A stretch of DNA of 53,169 nucleotides, from positions 1 to 53,169 of the forward strand of contig DAIDJO010000085.1 in assembly GCA_027451345.1 (NCBI GenBank), written 5' to 3'. The translations under genes were made by a program, and so were the position numbers. Origin of the DNA: Solirubrobacterales bacterium (lineage in GTDB: Bacteria > Actinomycetota > Thermoleophilia > Solirubrobacterales > Solirubrobacteraceae). The notes under the pieces are model-generated. The model was not told where the DNA came from. It made no database searches and was given only the letters and a program-made list of their open reading frames with translations. Positions 1 through 53,169 of this stretch are shown one piece after another (position 1 is the stretch's first letter; each line of letters starts with the position of its first letter).

Positions 1-343
1 GATGCAGTTCATCAAGCCGGACGTGCAGACGATCTGCGTCGGCATCGCGATGTCGATGGGCGCGCTGCTCCTCGCCGGCGGGGCCGCCGGCAAGCGGATG
101 GCGCTGCCGAACGCCAAGATCCTGATCCACCAGGTCTCGGCGGGCTTCCAGGGTCAGGCGACGGACATCGAGATTCACGCGCGCGAGATCATCGACCTCC
201 GGCATCGGCTCGACGAGATCATCTCGCACCACTCCGGCAAGCCGGTCGAGGAAGTGGCCAAGGACACCGAGCGGGACTACTTCATGAGTTCCGAGGAGGC
301 GAAGGACTACGGAATCATCGACCGCGTGATCAGCCAGCACTGA
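1..343 (+). CDS. clpP: ATP-dependent Clp protease proteolytic subunit (5'-truncated)
   Basis: This is the C-terminal 113 or so residues of ClpP, the serine peptidase that forms a barrel of two heptameric rings and degrades proteins unfolded by ClpX or ClpC. The gene starts before the window. Counting from the Met encoded at position 2, the catalytic triad is complete: Ser18 in [10 protein letters not shown], His43 in ILIHQ and Asp92 in ERDYFM. The spacings of 25 and 74 residues match E. coli ClpP (S98, H123, D172). It lies 101 nt upstream of clpX on the same strand, the usual actinobacterial order. Many Actinomycetota have two clpP genes in tandem; the window does not show whether another precedes this one. 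Confidence 0.97.
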
Positions 344-361
344 TTCGGGTGACGTACCCCC

Positions 362-389
362 TTGCGCAGCGGCGGGGGGTTGTTAGCCT
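362..389 (+). promoter_or_regulatory. Candidate clpX promoter
   Basis: A -35-like TTGCGC (362-367) and a -10-like TAGCCT (384-389) are separated by 16 nt in the clpP-clpX gap. Transcription would start near 396 and give a leader of about 50 nt. The purine-rich GAGAGGGA just before the clpX ATG would serve as ribosome binding site. Sequence match only. Confidence 0.45.
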
Positions 390-444
390 GGTGCTGGGAC
401 TCGCGGGTCTCGATTGACCGCAGGACCTTCCAGAGAGGGAATCG

Positions 445-1716
<1,272 letters not shown>

Positions 1717-1723
1717 GCGTCCC

Positions 1724-1729
1724 TACACT
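1724..1729 (+). promoter_or_regulatory. -10 element TACACT for valS, leaderless type
   Basis: TACACT ends 8 nt before the valS ATG, so a transcript starting about 7-8 nt downstream would begin at the start codon. No Shine-Dalgarno sequence is present. See the finding on leaderless promoters. Confidence 0.55.
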
Positions 1730-1737
1730 CGGGCGGC

Positions 1738-4389
1738 ATGGACACGCTCGAGATGAAGACCCGCTACGAGCCGGCCGAGGTCGAGCCGCGCATCGCGCGG
1801 ACCTGGCTCGAGTCCGGGATCACCCACCCGGAGCCGGAGCGCTCGGCCGACGAGAACTACTCGATCGCGATCCCGCCGCCGAACGTGACCGGCGTGCTCC
1901 ACATGGGGCACGCGTTGAACAACGCCGTGCAGGACACGCTGATCCGGCGCGCCCGCCAGCAGGGCCGGCGCACGAAGTGGATCCTCGGCACCGACCACGC
2001 CGGGATCGCCACCCAGACGCAGGTCGAGAAGCTCCTGCGCGCCCAGGGCACGAGCCGGGAGGAGATCGGCCGCGAGTCGTTCGTTCGCCGCGTGTGGGCC
2101 TGGCGCGAGGAGTACGGCAGCCAGATCATCGAGCAGATCAAGCGCCTCGGCTCGACCCCCGACTTCGCCGACGAGCGCTTCACGCTCGACGAGCGCTACG
2201 CGCAGGCGGTCCTGCGGGTGTTCGTCGCGCTCTTCGAGAAGGGCTACATCTACCGTGACCGCTACCTCGTCAACTGGGACCCGGGAAGCCGCTCGGCCAT
2301 CTCCGACCTCGAGGTCGAGGAGCGCGAGGTCACCGACACCCTGTACCACATCGACTACCCGCTCGGATCGGGCAGCGGAGCGATCACGGTGGCGACGGTA
2401 CGGCCCGAGACGATGCTCGCCGACGTCGCCATCGCGGTGAACCCCGAGGACGAGCGCTACCAGCGCCTGATCGGCGAGACGGCGATCCTGCCGATCGTCG
2501 GCCGCAAGCTGAGGATCATCGCCGACCCCTATGTCAGGACGGACTTCGGCACGGGCGCCCTGAAGATCACCCCGGGCCACGACCCCAATGACTTCGAGAT
2601 CGGCAACCGCCACGGCCTCCCGCACCCGAGCGTCATCGGCGAGGACGGCCGCATGGAGGGCGAGGAGGTGCCGGAGCGCTTCCGCGGCCTGACCACCGCC
2701 GAGGCCCAGGCCGCGATCGTCGCCGAGCTCGACGAGCTCGGACTGATCCGCCGCCGCGAGCAGTACACGCACACCGTTCCCTTCAGCCACCGCTCCGGGG
2801 AGCGGATCGAGCCGCTCATCTCGCTGCAGTGGTTCATGCGCATGGACGAGCTCGCCCGGCCGGCGATCGAGGCCGTGCGCTCCGGTCAGATCCGCTTCCA
2901 CCCCGAGCGCTGGACGAAGGTCTACCTCGACTGGATGGAGAACATCCGGCCCTGGTGCATCTCCCGCCAGCTCTGGTGGGGCCATCAGATCCCCGTCTGG
3001 TATCACGAGGACGGCCGGACGCACGTCGGCATGAGCGCCCCGGAGGGCCCCGGCTGGGAGCGCGACCCGGACGTCCTCGACACGTGGTTCTCGAGCGGCC
3101 TGTGGCCGTTCGCCACCCTCGGCTGGCCGGAGGACACCCCCGAGCTGCGGGCCTTCTACCCGACCGACGTGCTCAGCACCGGGCGCGACATCATCTTCCT
3201 CTGGGTGGCGCGGATGGTGATGCTCGGCCTCGAGTTCACCGGTCAGATCCCGTTCCGCGACGTCTACGTCCACTCGATCATCCAGGCCCCCGACGGCCGG
3301 CGCATGTCGAAGTCCCTCGGGACGGGGATCGACCCGCTCGCGGTGATCGACGGCGGCCCGCGTCCGCCCGTCTTCGCCCGCGACGGCGGGGACCCGGGCG
3401 AGTTCCCCGCGTACGGGGCCGACGGGGTCCGCTGGGGGCTGCTCGCGATGTCCTCGGGGCAGGATGTCCGTTTCAACGAGGAGAAGGTCTCGCAGGCCGA
3501 GGCGCTGACGAACAAGCTCTGGAACGCCTCGCGACTGATCCTCCAGCGCGTCGACCCGGCGACCCGGGCCGACGCCCGCCCCCAGGCCCCCGAGGATGAG
3601 TGGATCCTCGCGCGCCTGGAGCGCGCCCGCGACGCCGTGGGGGAGGCGATCGACGGCTTCGAGTTCAGCCGCGCCGCCCTCGCGCTCTATGACTTCGTCT
3701 ACGGCGAGCTGTGCGACTGGTACCTCGAGCTCGTCAAGCCCCGCCTCTACGACGGCGACCCCGACACCGCCGCCACGCTCCTGCACGTGCTGACCGAGAC
3801 CGTGACGCTCGCGCATCCCCTGATCCCGTTCGTCACCGAGGAGATCTACGGTCACATCCCCGGCGCCGAGGGACTGCTCGCGGCCCGCGTGGTTGGGGTG
3901 GCCGACCCGGTGGCCCGTGCCGACGCATCGGCCGAGGACGAGGTGCAGCGCGCCATCCAGGCCATCCAGGCGATCCGCGCCTGGCGTGACGCCGCCGACG
4001 TCCGCCCCGCGGCCGTCCTGCCCGCGCGGCTGCGGGCCGAGGGGTACGGCCGGACCGCCGAGCACCTCGCTCGCCTCGGCCGGCTCGCGCTCGAGCCGGC
4101 CTCCGCCGCGGCGGCCGCCGGCGTCGCGGTGGAGGCTGCCGCCGGCGTGGAGGCTGCCGCCGCCGTCACCGTCCCGGGCGGCACCGTCGAGATCCTGCCC
4201 TCCGCCGACGTCGATCTCGAGGCGGCGGCGCGCAAGCGCGAGGCCAAGCGGGCGCAGCTCGAGGCGGAGATCGCGCGCGCGGAGGGCAAGCTCGCCAACG
4301 AGCGCTTCGTGGCCAAGGCGCCGCCCGAGGTGGTCGCGGCCGAGCGGGCGAAGCTCGCGGCGCTGCGGGCCGAACTGGAGGCGCTGTGA
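1738..4389 (+). CDS. valS: Valyl-tRNA synthetase
   Basis: This class Ia aminoacyl-tRNA synthetase charges tRNA-Val with valine and edits misactivated threonine. The HIGH signature appears as HMGH (55-58, in TGVLHMGHALNN) and the KMSKS loop as RMSKS (522-526). The CP1 editing domain lies between them, and an anticodon-binding domain follows. The last 60 or so residues form the charged coiled-coil arm typical of ValRS. An alanine- and valine-rich linker before the arm contains an 18-nt tandem duplication (copies at 4129 and 4147). The 883-residue length is normal. The ATG is preceded by a -10 element and no Shine-Dalgarno. The stop codon overlaps the GTG of folC, so the two genes are translationally coupled. 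Confidence 0.98.
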   Translation: MDTLEMKTRYEPAEVEPRIARTWLESGITHPEPERSADENYSIAIPPPNVTGVLHMGHALNNAVQDTLIRRARQQGRRTKWILGTDHAGIATQTQVEKLLRAQGTSREEIGRESFVRRVWAWREEYGSQIIEQIKRLGSTPDFADERFTLDERYAQAVLRVFVALFEKGYIYRDRYLVNWDPGSRSAISDLEVEEREVTDTLYHIDYPLGSGSGAITVATVRPETMLADVAIAVNPEDERYQRLIGETAILPIVGRKLRIIADPYVRTDFGTGALKITPGHDPNDFEIGNRHGLPHPSVIGEDGRMEGEEVPERFRGLTTAEAQAAIVAELDELGLIRRREQYTHTVPFSHRSGERIEPLISLQWFMRMDELARPAIEAVRSGQIRFHPERWTKVYLDWMENIRPWCISRQLWWGHQIPVWYHEDGRTHVGMSAPEGPGWERDPDVLDTWFSSGLWPFATLGWPEDTPELRAFYPTDVLSTGRDIIFLWVARMVMLGLEFTGQIPFRDVYVHSIIQAPDGRRMSKSLGTGIDPLAVIDGGPRPPVFARDGGDPGEFPAYGADGVRWGLLAMSSGQDVRFNEEKVSQAEALTNKLWNASRLILQRVDPATRADARPQAPEDEWILARLERARDAVGEAIDGFEFSRAALALYDFVYGELCDWYLELVKPRLYDGDPDTAATLLHVLTETVTLAHPLIPFVTEEIYGHIPGAEGLLAARVVGVADPVARADASAEDEVQRAIQAIQAIRAWRDAADVRPAAVLPARLRAEGYGRTAEHLARLGRLALEPASAAAAAGVAVEAAAGVEAAAAVTVPGGTVEILPSADVDLEAAARKREAKRAQLEAEIARAEGKLANERFVAKAPPEVVAAERAKLAALRAELEAL

Positions 4390-5657
4390 CCCCGGAGGAG
4401 GCGGAGCGGCGGCTGCTCGCGCTCGAGCTGTTCGGGATGCGGTTCGGCCTGGACCGCATGCGCCGGCTGATGACGGTGCTCGGGCACCCCGAGCGTCGCT
4501 TCGAGTCGATCCACGTCGTCGGCACCAACGGCAAGAGCTCGACGACCCGCATGATCGCGGCGATCCTCACCCGTCACGGGCATCGCACCGGCGCCTACCT
4601 CTCCCCGCACCTCATCGGCTTCCACGAGCGCATCCGCGTCGAGGACCGGGACATCACCCCCCAGCGGTTCGCCGACGCGATCGAGCGCGCCCTGCGCGCC
4701 GCCGAGCAGGTGAACCGAACGGGCGGGGGAGAGGATCCGGTGACGCAGTTCGAGCTGCTCACCGCGGCCGCCTACTCCGAGCTCGCCGCGGCCGGCGTCG
4801 AGGTCGCCGTGATCGAGGCGGGTCTCGGCGGCCGCTACGACGCCACGAACGTGATCCCGTCGCGGGTCCAGGTCCTCACGAGCGTCGGACTCGAGCACAC
4901 GCGCTGGCTCGGCCCGACCGTGACGGCGATCGCCCGCGAGAAGCTCGACGTCGTCCAGCCCGGCGGGACGCTCGTGCTCGGCGCCGGGATGCACCCGGAC
5001 GCGCTGGCCGTCGCCGCGGAGGTCGCCGGGGAGCGCGGCGCGACGCTCGTGCAGGCCGAGGCCGACCCGCGGGCGGACGTCGGCGCGCTCGGCGGCTTCC
5101 AACGCCGTAACTTCGCCCTCGCCCGCGCCGCGGCCGAGGCCCTCCTCGGCCGCCTCGACGCCGACGACGTGGCCGCCGCGGCCGCGGATGTCCGGGTGCC
5201 CGGCCGGATGCAGGTCGTCGACCACGACCCGCTGACCGTCGTCGACGGCGCGCACAACCCCGACGGCATCGCGGCGCTCGCCGAGTCGCTGCCCGAGCTG
5301 ACCGCACCCGCGCGCGACGCCGGGGGCCGCGTGGTGGCCGTCGTCTCGATCCTCGACGACAAGGACGCCTCGGCGATGCTCCGGTCCCTCGCCCCGCTCT
5401 GCGACGCGATCCTCCTCACCTCGAGCCACAACCCGCGCGTGCTGCCCCCGCCGACGCTCGGCGCCCTGCTCGACCAGCTCGCCCCCGCGATCGAGGTCGA
5501 TTCCGAGATCGTGCGGGAACCGCACGCCGCCCTCCGGCGCGCCCGCGCGCTCGCCGGCCCGCGGGGCGTGGTGGTCGCCACCGGCTCGCTGTACCTCGTC
5601 TCCGACCTCCTGCACGACCCGGCCGCCGGTGGCACCCGGCGCGCCTCGACGCTGTGA
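4386..5657 (+). CDS. folC: Bifunctional folylpolyglutamate / dihydrofolate synthase
   Basis: FolC adds glutamate to dihydropteroate and to reduced folates, in the Mur-ligase ATP-dependent fold. The P-loop is GTNGKSST (46-53), and the family motif EAGLGGRYDATNV follows near residue 140. HNPDG near residue 285 belongs to the C-terminal domain. The 423-residue length is typical. The GTG start overlaps the valS stop (GTGA). The valS-folC pairing is conserved in many Gram-positive lineages. The stop in turn overlaps the GTG of a small membrane peptide. Whether it has dihydrofolate synthase activity as well as FPGS activity cannot be read from the sequence. Confidence 0.95.
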   Translation: MTPEEAERRLLALELFGMRFGLDRMRRLMTVLGHPERRFESIHVVGTNGKSSTTRMIAAILTRHGHRTGAYLSPHLIGFHERIRVEDRDITPQRFADAIERALRAAEQVNRTGGGEDPVTQFELLTAAAYSELAAAGVEVAVIEAGLGGRYDATNVIPSRVQVLTSVGLEHTRWLGPTVTAIAREKLDVVQPGGTLVLGAGMHPDALAVAAEVAGERGATLVQAEADPRADVGALGGFQRRNFALARAAAEALLGRLDADDVAAAAADVRVPGRMQVVDHDPLTVVDGAHNPDGIAALAESLPELTAPARDAGGRVVAVVSILDDKDASAMLRSLAPLCDAILLTSSHNPRVLPPPTLGALLDQLAPAIEVDSEIVREPHAALRRARALAGPRGVVVATGSLYLVSDLLHDPAAGGTRRASTL

Positions 5658-5776
5658 ACGAGCGCGAGCCGACCCCCTCGTTCCTGCGGATGATGGGGCT
5701 CGTGGCGGCGAGCGTCGCGGTCACCATCCTCATCTTCTTCGGGATCGGCTACGTGCTCGGCCGCATCTTTCTCTGA
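5654..5776 (+). CDS. 40-residue single-pass membrane peptide
   Basis: A GTG overlapping the folC stop (GTGA) opens a 40-codon frame ending at TGA 5774-5776. The peptide has a polar, charged N-terminus (MNEREPTPSF) and one hydrophobic segment covering roughly residues 14-35, with a final GRIFL. The arrangement resembles the short AtpZ/AtpI-like or other one-helix proteins that many bacteria encode after folC, but there is no diagnostic motif and I do not assign a function. The support is the tight GTGA coupling, the intact frame and the clean transmembrane profile. After the stop there is a short inverted repeat (GCGGG/CCCGC, 5780-5795), which may be a weak terminator. Confidence 0.6.
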   Translation: MNEREPTPSFLRMMGLVAASVAVTILIFFGIGYVLGRIFL

Positions 5777-5866
5777 GAAGCGGGTACCTGCCCGCACGGA
5801 GAGTGGTGGGGCGTGCGCCGGGCGGCGGTTCGCCAGAAATCCTGCGCAATCCAGCCTCTCTCCGTT

Positions 5867-5872
5867 TACACT
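5867..5872 (+). promoter_or_regulatory. -10 element TACACT for the membrane zinc-ribbon gene
   Basis: TACACT lies 10 nt before the ATG at 5883, in the same TACACTCGG context as valS and mreB. There is no Shine-Dalgarno sequence, so the transcript is probably leaderless or nearly so. Confidence 0.5.
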
Positions 5873-5882
5873 CGGCTCTTTC

Positions 5883-6422
5883 ATGAGCCCTGTCGCGGGC
5901 ATATTCGGGATTCACAGCCATACCGCGAGTCTGGTGATCGACCTCGCGCTGGTGGTGCTCGCGATCATCTGGCTGGCGCTCGTCTACTGGACGTGGGCCG
6001 ATGCGCGGCGGCGGATCGCCGACAACCTGCTCGTCGCCTGCGCCACGGTCACCGCGTTCTTCCCGTTCATCGGGACGGTCGTCTACATGATCGTGCGCCC
6101 GCCGGAGTACCTGGAGGACGTGCACGAGCGCGATCTCGAGATCCGCGCCGCGCAGGCGCGACTCGCCCAGATCGGCGCGCACACCTGCCCGTACTGCGAC
6201 CACGAGGTCGAGCGGGAGTTCCTGCGCTGCCCGCACTGTCTGCGCAAGCTGAAGGACCCCTGCGCGAACTGCGGCAAGCCGCTCGACGCGAACTGGCAGA
6301 TCTGTCCGTACTGCGAGGCCGACCGTGGCCTGGACCCCGCGATCACCCAGCGCCGCAGCCGCCGCGCGCGGCGCGACCCGCAGCAGACGATGGTGGCGCC
6401 CCCGCCGTCGGACCTGCTCTGA
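5883..6422 (+). CDS. Membrane-anchored double zinc-ribbon protein
   Basis: The 179-residue protein has two hydrophobic helices at about residues 17-38 and 46-69, then a short helical linker, then two zinc ribbons. The cysteine motifs read CPYC and CPHC for the first ribbon and CANC and CPYC for the second. The tail is basic and proline-rich (RRSRRARR, then PPPSDLL). This resembles DZANK-type or 'zinc ribbon domain-containing' membrane proteins of unknown role. The ribbons are probably cytoplasmic, because the segment after the second helix is charged. It stands alone between folC and ndk with its own promoter. Its function is unknown; protein or nucleic-acid contact by the ribbons is only a guess. 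Confidence 0.75.
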   Translation: MSPVAGIFGIHSHTASLVIDLALVVLAIIWLALVYWTWADARRRIADNLLVACATVTAFFPFIGTVVYMIVRPPEYLEDVHERDLEIRAAQARLAQIGAHTCPYCDHEVEREFLRCPHCLRKLKDPCANCGKPLDANWQICPYCEADRGLDPAITQRRSRRARRDPQQTMVAPPPSDLL

Positions 6423-6432
6423 CCTCGGCCGC

Positions 6433-6438
6433 TAACCT
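6433..6438 (+). promoter_or_regulatory. Candidate -10 element TAACCT for ndk
   Basis: TAACCT lies 51 nt before the ndk ATG. In contrast to its neighbours, ndk has a real leader and a good Shine-Dalgarno (AAGGAG at 6476-6481, 8 nt from the ATG). No clear -35 is visible. Confidence 0.35.
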
Positions 6439-6489
6439 GCGCGCGGGCGGATCGCCCACGGAAACCTTTGAACCCAAGGAGTTGCGCCC

Positions 6490-6897
6490 ATGGTCGAGCG
6501 CACGCTGATTCTCGTCAAACCCGACGCCTTCGCCCGCAACCTCACGGGCGAGATCATCTCGCGCTTCGAGCGCAAGGGCCTGCGACTCGCGGCGCTGAAG
6601 CTCGAGACGCTCAGCCGCGAGACGGCGGAGCGCCACTACGCCGAGCACGACGGCAAGCCGTTCTTCGGCGAGCTCGTCGACTTCATCACGTCCGGTCCGC
6701 TCGTGGCCATGGTGCTCGAGGGCGAGTCGGCCGTCGAGGCGGCGCGGCAGGTGATCGGCGCGACCAACCCGCTGCAGTCCGCTCCGGGCTCGATCCGTGG
6801 CGACTTCGCCATCTCGATCGGCACGAACATGGTCCACGGCTCCGATTCGCCGGAGTCCGGCGAGCGGGAGATCGGGATCTTCTTCCCCGAGCTGTAG
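6490..6897 (+). CDS. ndk: Nucleoside diphosphate kinase
   Basis: Ndk transfers the terminal phosphate of ATP to nucleoside diphosphates through a phosphohistidine. The 135-residue length is standard. The active-site His116 lies in NMVHGSDS, and the N-terminal [10 protein letters not shown] motif is intact. An AAGGAG ribosome binding site sits 8 nt before the ATG, unlike most neighbours, which lack one. It follows folC and the zinc-ribbon gene as in other Actinomycetota, and maf begins 10 nt after its stop. Confidence 0.98.
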
Positions 6898-6907
6898 CCG
6901 GCGTCCG

Positions 6908-8666
<1,759 letters not shown>

Positions 8667-8696
8667 GAAACGGGGCCGGGCAATGGAGAACTTCCC

Positions 8697-9569
8697 TTGC
8701 ACGACAAGACCATTCGACGACGACGCACGGTGCTCGTGCTGCTCGTCGTCATCTCCCTGGCGCTCCTGACCGACTACTTCGGCGAGTCGCCGAGCAGTCC
8801 GCTGCACTCGATCCAACGGGGGATCGCGACCGTGCTCGCACCGGTGCAGTCGGGGGCCAGCACCGTGCTCTCGCCGTTCCGCAACGCCGTCAACTACGTC
8901 GGGTCGACGTTCAGCGCCCAGTCGCAGCTCGGCAGCCTGCGCAGCAAGTACGACGCGCTGGTCAAGGCGTATGCGAAGGTCCAGTACGAGGGCATCCAGT
9001 TCCGGAAGGCCGCGGCGCTCATCCACCTCGACCAGACCTACGGCATCAACAACTACGGCCCGGTCGCGGCCACCCTGATCGGCGCCGATCCGACGCTCTG
9101 GTACCGGACGATCACGGTCAACCGCGGAGCGGACTCGGGGGTGCACTACCTCGACCCGGTGGTCGGGCCGGCCGGGCTCGTCGGCGACGTCACCCGCGTC
9201 AATCCGACGACCTCGATCGTCTCGCTCGTCACCTCGCCGAACTTCGCCGTCGGCGCCACGATCGAGAACGAGGCCGGCGCCTCGGGCGTGATCCAGCCGA
9301 TGGTCGGCGATCCGAGCACGCTCGTGCTGAACTACCTGCCGAGCTCCTCGAACGTGTCGAACAACCAGCTGGTCGTGACGAGCGGCTTCAAGGACCCGAA
9401 CGACCCGACCATCGAGTCCTACGCGCCGGGCGGGATCCCGATCGGCACGGTGTCGAGCACGAACCCGCAGGCGAGCCTGCTGGAGAACCAGTCGGTGCGG
9501 GTGACGCCGCTCGCCGACCTGCAGCACCTCAGCGTCATGCAGATCCTGACGCGACCGGGCAGGGGATGA
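8697..9569 (+). CDS. mreC: Rod shape-determining protein MreC
   Basis: MreC spans the membrane once and activates PBP2-RodA from the periplasmic side. The 290-residue protein has a basic N-terminus (TIRRRRTVL), one transmembrane helix at about residues 11-28, a coiled-coil stretch near 65-105 and a beta-rich C-terminal domain that includes the family-typical GPAGLVGDV motif. The TTG start is supported by GGAG at 8685-8688, 8 nt upstream. It lies 30 nt after mreB and directly before mreD. Confidence 0.94.
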   Translation: MHDKTIRRRRTVLVLLVVISLALLTDYFGESPSSPLHSIQRGIATVLAPVQSGASTVLSPFRNAVNYVGSTFSAQSQLGSLRSKYDALVKAYAKVQYEGIQFRKAAALIHLDQTYGINNYGPVAATLIGADPTLWYRTITVNRGADSGVHYLDPVVGPAGLVGDVTRVNPTTSIVSLVTSPNFAVGATIENEAGASGVIQPMVGDPSTLVLNYLPSSSNVSNNQLVVTSGFKDPNDPTIESYAPGGIPIGTVSSTNPQASLLENQSVRVTPLADLQHLSVMQILTRPGRG

Positions 9570-9576
9570 TGGAGAC

Positions 9577-10194
9577 GTGCGCTCCGTGAGCACCGAGTCG
9601 ATCAACGTGCGGCTGATCGCCCGGGTCGCCCTCGTGTCGATCCTCGCCGTGATCGTCCAGGAGGCGGTGGTCTCGCAGATCTCCCTGTTCGGAGCGACCG
9701 CGGACGTGACGACCCTGACGGTGATGTCGGTCGGCCTGCTCGCCGGTTCGATGGCCGGCGCGGTGACCGGCTTCGCCGTCGGCCTGCTCGTCGACCTGGT
9801 CATGTTCCAGACGGTCGGGGTCACCTCGCTGCTCTTCATCACCGTCGGCTACTGGTCGGGGCGCCTGCGCGAGCTGCGCGACCCCGCGCACGGACTCATC
9901 CCCCTCGCGCTCGGGGCGGTCGCCACCGCCGTCACCGGCGTCGGCATGGCGCTGGTGCAGTTCCTGCTCGGCGTCGACGCGCCCGTGAGCTGGCTGCTCA
10001 TTCAGCAGATCGTGCTGCAGGTGCTCGTCAACTGCCTGCTCGCGCTGCCGGTGTATGAGATCGTCCGGCGCCTCATCTACCGGGCGCTGCCGCGCGATCC
10101 CCGCGCCCGGCGGCGCCGGGCCTACACCACGTCGCTGAGCCCGCTGCAGCGCCCGTCCGAGCGGCTCGCCGGTGCACGGGTGAGAGCGCGCTGA
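9577..10194 (+). CDS. mreD: Rod shape-determining protein MreD
   Basis: MreD is a small polytopic membrane protein of the elongasome. The 205-residue protein has about five hydrophobic segments covering roughly residues 10-170, then a basic, arginine-rich cytoplasmic tail. Two GTG starts are possible: 9577, which lies only 2 nt from a GGAG, and 9586, 11 nt from it; the second has better Shine-Dalgarno spacing. The stop overlaps the mrdA ATG (TGATG). Assignment rests on the membrane profile and position, because MreD is poorly conserved. Confidence 0.9.
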   Translation: MRSVSTESINVRLIARVALVSILAVIVQEAVVSQISLFGATADVTTLTVMSVGLLAGSMAGAVTGFAVGLLVDLVMFQTVGVTSLLFITVGYWSGRLRELRDPAHGLIPLALGAVATAVTGVGMALVQFLLGVDAPVSWLLIQQIVLQVLVNCLLALPVYEIVRRLIYRALPRDPRARRRRAYTTSLSPLQRPSERLAGARVRAR

Positions 10195-12326
10195 TGCTCG
10201 GGCCGGTCGACGAGCGGACCCCGCCGATGACGCCGCAGCTGGCGCTGCGCGTCGCGATGATCGGCGGTCTGGCCCTGCTCATCTTCGCGATCATCTTCTT
10301 CCGGCTCTGGTTCCTGCAGGTGCTCTCCGGCACCCGGTACGTGGCCGAGGCGACGAGCACGCACACGCGCTACGTGCCCGTCGCCGCCCCGCGCGGGGAG
10401 ATCGTCGACGCCGCCGGCAACCCCCTCGTGCAGTCGGTGCGCGTGCCCTCGATCCAGATCGCCCCCCGCAGCCTCCCCGGCCAGGTCGTGCTCGACTACG
10501 CGCAGAAGCTGCCCGTGATCATCCCCGCGCAGCAGGACGACCCGCTGTTCGCCCGGCTCGCCCGCCTGCTCGGCTTCTCCACGCGTCCGCACCCGTGCAC
10601 CTACCGCGTGTACCTCGCGACCGGGCCGGTGCTCTACCACACCCGGCTGGCCACCATTCCCTGCCGGATCGCCGAGAGCGTCGCCCAGGCCCCGTTCGCC
10701 AACGTCACGATCAAGACGAACGTCCCGACCTACGTCCAGGACTACATCGTCGAGCGCAACGCGCAGTTCCGCGGCGTCCTCACCCAGGACACCTATGTGC
10801 GCCGCTACACGCTCGGCGACGCCGGCGCCCAGATCTTCGGCACGCTCGGACAGCTCACGCAGGCCGAGCAGCGCTACTACAAGGGCGTCCAGCTCGGCGA
10901 CATCGTCGGCCAGTCGGGCCTCGAGTCCCAGTACAACCAGTACCTCCAGGGCATCGACGGCACCGAGGGCGTGAAGGTGGACGCGCAGGGCCAGTTCCAG
11001 GGGTACGCGCGCGGCACCCCGGCCCAGATCGGCGACACGCTGAAGCTGTCGCTCAACGCCCGGCTCGAGCAGGTCGGGCAGCAGGCGCTTCAGGATTCGG
11101 TCAACGCGACGCCCGGCTCGACCGGCGGCGCGTTCGTCGCCATGAACCCGCAGAACGGCCAGATCTACGGGATGGGATCGGTCCCGAGCTACAACCCGCG
11201 CGCCACCTCGGCCGGCATCTCGTACAAGGAGCTCGCCTACCTCGACAACCCGAAGAACAACTCGCCGCTGCTCAACCGGGCGATCCAGGGCGCCGGACCC
11301 GACGGCTCGACGTTCAAGGTGATCACCGCGACCGCCGCCCTGCAGAGCGGGGACTGGGGCCTCAACCAGATCTACGACGACACCGGCTCCTTCTGCTTCG
11401 CCCACACGAGCGTCTCGCAGTGCCGACACAACGCCGGCAACGCCGCATACGGGCCGATCGGCCTCGTGTTCGCGATCCAGGACTCGGTCGACACGTTCTT
11501 CTACAACCTCGGCTACCGGCTCGACCTCGGGCCGATCGCCACCTGGGCGCACCCGAACGGGGGAGCGCTGCAGCAGTGGGCCTGGAAGTACGGCATCGGC
11601 CGGCCGACCGGGATCGACCTCCCCGGCGAGGTGACCGGCGCGATGGCCTCGCCCCGGATGTTCCTCGGCCTGTGGCAGCAGGAGATGGAGTGCGAGCACG
11701 CGACCGGGCCGTACAAGGGCCACCCGAAGCACCCCGCGGTGGTCCAGAACGGCACGGTCCTCTCCGGCGGCTGCGGCATCGCGAACACGAAGTACTGGAC
11801 GATCGGGGACAACGTCAACGCCGGCGTCGGCCAGGGCGACGTGCAGGTCACGCCGATCCAGCTCGCCGTCGTCTACGCCGCGGTCGCCAACGGCGGCAAC
11901 ATCGTCACCCCGCACCTCGCGCAGAGCGTCCTCTCGCCGACCGGCCAGGTGATCGCCAACATCAACCCGGGGATCCGCCGGCGCCTGCACATCGACCCGG
12001 TCTACCTCTCCGCGATCCAGCAGGGCCTGCGCCAGGCGGTCACCTCGGGCACCTCGGCGGACACGCTCGGCAACTTCCCCCAGCAGGTGTACGGCAAGAC
12101 CGGCACCGCGCAGTACTTCAACGCCCAGAACCAGGAGCAGGACTACGCCTGGTACGCCTGCTACGTGCCCGCCACGGCCACCAGCAAGCCGATCGTCGTC
12201 GTCGTCTGGGTGGAGAAGGGCGGCTACGGCGACGTCGCCGCGGCGCCGGTGGCCCGGATGATCCTCGGCCAGTGGTTCTACGGCAAGCCGGGCTCGTTCA
12301 AGGTCGGGGCCAACAAGACGCTATGA
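10194..12326 (+). CDS. mrdA: Penicillin-binding protein 2 (elongation transpeptidase)
   Basis: This class B PBP crosslinks peptidoglycan during side-wall growth, working with the glycosyltransferase RodA. The 710-residue protein has an N-terminal transmembrane helix (about residues 20-45), a pedestal domain and a transpeptidase domain. The active site is complete: STFK (Ser372, Lys375), SVD (431-433, in place of SxN, as in other PBP2s) and KTG (635-637). Six cysteines fall in three closely spaced pairs on the extracytoplasmic side (C135/C157, C401/C410, C500/C527), plus C656; this is unusual for PBP2 and suggests disulfides. The start overlaps the mreD stop and the stop overlaps the rodA ATG. 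Confidence 0.96.
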   Translation: MLGPVDERTPPMTPQLALRVAMIGGLALLIFAIIFFRLWFLQVLSGTRYVAEATSTHTRYVPVAAPRGEIVDAAGNPLVQSVRVPSIQIAPRSLPGQVVLDYAQKLPVIIPAQQDDPLFARLARLLGFSTRPHPCTYRVYLATGPVLYHTRLATIPCRIAESVAQAPFANVTIKTNVPTYVQDYIVERNAQFRGVLTQDTYVRRYTLGDAGAQIFGTLGQLTQAEQRYYKGVQLGDIVGQSGLESQYNQYLQGIDGTEGVKVDAQGQFQGYARGTPAQIGDTLKLSLNARLEQVGQQALQDSVNATPGSTGGAFVAMNPQNGQIYGMGSVPSYNPRATSAGISYKELAYLDNPKNNSPLLNRAIQGAGPDGSTFKVITATAALQSGDWGLNQIYDDTGSFCFAHTSVSQCRHNAGNAAYGPIGLVFAIQDSVDTFFYNLGYRLDLGPIATWAHPNGGALQQWAWKYGIGRPTGIDLPGEVTGAMASPRMFLGLWQQEMECEHATGPYKGHPKHPAVVQNGTVLSGGCGIANTKYWTIGDNVNAGVGQGDVQVTPIQLAVVYAAVANGGNIVTPHLAQSVLSPTGQVIANINPGIRRRLHIDPVYLSAIQQGLRQAVTSGTSADTLGNFPQQVYGKTGTAQYFNAQNQEQDYAWYACYVPATATSKPIVVVVWVEKGGYGDVAAAPVARMILGQWFYGKPGSFKVGANKTL

Positions 12327-13525
12327 GCGTGACGCCGATCAAGATCAGCGAGGAACCGGCGCGCGCCCGACCGATGACGCACCTGCTGCGGATCGACCCG
12401 TGGTTGCTCTTCGCCGCGATCGGTCTCTCCTGCTGCTCGGTCGTCGTCCTGCACGCCCTCAACCTCCCCCCGTACGTGGGGGAGTACAAGCGTCAGGCCG
12501 AGTACGCCGCGCTCGGAATCGTCGTGTCGCTCGTCATCAGCCGCTTCGACTACTCGCGGTTGCGGGAATTCCGCTACGTGATCTACGGGCTGACGATCTT
12601 CCTGAACGTCGTCGTCTTCGCCTTCTCGGCGCCCGGCGGCAACGCGGGTGGCTCGCAGCGGCGCATCCCGTTGCCCGGCTTCACCTTCCAGTCCTCCGCC
12701 TTTGGCCTGGTGCTGCTGATCCTCGCCATCTCCGCCTTTGCCGTGGAACGCTCGCGGCGCTTCAGCGAGCACCGCACCACCGCGCGGATCCTGCTCATCG
12801 GCCTCGTCCCCGCGATGATCGTGATGGCCCAGCCGGACCTCGGCGACGCGCTCGTCTACGGGGTGATCTCGGTCGCGGTGCTGTTCTTCCTCGGTGTCAG
12901 CTGGAAGCACCTCGCCGCCGTCGGCGGGCTCGTCGTGATCGCCGCCGTGGCGGTGCTGACGGTCGCCCCGGCGCTCGGCGTCCACGTCCTCAAGCAGTAC
13001 CAGGTCGACCGCCTCACCACATTCGTCAACCCGCCCGCGCAGTGCAACGGCACCACGAACCCCACCGCCTACCAGACGTGTGAGGGACTGATCGCGATCG
13101 GTTCCGGCCAGAAGACCGGAACCGGCCCGACTCGCGCCAGCCAGGCGACCGGCGGGTTCATCCCCGAGGCCGACAGCGACTTCGTCTTCGCCTCACTCGG
13201 GGAGATGTACGGCTTCGCCGGAGCCGCCGTCGTCCTGTCGTTGTATGCGCTGCTCATCTGGCGCACGTTACGCATCGTGACGATGGCCAAGAACCTCTAC
13301 GGAACGTTGATCGCCGGGTCGATCCTGGCGATGTTCATGTTCCAGATCTTCCTGACCATCGGCATGAACCTCGGAATCGCACCGGTGACCGGCATCCCGC
13401 TGCCGCTCGTGGCCTACGGCGGCTCATCGGTGCTCACGACCTTCATCGCCATCGGCCTGCTGCAGTCGATTCACGTCCAGGCTCGGATGTCATCGGCCGG
13501 CAAGGCGAGGGTTCTCATCGTCTGA
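12323..13525 (+). CDS. rodA: Peptidoglycan glycosyltransferase RodA (SEDS family)
   Basis: RodA polymerises lipid II into glycan strands. The ATG at 12323 overlaps the mrdA stop (ATGA) and gives 400 residues with about ten transmembrane helices. SEDS hallmarks include QPDLGDA (170-176), IAIGSG (257-262) and IPEADSDFVF (280-289), in which Asp286 corresponds to the catalytic aspartate of the family. The large extracellular loop has a cysteine pair, C241 and C253 (QCNGTTNPTAYQTC), which ordinary RodA loops lack; the partner PBP2 is also enriched in cysteine pairs. The gene ends directly at a strong hairpin. A longer open frame upstream of 12323 is a shadow of mrdA. Confidence 0.96.
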   Translation: MSVTPIKISEEPARARPMTHLLRIDPWLLFAAIGLSCCSVVVLHALNLPPYVGEYKRQAEYAALGIVVSLVISRFDYSRLREFRYVIYGLTIFLNVVVFAFSAPGGNAGGSQRRIPLPGFTFQSSAFGLVLLILAISAFAVERSRRFSEHRTTARILLIGLVPAMIVMAQPDLGDALVYGVISVAVLFFLGVSWKHLAAVGGLVVIAAVAVLTVAPALGVHVLKQYQVDRLTTFVNPPAQCNGTTNPTAYQTCEGLIAIGSGQKTGTGPTRASQATGGFIPEADSDFVFASLGEMYGFAGAAVVLSLYALLIWRTLRIVTMAKNLYGTLIAGSILAMFMFQIFLTIGMNLGIAPVTGIPLPLVAYGGSSVLTTFIAIGLLQSIHVQARMSSAGKARVLIV

Positions 13526-13527
13526 CC

Positions 13528-13560
13528 GGTGGGGGCCGGCGCACGTCGCCGGCCCCCACC
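13528..13560 (+). terminator. Perfect 14-bp hairpin after rodA
   Basis: GGTGGGGGCCGGCG (13528-13541) and its exact complement (13547-13560) flank a 5-nt loop, starting 2 nt after the rodA stop. No T-run follows. It is a likely terminator of the mre operon. Confidence 0.8.
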
Positions 13561-13618
13561 GCCCCACTTGGCCTGAGCGCTTCGAGCCTCGGGCGGACAA
13601 CTCCAAAAGGAACACAAC

Positions 13619-15913
13619 GTGAAGAAGCAAGTGTTGGTGAGCGTCGACCGCGGCGAGACACGGGTCGCGCTGCTGGAGGGAACCGGCGATCCGTCGGCCC
13701 GTACCGCGACCCCCGCCACCGGGTCCCGCCGCCGTCGGCGCTCCGGCAACCCGGCGGCCGGCTACAGCGTCGCCGAGCTCTATCTGGAGCGCCGCGGCGC
13801 CCGCTCGATCGTCGGCAACATCTACAAGGGCCGCGTGGACAACGTCCTGCCGGGCCTCGAGGCCGCGTTCGTCGACATCGGACTGGACAAGAACGGCTTC
13901 CTGCACGTCGATGAGATCGTGCTGCCGGGCGTCGAGGCGCCCCGCCGGGGCCGCGGCTCCGGCCGTGAGGCCACCCAGATCTCCGACCTGCTGAAGCCCG
14001 GGCAGGAGATCGTCGTGCAGGTCGTCAAGGATCCGCTGAAGACGAAGGGCGCCCGCCTGTCGATGGATCTGACGATCGCCGGCCGCTACATGGTGTACGC
14101 CCCCTACGGCGAGGGGGTCGGCGTCTCCCGCCGCCTCGACGACCGCGAGCGCGACCGCCTGCGCAAGGAGGCCGCCAAGCTCGATCTCAAGGGCGCCGGC
14201 GCGATCATCCGCACCGCCGCGCAGGGGGCCAAGCGGCCCGACCTCGAGCGCGAGCTGCTGTACCTCTTCAAGCTCAACGAGGTCCTGCAGAAGCGCGTCG
14301 CGGACACCGACGCCCCCGCCCTCGTCTTCCAGGAGGCCGACCTGTCCGTCCGCGTCGTGCGCGACATCTACTCCGGGGAGTTCGAGCGGGCCGTCGTCGA
14401 CGACGAGAAACAGCACCACCGTCTCGTCTCCTTCTTCTCGCGCACCGCGCCGGAGCTCGTCGACCACGTCGAGCTGTGGACCGACGAGCGTCCGCTGTTC
14501 GAGACCTTCGGCGTGGACAAGGTGCTCGACTCCACGCTCTCCCGCCGCGTCGACCTGCCGAGCGGCGGCTACCTGATCATCGACTACGCCGAGGCGCTCA
14601 CCGTCATCGACGTCAACTCGGGCAGCTTCACGGGCAAGGGCAAGAGCGCCCGGCTCGAGGACACGATCACCAAGACGAACCTCGAGGCGGCCGATGAGGT
14701 CGTGCGGCAGCTGCGCCTGCGCGACATCGGCGGGATCATCGTCATCGACTTCATCGACATGGCCCGGGCCCGCAACCGCGATGCGGTGCTCAAGACCCTG
14801 CGCAAGGCGCTCGACGAGGACCGCACCAAGACCTTCGTGGTCGAGATCTCGCCCCTCGGCCTCGTGGAGATGACGCGTCAGAACGTCACCGAGGGCGTGC
14901 GCGAGATCATGACCCGCCCGTGCCCCACCTGCCACGGCGAGGGGGTGATCAAGTCCGAGGAGACGATCGCGATCGAGTTCGAGCGGCGGATGCGCGACCT
15001 CGCGACCGAGGTGCAGGCCGAGGCGCTGCTCATCCAGATGAACCCGCGCGTCAGCCAGGAGTTCACCGGCCACGACGCGCGCGTGCTGCGCGCGATCGAG
15101 GCCGACACCGGGAAGTGGTTCCACTTCGAGGGGTCCGAGGGGCTCCCGCTCGAGCACTTCGCCGTGCTGATGGAGGCCGACCGCGAGCAGGTGCTCGAGC
15201 GGGCCCTCCCGTTCCGCGAGGGCGAGGAGGTCTACCTCGAGATCATCGAGCCGCACATGTACAGCGCCGGCGATGCCGTCGCCAAGGTCGACGGGTACAT
15301 CATCTCGGTGAAGGGGGCCGAGGATTCGGTGGGACTCAAGCGCCTCGTGCGCATCGAGCAGGTCGGCCGGACCGAGGCCGTCGCCGTGCTGATCGATCAG
15401 CCGCCGGTGAAGCGCGAGCCGGTGAAGCCCGAACCGGCGAAGCCGGCCGCCACCCGGCGCCGGCGCACCGCGGCGCGGCCGACCGCGGAGGCGGGCGCGC
15501 CCGCCAGCGCAGCGGAGGCCATCGGTGACGACGACCGGCTCGAGCCCACCGTCGAGGAGGTCGCGGCCGCCGTCGAGGCGGCCGACGACGCCCCGGAGAC
15601 GGCGCCCAAGCCGCGCGCGACCCGCGGCCGCGGACGGGCCCGCCGGACCGTGACGGACGCCGAGGAGCCCGCCGGCGGGCCGGCGGCCGAACCGGCCGAG
15701 GAGCCCGCCGCCGACGCGGATGGGGCCGCCCCCGATGCGGATGGCGCCGCCGCTGCTACCGTGAGCGGCAATGGAGCCGTCGGTGAGCCGGACGGAACCG
15801 GCGCGGATGGCGTAGAATCCTCCGTCCGGCGCCGTGGCCGGCGCGGAGGGCGCCGGAGTTCCACGGCCTCAGCCGGCGCGGCTGCATCGGCCGACGAATC
15901 TTCCTCAGAGTGA
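13619..15913 (+). CDS. rng: Ribonuclease E/G
   Basis: This endoribonuclease cleaves single-stranded AU-rich RNA in mRNA decay and rRNA maturation. The 764-residue protein has an S1 domain interrupted by an RNase-H-like insertion (about 45-140), and a catalytic domain with metal-binding aspartates in VIDVNSG (Asp331) and IVIDFIDM (Asp377). The zinc-link is CPTC (Cys435, Cys438), which in this family joins dimers. Residues from about 590 to the end are low-complexity, alternating basic TRRRRTAAR-type and acidic, alanine-rich stretches, as expected for a disordered scaffold arm. The GTG start is preceded by AAAAGGA. It is first in rng-rplU-rpmA, a common actinobacterial order. Confidence 0.96.
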   Translation: MKKQVLVSVDRGETRVALLEGTGDPSARTATPATGSRRRRRSGNPAAGYSVAELYLERRGARSIVGNIYKGRVDNVLPGLEAAFVDIGLDKNGFLHVDEIVLPGVEAPRRGRGSGREATQISDLLKPGQEIVVQVVKDPLKTKGARLSMDLTIAGRYMVYAPYGEGVGVSRRLDDRERDRLRKEAAKLDLKGAGAIIRTAAQGAKRPDLERELLYLFKLNEVLQKRVADTDAPALVFQEADLSVRVVRDIYSGEFERAVVDDEKQHHRLVSFFSRTAPELVDHVELWTDERPLFETFGVDKVLDSTLSRRVDLPSGGYLIIDYAEALTVIDVNSGSFTGKGKSARLEDTITKTNLEAADEVVRQLRLRDIGGIIVIDFIDMARARNRDAVLKTLRKALDEDRTKTFVVEISPLGLVEMTRQNVTEGVREIMTRPCPTCHGEGVIKSEETIAIEFERRMRDLATEVQAEALLIQMNPRVSQEFTGHDARVLRAIEADTGKWFHFEGSEGLPLEHFAVLMEADREQVLERALPFREGEEVYLEIIEPHMYSAGDAVAKVDGYIISVKGAEDSVGLKRLVRIEQVGRTEAVAVLIDQPPVKREPVKPEPAKPAATRRRRTAARPTAEAGAPASAAEAIGDDDRLEPTVEEVAAAVEAADDAPETAPKPRATRGRGRARRTVTDAEEPAGGPAAEPAEEPAADADGAAPDADGAAAATVSGNGAVGEPDGTGADGVESSVRRRGRRGGRRSSTASAGAAASADESSSE
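15813..15818 (+). promoter_or_regulatory. Candidate internal promoter for rplU-rpmA
   Basis: TAGAAT, five of six matches to the -10 consensus, lies inside the 3' end of rng, about 98 nt before the rplU ATG. No strong -35 is seen. It could uncouple ribosomal protein supply from rng expression. Confidence 0.3.
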
Positions 15914-15915
15914 TC

Positions 15916-16278
15916 ATGTACGCAATCGTCAAGACAGGCGGCAAGCAATACCGCGTCCAGGAGGGTGAGAACCTGCTCGTCGAGCGGTTGCCCGCCCAGG
16001 ACGGCGAGAGCGTGTCGCTCACACCGCTGCTCTACGTCAACGGTGACCAGGTGCTCGATGGCGAGGACCTCGCCAAGGTCCAGGTCGCCGCGACGGTCAT
16101 CGGCCACGAGCGTGGCCCGAAGCTCCGTGTCGTCAAGTTCAAGCCCAAGCGTGGCTACAAGCGCCGTAACGGGCACCGCCAGGAACTGACGCGGATCCAG
16201 ATCGACAACATCAAGCTGGCCGGAGCCTCGCGCTCGAAGGCCAAGGCTGCCGCCCAGGAGGCCGAAGATGGCGCATAA
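15916..16278 (+). CDS. rplU: 50S ribosomal protein L21
   Basis: L21 binds 23S rRNA in the large subunit. I choose ATG 15916 because L21 proteins begin [14 protein letters not shown]; an in-frame GTG at 15910 would add two residues only. The resulting 120 residues cover the whole family, with the [16 protein letters not shown] rRNA-contact motif and an alanine-lysine tail. The start lies 2 nt after the rng stop, and the end overlaps rpmA by 11 nt. Confidence 0.97.
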
Positions 16279-16528
16279 GAAGGGCCTCGGCTCATCCCGC
16301 AACGGCCGCGACTCAAACGCGCAGCGCCTCGGCGTGAAGGTCTTCGCCGGCCAGAAGGTGACCGGCGGCGAGATCATCGTGCGTCAGCGCGGGACCCGCT
16401 TCAAGCCCGGCGACGGGGTCGGCATCGGCAAGGACGACACGATCTTCGCCAAGTCCGCGGGCGTCGTGCAGTTCAACACCGGCCGTCGCGGCCGCGTGAT
16501 CTCGGTCGAGCCGGGCGACGCGGCCTGA
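16268..16528 (+). CDS. rpmA: 50S ribosomal protein L27
   Basis: L27 reaches the peptidyl transferase centre with its N-terminus. The 86-residue sequence begins [16 protein letters not shown] and contains [20 protein letters not shown], both characteristic. There is no N-terminal cleavable extension of the kind found in Firmicutes. The ATG lies within the last codons of rplU, an 11-nt overlap that suggests coupled translation. A perfect hairpin follows, separating it from the convergent mscL. Confidence 0.98.
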
Positions 16529-16536
16529 CGGCGTCC

Positions 16537-16562
16537 GAGCGGCGCGGTTCCCCGCGCCGCTC
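16537..16562. terminator. 11-bp hairpin between rpmA and mscL
   Basis: GAGCGGCGCGG (16537-16547) pairs exactly with CCGCGCCGCTC (16552-16562) around a TTCC loop. It lies between convergent genes and could stop transcription in both directions. There is no T-run. Confidence 0.7.
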
Positions 16563-16578
16563 ACGCACGACCGGCTGA

Positions 16579-17016
16579 TCAGACCAGGCCGGCCTCCGCG
16601 CCGAGTCCCGGCGCCTCGCTCAGCACCGCGGTGCACTGCGGGCAGCGGCGGGCCGCCACGGGGATCTTGGTGGTGCACTCCGGGCAGTCCTTCACGCTCG
16701 GGTCGCCCGTCGACCGGCGGCTGTCCCAGGCCTCGTAGGGCTTCACGACGAAGAAGAACACGGCGGCCGCCGTCGTGACGAACGTGAAGACCGCGTTGAT
16801 GAAGTCGCCGTAGAGGAAATGGCTCGAGTTGATCGTGAACGACAGCGCGCCGAAGTTCGGCTTGCCGACGATCAGCGCGATGATCGGAGTGATGAGGTCG
16901 GCGATGAACGCCTTCATCAGCGCGGAGAAGACGACCCCTATGACGAACGCGACCGCCAGCGTCACGAGGTTGCCCTTCACCAGGAACTTCTTGAAGTCTT
17001 CGATGATCGACCTCAC
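16579..17016 (-). CDS. mscL: Large-conductance mechanosensitive channel with C-terminal zinc ribbon
   Basis: MscL opens under membrane tension to release solutes during osmotic downshock. The 145-residue protein has the MscL N-terminal helix (IIEDFKKFLVKGNLVTLAVAF), a first transmembrane helix at about 16-45 and a second at about 70-92. After VKPYEAW the usual cytoplasmic helix bundle is replaced by a zinc ribbon with C111, C114, C125 and C128 (CPECTTKIPVAARRCPQC). The GTG start is preceded by GGAAGGTGGGGAC. It is convergent with rpmA and divergent from obg. The ribbon is an uncommon addition and could bind zinc or a partner protein; that part is inference. Confidence 0.92.
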   Translation of the reverse strand: MRSIIEDFKKFLVKGNLVTLAVAFVIGVVFSALMKAFIADLITPIIALIVGKPNFGALSFTINSSHFLYGDFINAVFTFVTTAAAVFFFVVKPYEAWDSRRSTGDPSVKDCPECTTKIPVAARRCPQCTAVLSEAPGLGAEAGLV

Positions 17017-17051
17017 GTCCCCACCTTCCCGGTTGGTTGCTCAGTGCTCAC

Positions 17052-17061
17052 AGCCTAAGCT
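17052..17061. promoter_or_regulatory. Overlapping divergent -10 elements, mscL and obg
   Basis: AGCCTAAGCT contains TAAGCT reading toward obg (17056-17061) and TAGGCT reading toward mscL (17057-17052). For obg, a TTGGTT lies 17 nt upstream as a partial -35. Leaders would be about 40 nt (obg) and about 28 nt (mscL). Confidence 0.4.
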
Positions 17062-17106
17062 CCGCCCCGGATCCCCGGTGAAAACCCCGAACACACCCAC
17101 CCAGCC

Positions 17107-18429
17107 ATGAAGGACAGAGCGCGCATCCACGTCCAGGCCGGCGGCGGCGGCGACGGTTGCATGAGCTTCCGGCGCGAGGCCCATGTGCCCAAGGGCGGCC
17201 CGGACGGGGGCGATGGCGGCCGAGGGGGCGACGTCGTGCTCGTCTGCGACGACTCCTACCGGGACCTCGAGCACTTCCGCCGGCAGTCCCACTTCAGGGC
17301 CCGCCGCGGCGCTCACGGCCAGGGCGCGCAGCGCCACGGCGCGGACGGCGAGACGCTGGTGATCCCGGTCCCGCCCGGCACCGAGGTGCTCGTCGAGGCC
17401 GACGGCACCCAGCACGACCTGCTGCGACCGGGGCAGCGCGCCGTCGTCGTCCGGGGCGGACCGGGCGGCCGCGGGAACCGCCACTTCTCGAGCTCGACCC
17501 GTCAGAGCCCGCGCTTCGCCGAGCGGGGGCTCGCCGGCGACGAGAGCTGGCTCACCCTGCAGCTGAAGCTGCTCGCCGACGTCGGCCTCGTCGGGTTGCC
17601 GAACGCCGGCAAGTCCTCGCTCATCTCGGTCCTCACGCGCGCCACCCCGAAGGTGGCCGACTACCCGTTCACGACGCTGACGCCGGTGCTCGGCACGCTC
17701 CACCGCGACGATCGGCAGCTCGTCATCGCCGACATCCCCGGGTTGATCGAGGGGGCGGCCGACGGCGTCGGGCTCGGACATGACTTCCTCGCCCACGTCG
17801 AGCGGACCCGCCTGCTCGTGCACGTGCTCGACCTCGCCCCGCTCGACGGCTCCGACCCGGTGGGCAACTTCGCGACGGTCGAGCGGGAGCTCGCTCTCTA
17901 CCAGGAGCGCCTCGCGACGCTGCCGCGCATCGTCGCGCTCTCCAAGGCGGATCTGGTCACGCCCGAGCAGGGCCGCGAGGCGCGCACCCGCTGGCAGGAG
18001 CGGGTCGGGGAGGACATCCCGGTGATCCTCACCTCGTCGGCCACGCGGCAGGGGCTCGACGAGCTCGCCACCGAGCTGCTGCGCCGGGTGCCGGTGCTCG
18101 GCGCCGATGACGACAGTGGGGGCCAGCGGGCCCCCACTGGAGAGCTCGACGCCCGGACCGGGATCGACGATCTGCCCGAGCATCGAGTCTTCCGGCCCGC
18201 GCCGAGCCGCGGATTCCGCGTCACGCGCACCGCCGAGGGCGCGTATCGCGTCGAGGGCGAGGGGGTCGACAAGCTCGTCGCGCGCTACGACCTCGACAAC
18301 GAGGACGCCCTGCAGCATCTCGAGCGGCGCCTGCGCGGGCTCGGGGTGATCCGCGCGCTCGAGGCCGCCGGCTTCGAGGCGGGGGATGATGTCGAGATCG
18401 GCGGCGTCGTCTTCGAGCTCGACCCGTAA
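17107..18429 (+). CDS. obg: GTPase Obg
   Basis: Obg is a ribosome-associated GTPase involved in 50S assembly and stress response. The 440-residue protein has the glycine-rich Obg fold (1-158), with repeats such as GGGGDGCMSFRREAHVPKGG, a G domain with G1 at GLPNAGKS (163-170) and a C-terminal OCT domain from about 345. The linker between the last two is encoded in part by a perfect 11-bp inverted repeat (18114-18139), which is odd for coding DNA. It heads obg-proB-proA-nadD-rsfS. No Shine-Dalgarno is obvious before the ATG. Confidence 0.97.
   Translation: MKDRARIHVQAGGGGDGCMSFRREAHVPKGGPDGGDGGRGGDVVLVCDDSYRDLEHFRRQSHFRARRGAHGQGAQRHGADGETLVIPVPPGTEVLVEADGTQHDLLRPGQRAVVVRGGPGGRGNRHFSSSTRQSPRFAERGLAGDESWLTLQLKLLADVGLVGLPNAGKSSLISVLTRATPKVADYPFTTLTPVLGTLHRDDRQLVIADIPGLIEGAADGVGLGHDFLAHVERTRLLVHVLDLAPLDGSDPVGNFATVERELALYQERLATLPRIVALSKADLVTPEQGREARTRWQERVGEDIPVILTSSATRQGLDELATELLRRVPVLGADDDSGGQRAPTGELDARTGIDDLPEHRVFRPAPSRGFRVTRTAEGAYRVEGEGVDKLVARYDLDNEDALQHLERRLRGLGVIRALEAAGFEAGDDVEIGGVVFELDP
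18114..18139 (+). repeat. Perfect inverted repeat inside obg
   Basis: CAGTGGGGGCC (18114-18124) and GGCCCCCACTG (18129-18139) surround the loop AGCG. The core GTGGGGGCC/GGCCCCCAC is identical to the core of the rodA terminator stem. It encodes the flexible linker between the G and OCT domains. Confidence 0.7.
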
Positions 18430-18432
18430 CCT
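18427..18432 (+). promoter_or_regulatory. -10 element TAACCT for proB, leaderless type
   Basis: TAACCT starts with the obg stop codon TAA and ends 9 nt before the proB ATG. No Shine-Dalgarno lies between. It could give a separate leaderless proB transcript. Confidence 0.5.
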
Positions 18433-18441
18433 GGCGGGCGC

Positions 18442-19539
18442 ATGAGCTCGGTCGTGATCAAACTGGGGTCGAGCGTCGTCGCGCGCGACGACGGCACCGT
18501 GCGACTCGATGTCCTGCGCCGCATCTGTGACGACGTCGCGCTGCTCCACGGTCGCGGGTACGAGCCGATCGTCGTCACGAGCGGCGCGATCGCCCGCGGG
18601 CTCGGGGTGATGGAGATCCCGCCGGGGCAGCGGCCGCGCGCGATCGACGCGCTGCAGGCGGCCAGCGCGATCGGCCAGGGCAAGCTCTACCGGGTCTACG
18701 ACGAGCTGCTGCAGGAGCGCGGGGTGCGCAGCGCCCAGGTGCTGCTCACCTTCTACGACATGAGCGCGCGCACCCACTACCTCAACGTGCGCCACACCCT
18801 CGCCAAGCTCCTCGACTGGCGGGTCGTGCCGGTCATCAACGAGAACGACACGACGACGACCGACGAGATCTCCTTCGGCGACAACGATTTCCTCGCCGCC
18901 CAGGTGGCGGTCCTCGTCGGGGCCGAGCGGCTGCTGCTGCTGACCAACACCGACGGCGTGTTCACCGCCGACCCGCGGCTCGATCCGGGCGCCGAGCTCG
19001 TCCGGCGGATCGAGCGGATCGAGGAGCTCGAGACGCTCGAGATCACGCAGGGCACGTCGCTGCTCGGCTCCGGAGGCATGCGGTCGAAGGTCGTCGCCGC
19101 CGAGATGGCCACGGCCGCCGGCATCCCGACGATCATCGCCAACGGGCAGGTCCCGGGCACGATCATCGCCGCCATGGACGGCGAGGAGGTCGGCACGGTG
19201 TTCCTCGCCCGCGTCGGGCGCATGTCGAGCTTCAAGCTGTGGCTGAAGTACGCCAAGCCGGCGCTCTGCCGCATCGCCGTCGACGCCGGCGCCGCCCGCG
19301 CGCTGCGCGAGGGCGGCACCAGCCTGCTGCCCGTCGGGGTTCTCGATGTGAGCGGCAGCTTCGAGGCGGGCGACGCCGTCGAGGTCGTGTGCGGAGAGGA
19401 GCCGGTCGGGAAGGGGATCAGCAACTACTCGGCGGAGGAGCTGCAGCGCGTGCGCGGACTGAAGTCGGCCGCCGTGCGCGAGCTGCTCCCGCTCGCCAGC
19501 GACGAGGCCGTCCACCGCGATTACTTCGTCCTGGCCTAG
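18442..19539 (+). CDS. proB: Glutamate 5-kinase
   Basis: ProB phosphorylates glutamate to gamma-glutamyl phosphate, the first step of proline synthesis. The 365-residue protein consists of an amino-acid kinase domain (about 1-255; KLGSSVV at the N-terminus, VTSGAIARG, INENDTTTTDEISFGDND and LLLLTNTDGVFTADPR) and a C-terminal PUA domain. The family is usually feedback-inhibited by proline. It is followed after 13 nt by proA, so the two proline enzymes are adjacent and downstream of obg. Confidence 0.97.
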   Translation: MSSVVIKLGSSVVARDDGTVRLDVLRRICDDVALLHGRGYEPIVVTSGAIARGLGVMEIPPGQRPRAIDALQAASAIGQGKLYRVYDELLQERGVRSAQVLLTFYDMSARTHYLNVRHTLAKLLDWRVVPVINENDTTTTDEISFGDNDFLAAQVAVLVGAERLLLLTNTDGVFTADPRLDPGAELVRRIERIEELETLEITQGTSLLGSGGMRSKVVAAEMATAAGIPTIIANGQVPGTIIAAMDGEEVGTVFLARVGRMSSFKLWLKYAKPALCRIAVDAGAARALREGGTSLLPVGVLDVSGSFEAGDAVEVVCGEEPVGKGISNYSAEELQRVRGLKSAAVRELLPLASDEAVHRDYFVLA

Positions 19540-19542
19540 TCT
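19537..19542 (+). promoter_or_regulatory. -10 element TAGTCT for proA, leaderless type
   Basis: TAGTCT begins with the proB stop TAG and ends 10 nt before the proA GTG. The pattern is the same as for proB, at lower confidence. Confidence 0.4.
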
Positions 19543-19552
19543 GTACGGAGCC

Positions 19553-20818
19553 GTGAGCACCGCCACCCAGACCGTCAGCGACCTCTGCGCCGCCGCCAAG
19601 CGGGCCTCGCGCGTGCTCGCGACCCTCGGCGCGGACGTGAAGAACCGCGCCCTGGAGGGGATCGCCGACGCGCTCGTGCAGCGCACCGCGGAGATCCTCG
19701 AGGCCAACGGCCGCGACCTTCAGGCGGGACGCGAGGCCGGGCTCAGCCCGGCGCTGCTCGATCGGCTCGCGCTCGACCCGCGGCGCATCGAGGCGATCGC
19801 GGACGGCGCTCGCCGCATCGCGGCGCTGCCCGATCCCGTTGGCGAGGTGATCGACGGATCCCGGCTGCCGAACGGCCTGGACGTGCGCAAGGTGCGGGTC
19901 CCGCTCGGCGTCGTCGCGGTGGTCTATGAGGCCCGTCCCAACGTCACGATCGACGCCGCCGCGCTGTGCCTGAAGTCGGGGAACGCGATCGTGCTGCGGG
20001 GCTCGCGCTCCGCGGCGCACTCCAACGCGGTGCTCGCCGCGATCGCCGCCGAGGCCGCGACCGCCGCCGGGCTGCCCGCCGGCGCGCTCGCGCTGATCGG
20101 AGGCGGGGATCGGGAGGAACTGCGGGAGCTCGCCACCCAGTCCGGCACCGTCGACCTGATCATCCCGCGCGGGGGGGAGGGTCTGAAGGCGGCGCTGAAG
20201 GGGGTGGCGACCGTCCCGGTGATCTTCGCCGCGTCCGGCAACTGCCACGTCTACGTCGACCGCAGCGCCGACCTCGCCATGGCGCAGGACATCGTCATCA
20301 ACGCCAAGGTCCAGCGGCCGGGCGTGTGCAACGCCGCGGAGACGCTGCTCGTGCACCGGGACGTGGCCCCCGCGTTCCTCCCGCGCGCGCTGCACGCCCT
20401 GCATGACGCGGGGGTCACGCTGCACGCGGATGACCGCGCCCGGGCGATCGTGAGCGATCTGCCCCTGCGGGTGGCCGTCGCGGAGGATTGGGACACCGAG
20501 TACCTCGCGCTCGAGATGGCGGTCGCCGTCGTCGACGACGTCGACGCCGCCATCTCCCATGTCAACCGCCACGGCAGCGGCCACTCCGAGGCGATCGTGA
20601 CCAGCGACACCGCCGCCGCGCGGGCCTTCGAGCTCGAGGTGGACGCCGCCTGCGTCTACGTGAACGCCTCGACCCGTTTCACCGACGGCGGCGAGTTCGG
20701 GATGGGCGCCGAGATCGGCAACTCGACGCAGAAGGTCCATGTCCGCGGGCCGATCGGTCTGCGCGAGCTCTGCACGTTCAAGTATCTGGTGGAGGGCGCA
20801 GGCCACATCCGCGCCTGA
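19553..20818 (+). CDS. proA: Gamma-glutamyl phosphate reductase
   Basis: ProA reduces gamma-glutamyl phosphate to glutamate semialdehyde with NADPH. The 421-residue length is typical of this aldehyde dehydrogenase-like family. The catalytic cysteine is Cys259 in QRPGVCNAAETLLVH. Other signatures are VYEARPNVTIDAA, IPRGG and the C-terminal GEFGMGAEIGNSTQ. The start is GTG 19553. proB, proA and nadD follow with short gaps. Confidence 0.97.
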   Translation: MSTATQTVSDLCAAAKRASRVLATLGADVKNRALEGIADALVQRTAEILEANGRDLQAGREAGLSPALLDRLALDPRRIEAIADGARRIAALPDPVGEVIDGSRLPNGLDVRKVRVPLGVVAVVYEARPNVTIDAAALCLKSGNAIVLRGSRSAAHSNAVLAAIAAEAATAAGLPAGALALIGGGDREELRELATQSGTVDLIIPRGGEGLKAALKGVATVPVIFAASGNCHVYVDRSADLAMAQDIVINAKVQRPGVCNAAETLLVHRDVAPAFLPRALHALHDAGVTLHADDRARAIVSDLPLRVAVAEDWDTEYLALEMAVAVVDDVDAAISHVNRHGSGHSEAIVTSDTAAARAFELEVDAACVYVNASTRFTDGGEFGMGAEIGNSTQKVHVRGPIGLRELCTFKYLVEGAGHIRA

Positions 20819-20830
20819 TCCCGCCCCACG

Positions 20831-21460
20831 GTGAGCGGCCAGTTGAGCAGCGAGCGCATCGGCATCCTCGGCGGGACGTTCAACCCGCCCCACATCGGCC
20901 ACCTGATCTGCGGACAGGAGGCGCACCTGCGGCTCGGGCTCGACCGGGTCATCCTCATGCCGGCCGGGCGCCCTCCGCACAAGCCGCTGGAGGAGGATCC
21001 CGGGGCGGAGCATCGGCTCGAGCTGTGTCGCCGCGCCGCGCTCGGCGACTCGCGGTTCGAGGTCTCCGACCTCGAGGTTCGCCGGCCCGGGCCGTCCTAC
21101 ACGGTCGATACGCTTGCGACACTGCACGCACAGCTGCCCGATAGCGAGCTGTTCCTCATCGTCGGCGGTGACGTCGCGGCCGGCCTGCCCACCTGGCATG
21201 ACCCGGAGGGGGTGTTGAGGCGGGCTACACTCGCTGTGGCGAAGCGCCGCGGAACCCCGCGTGAGTCGATCGACAGTGCCCTCGCCGCGCTTCGGGGCGG
21301 CGAACGGACCGAGTTCTTCCGGATGCCGGGGATCGAGGTCTCGTCCACGGAGATCCGTCACCGGGTGCAGATGCAGGAGCCGATCCGGTACCTCGTCCCC
21401 GATGCGGTGGCGAGCTACATCGATGAGCACCGTCTCTACGGAGGTCGTACACCATCATGA
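20831..21460 (+). CDS. nadD: Nicotinate-nucleotide adenylyltransferase
   Basis: NadD adenylates nicotinate mononucleotide in NAD synthesis. The 209-residue protein carries the nucleotidyltransferase motif GGTFNPPHIGHL near residues 14-25 and the C-terminal SSTEIRHRV (the ISTTxxR signature). The start is GTG 20831, 12 nt after proA. The stop overlaps the rsfS ATG. The nadD-rsfS pairing is widely conserved. Confidence 0.95.
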   Translation: MSGQLSSERIGILGGTFNPPHIGHLICGQEAHLRLGLDRVILMPAGRPPHKPLEEDPGAEHRLELCRRAALGDSRFEVSDLEVRRPGPSYTVDTLATLHAQLPDSELFLIVGGDVAAGLPTWHDPEGVLRRATLAVAKRRGTPRESIDSALAALRGGERTEFFRMPGIEVSSTEIRHRVQMQEPIRYLVPDAVASYIDEHRLYGGRTPS

Positions 21461-21819
21461 CGATGACGCCTGAAGACATCGCGCTGGCCGTCGCGGAGTA
21501 CGCCTCCGACGCCAAGGCCGAGGAGATCGTGCAGCTCGATCTTCGGGGCCTGACGTCGGTGGCCGATTACTTCGTGATCTGCACCGGCCGCAGCGACCGT
21601 CAGGTGAAGGCGATCCACGACCGCATCCACGCCGGGATGAAGAACCAGCGCGGCACGCTGCCGATCCGTGTCGACGGCGCGATGCAGGCGCAGTGGGTGC
21701 TGATGGACTACGGCGACGTGATCGTCCACATCTTCCTGCCGGAGATGCGCGACTTCTACCGGCTCGAGCAGCTGTGGGGCGAGGCGCCGAGCACGACGCT
21801 GCAGTTCGCCGCGGCCTGA
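21457..21819 (+). CDS. rsfS: Ribosomal silencing factor RsfS
   Basis: RsfS binds L14 and blocks subunit joining, lowering translation in stationary phase or starvation. The 120-residue protein contains family motifs VADYFVICTGRSDRQVKAI, the tract ending in EG-like RVDG and DVIVHIF near the C-terminus. The ATG overlaps the nadD stop (ATGA); a second ATG two codons later is possible. It is the last gene of the obg-rsfS cluster and is convergent with the pyrophosphatase gene 78 nt away. That gap is GC-rich with no clear hairpin. Confidence 0.94.
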   Translation: MTMTPEDIALAVAEYASDAKAEEIVQLDLRGLTSVADYFVICTGRSDRQVKAIHDRIHAGMKNQRGTLPIRVDGAMQAQWVLMDYGDVIVHIFLPEMRDFYRLEQLWGEAPSTTLQFAAA

Positions 21820-21897
21820 CCGCCGCCGGGTGACCGCCCCCGCACGACCCCCGCTCGCGCTCCACCTCCCCGGGCCGCCCGGCCGACCCGCCCGGCC

Positions 21898-23514
21898 TCA
21901 GACGGCCGAGAGCAGCTTCGGGGCGACCTGCTTCTTGCGGCTCATCACCCCGGGGAGGGTCAGCTTGCACCCATCGGCCTCGACGCCGAAGGCGCGCGCG
22001 ACCGCCGCCACGTCCCCGTCCACGAGCAGGTCGGTCACCTTGTCCAGGACGTCGGTGACCATCAGCGCATAGAGCTCGACGTGCTGGCTGGCACGCTCCT
22101 TCGCCATCGCCGTGAGCAGCTCGTGCTCACGCTCGAGCAGCGCCTTGCCCACGACCTCGACCTGGGCGATCAGGAACGGCGTCCCACTGCCCGACTGGTA
22201 CGCCTTCGCGTCCCGCCGGACCAGGTCCTCCGCGGCCACCTGCGACACGTCCGAGGTCTCGGCGAACATCCGGCGCCCGTACTCGTGGGCATCGAGCTCG
22301 AGCACCCGCTCGAGGTACTCCACCACCGCGGCATCCCGATCGGTGGTCGTGGGTGAGTTGAGGATCACGGTGTCCGACAGGACGGCGGAGAGCAGCACCA
22401 TGGCGGTCGATCGCGTCGGCTCGATGCCGCTGCGGCGGAACCGCTCCACGACGAGCGTCGCCGTCGAGCCGACCGGGTCGAAGGTGGCGGCCACCGGCAC
22501 CTTCGTCTCGATCGAGCCGATGTGGTGGTGGTCGAGGATCTCGACGATCTCAGCCTGGTCGATCCCGGGCACGCTCTGGGCCTGCTCGGCGTGATCGACG
22601 AGAATGACCCGGCGGCGGACCGGCGAGACGAGGTCGGAGCGCGTGAGCAACCCGATCGGTCGCTGCCGGTCGTCGACGACGATCGCGGCGCCGTGGTGGG
22701 AGTCCTTGATCTGCTCGGACACGTCACTCACCAGCTCGTCGGTCGAGGCGACGAGCTGATCGTTCTCCATCAGCTCTCGGCACGGAGCGGCGAGCGTGAT
22801 CATGCGGGCGGCGATGTAGGTGTCGAGCGGGGAGACGACCACGGCCGTTCCCTTCTCCCGTGCCAGGGCGAGCACCTCGTCATCGGGCCTCGCCCCGTTG
22901 GCGAGGACGAGCAGGGCGAGGTCGCGCTCCAGGACGTGGCGCTGCGCGCGGGGGCGGTCCCCGACGACGACGATGTCCGACTCATCGATCCCCGTCTCGG
23001 TCTCGACGGACGACGCATGCACCCAGATCCGGCCCGTGAGCAGGCGGTCCTCGCCGGTGAGCAGCTCGCCGTCGAGCACGTCGACGACCGCCTGCAGGTA
23101 GGTCTCCTCCCGCAGGGTCGAGCTCGCCCGCGACTCGCGCACGTAGCGGCGCGCGAGCGACCGCGTCGTGATGATCCCGATCAGGACCCCCTCGTCGTCG
23201 GTCACCGGGACGAGGTCGTAATCGGTGTGGTCGAGCGCGAGCCCGGCCTCCCGGATCGGATCATCCGCCCGCATCCGCGGGAACTCGCTCTGCATCAGGT
23301 CTCCGGCGCGCAGGCGGATGTGGGGGAGCAGTCGCGGCTCGGCCGCGCCGGACTGCTCGAGCACCCAGCGGGTCTGCGGGTTGAGCTCGCCGAGCCGGAC
23401 CGGCACATACTCGGTGTTCGGGTCCAGACGGGTCTTCAGCTCGGCGTAACCGATGGCCGAGCCGATCGAGTCGGTGTCGGGATTGCGGTGTCCGGAGACG
23501 TAGACGGGTGCCAC
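21898..23514 (-). CDS. ppaC: Family II Mn-dependent inorganic pyrophosphatase with CBS and DRTGG domains
   Basis: This enzyme hydrolyses pyrophosphate using a DHH-family metal centre. I choose GTG at 23514, giving 538 residues that begin VAPVYVSGHRNPDTDS; the longer frame to 23721 adds a non-homologous stretch. DHH motifs are HRNPDTDS (9-16), VDHAE, DHHHIG (from 328) and SDT, and the substrate-binding SRKKQ (525-529) is near the C-terminus. Between about 60 and 300 lie two CBS domains around a DRTGG domain, as in CBS-PPases that respond to adenine nucleotides. A -10 GATAAT lies 6 nt before the start, and an inverted repeat overlaps the promoter. Confidence 0.93.
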   Translation of the reverse strand: MAPVYVSGHRNPDTDSIGSAIGYAELKTRLDPNTEYVPVRLGELNPQTRWVLEQSGAAEPRLLPHIRLRAGDLMQSEFPRMRADDPIREAGLALDHTDYDLVPVTDDEGVLIGIITTRSLARRYVRESRASSTLREETYLQAVVDVLDGELLTGEDRLLTGRIWVHASSVETETGIDESDIVVVGDRPRAQRHVLERDLALLVLANGARPDDEVLALAREKGTAVVVSPLDTYIAARMITLAAPCRELMENDQLVASTDELVSDVSEQIKDSHHGAAIVVDDRQRPIGLLTRSDLVSPVRRRVILVDHAEQAQSVPGIDQAEIVEILDHHHIGSIETKVPVAATFDPVGSTATLVVERFRRSGIEPTRSTAMVLLSAVLSDTVILNSPTTTDRDAAVVEYLERVLELDAHEYGRRMFAETSDVSQVAAEDLVRRDAKAYQSGSGTPFLIAQVEVVGKALLEREHELLTAMAKERASQHVELYALMVTDVLDKVTDLLVDGDVAAVARAFGVEADGCKLTLPGVMSRKKQVAPKLLSAV

Positions 23515-23520
23515 CCGCCA

Positions 23521-23526
23521 ATTATC
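23521..23526 (-). promoter_or_regulatory. -10 element GATAAT for the pyrophosphatase, leaderless type
   Basis: Reading on the minus strand, GATAAT ends 6 nt before the GTG. A TGCACA lies 18 nt upstream as a possible -35. This supports the GTG at 23514 as the start. Confidence 0.5.
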
Positions 23527-23530
23527 CTCG

Positions 23531-23553
23531 GGTTGCACCGATTTTGTGCAGCC
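23531..23553. promoter_or_regulatory. Inverted repeat in the pyrophosphatase promoter
   Basis: GGTTGCAC (23531-23538) and GTGCAGCC (23546-23553) form an 8-bp dyad with one T/G mismatch and a 7-nt spacer. It sits between and across the -35 and -10 positions, where an operator would block RNA polymerase. The regulator is unknown. Confidence 0.4.
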
Positions 23554-23662
23554 GAACGTGCGCCGGCCGGTTCCGGCGCTGGCGGCGCGCCGTCCGGGGC
23601 GATAGCGTGCCGCGCGAGGCACGCCGCCGCAGGGGCGGAACTTCGAGAGGAATGGAGCGATC

Positions 23663-24454
23663 ATGCCGTCGGCACCCCAGATCCTGCCCACCCAGATCCC
23701 GGAGGGGACCTCGACCGGCATTCGCTACCGGCTCGAGGGCGAGCTCGTGCCCGTCCTGCACATGGCGCTCGACGGGAGCATGCCGGTGTACTTCGAGCAC
23801 CACGTCCTGCTCTGGAAATACCCGAACCTGCAGATCGGCCTGCATCCCCTCCGCAAGGGGCTGGTGCGCCGGGCCTTCGCCGGGATGCCGCTGCTGTTGC
23901 TGCAGATCGAATCCGGCGGGGAGGTCGCCTTCAGCCGGGACGCGCCCGGCCACGTCGTCGCGCTGCACCTGAGGGCCGGGGAGGCGCTGCAGGTGCGCGA
24001 GCACCAGTTCCTGGCCGCCACGCAGAACATCGAATACGACTACACCCGCATGAAGGGCTTCGCGAACATGATGTTCGGCGGGGGCTTCTTCATCGACCAG
24101 TTCATGTGCACGAGCGGCGAAGGCGTGCTCTGGGTGCATGGCTACGGCAACGTCTTCGAGAAGACGCTCGAGCCCGGCGAGTCGATCGACATCGAGCCCG
24201 GTGGCTGGCTCTACTACGACCACTCCGTCTCGATGAGCCAGGAGGTCTACGGGTTCAAGTCCGGGTTCCTCAGCGGCGCCGGGAGCCTCGTCTTCAACCG
24301 CTTCACCGGCCCGGGCCGGGTCGGGCTGCAGAGCGCCTACTACCACCCGCCCGGAGCGGAGACGGGCGGCGGGGGCGGGCAGGCCGCCGCGATCGGCGCG
24401 GGTGGCGGGGCCGGCATGCTCGGCGGGCTGCTCGGGGGGCTGCTCGACAATTGA
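23663..24454 (+). CDS. AIM24 family protein
   Basis: The 263-residue protein matches the AIM24/TIGR00266 family, a double-stranded beta-helix fold found in bacteria and in mitochondria; the biochemical role is not established. Visible are MALDGSMPVYFEHHVLLWK near the N-terminus, LQIESGGEVAFSRDAPGHVV in the middle, GEGVLWVHGYGNVFEKTL and a YYHPP near the end. The C-terminal 35 residues are glycine-rich with short hydrophobic runs (GGGGGQ, GMLGGLLGGLLDN). The ATG has a good ribosome binding site (GGAG, 5 nt away). It diverges from the pyrophosphatase, and a protein of unknown family follows. Confidence 0.85.
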   Translation: MPSAPQILPTQIPEGTSTGIRYRLEGELVPVLHMALDGSMPVYFEHHVLLWKYPNLQIGLHPLRKGLVRRAFAGMPLLLLQIESGGEVAFSRDAPGHVVALHLRAGEALQVREHQFLAATQNIEYDYTRMKGFANMMFGGGFFIDQFMCTSGEGVLWVHGYGNVFEKTLEPGESIDIEPGGWLYYDHSVSMSQEVYGFKSGFLSGAGSLVFNRFTGPGRVGLQSAYYHPPGAETGGGGGQAAAIGAGGGAGMLGGLLGGLLDN

Positions 24455-24527
24455 CGGGTTCGCTCGTCGTGTGGCCGCCTCGCCGCTGCTTCGGCGGCCG
24501 GTCCCGTCGCTGCCCCCGCGGGTCACG

Positions 24528-25157
24528 ATGACGTTCCAGCCCGGCCACCTCCAGCAGAACCCGTTGCCCTCCGGGGTGCTCGGCGCGCTGACGCTGACCG
24601 GGTATCAGCTGCTCGTCGACGTGGCCGGCGTCGGCGCCGGACGGCTCGGGCCGCAGGCGTTTCTGCTGGTGGCGCCCGAGTCGGACGGCGCGCCGGCCGA
24701 CGAGCTCACCCACATCTCGCTGCACCAGCCGCGCCTGGGCAGCGAGCAGGAGGCGTTCGCCTACCAGCAGCTCGCCGCCCAGCTCGGGTATCTGCGCCTG
24801 TCCGGGTACCGGCTCGCGCTCGAGCGCAGCGGCCTGCGCTCGAGGATCTCGCTGGTGAACCCGGCCTCGGGGGCGATCGCGATGCAGATCCCGGACAAGC
24901 ACCCGGGTCGCCTGTTCGGCGGGGGCGGCAGCGTGCGTACGCTGCTCGCCGCCGCGCGGGCGCTCCCTCCGGCCGGTCCGCCCCCGGACCTCCAGCGCCC
25001 GGAGCTGTTGCACCAGACGTTGCTCGCCCTGGCGCTCGGGGACGAGACGACGAGCGGCGCGGAGGCGGTCGAGCTGGCGGACCGGGCGCTCGCCCTGACG
25101 CAGGGGGATCCGACGCTCGATCCCGCGGCCGCGCTGGCCGCGGCCCGGCGGCCGTAG
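24528..25157 (+). CDS. Hypothetical protein downstream of AIM24
   Basis: I do not recognise this 209-residue protein. ATG 24528 gives MTFQPGHLQQNPLPSG; an in-frame GTG at 24471 would add 19 residues of low-complexity arginine/proline sequence. The body is a mixed alpha/beta-looking stretch, with LLVDVAGVGAGRLGPQAFLLVAP near residue 30 and an LRLSGYRLALER segment near 90. An alanine- and leucine-rich helical C-terminus follows (about 130-209). There are no cysteines, transmembrane helices or signal peptide. It lies 73 nt after the AIM24 gene on the same strand, so the two may be co-transcribed. Codon use matches the neighbours. Confidence 0.6.
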   Translation: MTFQPGHLQQNPLPSGVLGALTLTGYQLLVDVAGVGAGRLGPQAFLLVAPESDGAPADELTHISLHQPRLGSEQEAFAYQQLAAQLGYLRLSGYRLALERSGLRSRISLVNPASGAIAMQIPDKHPGRLFGGGGSVRTLLAAARALPPAGPPPDLQRPELLHQTLLALALGDETTSGAEAVELADRALALTQGDPTLDPAAALAAARRP

Positions 25158-25450
25158 CGAGCGCGCGCGGCGGCGACACCGGCACCGGAGTCATTGCTCC
25201 AGAACGAGGAGTGACCCGCGGACGCTCGTTGCACCGTCTGCGGGGTCCGTGATCTACCGCAGTTCTTGCACCCGATCACAAGTAGCGGCCGTCACCGCGC
25301 GTTCTGCCGACGTATGCGTATTCCAGCAGCCGAGCCAGCTCGCAACATCGACGCAATGGGGGTGCAGGGGATCAGGGTGGGTCACCACGGCGTCGGCTGC
25401 TGTCCGGATCACCTCGGTCCTCCGGAACGCGATCGAACTAGGAGAGAGCA
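25158..25450. other. Intergenic region upstream of the secreted protein gene
   Basis: These 293 nt hold no convincing gene. There is a GTGATC...GATCAC dyad (25249-25279, 19-nt loop), two TTGCACC motifs (from about 25229 and 25266) and a CCGGA/TCCGG repeat near 25415. A GGAGAGAG ribosome binding site directly precedes the next ATG. I found no riboswitch family that fits. A long, partly structured leader is possible. Confidence 0.4.
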
Positions 25451-27337
25451 ATGAGGATCCACAGACGAAGGGCCCTTGCTCCGCTCTGCGCGAGCTTGCT
25501 CGTGGGGGTGGCCTGCGCCATCGCCCCGAACGTGGCAGGCGCACAGGAGAACACGGGCTACGTGGAGATCTGCAAGACCTTCAACGCCGGTGCCACCGGA
25601 GCTCCGCAATACCAGGGGACGTTCAACTTCAACATCACCGATTCGAGCAACACCACCACGTCGGTCTCGTTGTCGGCGGTGGAGGGCGGTCCCCAGGCGT
25701 GCACGGCACCGATCGCGGTGGCGACCGGCACCGCCACCGTCACCGAGGTGCAGGCGCCGTGGTTCTCGGTGTCCGGCATCTCTGCCACTCCGGGTGATCC
25801 CGGGACCGTCACCCCGTCCGCGACCGACCCCTACACCGCCACGGTGACCGTCAACCCGGCGCCGAGCTGGGGCGACACGTCGATGACGACGACCGTGCAG
25901 TACACCAACGATCCGGTCACCGGTGTCATCGAGGTCTGCAAGCAGGCCGATCCGAACTCGCCGCAGCTGTCCGGGACCTACACGTTCAACGTGACGAGCA
26001 CCGATCAGGGCGTCACGGCCTGGGACTCGAACACGGGTGCGTATGACCTGCCATGGACGACGACCGCCTCGGCGACCATCTCCTCGGCGGGCCTGGGCTG
26101 CAGCGGGCCGATCGTGGTGCCCGCGGGCACCGTCGAGACCGTCGAGCCGGGGACGACGTATGTCACCGACATCACGGCCTCCTCGAACGGCAGCAATCAG
26201 CTCACGAGCTCGGATCTGAACTCGGGAACCGCTGACGCGAGCGTATCCGCCGGTGATACCACCAACCAGACGGTGATCACCTACACAGACGCGCTGTCGG
26301 CGGTGAAGCTGTGCAAGGCCTGGGTCTCGAGCAACGATCCGGTGAACAGCTATCCGTTCACCCTGACCTCGAGCGGACCAGCCGGTCCGACGGCGGTCAC
26401 GGGATCGGTGAGCCTGGCTCCGGGTCAGTGCAGCCTGGTCGGGTTCGTGCGGCCGGGCACGCAGGTGAACATCACGGAGGGTGTCGTCGTCGGGACCAAG
26501 GTCGCGGCGATCGACGTGAGCCCGCAGGCGAATTCGCAGGGCATGAGCCCGATCGTTCCGGGCACCCTCAGCCTCCCCAACCGCACGGTCAGCGTGATCG
26601 CGGGGGCGGGCGAGACGAACGTCACGTTCACCAACGGTCCAGCCGACCCGGGTCAGCTGAAGATCTGCGTGAACCCCATGGATGGGGGAGTGAGCGGTGG
26701 AACGGTGCCGTTCCTGGTGAATGGCACGCAGATGCTCAACGTCAACCTGAGCAGCACGTCGATCCAGTGCACGCTGGACCCATCGGCGTTCGCGTTCAAC
26801 TCGTCCGTCTCGATCTCGGGCGGCGCGCTTCCGGGTCCGGACAGCTACGCCGGAACCGCGACCGTGGTGCCGACGAGCCTCGAGGTGCTCGAGGGCGGCA
26901 TGCCGACGGCGACGAACCAGGCGGCGCTTGTCTCCGCCACCGCGTCGACCGCCACGGTGCTGATGTCGGAGGGCATTGTCACCGAGGTGACGTTCTCGGT
27001 CGATCCGCCGGCACCGATCACGGCGCCGACGGTCACGTCGACCCCGACCGTCGCTCAGGTTGCGGCTGACAGCGTCGGTCTGTCCGTCATCAACGCGGCG
27101 GGGATCAAGAGCTCGACGAGCACGTCCGGCTCGGTTCTCTCCGTGCATCGCACGGTCAAGCCGGCGGTGGTCTCGGCCCTGATCCATCGGCAGGTGTCGC
27201 ACCTCAGGTCGGAGATCAGGCGGCTGGAGAAGCGCTTGGCCTCTCGGCATCTGAGCAAGGCGGCTCGCCGGGCGGACCGCAGGCGTCTCAGCGCCCTGCG
27301 CAGGCAGCTGCCGCGGCTCCTCCGGGAGCTGAAGTAG
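25451..27337 (+). CDS. Secreted four-module beta-rich protein with cationic helical tail
   Basis: I do not recognise a named family. The 628-residue protein starts with a signal peptide: RRR at 5-7, a hydrophobic core at about 8-24 and a probable cleavage after AGA at residue 31. Four tandem modules of about 115 residues follow (37-154, 158-280, 283-395, 401-518). Each opens with a strand ending in Cys (C41, C163, C288, C406), has a second Cys (C84, C217, C327, C440), and three end in a Y/F-T-N/D motif (YTND, YTDA, FTNG). A Ser/Thr/Val linker leads to a strongly basic, helix-forming tail (about 565-628, rich in R, K and L). There is no LPxTG or transmembrane anchor. GGAG lies 6 nt before the ATG, and a strong hairpin follows the stop. 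Confidence 0.8.
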   Translation: MRIHRRRALAPLCASLLVGVACAIAPNVAGAQENTGYVEICKTFNAGATGAPQYQGTFNFNITDSSNTTTSVSLSAVEGGPQACTAPIAVATGTATVTEVQAPWFSVSGISATPGDPGTVTPSATDPYTATVTVNPAPSWGDTSMTTTVQYTNDPVTGVIEVCKQADPNSPQLSGTYTFNVTSTDQGVTAWDSNTGAYDLPWTTTASATISSAGLGCSGPIVVPAGTVETVEPGTTYVTDITASSNGSNQLTSSDLNSGTADASVSAGDTTNQTVITYTDALSAVKLCKAWVSSNDPVNSYPFTLTSSGPAGPTAVTGSVSLAPGQCSLVGFVRPGTQVNITEGVVVGTKVAAIDVSPQANSQGMSPIVPGTLSLPNRTVSVIAGAGETNVTFTNGPADPGQLKICVNPMDGGVSGGTVPFLVNGTQMLNVNLSSTSIQCTLDPSAFAFNSSVSISGGALPGPDSYAGTATVVPTSLEVLEGGMPTATNQAALVSATASTATVLMSEGIVTEVTFSVDPPAPITAPTVTSTPTVAQVAADSVGLSVINAAGIKSSTSTSGSVLSVHRTVKPAVVSALIHRQVSHLRSEIRRLEKRLASRHLSKAARRADRRRLSALRRQLPRLLRELK

Positions 27338-27380
27338 CGGCGGCGCGTCGCAGCGTGAGCTGCGGCGGCTGATAGCGACC

Positions 27381-27410
27381 GGAGGCCGGGGTGCTGACAC
27401 CCCGGCCTCC
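27381..27410 (+). terminator. Perfect 13-bp hairpin after the secreted protein gene
   Basis: GGAGGCCGGGGTG (27381-27393) and CACCCCGGCCTCC (27398-27410) pair exactly around a CTGA loop, 43 nt after the stop. No T-run follows. It also lies downstream of the tRNA-Ala gene on the other strand and could serve both. Confidence 0.75.
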
Positions 27411-27504
27411 GCCGCGTTCACGCGGGTTCAGTCCGGTGACGGGCCGCCGCTCAGGCGGTGGGCGCCAGGCCCAAGCGCCGTCGACCCGGATGCGATCGGT
27501 GAAG

Positions 27505-27577
27505 TGGAGCTAGGCGGGCTCGAACCGCCGACCTCTTGCGTGCCACGCAAGCGCTCTCCCAGCTGAGCTATAGCCCC
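27505..27577 (-). tRNA. tRNA-Ala (anticodon GGC)
   Basis: The minus strand reads a full cloverleaf of 73 nt. The acceptor GGGGCTA pairs with TAGCTCC; the D-arm is GCTC..GAGC; the anticodon stem CTTGC/GCAAG encloses GTGGCAC with anticodon GGC; and the T-arm is GGCGG-TTCGAGC-CCGCC. The discriminator is A. The CCA end is not encoded. A G-U or G-C third acceptor position typical for alanine identity (G3-U70) is consistent: GGG pairs with CTC at that point. It lies antisense in the gap between the secreted protein gene and leuS. Confidence 0.95.
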
Positions 27578-27699
27578 GTCGAAGACGAACTGCTCGGCAA
27601 GGTTAATACATGCGAGCCGGTTGTAGCGCGGCGGCGTCAGCCACCGCTGAGGGGGTGCGGCGGCCGGGATCGAGCTGACCGACCGAGCGCCCGACTGTC

Positions 27700-27705
27700 T
27701 AACCT
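27700..27705 (+). promoter_or_regulatory. -10 element TAACCT for leuS, leaderless type
   Basis: TAACCT ends 9 nt before the leuS ATG, with no Shine-Dalgarno between. Confidence 0.5.
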
Positions 27706-27714
27706 CACGCCCAC

Positions 27715-30258
27715 ATGTCCGAGCGCCGGTACCAAGCACGCGAGATCGAGGCGAAGTGGCAGGCCGTCTGGGCGCAGGAGCGCACCTGGGAGGTTCCCAA
27801 CCGCGCCGTTCCGGACAGCGCCTCGGCCCGACCCCACCCGCCGGCCGCGCGCCATGACGGCCCCCGGCGCGACAAGTCCTACGTCGTGGAGATGCTGCCC
27901 TACCCGAGTGGCGAGCCGCACATCGGCCACCTGAAGAACTACGCGATCGGCGACGCGATCGCCCACTTCCGTCGCCGCACCGGCCACCGCGTCCTGCACC
28001 CGATGGGCTACGACTCCTTCGGGCTGCCCGCCGAGAACAACGCGATCAAGACCGGCGTCCACCCCCGGGTGGCCACCGAACAGTCGATCGCCGCCTTCCA
28101 GCGGGCGTTTCGCTCCTGGGGCATCTCGATCGACTGGTCTCGGGAGATCGCCTCGCACGAGCCGGAGTACTACCGCTGGACCCAGTGGATCTTCCTGCAG
28201 CTCTACCGGCGCGGGCTCGCCTACCGCAAGGAGTCGGCGGTCAACTGGTGCCCGAACGACCAGACGGTGCTGGCCAACGAGCAGGTCGTCGACGGGCGCT
28301 GCGAGAGGTGCGGTCATGTGGTCGAGCTGCGTCAGCTCGAGCAGTGGTTCTTCCGCATCACCGACTACGCCGACCGGCTGCTCGACGACCTCGACACGAT
28401 CGACTGGCCCGAGCACGTCAAGACGATGCAGCGCAACTGGATCGGCCGGAGCGTCGGTGCCGAGGTGAACTTCCGCTGCCAGGAGCTCGGGATCGACTAC
28501 CCGGTCTTCACCACCCGGCCGGACACGCTGTTCGGCGCGACCTTCTTCGTGATGGCACCCGAGCACCCGGATGTCCTGCGCCTCGCCGCCGGCACCGAGA
28601 ACGAGCGGGCCGTGCGCGACTACGTCAACCACGCCCTCACCGAGTCCGCCGAGGAGCGCGGTGACCTCGACAAGACGAAGACGGGCGTCTTCCTCGGTCG
28701 GACCGTCACCAACCCCGTGACGGGCGAGGAGATCCCGATGTGGGTCGCTGATTACGTTCTGATGGAGTACGGCACCGGCGCGATCATGGCCGTGCCGGCC
28801 CACGACGAGCGGGACTTCGCCTTCGCCCGGGCCTACGACCTGCCGATCCGCCAGGTGGTCGCGCCGAGGGACGGCTCGCCGGTGCCCTCCGACGAGGCGT
28901 ACGTCACCAAGGCCGACGACGCGATCCTCGTCAACTCAGGGGACTTCAACGGGCTGACCCCGAAGGCCGGGTTCGAGCGCATCGTCCACTGGCTCGACAT
29001 GGAGGGGATCGGGCACCCGTCGGTCAACTTCCGTCTGCGCGACTGGCTGGTCTCGCGCCAGCGCTACTGGGGCTGCCCGATCCCGATCGTCTACTGCCCC
29101 GCCTGCGGCATGGTCCCGGTGCCCGAGGAGCAACTGCCCGTCGTCCTGCCCGACATCCAGGAGTACCAGCCGAAGGGCCGCTCGCCGCTCGCCGCCGCCG
29201 AGGAGTGGGTCAACACGGCCTGCCCCGAGTGCGGTGGGGCCGCCCGGCGCGAGACCGACACGATGGACACGTTCGTCGACTCGAGCTGGTACTTCCTGCG
29301 CTACTGCGACGCCCGCAACGATGCCGCGGCCTGGGACCCGGCGGTCCTGCGCGAGTGGATGAGCGTCGACCAGTACATCGGCGGGGTCGAGCACGCGATC
29401 CTCCATCTTCTCTACGCCCGCTTCTTCGTCAAGGCGCTCGCCGACATGGGCCTGCTCGACGTGCAGGAGCCGTTCAACGCGCTGTTCACGCAGGGCATGA
29501 TCCTCGGCCCCGACGGCCAGAAGATGTCGAAGTCCCGCGGCAACGTGATCCCGCCCACGCCGCTCATCGAACGCTTCGGCGCCGACGCCGTGCGCACCTA
29601 CATCCTCAACATGGGCCCGCCCGACCAGGACGCCGCCTGGAACGACAACGCGCTGACCGGCGCGCACCGGCTCCTGTCGCGCCTGTACACCCTCGGCGCC
29701 GAGCTCGCCGCCGACAGTGATCCGTCCCTTGCGGCCGCCGCCGAGACGCTCGCCCAGCCCGTCGAGCCCACCGGGGACGGGCTGACGCTCGTGCGCAAGG
29801 CCAACTGGGCGATCGACCGCGTCACCTCGGAGTTCGTCGGCCGCTTCGGCTTCCACAACGCCATCGCGGCGGTCACGGAGCTCGTCAACGACCTGTATCG
29901 CCTCCCGCGGGCCGACGCCGAGGCGCGACGCTTCGCCATCGCGACCGCCGCGTCGCTGATCTTCCCGTTCGCCCCCCACCTCGGGGCGGAGGTCTTCGAG
30001 CTGGCGACCGGCCGGCGCGCCTGGGAGGAGCCGTGGCCGGCGGCCGATCCGGCGATGCTCGTGGCGGAGAGCTTCGAGCTCGTCTGTCAGGTCAACGGTC
30101 GTGTCCGCGACCGCGTCCAGGCGCCGAGCGGCGCCCCGCGTGAGGAGCTCGAGCGCCTGGCGCTCGCCGCCCCGGGCGTGATCGCCCATCTCGACGGCCA
30201 GGAGGTCGTCAAGGTGGTCGTCGTGCCCGACAAGCTCGTCAACGTCGTCGTCCGGTAG
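27715..30258 (+). CDS. leuS: Leucyl-tRNA synthetase
   Basis: LeuRS charges tRNA-Leu and edits norvaline and isoleucine in its CP1 domain. The 847-residue protein has HIGH as HIGH (69-72, in [10 protein letters not shown]) and KMSKS at 603-607. Zinc-type cysteines appear in the sets CPNDQ..CERCG and CPACG..CPECG. Residues 28-52 form a proline- and arginine-rich insertion ([20 protein letters not shown]) before the usual [13 protein letters not shown], longer than in most homologues. The C-terminal domain ends [14 protein letters not shown]. It appears to be leaderless and is followed by a long palindrome. Confidence 0.98.
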
Positions 30259-30372
30259 GGCGAGCCGGTCGCGCTCAGCCCGAGCAGCAGCTCCACCACC
30301 CACACGTCGGCGATCGCCTCGGCGGATCAGCGTGAGCGTGAGCGGGCACCCCACCGCGCCCGCCTCGTTCTT

Positions 30373-30408
30373 TGTCGATGCGCTTCGTCATTCCGAAGCG
30401 CATCGACA
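30373..30408. terminator. 15-bp palindrome between leuS and holA
   Basis: TGTCGATGCGCTTCG (30373-30387) and CGAAGCGCATCGACA (30394-30408) pair exactly around a 6-nt loop, and three more base pairs with one wobble extend the base. It lies 114 nt after the leuS stop and 42 nt before holA. It may be a terminator or a binding site. The rest of the 191-nt gap shows nothing else. Confidence 0.6.
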
Positions 30409-30434
30409 GAGAACCGCCCCACCGGGGTGGACCG

Positions 30435-30440
30435 TAGACT
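30435..30440 (+). promoter_or_regulatory. -10 element TAGACT for holA, leaderless type
   Basis: TAGACT ends 9 nt before the holA ATG. It lies just after the palindrome, so holA is probably transcribed separately from leuS. Confidence 0.5.
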
Positions 30441-30449
30441 CCGGGCCCC

Positions 30450-31451
30450 ATGGCGCCCGCCTTCAAGCCCGCCTACCTGATCCACGGTGACGACCACGGC
30501 CGGATCGCGGAGCGCCGCGCCCGTCTGCGCGGTCTGGCCGAGCGCGGCAGCGGCGCCCAGGGCGTCGAGCTCTTCGAGGGCGATCAGGCCACCCCCGACA
30601 CCGTCGCGATGGCGCTGAACGCGATGACGTTCGCGATCGGGCGCCGCTTCCTGATCGTCGACGGCGCCGAGCGCTGGAAGGACCGCGAGATGGATGCGCT
30701 CGAGGCGTCGCTCGCCGCGATCGCCCCGGACACGACCGTCACCTTCTTCGCCCGCGAGGATGGGCGGCTGAAGGCGCCCAAGCGGCTGCATGACGCCGTG
30801 CGCCGCGCCGGGGGCGACATCGCCACCGAGCAGTCGGTGAAGCCGCGGGAGCTGCCGCGGTGGGCGGTCGGGCAGGCTCGGGCGCTCGGCCTCGAGCTCA
30901 CCCCCGACGTGGCCCGCATGCTCGTCGCCCACGTCGGCGAGCGCCAGCAGCGGCTGCTGCGCGAGCTGGAGAAGCTCGCGCTCGAGCTCGACGCGGGCGC
31001 GCCCGACCGGCCCGGGGGCGCCGTCCGCGTCGACGCCGACACGGTGCTCGAGCTGACGGCCGCCTCCGCGGAGCGCCGCGCCTGGGCGCTCGCCGACGCG
31101 GTGCTCTCGGGGCGCGCCGACAACGCCACGCGCGTGCTGCTGCAGATGCGCGCCCAGGGCGAGCGCCTGCCCGGGCTCGTCTATTGGATGAGCGCGCGCC
31201 TGCGCCAGGCGCATCAGATCGCCCGCGCGCTCGAGCGCGGCACCCCCCAGGCGCAGGTGCGCTCGGGTCTGCGCATGCCGCCCTCGGCGGCGGACCGCCT
31301 CATCGCCGACGCGCGGCGGCTCGGCGCCGAGCGCCTCGAGCGGGCGGTCTGCCTGATCGCCGACCTCGAGCTCGCCTCACGGGGCGGCGGACGCGGTGGC
31401 CCCTCCGAGGACACCGCCGCCCTGCTCGCCATCCGCGCCATCGCCGCCTGA
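30450..31451 (+). CDS. holA: DNA polymerase III delta subunit
   Basis: HolA opens the beta clamp in the clamp loader. The 333-residue protein has the three-domain AAA+-like delta layout without a P-loop: PAYLIHGDDHGRIAERRA at the N-terminus, FLIVDGAERWK near 67, and a helical C-terminal collar domain (about 215-333). The position upstream of and antiparallel to rpsT is typical, since holA and rpsT are neighbours across many bacteria. Its last 75 nt overlap, tail to tail, the 3' end of the BLUF gene. Confidence 0.92.
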   Translation: MAPAFKPAYLIHGDDHGRIAERRARLRGLAERGSGAQGVELFEGDQATPDTVAMALNAMTFAIGRRFLIVDGAERWKDREMDALEASLAAIAPDTTVTFFAREDGRLKAPKRLHDAVRRAGGDIATEQSVKPRELPRWAVGQARALGLELTPDVARMLVAHVGERQQRLLRELEKLALELDAGAPDRPGGAVRVDADTVLELTAASAERRAWALADAVLSGRADNATRVLLQMRAQGERLPGLVYWMSARLRQAHQIARALERGTPQAQVRSGLRMPPSAADRLIADARRLGAERLERAVCLIADLELASRGGGRGGPSEDTAALLAIRAIAA

Positions 31452-32330
31452 GGACTCCGCCGGCAGGGGCAGCGGGTCCTCCGGCGCCGGGCGCGGCGTG
31501 ACCCCGGCCGCGGGTGGGCCGCTCAGCTCCACGAGCTCCCGCAGCATCAGCACACTCTGGCGGCCGGCGAGCCATTCGTCGCGCCATGACGGCGCGTCGG
31601 CGGCCTGAAGGAGCGCGAGCCAGCGGCTCGAGAGCGCCGCCGCGTCGTCTCGATCGGCGAGCGCGAGGCGGGCCGCCAGTTCGTCGGCCGCGGTGAGCGC
31701 CCCCTCGCCGGCGATTCCCTTCATCGCCCAGCCGCCGTACAGCCGATGGTCGACGAGCTCCTCGGACAGGATCACCGGATCGGTGTGCCGCGCATCACCC
31801 TCGATCGCGCGGTAGATCGTCCGCACCGCCGGCTCGGGACCCTCGAGGATCTGGGCGAAGAAGCCCTCCCGCAGGCAGAGCGCCCCGGTGATGAGCGAGC
31901 TCGGGTTGCGGCGGTTCGCGGCGGTCAGGATCGAGTCGACGTCCTCCTGGGCGAGCCCGGGCGCCGCCTGGCTGATGTACATCAGCCGCAGCAGCATCTC
32001 CCCGTCCTCGGCTCGTGCTGTGGAGCCGGACACGATGGTCTCCGGGTGCTCGTGGATGAGGAACTCGAGCGTGCGGCCATCCCGTCGGGCGCGCACCACG
32101 CCCTTCCACGCGAACGCGGAGCGGCCGACCTCGAACACCGCATAGGCCGCTTCGCCGTCGCGCAGGCGGGCGCGCAGCCGTGCGCTCGGCGTGATGCGTG
32201 GGGTGAGGGTGGCGAGCTGTCCGCGCATGGAGGCGACGACGCAGTCGACCCACACGAACGGGTCGCCGCCCTGCGAGCCGAGGCTGACCGTGATCGGCAG
32301 GCCCTGTGGTACGTCCTTCACGCGATGCAC
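31377..32330 (-). CDS. BLUF-domain blue-light photoreceptor with N-terminal beta-rich (PilZ-like?) domain
   Basis: Residues 113-205 form a BLUF domain, a flavin-binding light sensor. The residues that contact FAD and drive the photocycle are present at spacings identical to AppA: Tyr118, Asn142, Gln160, Trp201 and Met203 (YIS, RRNPSSLITG, FFAQILEG, WAM), with intervals of 24, 18, 41 and 2. Residues 11-95 form a beta-rich domain that reads like a PilZ fold, but the RxxxR motif is not clear, so c-di-GMP binding is only a possibility. Residues 206-270 are helical and the final 47 low-complexity. The start is GTG 32330, with no Shine-Dalgarno; an in-frame GTG at 32321 is an alternative. The gene lies 61 nt after rpsT and overlaps holA by 75 nt. 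Confidence 0.88.
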   Translation of the reverse strand: MHRVKDVPQGLPITVSLGSQGGDPFVWVDCVVASMRGQLATLTPRITPSARLRARLRDGEAAYAVFEVGRSAFAWKGVVRARRDGRTLEFLIHEHPETIVSGSTARAEDGEMLLRLMYISQAAPGLAQEDVDSILTAANRRNPSSLITGALCLREGFFAQILEGPEPAVRTIYRAIEGDARHTDPVILSEELVDHRLYGGWAMKGIAGEGALTAADELAARLALADRDDAAALSSRWLALLQAADAPSWRDEWLAGRQSVLMLRELVELSGPPAAGVTPRPAPEDPLPLPAESSGGDGADGEQGGGVLGGATASAAP

Positions 32331-32391
32331 ATCGGCAACCGGCGCGGCTGGATTGAGCCGCGGGCGCTCGATGTGGACGTCCGACCCGGGA

Positions 32392-32661
32392 CTATTCGGC
32401 CGCGGCGCCGCGGCGAACCCGCGCGGCGCGGCTCTTCTTGCGCGCGCCGTTGTTCTTGTGCAGCGAGCCGCGCTTGACGGCCTTGTCGATCGTCTGCACG
32501 AGGGTGCGATGCTCGGCGTCGGCGGTCGCGTCGTCGCCGGCGGCGACGGCGCTCTCGAGCCGGCGGAAGTAGGTCTTGATGCGCGAGGTGTAGCGACGGT
32601 TCTCGTCGCGCTCGCGGAGCGCGCGCTCGATGCGCTTCTTCTGTGAATGAATGTTGGCCAT
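32392..32661 (-). CDS. rpsT: 30S ribosomal protein S20
   Basis: S20 is an early assembly protein of the small subunit. The 89-residue sequence starts MANIHSQKKRIERALRERDENR and is lysine- and arginine-rich with a long helical profile, as in the family; AVKRGSLHKNNGARKKSR is the typical C-terminal motif. It begins 25 bp from murJ on the other strand, sharing a symmetric promoter, and the BLUF gene follows it. Confidence 0.96.
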   Translation of the reverse strand: MANIHSQKKRIERALRERDENRRYTSRIKTYFRRLESAVAAGDDATADAEHRTLVQTIDKAVKRGSLHKNNGARKKSRAARVRRGAAAE

Positions 32662-32672
32662 TAGCGGGGCCG

Positions 32673-32679
32673 TACTATA
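32673..32679. promoter_or_regulatory. Shared bidirectional -10 of rpsT and murJ
   Basis: GTACTATAGC holds TACTAT reading toward murJ (32673-32678; ends 8 nt before the TTG) and TATAGT reading toward rpsT (32679-32674; ends 12 nt before the ATG). The flanks GGCCG and CGGCC are also symmetric. The two -10 elements overlap by five bases. Confidence 0.6.
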
Positions 32680-32686
32680 GCGGCCC

Positions 32687-34279
32687 TTGACCGCCTCCGA
32701 TCACAGCCCGCACCGCCGCCTGTCGATCAACACGGCGATCTTTGCGGCGGCCACCGCGCTGTCACGGGTGGTCGGTCTCGGGCGGGAGGCCCTGGCCGCC
32801 AACTACTTTGGCACGAGCCGCGGGTTCTCCGCCTTCGCCATCGCGTCGCAGATCCCGAACCTGATGGTGAACCTGTTCGCGCAGGCGGCACTGTCGGCCG
32901 CCTTCGTGCCCGTCTTCACCGACCTGCTCCAGCAGGGGCGCCGCCAGGAGGCGTTCCGTCTCGCCACGACGCTCTTCTGGATCGTGCTGCTCGTGCTCGG
33001 CGCGATCACGGCCGTGGGGATCGTGCTCGCCGGTCCGCTCCTGCCGCTGTTCGGCGGCTCGAGCTTCGCCGGGCATGCGGCGGCGGTGATGACCCAGATC
33101 ATGTTCCCCGTCGTCCTGCTCCTCGGGCTCTCCGGCGTGCTCACCGGCATCCTGCAGTCCTACGACGAGTTCTCGATCCCGGCGCTGGCCCCCGTGGTGT
33201 GGAACGTCGCGATCATCGTCCTGACGATCATCCTGCGCCATCACACCGGCGAGGGCGGGATCTACGGGTACGCGATCGCCTGGCTGCTCGCCACCGTCGT
33301 GCAGCTGCTGATGATCGGGTCGGCGCTGCGCCGCATCGACTACCGGCTCGGGTTCGCCGTCGACTGGCGCGACCCGCGCATCCGCCAGGTCTTCGCGCTG
33401 ATGCTCCCGGTCACCATCGGGCTCGGGGTCATCAATCTCGACGCGCTGATCAACTCGAGCATGGGGGCGCTCGTGACGACGCGCCCGAAGCTCGGCGAGG
33501 GCCCCGCCGCGATCCGCTACGCGTTCCTGCTCTACATGATGCCCCAGGGGGTCTTCAGCGTCGCCGTCGCCACCGTCCTGTTCCCGACCCTCAGCCGCCA
33601 GGCCGCCCGGCGGGAGCCCGCGGCGATGCGCGAGACGCTCGGCAACGGCATGCGCCAGATCAACCTGCTGCTGATCCCGTCGGCGGCCGGCCTGCTCGCC
33701 CTCGCGATGCCGATCACGCGGCTGATCTTCGAGCGCAGCGCCTTTGGTCCCGAATCGCTCGCGCTCACCTCGAGGGCGCTCTTCTGGTTCGCCTTCAGCC
33801 TGCCCTTCGCCGGTCTCAACCTGCTGATGACCCGCACGTTCTTCGCCCTGCAGCGGCCGTGGATCCCGACGCGCCTGGCCTTCATCAACCTGACGGTCGA
33901 CGTCGTCGTCAGCGTCGCCCTCTACCGGCCGCTCGGGGTGGCCGGCCTGGTCATCGGCACCGCCTGCGCGAACATCGTGATGGTGGCGCTGCAGCTGCGC
34001 CGCCTGCGCATCGGCTTCAACGGACGCCTCGATCTGCGCCAGACCCGGATGATCACGGCTCGGATCCTGCTCGTCGCCGTGCCGACCGGCGTGATCGCCC
34101 GCCTCGTCTGGGACGTGCTGAACGCCGTGTTCGGGATCTCGCTGATCGGCCAGATCATCTCGGTCGGGGGAGGGATCGCCGCCGCCGGCGGCTTCTACGT
34201 GTGGGCGGTCAGCCACCTGCGGATCCCGGAGTGGCGGCAGATCGAGTCGATGCTGCTGGCCCGCCTGCGCCCCCGTTGA
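32687..34279 (+). CDS. murJ: Lipid II flippase MurJ
   Basis: MurJ moves lipid II across the membrane for peptidoglycan synthesis. The 530-residue protein begins at TTG 32687, placed 8 nt after the -10, and has about 14 hydrophobic helices. The N-terminal motif TALSRVVGLGREALAANYFG matches MviN/MurJ, and there are conserved arginines and a TRTFFALQRPWIPTR motif. Basic residues in the central cavity helices are visible as RxQ-type segments. It is followed by an O-antigen-ligase-like protein and a glycosyltransferase, so this region serves the envelope. Confidence 0.95.
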   Translation: MTASDHSPHRRLSINTAIFAAATALSRVVGLGREALAANYFGTSRGFSAFAIASQIPNLMVNLFAQAALSAAFVPVFTDLLQQGRRQEAFRLATTLFWIVLLVLGAITAVGIVLAGPLLPLFGGSSFAGHAAAVMTQIMFPVVLLLGLSGVLTGILQSYDEFSIPALAPVVWNVAIIVLTIILRHHTGEGGIYGYAIAWLLATVVQLLMIGSALRRIDYRLGFAVDWRDPRIRQVFALMLPVTIGLGVINLDALINSSMGALVTTRPKLGEGPAAIRYAFLLYMMPQGVFSVAVATVLFPTLSRQAARREPAAMRETLGNGMRQINLLLIPSAAGLLALAMPITRLIFERSAFGPESLALTSRALFWFAFSLPFAGLNLLMTRTFFALQRPWIPTRLAFINLTVDVVVSVALYRPLGVAGLVIGTACANIVMVALQLRRLRIGFNGRLDLRQTRMITARILLVAVPTGVIARLVWDVLNAVFGISLIGQIISVGGGIAAAGGFYVWAVSHLRIPEWRQIESMLLARLRPR

Positions 34280-34301
34280 TCTCGCGCAGCGGCGCATGAT
34301 C

Positions 34302-34307
34302 TAGGCT
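34302..34307 (+). promoter_or_regulatory. -10 element TAGGCT for the ligase-like gene, leaderless type
   Basis: TAGGCT ends 8 nt before the GTG at 34316. No Shine-Dalgarno is present. Confidence 0.5.
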
Positions 34308-34315
34308 CTGGCACC

Positions 34316-35875
34316 GTGCTGAGCATGGCGGTTCTCGCTGGACCCTGGCCCCGAGTGGGCGTCGTCGCCGCGGCGCTGCTCGCCGCCGCCGCGATCCTCG
34401 CCCGGCACGACCGTCAGCGGGCGTGGGCGATGCTCGGCGCGCTCGTCCTCGCCCCGGTGCTGCTGCTCGACGACGTCTGGCACTCGCCGCAGCTCAGCTT
34501 CATCCACCACCACTCGCTCGCCACGGTGGTCGGCGCGCTCGCGGTGCTCGCCGTCCTCGCCGCCATCGTCCTCGCCGTCGCCGCCATGTTCGTGGCCCGG
34601 CGTCCACGGATCGTCGCGCCGCTCGCCGCACTCACCCTGCCATTCCGCGTTCCGATCAGCTCCGGCGGCACCACCAACAGCCTGCTCATTCCGCTGTACT
34701 TCGTGATCGCCGCCTCGGCGCTCGGCTGGCTGGTCCCGGTGCTGTGGCGGTCGCGCACGGCCCTCACCCAGCCGCAGGCTCAGCCCCGTCCGCCGGCGCT
34801 GCTCTTCGAGAAGCTGCTCGCCGCGTCGATCGTCCTCTACGCGCTTCAGGCGCTCTACTCGCCCTCCTTCGGTTCCCCGGCGGGCTTCGTGGCGGCGCTC
34901 CAGAACGAGGTCTTCTTCTACATCCCGTTCGCCGTGCTCTTCACCCGCCTGCGCGACATCGAGTGGGATCGGCGGCTGATCCTCCGCTGCCTGGAGATCA
35001 CGGTCGCCCTGGCGATCCTCTTCTCCCTGATCGGCTTCCTCGAGGAGGCCACCCACACGCTGTACTTCCGCTCGAACCTCGTGCTCTCCAACGAGCTGCA
35101 CGAGTACTTCACGATCAACTCCGTCTTCTACGACCCGGACATCTTCGGGCGCTACCTCGCGCTCGTGATGCTGCTCGCCACCACGGTCCTGCTGTATGAC
35201 CGCCGCACCCGGGTGCAGCTGCTCTCCGTCGGCACGCTCGCCGTTCTGTGGACCTGCCTGGTGTTCACCCTGTCGCGCTCGAGCCTGGTCGGCCTCGGCC
35301 TCGGCCTGGCCGTGCTCGCGGCGCTGCGCTGGCGCATCCGTCCCGCGGTCTACGCCGGGGTGGTGATCGCGGGACTGGCCTTGGCCGGGATCGGCGTCGC
35401 CACTCACCCGAGCACGTTCGGGCTGCAGAACGGCAACGTCGCCACGAGCGGCCGTGCCAGCCTGATCACGGGCGGCATCCACCTGTTCGCGCAACGGCCG
35501 TTCTACGGCTACGGCTCGGGCTCGTTCCCGAGCGAGTACACCGTCGCCTACCCCCAGGCCGCACGGATCGTCAAGGACTCACACAACATCCCGATCACCG
35601 TCGGGGTCGAGCAGGGCCTGATCGGCGAGGCGCTCTACGTCGCGCTGGTCCTCAGCATCCTCGTGACGCTCCTGCGGGGGGCGCGGGGCGATCCCTACCG
35701 CGTCGCGATCGCCGTGACCTTCATCGCCCTGCTCCTGCACACGATGCTCTACGCCGATTTCCTCGAGGACCCGATGACCTGGGGCCTGCTCGCCCTCGGC
35801 GGATCGCTCGCCGCTCTCGCCCGGTCCGGTCGGGAGCCCGTGGGCCGCGAGCATCCCGTGCGCGCCGTCGCCTAG
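34316..35875 (+). CDS. O-antigen ligase / polymerase family membrane protein
   Basis: The 519-residue protein has roughly eleven to twelve hydrophobic helices and the Wzy/WaaL-family periplasmic region SGRASLITGGIHLFAQRPFYGYGSGSF and KDSHNIPITVGVEQGLIGEAL. In that family an arginine and a histidine of this region (here the R of GRASL and the H of DSHN) take part in transferring or polymerising undecaprenyl-linked glycans. The acceptor here is unknown; a cell-wall or surface polysaccharide is likely. The GTG start is 8 nt after a -10 element. A glycosyltransferase follows after 9 nt, consistent with a shared pathway. Confidence 0.85.
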   Translation: MLSMAVLAGPWPRVGVVAAALLAAAAILARHDRQRAWAMLGALVLAPVLLLDDVWHSPQLSFIHHHSLATVVGALAVLAVLAAIVLAVAAMFVARRPRIVAPLAALTLPFRVPISSGGTTNSLLIPLYFVIAASALGWLVPVLWRSRTALTQPQAQPRPPALLFEKLLAASIVLYALQALYSPSFGSPAGFVAALQNEVFFYIPFAVLFTRLRDIEWDRRLILRCLEITVALAILFSLIGFLEEATHTLYFRSNLVLSNELHEYFTINSVFYDPDIFGRYLALVMLLATTVLLYDRRTRVQLLSVGTLAVLWTCLVFTLSRSSLVGLGLGLAVLAALRWRIRPAVYAGVVIAGLALAGIGVATHPSTFGLQNGNVATSGRASLITGGIHLFAQRPFYGYGSGSFPSEYTVAYPQAARIVKDSHNIPITVGVEQGLIGEALYVALVLSILVTLLRGARGDPYRVAIAVTFIALLLHTMLYADFLEDPMTWGLLALGGSLAALARSGREPVGREHPVRAVA

Positions 35876-35884
35876 GCGCCGACG

Positions 35885-36895
35885 ATGCGCCGACTGCTGT
35901 TCGTCAAGAGCCGGAGGGCGAGCTTCATCGAGCTCGACCAGCGTCTCCTCGAGGAGCGCTACGACGTCCACGAGCTCTACCAGCCCGGTCGCCTCAGTGA
36001 CCCGCGACAGGTGGTGCGCGAGGTGCTCGCCGCCGACGTCGTCGTCGGCTGGTGGGCGTCCTGGCACACGTTCCTGCCGATCACGCTCGCGTGGCTGCTG
36101 CGCCGGCCGTCGCTGCTCATCGTCGGCGGCTTCGACACCGCGGCCGAGCCGGAGTTCGGCTACGGCTTTCAGCTCGGTGGCCCACGCGCCTGGCTGAGCC
36201 GCCTCACGATGCGCGCCGCCCGGACGCTGATGACCAACTCGGAGTATTCGCGCGCGGAGATCGCCCGCAATGTCGGGATCCCGCCGGACCGGGTCCGCGT
36301 CGTGCATCACGGCGTCCCGGACGTGGCGGCCGCCGGCCCGCTGGCCGGCGGCGTCATCGGTGACCCTGAGCGCCCCGTCGCGGTCACCGTCGGGATCGTC
36401 GACCGGATGAATCTGGAGCGCAAGGGCCTCCGGGCCTTCGTGCAGGCTGCCGAGCACGTGCCGGAGGTCGAGTTCGTGGTGGTCGGCCGCCTCGTCGGCG
36501 ACGCCGGCGTCGAGCTCGCCCGGCTCGCGGGCGGCAACGTCCGTCTCGCGGGGTGGCTCGAGCAGGAGGAGCTCGAGGCCCTGCTGCGCCGCGCCCGGGT
36601 GTACGTGCAGGCCTCCCGGCACGAGGGGTTCGGCGTGTCGGTCGCCGAGGCGATGCTCGCCCGCTGCGTGCCGGTCGTCACGCGCGCCGGCGCCCTGCCG
36701 GAGGTCGTCGGCGATACGGGGGTTCTGCTCGACGAGCCGAGCCCGCGGGCGGTGGCCCTGGGCGTGCGCGAGGCGCTCCATCTCGACCTCGGAGAGGCGG
36801 CCCGCCGGCGGGTGCTCGAGCGCTTCAGCGTCGCCCAGCGCCGCGCCGGCCTCGTCGCGCTGCTCGATGAGCTGCTGCCGCCTACTCTTGACTAG
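35885..36895 (+). CDS. Glycosyltransferase family 4 protein
   Basis: This GT-B-fold glycosyltransferase of 336 residues probably adds a sugar to a lipid-linked glycan. The C-terminal nucleotide-sugar site is seen as HEGFGVSVAEAMLARCVPVV, including the EX7E motif of GT4 enzymes, and ERKGLRAFVQAAEHV carries the typical K after the hinge. The N-terminal half has no signal peptide and is less conserved. The sugar donor and acceptor cannot be read from sequence. It sits between the ligase-like gene and lepA, and its stop TAG lies within the lepA promoter region. Confidence 0.85.
   Translation: MRRLLFVKSRRASFIELDQRLLEERYDVHELYQPGRLSDPRQVVREVLAADVVVGWWASWHTFLPITLAWLLRRPSLLIVGGFDTAAEPEFGYGFQLGGPRAWLSRLTMRAARTLMTNSEYSRAEIARNVGIPPDRVRVVHHGVPDVAAAGPLAGGVIGDPERPVAVTVGIVDRMNLERKGLRAFVQAAEHVPEVEFVVVGRLVGDAGVELARLAGGNVRLAGWLEQEELEALLRRARVYVQASRHEGFGVSVAEAMLARCVPVVTRAGALPEVVGDTGVLLDEPSPRAVALGVREALHLDLGEAARRRVLERFSVAQRRAGLVALLDELLPPTLD
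36883..36888 (+). promoter_or_regulatory. -10 element TACTCT for lepA, leaderless type
   Basis: TACTCT lies inside the last codons of the glycosyltransferase gene and ends 10 nt before the lepA ATG. Confidence 0.4.
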
Positions 36896-36898
36896 CTC

Positions 36899-38707
<1,809 letters not shown>

Positions 38708-38714
38708 GAGGTCG

Positions 38715-38753
38715 GCGACGATCCGGCCGGGTTCATCACGGCCGGATCGTCGC
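38715..38753. terminator. Perfect 15-bp hairpin between lepA and the peroxiredoxin gene
   Basis: GCGACGATCCGGCCG (38715-38729) pairs exactly with CGGCCGGATCGTCGC (38739-38753) around a 9-nt loop, 8 nt after the lepA stop. It lies between convergent genes and probably stops both. There is no T-run. Confidence 0.75.
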
Positions 38754-38785
38754 TCATCGTCAGCGCCTCGTCCCGGGCGCCTCGA

Positions 38786-39442
38786 TCAGCTCGGCTGCGG
38801 GACGATCCGGATGTAGGGCTTCGGCTCCTCCCACTCGCCGAAGAGCTCCTTCGCCTGCTCGTTGCTCACCGAGCCGGCGATGATCACCTTGTCCCCCTGC
38901 TGCCACTGCGCCGGGGTCGCCACCTTGTACTTGGCCGTCAGCTGCAGGCTGTCGATCACGCGCAGCACCTCGTCGAAGTTGCGGCCGGTCGTCATCGGGT
39001 AGACGAGGATCAGCTTGACCTTCTTGTCGGGGCCGATCACGAAGACGTTGCGCACCGTCTGGTTGTCGGCGGCCGTGCGACCGTCCGATCCGCCCTCCGT
39101 CTCCGCCGGCAGCATCCCGTAGAGCTTTGCGACCTTCAGGTCGGAGTCGGCGATGATCGGGTAGTTCGGGGCGATGCCCTGCGTCTCCAGGATGTCCTGA
39201 CTCCAGCCCTGGTTCTCGTCGGCGGCGTCGACGGACAGGCCGATGATCTTCACCCCGCGGCGGGTGAACTCGGGCTCGATCCGGGCCATGTAGCCGAGCT
39301 CGGTGGTGCAGATCGGCGTGTACGCCTTGGGGTGGGAGAAGAGCACCGCCCACGAGTCGCCGATCCACTCGTGGAAGCGGATCGGTCCCTGTGTCGTCTC
39401 AGCCTCAAAGTCGGGCGCCGTGGCGCCAAGCGCGAGAGTCAT
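38786..39442 (-). CDS. 1-Cys peroxiredoxin (Prx6 type)
   Basis: This thiol peroxidase reduces hydrogen peroxide and organic peroxides. The 218-residue protein has one catalytic cysteine, Cys45, in HPKAYTPICTTELG, matching the Px3Tx2C motif of peroxiredoxins. The length and the C-terminal extension (VITDRKVKLILVYPMTTGRN-type region, then a YIRIVPQPS end) match the Prx6 subfamily, and no resolving cysteine is visible. The ATG is preceded by AAAGGAGGAAC, one of the strongest ribosome binding sites in the window, suggesting high expression. It faces away from the HadA-like gene. Confidence 0.94.
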   Translation of the reverse strand: MTLALGATAPDFEAETTQGPIRFHEWIGDSWAVLFSHPKAYTPICTTELGYMARIEPEFTRRGVKIIGLSVDAADENQGWSQDILETQGIAPNYPIIADSDLKVAKLYGMLPAETEGGSDGRTAADNQTVRNVFVIGPDKKVKLILVYPMTTGRNFDEVLRVIDSLQLTAKYKVATPAQWQQGDKVIIAGSVSNEQAKELFGEWEEPKPYIRIVPQPS

Positions 39443-39445
39443 GTT

Positions 39446-39476
39446 CCTCCTTTGTTAACCGGGCGAGTGGAGTTTA
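39446..39476 (-). promoter_or_regulatory. Promoter and strong ribosome binding site of the peroxiredoxin gene
   Basis: On the minus strand, TAAACT (39476-39471) is a -10 candidate, and AAAGGAGG (39453-39446) is a consensus Shine-Dalgarno close to the ATG. The leader would be about 20 nt. Confidence 0.5.
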
Positions 39477-39535
39477 TCGGCGGGCGGCTTTCCAGCCGGG
39501 CCGGGTGGCCCGCGCGTGTGCGAGACTCCCGCCCG

Positions 39536-39988
39536 ATGCCGCCGCTCCCGACCGACCAGATCGGCAGGGCCTACCCCGCCGACACCTACGCCGTCGGACG
39601 CGAGAAGGTGCGGGAGTATGCGGCTGCGGTGGGGGAGACCAACCCGCTGCATTTCGATCCGGCCGTCGCCCGCGACGCCGGGTACGCGGACGTCCTGGCG
39701 CCGGCGATGTTCGTCGTCGTCTACTGCAGCCGGCCGTTCCTGACCGCCCTGTTCGATCCGGAGCTCGCGATCGATTTCGCGCACCTCGTCCACGGCGCCC
39801 AGGAGTTCCGCTGGGCGCAGCCCGTCGTGGCCGGCGACGAGATCACCACGATCCTCACGGTGCGGGACATCAGCGAGCGGGCCGGCCTGCGCTTCGACAC
39901 CTTCGAGACCGTCTCGCGCAACCAGCGTGGCGAGACGACCTGCGTCGGCACCTGGTCGACGATCATCCGCGCTGGGGAGGAGGGCTGA
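39536..39988 (+). CDS. HadA-like FAS1-like dehydratase domain protein
   Basis: The 150-residue protein resembles the HadA/MaoC-like N-terminal partner of (3R)-hydroxyacyl-ACP dehydratases. Family features include the N-terminal GRAYPADTYAVGREKVREYAAAVGETNPLHFD stretch, read in two parts, and LAPAMFVVVY and AQEFRWAQPVVAGDEITT in the hotdog core. ATG 39536 is chosen because upstream in-frame sequence is not conserved-looking. A GAGACT hexamer 8 nt before it could be a weak -10. It is followed after 3 nt by the catalytic HadB-like partner. In mycobacteria the HadAB complex serves type II fatty-acid synthesis; the substrate here is not known. Confidence 0.82.
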   Translation: MPPLPTDQIGRAYPADTYAVGREKVREYAAAVGETNPLHFDPAVARDAGYADVLAPAMFVVVYCSRPFLTALFDPELAIDFAHLVHGAQEFRWAQPVVAGDEITTILTVRDISERAGLRFDTFETVSRNQRGETTCVGTWSTIIRAGEEG

Positions 39989-39991
39989 CCG

Positions 39992-40381
39992 TTGACGCTC
40001 GCCCCGGGCGATCAGATCGAGCTGCGGGTCACGCCCGACCGGTACGTGACCGTCCGCTACGCGGGCGCGTCGGGCGACTTCAACCCGATCCACATCGACG
40101 AGGAGTTCGCCCGCCAGGTGGGGCTGCCCGGGCGGATCCTCCACGGCCTGTGGTCGATGGCCCAGGTGGCCCGCGCCGCGACCGAGGCGGCCGGAGGCGA
40201 TCCGCTCGCCCTGCGCGCGCTCAGCGCCCAGTTCCGCGGGATGGGGCGGCTCGAGGAGGAGATCGTCGTCAGCGGCGAGGTGCGCTCGGTGCAGGACGGT
40301 GTCGCGACGGCGCGACTCGAGGCTCGCCAGGGCGATGCCCGCCTGATTCGCAACGCCGTCGCGGAGCTGCGCGGCGGCTGA
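39992..40381 (+). CDS. HadB-like MaoC dehydratase
   Basis: The 129-residue hotdog-fold protein has the hydratase-2 motif ASGDFNPIHIDEEFA, with the catalytic pair Asp29 and His34. The first subunit, encoded just upstream, lacks it, so the two probably form a heterodimer that dehydrates 3-hydroxyacyl thioesters. The start is TTG 39992, 3 nt after the hadA-like stop. GRILHGLWSMAQV follows the motif, as usual in MaoC proteins. It lies 55 nt before hrcA, and that gap carries the hrcA -10 element. Confidence 0.87.
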   Translation: MTLAPGDQIELRVTPDRYVTVRYAGASGDFNPIHIDEEFARQVGLPGRILHGLWSMAQVARAATEAAGGDPLALRALSAQFRGMGRLEEEIVVSGEVRSVQDGVATARLEARQGDARLIRNAVAELRGG

Positions 40382-40423
40382 CCGGCGGCCGCCGCGGTTC
40401 CGGGGCGGCCGCCGGGCCGCTCC

Positions 40424-40429
40424 TAGAAT
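40424..40429 (+). promoter_or_regulatory. -10 element TAGAAT for hrcA, leaderless type
   Basis: TAGAAT is five of six matches to the consensus and ends 7 nt before ATG 40437. It favours that ATG over the in-frame GTG at 40431, which would lie 1 nt after the hexamer. Confidence 0.55.
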
Positions 40430-40436
40430 CGTGTGG

Positions 40437-41447
40437 ATGCTCACCGAACGTCAGGAGCTGGTGCTGCGGCGCGTCGTCGAGGAGTACCTCGCCGGCGGCG
40501 CTCCCGTGGGCTCCAAGGCGCTCGCCGAGCGGTCCGAGTGGGGCCCCTCGACGATCCGGCACGAGCTCGCGAGCCTCGAGGAGATGGGGCTGCTCGCACA
40601 CCCGCACACCTCGGCCGGCCGCGTGCCCACCGAGTCGGGCTACCGGTACTTCGTCGATCGGCTGCTGCCCGCCGAGCCGCCGGAGCCGCCGCTCGCGCTC
40701 TCGCTCGTGCGGCGGGAGGTCGACGAGGCGATGCGGGTGACGACCGAGACGATCTCCCAGGTCACCAACCTGCTCGCGATCGTCACCGCGCCGCCGATCG
40801 ACACCGCGACGATCCGCCACATCGAGGTCCTGCCGCTCCAGCCCCAGGTGCTGATGGTCGTCGTGATCACCTCGACGGGCGGGGTCAACAAGCGGATGTT
40901 CAGCTTCGACCGGCCGGTCGACACGGGGCTGGCCGACTGGGCCGCGAGCTACCTCAACGAGCGCCTCGTCGGCACCGGGCTCGGCGCCCGGCGCCTGATG
41001 CAGCGCCTGATGGACCCGTCGCTGTCGCGGTCGGAGGTCGCCTTCCTGACGGCGCTCCTGCCCGTCTTCACCGACCTCTCCGAGGCGGCGGAGGACTCGG
41101 TGTACATCGACGGCACCGCGCGCCTGCTCGCGCTCGACCGCAGCGGCGACGTCAACGAGCTGAACGCGCTGATGGACATGCTCGAGCGGCGGGTGACGAT
41201 GCTCGGCCTGTTGCAGGCCGCGCTCGACGGCCAGGGCCTCCGCGTGCGCATCGGCGCCGAGAACGACCAGCCCGCCCTGCGCTCCCTCGCGCTGGTGGCG
41301 GCGGGGTACGGGCTGCCGCAGCGTAACCTCGGAACCGTCTCGGTGATCGGGCCGCTGCGGATGGACTATCCGCGGGTGATCAGCGTCGTGCGCGACGCGG
41401 CCGCCCAGCTGTCCCGGTTCGTCTCCGAGGTCTACGACGAACGATGA
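40437..41447 (+). CDS. hrcA: Heat-inducible transcription repressor HrcA
   Basis: HrcA represses class I heat-shock genes by binding CIRCE operators, with GroEL as co-regulator. I choose ATG 40437 because a -10 element ends at 40429; the GTG at 40431 is within the promoter spacing. The protein then has 336 residues, with an N-terminal winged helix ([17 protein letters not shown], then [21 protein letters not shown]) and a C-terminal GAF-like ligand domain. No CIRCE-like TTAGCACTC dyad is visible upstream. The stop overlaps the dnaJ ATG. Confidence 0.95.
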
Positions 41448-42586
41448 GCGCCTCGACCCCGAAACGCGACTACTACGACGTGCTCGGCGTCGCGCGCAAC
41501 GCCGACGACACGGAGATCAAGAAGGCGTTTCGCCGGCTCGCCCGCGAGCTGCATCCCGACGTCAACAAGGACGATCCCGACGCGGAGGCGAAGTTCAAGG
41601 AGGCGGCCGAGGCCTACGAGGTGCTCTCCGATTCCGATCGCCGTGCCACCTATGATCGCTACGGCCACGACGGGCTGCGCAGCGGCGGGTACGCGCCGAA
41701 CTTCGAGGGCTTCGGCTCGATGTCGGACCTGTTCGAGGCGTTCTTCGGCGGCGGCGGGCTGAGTGGGTTCGGGTTCGGCGGTGGGCCGGCCGGGCCGGCC
41801 CAGGGGGCCGACATCCAGGTCGCCGCCGAGGTGACGCTGGCCGAGGCCGCGAGCGGCACCCCGGTGGAGCTCACCTACGACGCCGTCGTCACCTGCCAGC
41901 ACTGCCGGGGCAACGGCGCGGAGCCGGGCACACCGATCGAGACCTGCCCGAAGTGCCAGGGCAGCGGCCAGCTGCGGACGGTCGCGCGGACGCTGATCGG
42001 GCAGGTGATGAGCACGACCACCTGCGATCAGTGCGGCGGCGACGGCCGCGTGGCGGCCAACCCGTGCCACGTCTGCCGCGGCCGCGGGCGTCGCGCGGAG
42101 TCGCAGACGGTGTCCGTCGACGTGCCGGCCGGCATCGCCGACGGCCAGCGGATCCGGGTGACGGGCCGCGGCCACGCCGGCGAGCGGGGCGGCCCGCCCG
42201 GTGATCTCTATGTGCTGATCCGGGTCCGGGAGGACGCGCGGTTCGTTCGTGACGGCGACGACCTGATCACGGCGATCGACATCTCCGGCCCGCAGGCCGC
42301 GCTCGGCGTGACCGTCGAGGTGCCGACGATCGACGGCCCTGAGGCGCTCGAGATCCCGGCCGGCACCCAGCCGGGCGAGACGCTCGTGGTGCGCGGCCGC
42401 GGGATGCCGTCGCTGCGCGGCCGGCGGGAGGGCGACCTGCGCGTCGTCGTCAACGTCATCACCCCGCGCAACCTGAACGCCGAGCAGCGCCGGATGCTCG
42501 AGCGCTTCAGCGAGAGCCTGACGCACGAGAATCTCCATTCCGACGAGGGCGTGTTCTCGAAGCTGCGGCGCGCCTTCCACCGGTAG
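41444..42586 (+). CDS. dnaJ: Chaperone DnaJ
   Basis: DnaJ delivers unfolded substrates to DnaK and stimulates its ATPase. The 380-residue protein has a J domain with HPD at 37-39, a short G/F region ([15 protein letters not shown]), and the four zinc-finger repeats [24 protein letters not shown] and CHVCRGRG, making it a full type I DnaJ. The ATG overlaps the hrcA stop (ATGA), so repressor and chaperone are coupled. prmA follows after 10 nt, as in many Gram-positive bacteria. Confidence 0.97.
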
Positions 42587-42596
42587 TCCGGCCGCC

Positions 42597-43460
42597 GTGC
42601 TCCGCCTGGCGCTCCGTGTCCGCCGCGCCGACGCCGAACTGGTGCTCGCGGAGCTGCTCGAGCTCGCCCCCAGCGGCGTCGAGGAGTCCGACATCGACGC
42701 CGATACGGTCGAGTACGCGGTGTACGGAGCGCCGGGCGAGCTGCCCGAGCTGCCGGACCTGCGCGCGGTGGCGGGAGCGGCCCTGGTCGACCTGCGCACG
42801 ACGGAGGTGGCCGACGACTGGGCCGAGCGCTGGCGGGAGTTCCATCGCCCGCTCGTGCTCGGGGATCGGCTCGCGGTGCGCCCGCCCTGGGAGCCGGCCC
42901 AGCCGACCGCGATCGACCTGGTGATCGATCCCGGCCGGGCCTTCGGCACCGGCGCCCACGCGACGACGCGGCTCTGCCTCGAGCTGCTGCTCGACCTGCC
43001 GCTGCCCGGGCCCCCCGGCCCGCTGGCCGCGGGGCCCGCCCCGGCGCCCGCGGCGATCGACCTCGGCTGCGGGTCCGGCGTGCTCGCCATCGCGGCGGCC
43101 GAGCTCGGCTGGGCCCCGGTGCTCGCCCTCGACTACGACCCGCTCGCGGTTGAGGCCACCGCGCGCAACGCCGAGGTCAACGGTGTCGCCGACCGGATGA
43201 AGGCGCGTCGTTTCGATCTGACCCGGGAGGCGGTGCCGCCCGCGCGGCTCGTGCTCGCCAACCTGCTGCGCCCGCTGCTGCTCGCCTGGGGCGCCCGCAT
43301 GGCCGGCGCCACCCACGAATGGATCGTCGCCAGCGGCCTGCTGGTCGAGGATGCCGAGCCGGTCGCGCGGGCGTTCGCCGCGCACGGGTACCGCGTCCGG
43401 GAGACCCGCACGCGGGGCGAGTGGGCCGCGCTCTTGCTGCAGGGCGTCGTCGCCGGGTAG
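42597..43460 (+). CDS. prmA: Ribosomal protein L11 methyltransferase
   Basis: PrmA trimethylates lysines and the N-terminus of ribosomal protein L11. The 287-residue protein has an N-terminal substrate domain and a SAM domain with motif I DLGCGSG (155-161), preceded by DPGRAFGTGAHATT, the family hallmark, and followed by LANLLRPLL in place of the usual NLxxxxL. The start is GTG 42597, 7 nt after a TAGTCC that is only a weak -10. Its stop TAG at 43458 closes the reading frame in which ndh begins. Confidence 0.92.
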   Translation: MLRLALRVRRADAELVLAELLELAPSGVEESDIDADTVEYAVYGAPGELPELPDLRAVAGAALVDLRTTEVADDWAERWREFHRPLVLGDRLAVRPPWEPAQPTAIDLVIDPGRAFGTGAHATTRLCLELLLDLPLPGPPGPLAAGPAPAPAAIDLGCGSGVLAIAAAELGWAPVLALDYDPLAVEATARNAEVNGVADRMKARRFDLTREAVPPARLVLANLLRPLLLAWGARMAGATHEWIVASGLLVEDAEPVARAFAAHGYRVRETRTRGEWAALLLQGVVAG

Positions 43461-43469
43461 CGTCCGCTC

Positions 43470-44825
43470 ATCAGCCAGCACATCCTCATCGCCGGCGGCG
43501 GCTTCGGCGGCTACTACACGGCCAAGCGGCTCGAGCGCCTGGCGCCGGCCGGCGCCAGGATCACGCTCGTCAACGACGTCAACTTCCTGATGTACGCGCC
43601 GCTGCTGCCGGGCGCGGCGGCGGGAACGCTCGACCCGCGCCACATCGTTGTGCCGTTGCGCGCGCACCTGCAGCGCACGGCCCTGCGGGTCGGGTACGTC
43701 GTGGGGGGCGATCCGGGCCGCGACACGCTGCGGGTGCAGATGATCTCCGGGGACATCAAGGAGTACCGCTACGACCACCTCGTCGTGGCGTTGGGCTCGG
43801 TGTCGCGGGTGATCCCGATCCCGGGCCTGGTCGAGCACGCGATCGGCTTCAAGACGATCGCCGACGCCACCGCCCTGCGCAACCGCATGGTCCGCCACTT
43901 CGAGCTCGCCGAGGGCCTCGATGACAAGGTGGCGCGCGCCGGCTACCTGAGCTTCGTGTTCGTCGGCGGCGGGTACGCCGGGCTCGAGGGGATCGCCGAG
44001 CTGGAGGGCTTCGCGCGGGACGCCCTGCGCCGCTACCCGCGCTGCCGGGAGACGGGTGTCCGCTTCGTGCTGATCGACGCCGCCCCGCGCGTGATGCCCG
44101 AGATCCAGCGCCAGCTCGCCGACTGGACGGTCGAGCTGCTCACCCGCCGTGGCGTGCAGTTCCGGCTCTCCACGACGGTCACGGAGGTCCGCCCGGACGC
44201 CGTCACCCTCTCCGACGGCGAGGTCATCCCGGCTCGCACGGTCGTGTGGACCGCCGGTGTGCGGGCCAGCCCGGTGGCCTCGAGCCTCGGCCTGCCGCTC
44301 GAGGGCGGGCGCATCGTCTGCGATCCGCACCTCCGCGTCCGGGGGTACGAGAACGTCTGGGCGATCGGTGACATCGCGGCGGTCCCGGATCCCGCCCAGC
44401 CGGGACGGCCGTGCCCGCCGACGGCGCAGCACGCGATCCGCCAGGGCAAGCTCCTGGGCGAGAACATCGTGCGGGTGATCGGGGGCCGGGAGCCTCGGCC
44501 GTTCACCTTCAAGACGCTCGGCGCGTTCGCCGATCTGGGGCGTCACCGGGCCGTGGCGAACCTGATGGGGCTGCGGGTGAAGGGCTTCCCGGCGTGGGCG
44601 ATCTGCCGCTTCTACCACCTCGCCTGGCTGCCGGGGCTCGACCGCAAGTCGCGCCTGATCGCCGACTGGTCGGTGGAGCTGCTGTTCCCGCGCGACCTCG
44701 CCGAGATGGGCCAGCTCGGGCATCCGCCACCGCTGGCGGTCTCGACTCAACCGTTGGACAACGCCGCGGGGTCGGATTCTGTCCAGGCGGATGGTGCGGC
44801 GGGGGCCTCCGGCGAGCATCCTTGA
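43470..44825 (+). CDS. ndh: Type II NADH:quinone oxidoreductase, probable ATC start
   Basis: NDH-2 passes electrons from NADH to quinone without pumping protons. The frame from 43470 gives 451 residues, the normal length, with the FAD motif at the very N-terminus (IAGGGFGGYY, GGGFGG at 9-14), the NADH motif VGGGYAGLEG (from 165) and GDIAAVPD near the end, then membrane-associated helices. No ATG, GTG or TTG exists in this frame between the prmA stop (43458) and the FAD motif. The codons are CGT, CCG, CTC, ATC, AGC, CAG. ATC 43470 is the best start; starting at ATG 43590 would delete the FAD site. A TAGCGT lies 6 nt upstream. Confidence 0.85.
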   Translation: MSQHILIAGGGFGGYYTAKRLERLAPAGARITLVNDVNFLMYAPLLPGAAAGTLDPRHIVVPLRAHLQRTALRVGYVVGGDPGRDTLRVQMISGDIKEYRYDHLVVALGSVSRVIPIPGLVEHAIGFKTIADATALRNRMVRHFELAEGLDDKVARAGYLSFVFVGGGYAGLEGIAELEGFARDALRRYPRCRETGVRFVLIDAAPRVMPEIQRQLADWTVELLTRRGVQFRLSTTVTEVRPDAVTLSDGEVIPARTVVWTAGVRASPVASSLGLPLEGGRIVCDPHLRVRGYENVWAIGDIAAVPDPAQPGRPCPPTAQHAIRQGKLLGENIVRVIGGREPRPFTFKTLGAFADLGRHRAVANLMGLRVKGFPAWAICRFYHLAWLPGLDRKSRLIADWSVELLFPRDLAEMGQLGHPPPLAVSTQPLDNAAGSDSVQADGAAGASGEHP

Positions 44826-44956
44826 GACGTGCGGTACGCAACGGGTAGGGCAACAGCCTCGACTCGGCAGAACGCCAGAGTTCTCTCTCCTCTCTCGAGT
44901 CGCCGGATCGAGGACACGCCCTGGAGTGTGGCTGCCCGTGCGCCGTCGGTGCCGGG

Positions 44957-44992
44957 CTGTGGGTCGGGTCCGGGGGTGGACCCGACCCACAG
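44957..44992 (+). terminator. Perfect 15-bp hairpin after ndh
   Basis: CTGTGGGTCGGGTCC (44957-44971) pairs exactly with GGACCCGACCCACAG (44978-44992) around a GGGGGT loop, about 130 nt after the ndh stop. It probably ends the hrcA-dnaJ-prmA-ndh transcript. There is no T-run. Confidence 0.75.
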
Positions 44993-45040
44993 GCGGCCGC
45001 GGCCACCCGCGGCCTGACCCGCGCCGTCGGGCGGCCGTCG

Positions 45041-45046
45041 TATCCT
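45041..45046 (+). promoter_or_regulatory. -10 element TATCCT for yqeY
   Basis: TATCCT ends 10 nt before the TTG at 45057. A GTG two codons further is also possible. There is no Shine-Dalgarno. Confidence 0.45.
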
Positions 45047-45056
45047 TAACCGTCAG

Positions 45057-45497
45057 TTGAACGTGCTCGAACAGGTGCGCGCGGACGTGGTTCACGCGAT
45101 GAAGGCAGGCGAGCGGGAGCTTGCCGCAGCCCTGCGCCTGCTCGTCTCCGAGTTGCAGCGGGACGCGAAGGAGGGGCCGGGGGACGAGCTGGCCGTCCTG
45201 CGCCGGGAGCACAAGCGCCGGCTGGAGGCGGCGACCCAGTTCGAGCGGGCGAATCGCCCCGACCTCGCCGATCGGGAGCAGGCCGAGGCGACGATGATCG
45301 CCCGCTACCTGCCGCCCGACCTCAGCGACGAGCAGCTCGAGCGGATCATCAGCGAGGCGATCGCCGAGACGGCGGCGACCGGTCCACGGGACATGGGGCC
45401 GGTGATGCGGGTGGTGAAGGACCGGGCCGGTGGCCTGGTCGACGGCAAGCGGGCGTCGGACGCGGTGCGAGCCGCGCTGTCGCGTGACCCTGTATAG
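45057..45497 (+). CDS. yqeY: GatB/YqeY domain protein
   Basis: The 146-residue protein matches the YqeY family, related to the C-terminal tail domain of GatB, which in the amidotransferase contacts tRNA. Its role as a stand-alone protein is unclear. Visible are VLEQVRADVVHAMKAGERE, ARYLPPDLSDEQLERIISEAI and DMGPVMRVVKDRAGGLVDGKRASDAV, all typical. The start is TTG 45057 (GTG 45063 is possible). phoH begins 7 nt after its stop. Confidence 0.9.
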   Translation: MNVLEQVRADVVHAMKAGERELAAALRLLVSELQRDAKEGPGDELAVLRREHKRRLEAATQFERANRPDLADREQAEATMIARYLPPDLSDEQLERIISEAIAETAATGPRDMGPVMRVVKDRAGGLVDGKRASDAVRAALSRDPV

Positions 45498-45504
45498 GAG
45501 ACGG

Positions 45505-46476
45505 ATGCGGACCCAGATCGAACTGGACAACACCGTCGCCGCCGAGCTGGCCGGCAGCGGTGACAGGATCCTGAGGAGCCTGATCGAGCACGCCGACTGC
45601 GACGTGTTCCTGCGGGGCAACCTGCTGACGCTCGAGGGGGAGCCGGCGGCGGTGCACGCCACCGAGGCGGTCGTGCGCGAGCTGAGCGACCTGGTGGCGC
45701 AGGGGCATGAGCTCGTGCCCGGCACGGTCGAGGCGGTCACCCACGCCCTCGACGAGCACGAGGACCCCGGCGCGATCCTGGAGGACGTGATCTGGCGGCA
45801 CCGGGCGACGAAGGTGGCCCCCAAGACCGTGCACCAGAAGCGCTACGTCGACTCGATCCGGCAGAACACCATCACCTTCGGCATCGGCCCGGCGGGCACC
45901 GGGAAGACGTTTCTGGCCGTCGCCCTGGCCGCCGTCGCCCTGCACCGGCGCGAGGTCAACCGGATCATCCTCACCCGTCCCGCGGTCGAGGCCGGCGAGC
46001 GGCTCGGCTTCCTGCCGGGCGACCTGATGGCGAAGGTCGACCCGTATCTGCGGCCGCTCTTCGACGCGCTCCACGACATGCTCGAGGCCGAGAAGGTCAG
46101 CCAGCACCTGGAGCGCGGGGTGATCGAGGTCGCCCCGCTCGCCTTCATGCGCGGGCGCACGCTCAACGACAGCTTCATCATCCTCGACGAGGCGCAGAAC
46201 ACCACGCCCGAGCAGATGAAGATGTTCCTGACGCGCCTGGGCTTCGGCTCGAAGGTCGTCGTCACCGGTGACATCACCCAGGTCGACCTGCCCCGCGATC
46301 AGGCCTCGGGGCTGAGCGCCGTGGCCGAGATCCTCGAGGGGGTCGAGGACATCGGCTTCGTGCGCTTCGGCGAGGAGGACGTCGTGCGCCACAAGTTGGT
46401 GCGGCGCATCGTCGCCGCCTACGACGAGCACGCCCAGCGCATGACGCCCGAGCTCCGTCCCGCCAAGCGGGCGTGA
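45505..46476 (+). CDS. phoH: PhoH-like ATPase (PhoH1/PhoL type)
   Basis: PhoH-like proteins are P-loop ATPases linked to RNA processing through their neighbours YbeY and Era. I choose ATG 45505 because AGGAG lies 4 nt upstream and the protein then begins MRTQIELDN with a KH-like N-terminal domain; the frame open from 45430 overlaps yqeY. The 323-residue protein has Walker A GPAGTGKT (128-135) and Walker B FIILDEAQNT. The stop overlaps the ybeY start. phoH-ybeY-era is a conserved rRNA-maturation cluster. Confidence 0.95.
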   Translation: MRTQIELDNTVAAELAGSGDRILRSLIEHADCDVFLRGNLLTLEGEPAAVHATEAVVRELSDLVAQGHELVPGTVEAVTHALDEHEDPGAILEDVIWRHRATKVAPKTVHQKRYVDSIRQNTITFGIGPAGTGKTFLAVALAAVALHRREVNRIILTRPAVEAGERLGFLPGDLMAKVDPYLRPLFDALHDMLEAEKVSQHLERGVIEVAPLAFMRGRTLNDSFIILDEAQNTTPEQMKMFLTRLGFGSKVVVTGDITQVDLPRDQASGLSAVAEILEGVEDIGFVRFGEEDVVRHKLVRRIVAAYDEHAQRMTPELRPAKRA

Positions 46477-46883
46477 TGTCGGCCAGCGGGCTCGATATCG
46501 AGGTGCTCGGGATCGACCTGCTCGTGCCCGACGCACCGACGGCCCTGGACGTCCGTGAGCTCTGCGTGCTGGCGCTCGCCTCGGCCGGCATCGACGAGGG
46601 GCACATGGCGGTCGAGTTCGTCGACGCCGAGCGGATCCGGGCGCTCAACCGCGACTATCGGGGGATCGACCGCCCGACCGACGTGCTCTCCTTCGGGGTG
46701 GACGAGGCGGGCGAGGCCGCGGGGCCGCGCGAGCTGGGGGACGTCGTCATCTGTCCCGAGCACACGAGCGACCTGCGCGAGGCGGTCGTGCACGGGACGC
46801 TGCACCTGACCGGAATGGACCACGAGGTCGATGATGGCCAGATGCTCGCGCTGCAGGCCGAGCTGATGCGCTGGGTCCGATGA
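46476..46883 (+). CDS. ybeY: Endoribonuclease YbeY
   Basis: YbeY is a metal-dependent RNase for 16S rRNA 3'-end maturation and ribosome quality control. The zinc-binding motif H-x3-H-x5-H is present as HGTLHLTGMDH. With ATG 46476 it has 135 residues; an in-frame GTG at 46473 would add one residue. NRDYRGIDRPTDVLSFG is the central family motif. The stop overlaps the era ATG. Confidence 0.96.
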   Translation: MSASGLDIEVLGIDLLVPDAPTALDVRELCVLALASAGIDEGHMAVEFVDAERIRALNRDYRGIDRPTDVLSFGVDEAGEAAGPRELGDVVICPEHTSDLREAVVHGTLHLTGMDHEVDDGQMLALQAELMRWVR

Positions 46884-47809
46884 GCGGGGGCGCGGACCTG
46901 CCCGTCGCGGGCCACGAGTCGGACGGGATCGCCACGCGGTCCGGCTTCATCGCCCTCGCGGGCCGGCCGAACGTCGGCAAGTCGACCCTCACCAACGCGC
47001 TGGTCGGCAGCAAGGTGGCGATCGTCTCCGACAAGCCGCAGACGACGCGTCGCGCGATCCGTGCCGTTGCCGGCGGGCCCGACTGGCAGCTGGTGCTCGT
47101 CGACCTGCCGGGCGTGCAGCGCCCGCGCGATGCGCTCACCGAGCGGATGCAGCGGCGCGTCGAGTCCGAGGTGGACGAGGCCGACGGCTGCCTGATGGTG
47201 GTCAACGCCGAACAGGGCGTCGGCCCCGGCGACCGCTTCATCGCCGCGCAGCTGCGGGGCGCGCGGGTGCCGATCGTGATCGCCGTCAACAAGGTGGACC
47301 GCATCGATCGAGCCAGGACTGCGGCTGTCCTGAAAGCTGCCGATGATCTGGGTATCGCCGAATCGATCTTCCCCATCTCCGCCCGCCGTGGCGAGGGCGT
47401 CGCGCCCCTGCTCGAGCATCTCGTCTCGCTGCTGCCGCGCGGGCCGTTCTACTTCGATCCGCGCCAGCGCTCCGATCAGACCGAGTCGGCGCTGCTGGCC
47501 GAGCTCGTCCGCGAGCAGGTGCTGATCCGCACGCGCGAGGAGGTGCCGCACGCCGTCGAGGTCGAGATCGCCGAGATCGAGGAGCACGACGGGCGCTTCC
47601 GGGTCGAGGCGGTCGTGCTCGTCGAGACGGAGTCGCAGAAGGGGATCCTGATCGGGTCCGGCGGACGGATGATCAAGGCCATCGGGACCGGGGCGCGCCG
47701 AGCCATCGAGCGCGAGCTCGGCGGCCACGTGCACCTCGCCCTGCAGGTGCGCGTGCGCCGACACTGGCGCGCCGACGAGCGCGTGCTGGATCGTCTCGGT
47801 ATCGAGTGA
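46880..47809 (+). CDS. era: GTPase Era
   Basis: Era binds the 3' end of 16S rRNA and helps 30S maturation. The 309-residue protein has G1 GRPNVGKS (28-35), a G3 DLPGVQ, G4 NKVD and a C-terminal KH domain with GSGGRMIKAIGTGARRAIE. The first 20 residues are an unconserved N-terminal extension. The ATG overlaps the ybeY stop. The central part (about 47316-47360) has locally higher AT content, which may be chance. Confidence 0.96.
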   Translation: MSGGADLPVAGHESDGIATRSGFIALAGRPNVGKSTLTNALVGSKVAIVSDKPQTTRRAIRAVAGGPDWQLVLVDLPGVQRPRDALTERMQRRVESEVDEADGCLMVVNAEQGVGPGDRFIAAQLRGARVPIVIAVNKVDRIDRARTAAVLKAADDLGIAESIFPISARRGEGVAPLLEHLVSLLPRGPFYFDPRQRSDQTESALLAELVREQVLIRTREEVPHAVEVEIAEIEEHDGRFRVEAVVLVETESQKGILIGSGGRMIKAIGTGARRAIERELGGHVHLALQVRVRRHWRADERVLDRLGIE

Positions 47810-47832
47810 CGGGCGTCGGACGGGAGTGAGGG

Positions 47833-49440
<1,608 letters not shown>

Positions 49441-49469
49441 CGGCGCCGTCCCCCCGGCGGCGGCCCCCA

Positions 49470-49475
49470 TAGACT
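49470..49475 (+). promoter_or_regulatory. -10 element TAGACT for hisIE, leaderless type
   Basis: TAGACT ends 7 nt before the GTG at 49483. It lies in the 42-nt gap after the GGDEF gene, which otherwise shows no structure. Confidence 0.5.
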
Positions 49476-49482
49476 CTGAGCC

Positions 49483-50088
49483 GTGCAGGCCCCAGAGGTG
49501 AGATTCGGCGTGGACGGGCTCGTCCCGTGCGTGGTGCAGGACTGGCGCAGCGGCGAGGTGCTGACGCTCGCCTACATGAACGCCGAGGCGCTCCGGCGCA
49601 CGGAGGAGACCGGCGAGGCGCACTTCTTCAGCCGATCCCGCCAGGAGCTCTGGCACAAGGGGGCCACGTCGGGGAACGTGCAGCGCGTGCGGGCGCTGCG
49701 CTATGACTGCGACGCCGACGCGCTCGTCGCGCTCGTGGAGCCCGCCGGTCCGGCCTGCCACACGGGGGAGCGCACCTGCTTTCACCGCGGTGATCTGACG
49801 CCGCGCGCGCCGTTCGAGGTGCTCCCGGAGCTCGAGCGCACCGTCGCCTCGCGCCGCTCCGCCGACCCGTCCGACTCCTACACCGCGGCGCTCCTGGCCG
49901 ACCCCGGCCACATCGGCGAGAAGGTGCAGGAGGAGGCCGAGGAGGTGGCGCGCGCGGCCCGCGAGGAGAGCGACGAGCGCGTCGCCAACGAGGCCGCCGA
50001 CGTGCTCTACCACCTCTCGGTGCTCCTCGCCAGCCGCTCGCTGACGCTCGCCGACGCGGCGAGGGTGCTGGATGAGCGCCGTCGCTGA
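49483..50088 (+). CDS. hisIE: Bifunctional phosphoribosyl-AMP cyclohydrolase / phosphoribosyl-ATP pyrophosphatase
   Basis: HisIE performs the second and third steps of histidine synthesis. The N-terminal HisI domain (1-105) has the metal motif YDCDADALV and the cysteine-rich [11 protein letters not shown]. The C-terminal HisE domain (about 125-201) has [20 protein letters not shown] and the EExxE-type metal motif within [10 protein letters not shown], then [14 protein letters not shown]. The 201-residue length fits the fused form. The last 17 nt overlap trpE, linking histidine and tryptophan genes in one apparent operon. Confidence 0.94.
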
Positions 50089-51475
50089 CCGCGTCCCGGT
50101 CGCGCAGACCTGGATCGAGGACACCGAGACCCCGGTCTCCGCGTTCCTGAAGCTGCGCGCCGCCGCCCCCGACGAGCCGGCCTTCCTGCTCGAATCGGCT
50201 GATCAGGGGCGCGTCGGGCGCTTCAGCTTCATCGGGTACCGCCCCCGCCGGGTGCTGCGCTGGTCCCTCGGTGACCCCGCCGACCCGTACGAGCTCGTCC
50301 AGCGGGAGCTCGATGCCGTCGGCACCCGGCAGCCCGAGGGCATCGAGCTGCCCTTCGGCGGCGGGGCCGTCGGCATGTTCGCCTACGACCTCGTGCGCAC
50401 CGTCGAGCCGCTCGGCGCGCCGAAACCGGACGAGCTCGGCCTGCCGGACCTCGCGCTGATGCTGACCGACACCCTCGTCGCCTTCGACCATCTCCGCCGC
50501 TCGATCACCGTCGTCGCCCACCCGAGCGACGACGCCGAGACCGCCCGCGGCAAGGTCGAGGCGATCCGGGAGATCCTGGCCGGGCCGCTGCCCCCTCCGA
50601 GGTCACCCGCGGCGTCCGGTCCCCGCGCGCTCCCGGAGCTCGTCTCGAACACGACGCGGGAGCAGTTCGAGGCGACCGTCGCCCGGATCGTCGAGTACAT
50701 CCACGCCGGCGACGCCTTCCAGGTGGTGCCGTCCCAGCGGTGGTCGGCGCCCGCCCCGGTCAGCGGCTTCTCGATCTACCGGGGGCTGCGGGCCGTCAAC
50801 CCGTCGCCGTACATGTACTACCTGCACTTCGGGGACTTCGAGATCGCCGGCGCGAGCCCGGAGCCGCTCGTGACGGTGGCCGGCCGGCGCGTCTGCACCA
50901 CGCCGATCGCCGGCACCCGTCCGCGCGGCGCCACCGCCGAGCAGGACGCGGAATTGGCCCGTGAGCTGCTCGCCGACGAGAAGGAGCGGTCCGAGCACGT
51001 CATGCTGGTGGACCTCGGCCGCAACGACCTCGGCCGGGTCTGCGAGTACGGCTCGGTCCGGGTCGAGGAGTTCATGGTCGTCGAGCACTACAGCCACGTG
51101 ATGCACATCGTCTCCAACGTCAGCGGCACCCTGCGCCCGGACGTGAGCGCCCTCGACGCGCTGCGCGCCGTGCTGCCCGCCGGCACCCTCTCCGGGGCGC
51201 CGAAGGTCCGCGCCATGCAGATCATCGACGAGCTCGAGCCGGTGAAGCGCGGCGGTTACGGCGGCGCGATCGGCTACGCGAGCTACGGCGGCGACCTTGA
51301 CACCTGCATCCACATCCGCACCGCCGTAATCAAGGACGGGATGGTCCACATCCAGGCGGGGGGCGGCACCGTCGCCGACGCCAAACCCGCCAACGAGTAC
51401 GAGGAATCGGTGAACAAGTCCCGCGCGCTGCGCGCCGCCATCGAGCTGGCCGTCGACCAACCGGGTTGGGAGTGA
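50072..51475 (+). CDS. trpE: Anthranilate synthase component I
   Basis: TrpE converts chorismate to anthranilate using ammonia supplied by TrpG. The 467-residue protein has the tryptophan feedback motif LLES (39-42) and a chorismate-binding C-terminal domain, with [23 protein letters not shown] and IRTAVIKDG. The start overlaps hisIE by 17 nt; trpG follows after 1 nt. No leader peptide rich in Trp is visible upstream, so attenuation is not evident. Confidence 0.97.
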
Positions 51476-51476
51476 C

Positions 51477-52055
51477 GTGCGCATCCTCGTCATCGACAAC
51501 TACGACTCCTTCACCTACAACCTCGTCCAGTACCTGGGGGAGCTGCAGACGCCGCCGCACGAGATCGAGGTCGTCCGCAACGACCACGCGACCGTCGAGG
51601 AGCTGCTCGTGCGCGGGTATGACCGCGTGATCGTCTCCCCGGGCCCGTGCACCCCGAACGAGGCCGGCATCAGCCTCGAGGCCGTCCGCCGGTTCCCGCA
51701 GGCCCACATCCCGACGCTCGGGGTGTGCCTCGGCCACCAGGCGCTCGTCCAGGCCTGGGGCGGCAGCGTGGTCCGACACGAGCCGGTGCACGGCAAGACC
51801 TCGCGCATCGAGCACGACGGCCGCACGATCTTCACCGGGCTGCCCCAGCATCTGGAGGTCGGCCGCTATCACTCGCTGATCGCCGCCGAGCGGGACCTGC
51901 CCGAGGTGTTCGAGGTGAGCGCGACAGGGGACGGCGTGATCCAGGCGGTCCGCCACCGCGAGCTGCCGGCCGAGGGCGTGCAGTTCCACCCGGAGTCGGT
52001 CCTGACCGAGCATGGCCTCGACATGCTGCGCAACTTCCTGGAGGGCTCACGATGA
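51477..52055 (+). CDS. trpG: Anthranilate synthase component II (glutamine amidotransferase)
   Basis: TrpG releases ammonia from glutamine for TrpE. The 192-residue class I amidotransferase has the catalytic Cys84 in GVCLGHQAL and His171-Glu173 in GVQFHPES. The start is GTG 51477. It may also serve aminodeoxychorismate synthase (pabA), as in many bacteria; no pabB is in view. The stop overlaps the trpD ATG. Confidence 0.96.
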   Translation: MRILVIDNYDSFTYNLVQYLGELQTPPHEIEVVRNDHATVEELLVRGYDRVIVSPGPCTPNEAGISLEAVRRFPQAHIPTLGVCLGHQALVQAWGGSVVRHEPVHGKTSRIEHDGRTIFTGLPQHLEVGRYHSLIAAERDLPEVFEVSATGDGVIQAVRHRELPAEGVQFHPESVLTEHGLDMLRNFLEGSR

Positions 52056-53092
52056 GCGAACTGCTGACCCGCGCCATCGATCACCTCGCCGACGGGCAGG
52101 ACCTCACCGAGACCGACGCCGCCGAGGCGCTCGCCGAGATCATGGCGGGCGAGGCGACCGACATCGAGATCGCCGGCTTCCTGATCGCGCTGCGCGTGAA
52201 GGGGGAGACGGTCGAGGAGCTCGCCGGCCTCGCCCGCACGATGCGCGCGCTCGCCGCGTTCGTGCCCACCACCGGGGAGAACCTGCTCGACACCGCGGGC
52301 ACCGGCGGGGGGCGCACCACCTTCAACGTCTCCACCACGGCCGCGCTGATCGCCGCCGGCGCCGGCTGTTGCGTGGCCAAGCACGGCAGTCGCTCCTCGA
52401 CCGGGCTCTCCGGTTCGGCGGACGTGCTCGAGGCGCTCGGCGCGCGGATCGACCTCGATTCCTCCGCCGTCGGCCGCTGCATCGAGGAGGTCGGCTTCGG
52501 CTTCATGTTCGCGCCCTACCACCACCCGGCGAGCGCGCGTGTCGTCAGGGTGCGCAAGGATCTGAAGGTCCGCACGACCTTCAACTTCCTCGGCCCGCTC
52601 ACCAATCCGGCCGGCGCCCGGCGGCAGCTGCTCGGCGTCTCCGACATGGCCAAGCTGCCGAAGCTCGCGGGCGCGCTCGCCCTGCTCGGCACCGATCACG
52701 CGCTGCTCGTCTCCAGCGAGGACAGCCTCGACGAGCTGAGCATCTCGGCGCCGACGCGCGTGATCGAGGTGCGCGAGAGCGAGATCGAGGAGTACACCGT
52801 CATCCCCGAGCAGCTCGGCCTCGCCCGCCACCCGGCCGATTCCGTCCCCGGTGGCGATCCCGCCGAGAACGCCCGCATCGCCCGTGCGATCTTCGCCGGC
52901 GAGCCGGGCGCCGCCCGCGACCTCGCCGTGCTGAACGCCGGTGCGGCGATCTACGCCGGCGGGCGGGCCGACACCCTCGCCGAGGGCGTCCGCCTCGCCC
53001 AGGAGGCGATCGACAGCGGCGCCGCCGCCGCCAAGCTCGACGCGTTCGTCGCGCGCACCCAGGAGCTCGCCACGGGCGGGGGGGCCGCGTGA
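52052..53092 (+). CDS. trpD: Anthranilate phosphoribosyltransferase
   Basis: TrpD joins anthranilate to PRPP. ATG 52052 overlaps the trpG stop (ATGA) and gives 346 residues. PRPP contact motifs are GTGG within DTAGTGGGRTTFNVSTT (80-96) and KHGSRSSTGLSGSADVLEALG, read in two parts; the first serine of KHGSR replaces the usual Asn. The frame open further upstream is a shadow of trpG. Its stop overlaps the GTG of trpC. Confidence 0.97.
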   Translation: MSELLTRAIDHLADGQDLTETDAAEALAEIMAGEATDIEIAGFLIALRVKGETVEELAGLARTMRALAAFVPTTGENLLDTAGTGGGRTTFNVSTTAALIAAGAGCCVAKHGSRSSTGLSGSADVLEALGARIDLDSSAVGRCIEEVGFGFMFAPYHHPASARVVRVRKDLKVRTTFNFLGPLTNPAGARRQLLGVSDMAKLPKLAGALALLGTDHALLVSSEDSLDELSISAPTRVIEVRESEIEEYTVIPEQLGLARHPADSVPGGDPAENARIARAIFAGEPGAARDLAVLNAGAAIYAGGRADTLAEGVRLAQEAIDSGAAAAKLDAFVARTQELATGGGAA

Positions 53093-53169
53093 ACGTCCTC
53101 GAGGAGATCGTCGCCGACACCCGCCTCGCCGTCGCGCGCCGGGCGGCCGCCGTCCCCCTGCCCGCGCTG
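53089..53169 (+). CDS. trpC: Indole-3-glycerol phosphate synthase (3'-truncated by the window)
   Basis: Only the first 27 codons are present. GTG 53089 overlaps the trpD stop. The sequence NVLEEIVADTRLAVARRAAA matches the N-terminal helix of TrpC, which ring-closes the anthranilate ribulose phosphate intermediate to indole-glycerol phosphate. The order trpE-trpG-trpD-trpC supports the call despite the short length. Confidence 0.85.
   Translation, partial: MNVLEEIVADTRLAVARRAAAVPLPAL

Follow-up and report, generated by a model that had tools for sequence, protein, structure and literature searches.

The window analysed here, a stretch of 53,169 nucleotides from a Solirubrobacterales genome, carries at 25451-27337 on the forward strand a gene for a protein of 628 amino acids. 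This protein is best explained, with a probability of roughly 0.55, as an exported stalk of four domains, each closed by a disulfide and three of them also by an isopeptide bond, which would be anchored electrostatically by its basic tail. The full architecture, four CnaB-like modules followed by a basic C-terminal module that lacks a sorting motif, has no named match in the libraries searched.

The reading frame starts with an ATG preceded by aggagag, and its third-position G+C is 0.87-0.93 throughout. Since this codon-position bias is kept to the end and ten relatives share the same layout, the frame is a genuine gene. An earlier note on this DNA had named evidence against translation of the tail as something that would refute it; the tail lies in frame in the final 60 codons, with a third-position G+C of 0.92, and is kept in frame in three orthologues that are about 60% identical. 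The protein opens with a signal peptide, continues with four cysteine-paired modules and a linker of low complexity, and closes with a basic tail:

25451..25543, forward strand: signal peptide (residues 1-31), from the sequence; likely SPase I site AGA/Q, assigned by eye; no lipobox
25553..25915, forward strand: module 1 (residues 35-155), CnaB-like; C41/C84; triad K42, E99, N153
25919..26290, forward strand: module 2 (residues 157-280), by alignment; C163/C217; triad K164, E232, D280
26294..26644, forward strand: module 3 (residues 282-398); C288/C327; triad K289, E343, N395
26648..27007, forward strand: module 4 (residues 400-519), by alignment and a profile match of 59.6 bits; C406/C440 retained, triad lost (V, G, V)
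27008..27160, forward strand: Pro/Thr/Ser/Ala low-complexity linker (residues 520-570); AlphaFold2 pLDDT below 50 at 524-570
27161..27334, forward strand: basic tail, modelled as a helical hairpin (residues 571-628), by composition and AlphaFold2
27380..27411, forward strand: strong 14-bp hairpin 3' of the gene, a possible transcription end with no T run behind it; the RNA fold of 27345-27430, a span with a second hairpin as well, has z -6.4

Full matches to the protein were found in 6 of 146 genomes of the same family, all belonging to one genus and including its own genome; the family tallies of 7 and 8 correspond to these six plus matches to the C-terminal region only. The order (232 genomes) yielded the same six, eight being listed of which two cover only the C-terminal region. 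A contig scan with the single protein as query gave no matches, and with the alignment as query it gave ten loci, adding three distant four-module proteins (L017, L018 and L021; 35-38% identical) along with two records, one labelled Acidobacteriaceae and the other Bryobacterales, in which each protein has two modules. In the Bryobacterales-labelled MAG, tandem genes at 4643-6322 and 6459-8459 of L023 carry one module pair each, with near-identical C-terminal halves and different N-terminal parts. A module profile, run against 399 genomes sampled from the class, matched eight of them and added two four-module proteins, L090 (lacking its C-terminus) and L091 (fourth module assigned by reading), in two genomes of another family, as well as the single-module L092, whose match to Pfam SpaA_4 (E 1.7e-4) is below cut-off. 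The module type is thus scarce, yet it extends beyond one genus. SpaA_4 itself is common in the bacterial family of the window (27 of 146 genomes, 26 above cut-off).

As modelled, the four modules are CnaB-like beta-sandwiches of the transthyretin type. Structure searches returned pilins and adhesins as nearest folds, with weak E-values for single modules in Foldseek (best 0.014), and profile similarity to SpaA_4 (PF24514) spans the whole module, with the Lys, Glu and Asn coinciding. Even so, neither the window protein (to E 10) nor its ten four-module relatives (to E 0.1) matched SpaA_4, SpaA_2 or SpaA_3, and no other Pfam family scored above its cut-off, thioester and ester cross-link domains included. 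The earlier note had not recognised the architecture. This holds insofar as no named family with the full layout emerged from the Pfam and NCBIfam scans; on the other hand, the note had missed the CnaB-like nature of the modules and the triad of the first three. The architecture was not found among literature titles and abstract openings either, which does not in itself prove that it is unpublished. Several candidates were dismissed as lying below cut-off. In Pfam these were DUF6252 and GLEYA (window protein) and A2M_BRD (L091); in NCBIfam, hits at E 0.0015-0.09 came from the same two proteins and from P0002 and P0006. An amidase (E 0.46) in the PDB sequence search, and cadherins (0.012, 0.051) and the pilin PitB (0.16) found there with the module profile, were regarded as chance or weak matches.

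The description of four diverged modules with one cysteine pair each, 34-54 residues apart, is borne out by the alignment and by the ten relatives, the spacings being 43, 54, 39 and 34. The first cysteine lies in the first strand and the second directly on the N-terminal side of a 'PxxVPAGT' stretch. Each of the 36 modules in the module alignment, drawn from nine proteins with that of the window among them, has both, an agreement beyond chance; so do 40 of 40 when four modules from the two Acidobacteria-type records are added. Seven of the eight cysteine columns are invariant in the full-length alignment; the eighth (440), misaligned there, is invariant in a six-row alignment. Cys 13 and 22, inside the signal peptide, are unconserved. 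Taking into account that all 40 modules have two cysteines and that the protein is exported, one disulfide per module is likely. The combination of disulfides with isopeptide bonds is already known: among isopeptide domains, 41.3% of those from Actinomycetota and 79.2% of those from Acidobacteriota also have a disulfide (PMC12617251, available passages).

The isopeptide bond of CnaB domains links a first-strand Lys to a last-strand Asn or Asp, either of which is reactive, and a Glu assists (PMC12617251, same passages). Here the Lys directly follows the first Cys, the Glu lies in a 'VTE' strand and the Asn or Asp in a final 'YTN' or 'YTD'. Modules 1-3 have this complete triad and end in YTN, YTD and FTN, as anticipated in the description of three YTND-like ends; module 4 ends in FSV and lacks it. 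The Lys is found in 33 of the 40 aligned modules (L090 and L091, with Lys and Glu in all four modules, stand outside this set), and all 33 have both the Glu and the Asn/Asp. In the seven Lys-less modules the Glu is missing from all, the Asn/Asp from four, and both cysteines are kept in every one. These modules are diverged generally: among 15 other conserved columns checked, six are retained in 7/7 (both cysteines included), and the remaining nine in 6/7 (one), 5/7 (one), 3/7 (three), 2/7 (two), 1/7 (one) and 0/7 (one), this last being a Gly (column 95) that differs in Lys-bearing fourth modules too. On a tree of 11 proteins, unrooted and with two long branches, Lys-less modules appear in three places: the window group (support 100/100), P0008 and P0009, whose neighbour P0007 is intact (100/99), and P0006, next to an intact P0005 (support only 80/66). 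A naive Fisher value, which takes no account of kinship, was left out of the assessment. Because the Lys-less modules all lack the Glu, at three places of the tree, there is good evidence that the two residues work jointly. An isopeptide bond is probably formed in modules 1-3.

The putative cross-links resemble several known systems, each described here from the available passages of the source cited. The top structural match, domain 47I of a giant adhesin of Mobiluncus mulieris (PDB 5u5o/5u6f; PMC10619420), shares a CnaB-type domain with isopeptide bond and disulfide, but its cysteines lie 45 and 53 residues past the Lys, whereas here one is the residue before it; moreover, that adhesin is a 7651-residue LPxTG protein with ester-bond domains too. 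The N-domain of FimP from Actinomyces oris (PMC3485203) has the CnaB fold, the full residue set and a disulfide Cys next to the Lys. However, this Cys follows the Lys, and FimP is a sortase-assembled LPXTG pilin. In the prealbumin-like SpaA_4, the conserved cysteines are located past the Glu strand and within the last one, unlike those of the window protein. Thus, the position of the Cys differs from that in all three cases compared, and a Cys immediately preceding the reactive Lys would be a type of combined cross-link absent from the literature passages compared. RrgB, the major pneumococcal pilin (PMC3132780), also has four CnaB domains, of which three carry the bond; the one that lacks it is the first and not the last, and RrgB is a sortase polymer.

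The basic tail had been noted from the sequence, and its final 60 residues contain 15 Arg, 4 Lys and 11 Leu. AlphaFold2, applied to the window protein alone, predicts helices at 571-596 and 603-627. The heptad-like leucine pattern also described receives modest support, the helical moments being equalled by 320 and 98 of 5000 shuffles. The tail evolves faster than the modules (pN 0.37-0.49 vs 0.19-0.24). In nine of nine proteins the net charge is 0 to -27 from residue 31 to residue -130 and +10 to +20 in the last 70 residues. Tails rich in Arg and Lys and helical in appearance are present in 7 of 10 complete proteins, those of the three distant ones aligning poorly with the window tail (17-28%). 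The helical tail occurs once in its own genome, and so is not a general sorting signal there.

In the other three complete proteins (P0005, P0006 and L091), a different basic, beta-looking domain of about 70 residues replaces the helical tail at the same place; it forms the last ~70 residues at the L005 and L006 loci and at L091 4575-6782 (reverse strand). Another seven proteins end in the same domain: L029, L030, L099, L100 and L108, which are all of one kind, together with L101 and L107; a signal-peptide-like start is seen in L099, L100 and L101, the other four being partial only. The last 70 residues of the proteins with this domain contain 14-24 basic vs 0-5 acidic residues. The domain is unmatched in Pfam and NCBIfam in P0005, P0006, L091, L099, L100 and L101, and is rare, with single copies in 7 of 399 genomes sampled from the class. 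Among the C-terminal-only matches, L029, L030 and L040 are real proteins with the domain at their end. Two others were set aside: L007, an Arg-rich frame of non-coding appearance (third-position G+C 0.59), and L041, a sigma-factor-like protein with an Arg-rich stretch. Besides a long region of Gly and Ala, the L041 frame, open from position 1 on the reverse strand, contains a helical-looking stretch that is extremely rich in Arg, Lys and Glu. That one basic module is replaced by another of unrelated sequence speaks for the importance of charge and position in the C-terminal module, which fits retention on an anionic surface. The basic tail may keep the protein attached to the cell surface in place of the usual sortase anchor.

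A proposed link to surface polysaccharide through the genes at 34316-36895 is not supported. These encode a Wzy_C-type ligase and a GT4 glycosyltransferase; neither family is represented among the 25 genes scanned in the flanks of the ten relatives, which were covered in part. They are separated from the gene by a tRNA, a presumed leuS, a DNA polymerase III delta gene and murJ. On its 3' side the gene is followed by the hairpin and a tRNA-Ala on the opposite strand, and on its 5' side lie an AIM24-family gene and one without assigned family. A BLUF blue-light sensor gene (E 2.6e-25) is located at 31380-32330 (reverse strand) amid housekeeping genes. In five of ten relatives, which represent all five other gene-bearing genomes of the genus, a LuxR-family regulator lies directly upstream:

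L008, 1618-2481: LuxR-family regulator upstream of the four-module gene
L009, 9295-10335: the same
L010, 7198-8001: the same
L011, 2355-3035: the same
L012, 381-1061: the same

These regulators, three of them with a receiver-like part (Pfam), are 42-47% identical in nine of ten pairs and 90% in one. No LuxR-family regulator stands beside the window gene; matches in its own genome are 28-31% identical over most of their length (42% over a 59-residue stretch), and given this distance the pairing is not established for the window. In L011, gene and regulator seem to lie in a ribosomal-protein/RNA-polymerase region, with L10 upstream; in L012, two very large downstream frames are, by size, presumably rpoB and rpoC. 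The gene preceding the regulator in L008 (1-1314) matches an IG_AIR9 domain (E 1.2e-6). Upstream of the gene in L018 and L021, at distances of about 0.4 and 1 kb, lies a BTAD-type regulator; a nucleotidyltransferase or epimerase gene of nucleotide-sugar type is found upstream as well. In these two of the ten relatives the gene is followed by an apparently secreted (by eye) GH114 glycoside hydrolase:

L018, 7898-8986: GH114 frame opening 37 bases past the stop
L021, 7970-9088: GH114 frame opening 7 bases past the stop

The GH114 family includes endo-alpha-1,4-galactosaminidases (PMC12054363, abstract). Neither kind of regulator nor GH114 was found within the contigs and flanks scanned for L017, L090 and L091, and BTAD and GH114 are likewise lacking at the window gene. 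Regulation and a polysaccharide link are hints offered by the relatives, not facts for the window gene.

Regarding the chemistry of the stalk, it is quite unlikely that the domains hold disulfides only, the triad being a structural relic. A complete triad is no proof of a bond, since the FimP N-domain, with full triad and disulfide, shows no isopeptide bond in its crystal (PMC3485203, available passages), and module 4 has diverged at other columns also. Nevertheless, reactive coupling predicts that Lys and Glu are lost together, as they were three times on the tree, and only Asn or Asp, both reactive (PMC12617251, available passages), occupies the last-strand position in 33/33 Lys-bearing modules. 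That the protein is a pilin subunit, polymerised by a sortase into a fibre, is very improbable indeed, despite nearest folds among pilins and adhesins and the four-domain parallel with RrgB. No sortase motif of the PMC12617251 set (available passages) was found in the last 50 residues of 11 proteins (L090 being cut before its C-terminus), chance motif-like matches occurring elsewhere in four, nor a strongly hydrophobic C-terminal segment in the proteins scanned for sorting signals. Lipoboxes are absent from the first 60 residues of all 11, L090 and L091 having been scanned as frames without a chosen start. Thus, the earlier description of a signal peptide without LPxTG, lipobox or membrane anchor is supported for the window protein, which lacks a sortase motif, a lipobox and a strongly hydrophobic segment after the signal. 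A sortase is present in two of six gene-bearing genomes of the genus, but was unmatched in its own genome (85% complete) and in three of the five others; sortase matches were lacking in 4 of 6 gene carriers vs 5 of 22 other genomes, incomplete ones, with no clear separation.

As for the tail, basic composition alone is insufficient to establish anchoring, because such a tail could also bind DNA or dimerise. Binding of extracellular DNA or another matrix polyanion, making the same stalk a crosslinker of the biofilm matrix, is unlikely; the Arg/Lys-rich C-termini of nine proteins and the GH114 genes adjoining two relatives would suit it, but the protein matches no DNA-binding family (Pfam, NCBIfam), charge is kept while residues are not, and several unrelated proteins terminate in the beta-looking domain, an occurrence more in keeping with a shared location than with a single ligand. 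It is decidedly improbable that the hairpin is an oligomerisation device through which stalks pair or bundle, its charge being incidental: the predicted helices have modest amphipathicity, with moments weakly above shuffles, so high a positive charge would resist self-association, and three relatives have a different C-terminal domain.

The preferred reading, electrostatic anchoring of a cross-linked stalk, would proceed as follows. Four CnaB-like, transthyretin-fold domains would be exported as a fibrillar rod, and the first-strand Cys would then bond with the Cys before 'PxxVPAGT', closing each domain. Modules 1-3 would in addition form an autocatalytic isopeptide bond, the Lys next to the first Cys reacting with the last-strand Asn or Asp with the assistance of the Glu, whereas module 4 would have lost this chemistry and kept its disulfide. 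A flexible linker would join the rod to the basic C-terminal module, which would bind an anionic surface polymer electrostatically, as a sortase-free counterpart of LPXTG anchoring; a role as an adhesin or in a matrix may be inferred. More tentatively, a sortase-free mode of display can be suggested, in which CnaB stalks with both isopeptide and disulfide bonds are held by exchangeable basic C-terminal modules, either the helical hairpin or the apparently unnamed beta-looking domain that unrelated proteins of the class also have at their end.

If so, covalently locked CnaB stalks would extend to uncultured actinobacteria, in a protein free of sorting signals, and charge-based, swappable C-terminal modules are suggested as a way to hold stalks on the surface. 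Disulfide and isopeptide bond at neighbouring residues may give unusually rugged domains, of use in peptide-tag ligation tools, and module 4, with its joint loss of Lys and Glu, would provide a natural control for what the isopeptide bond contributes beyond the disulfide.
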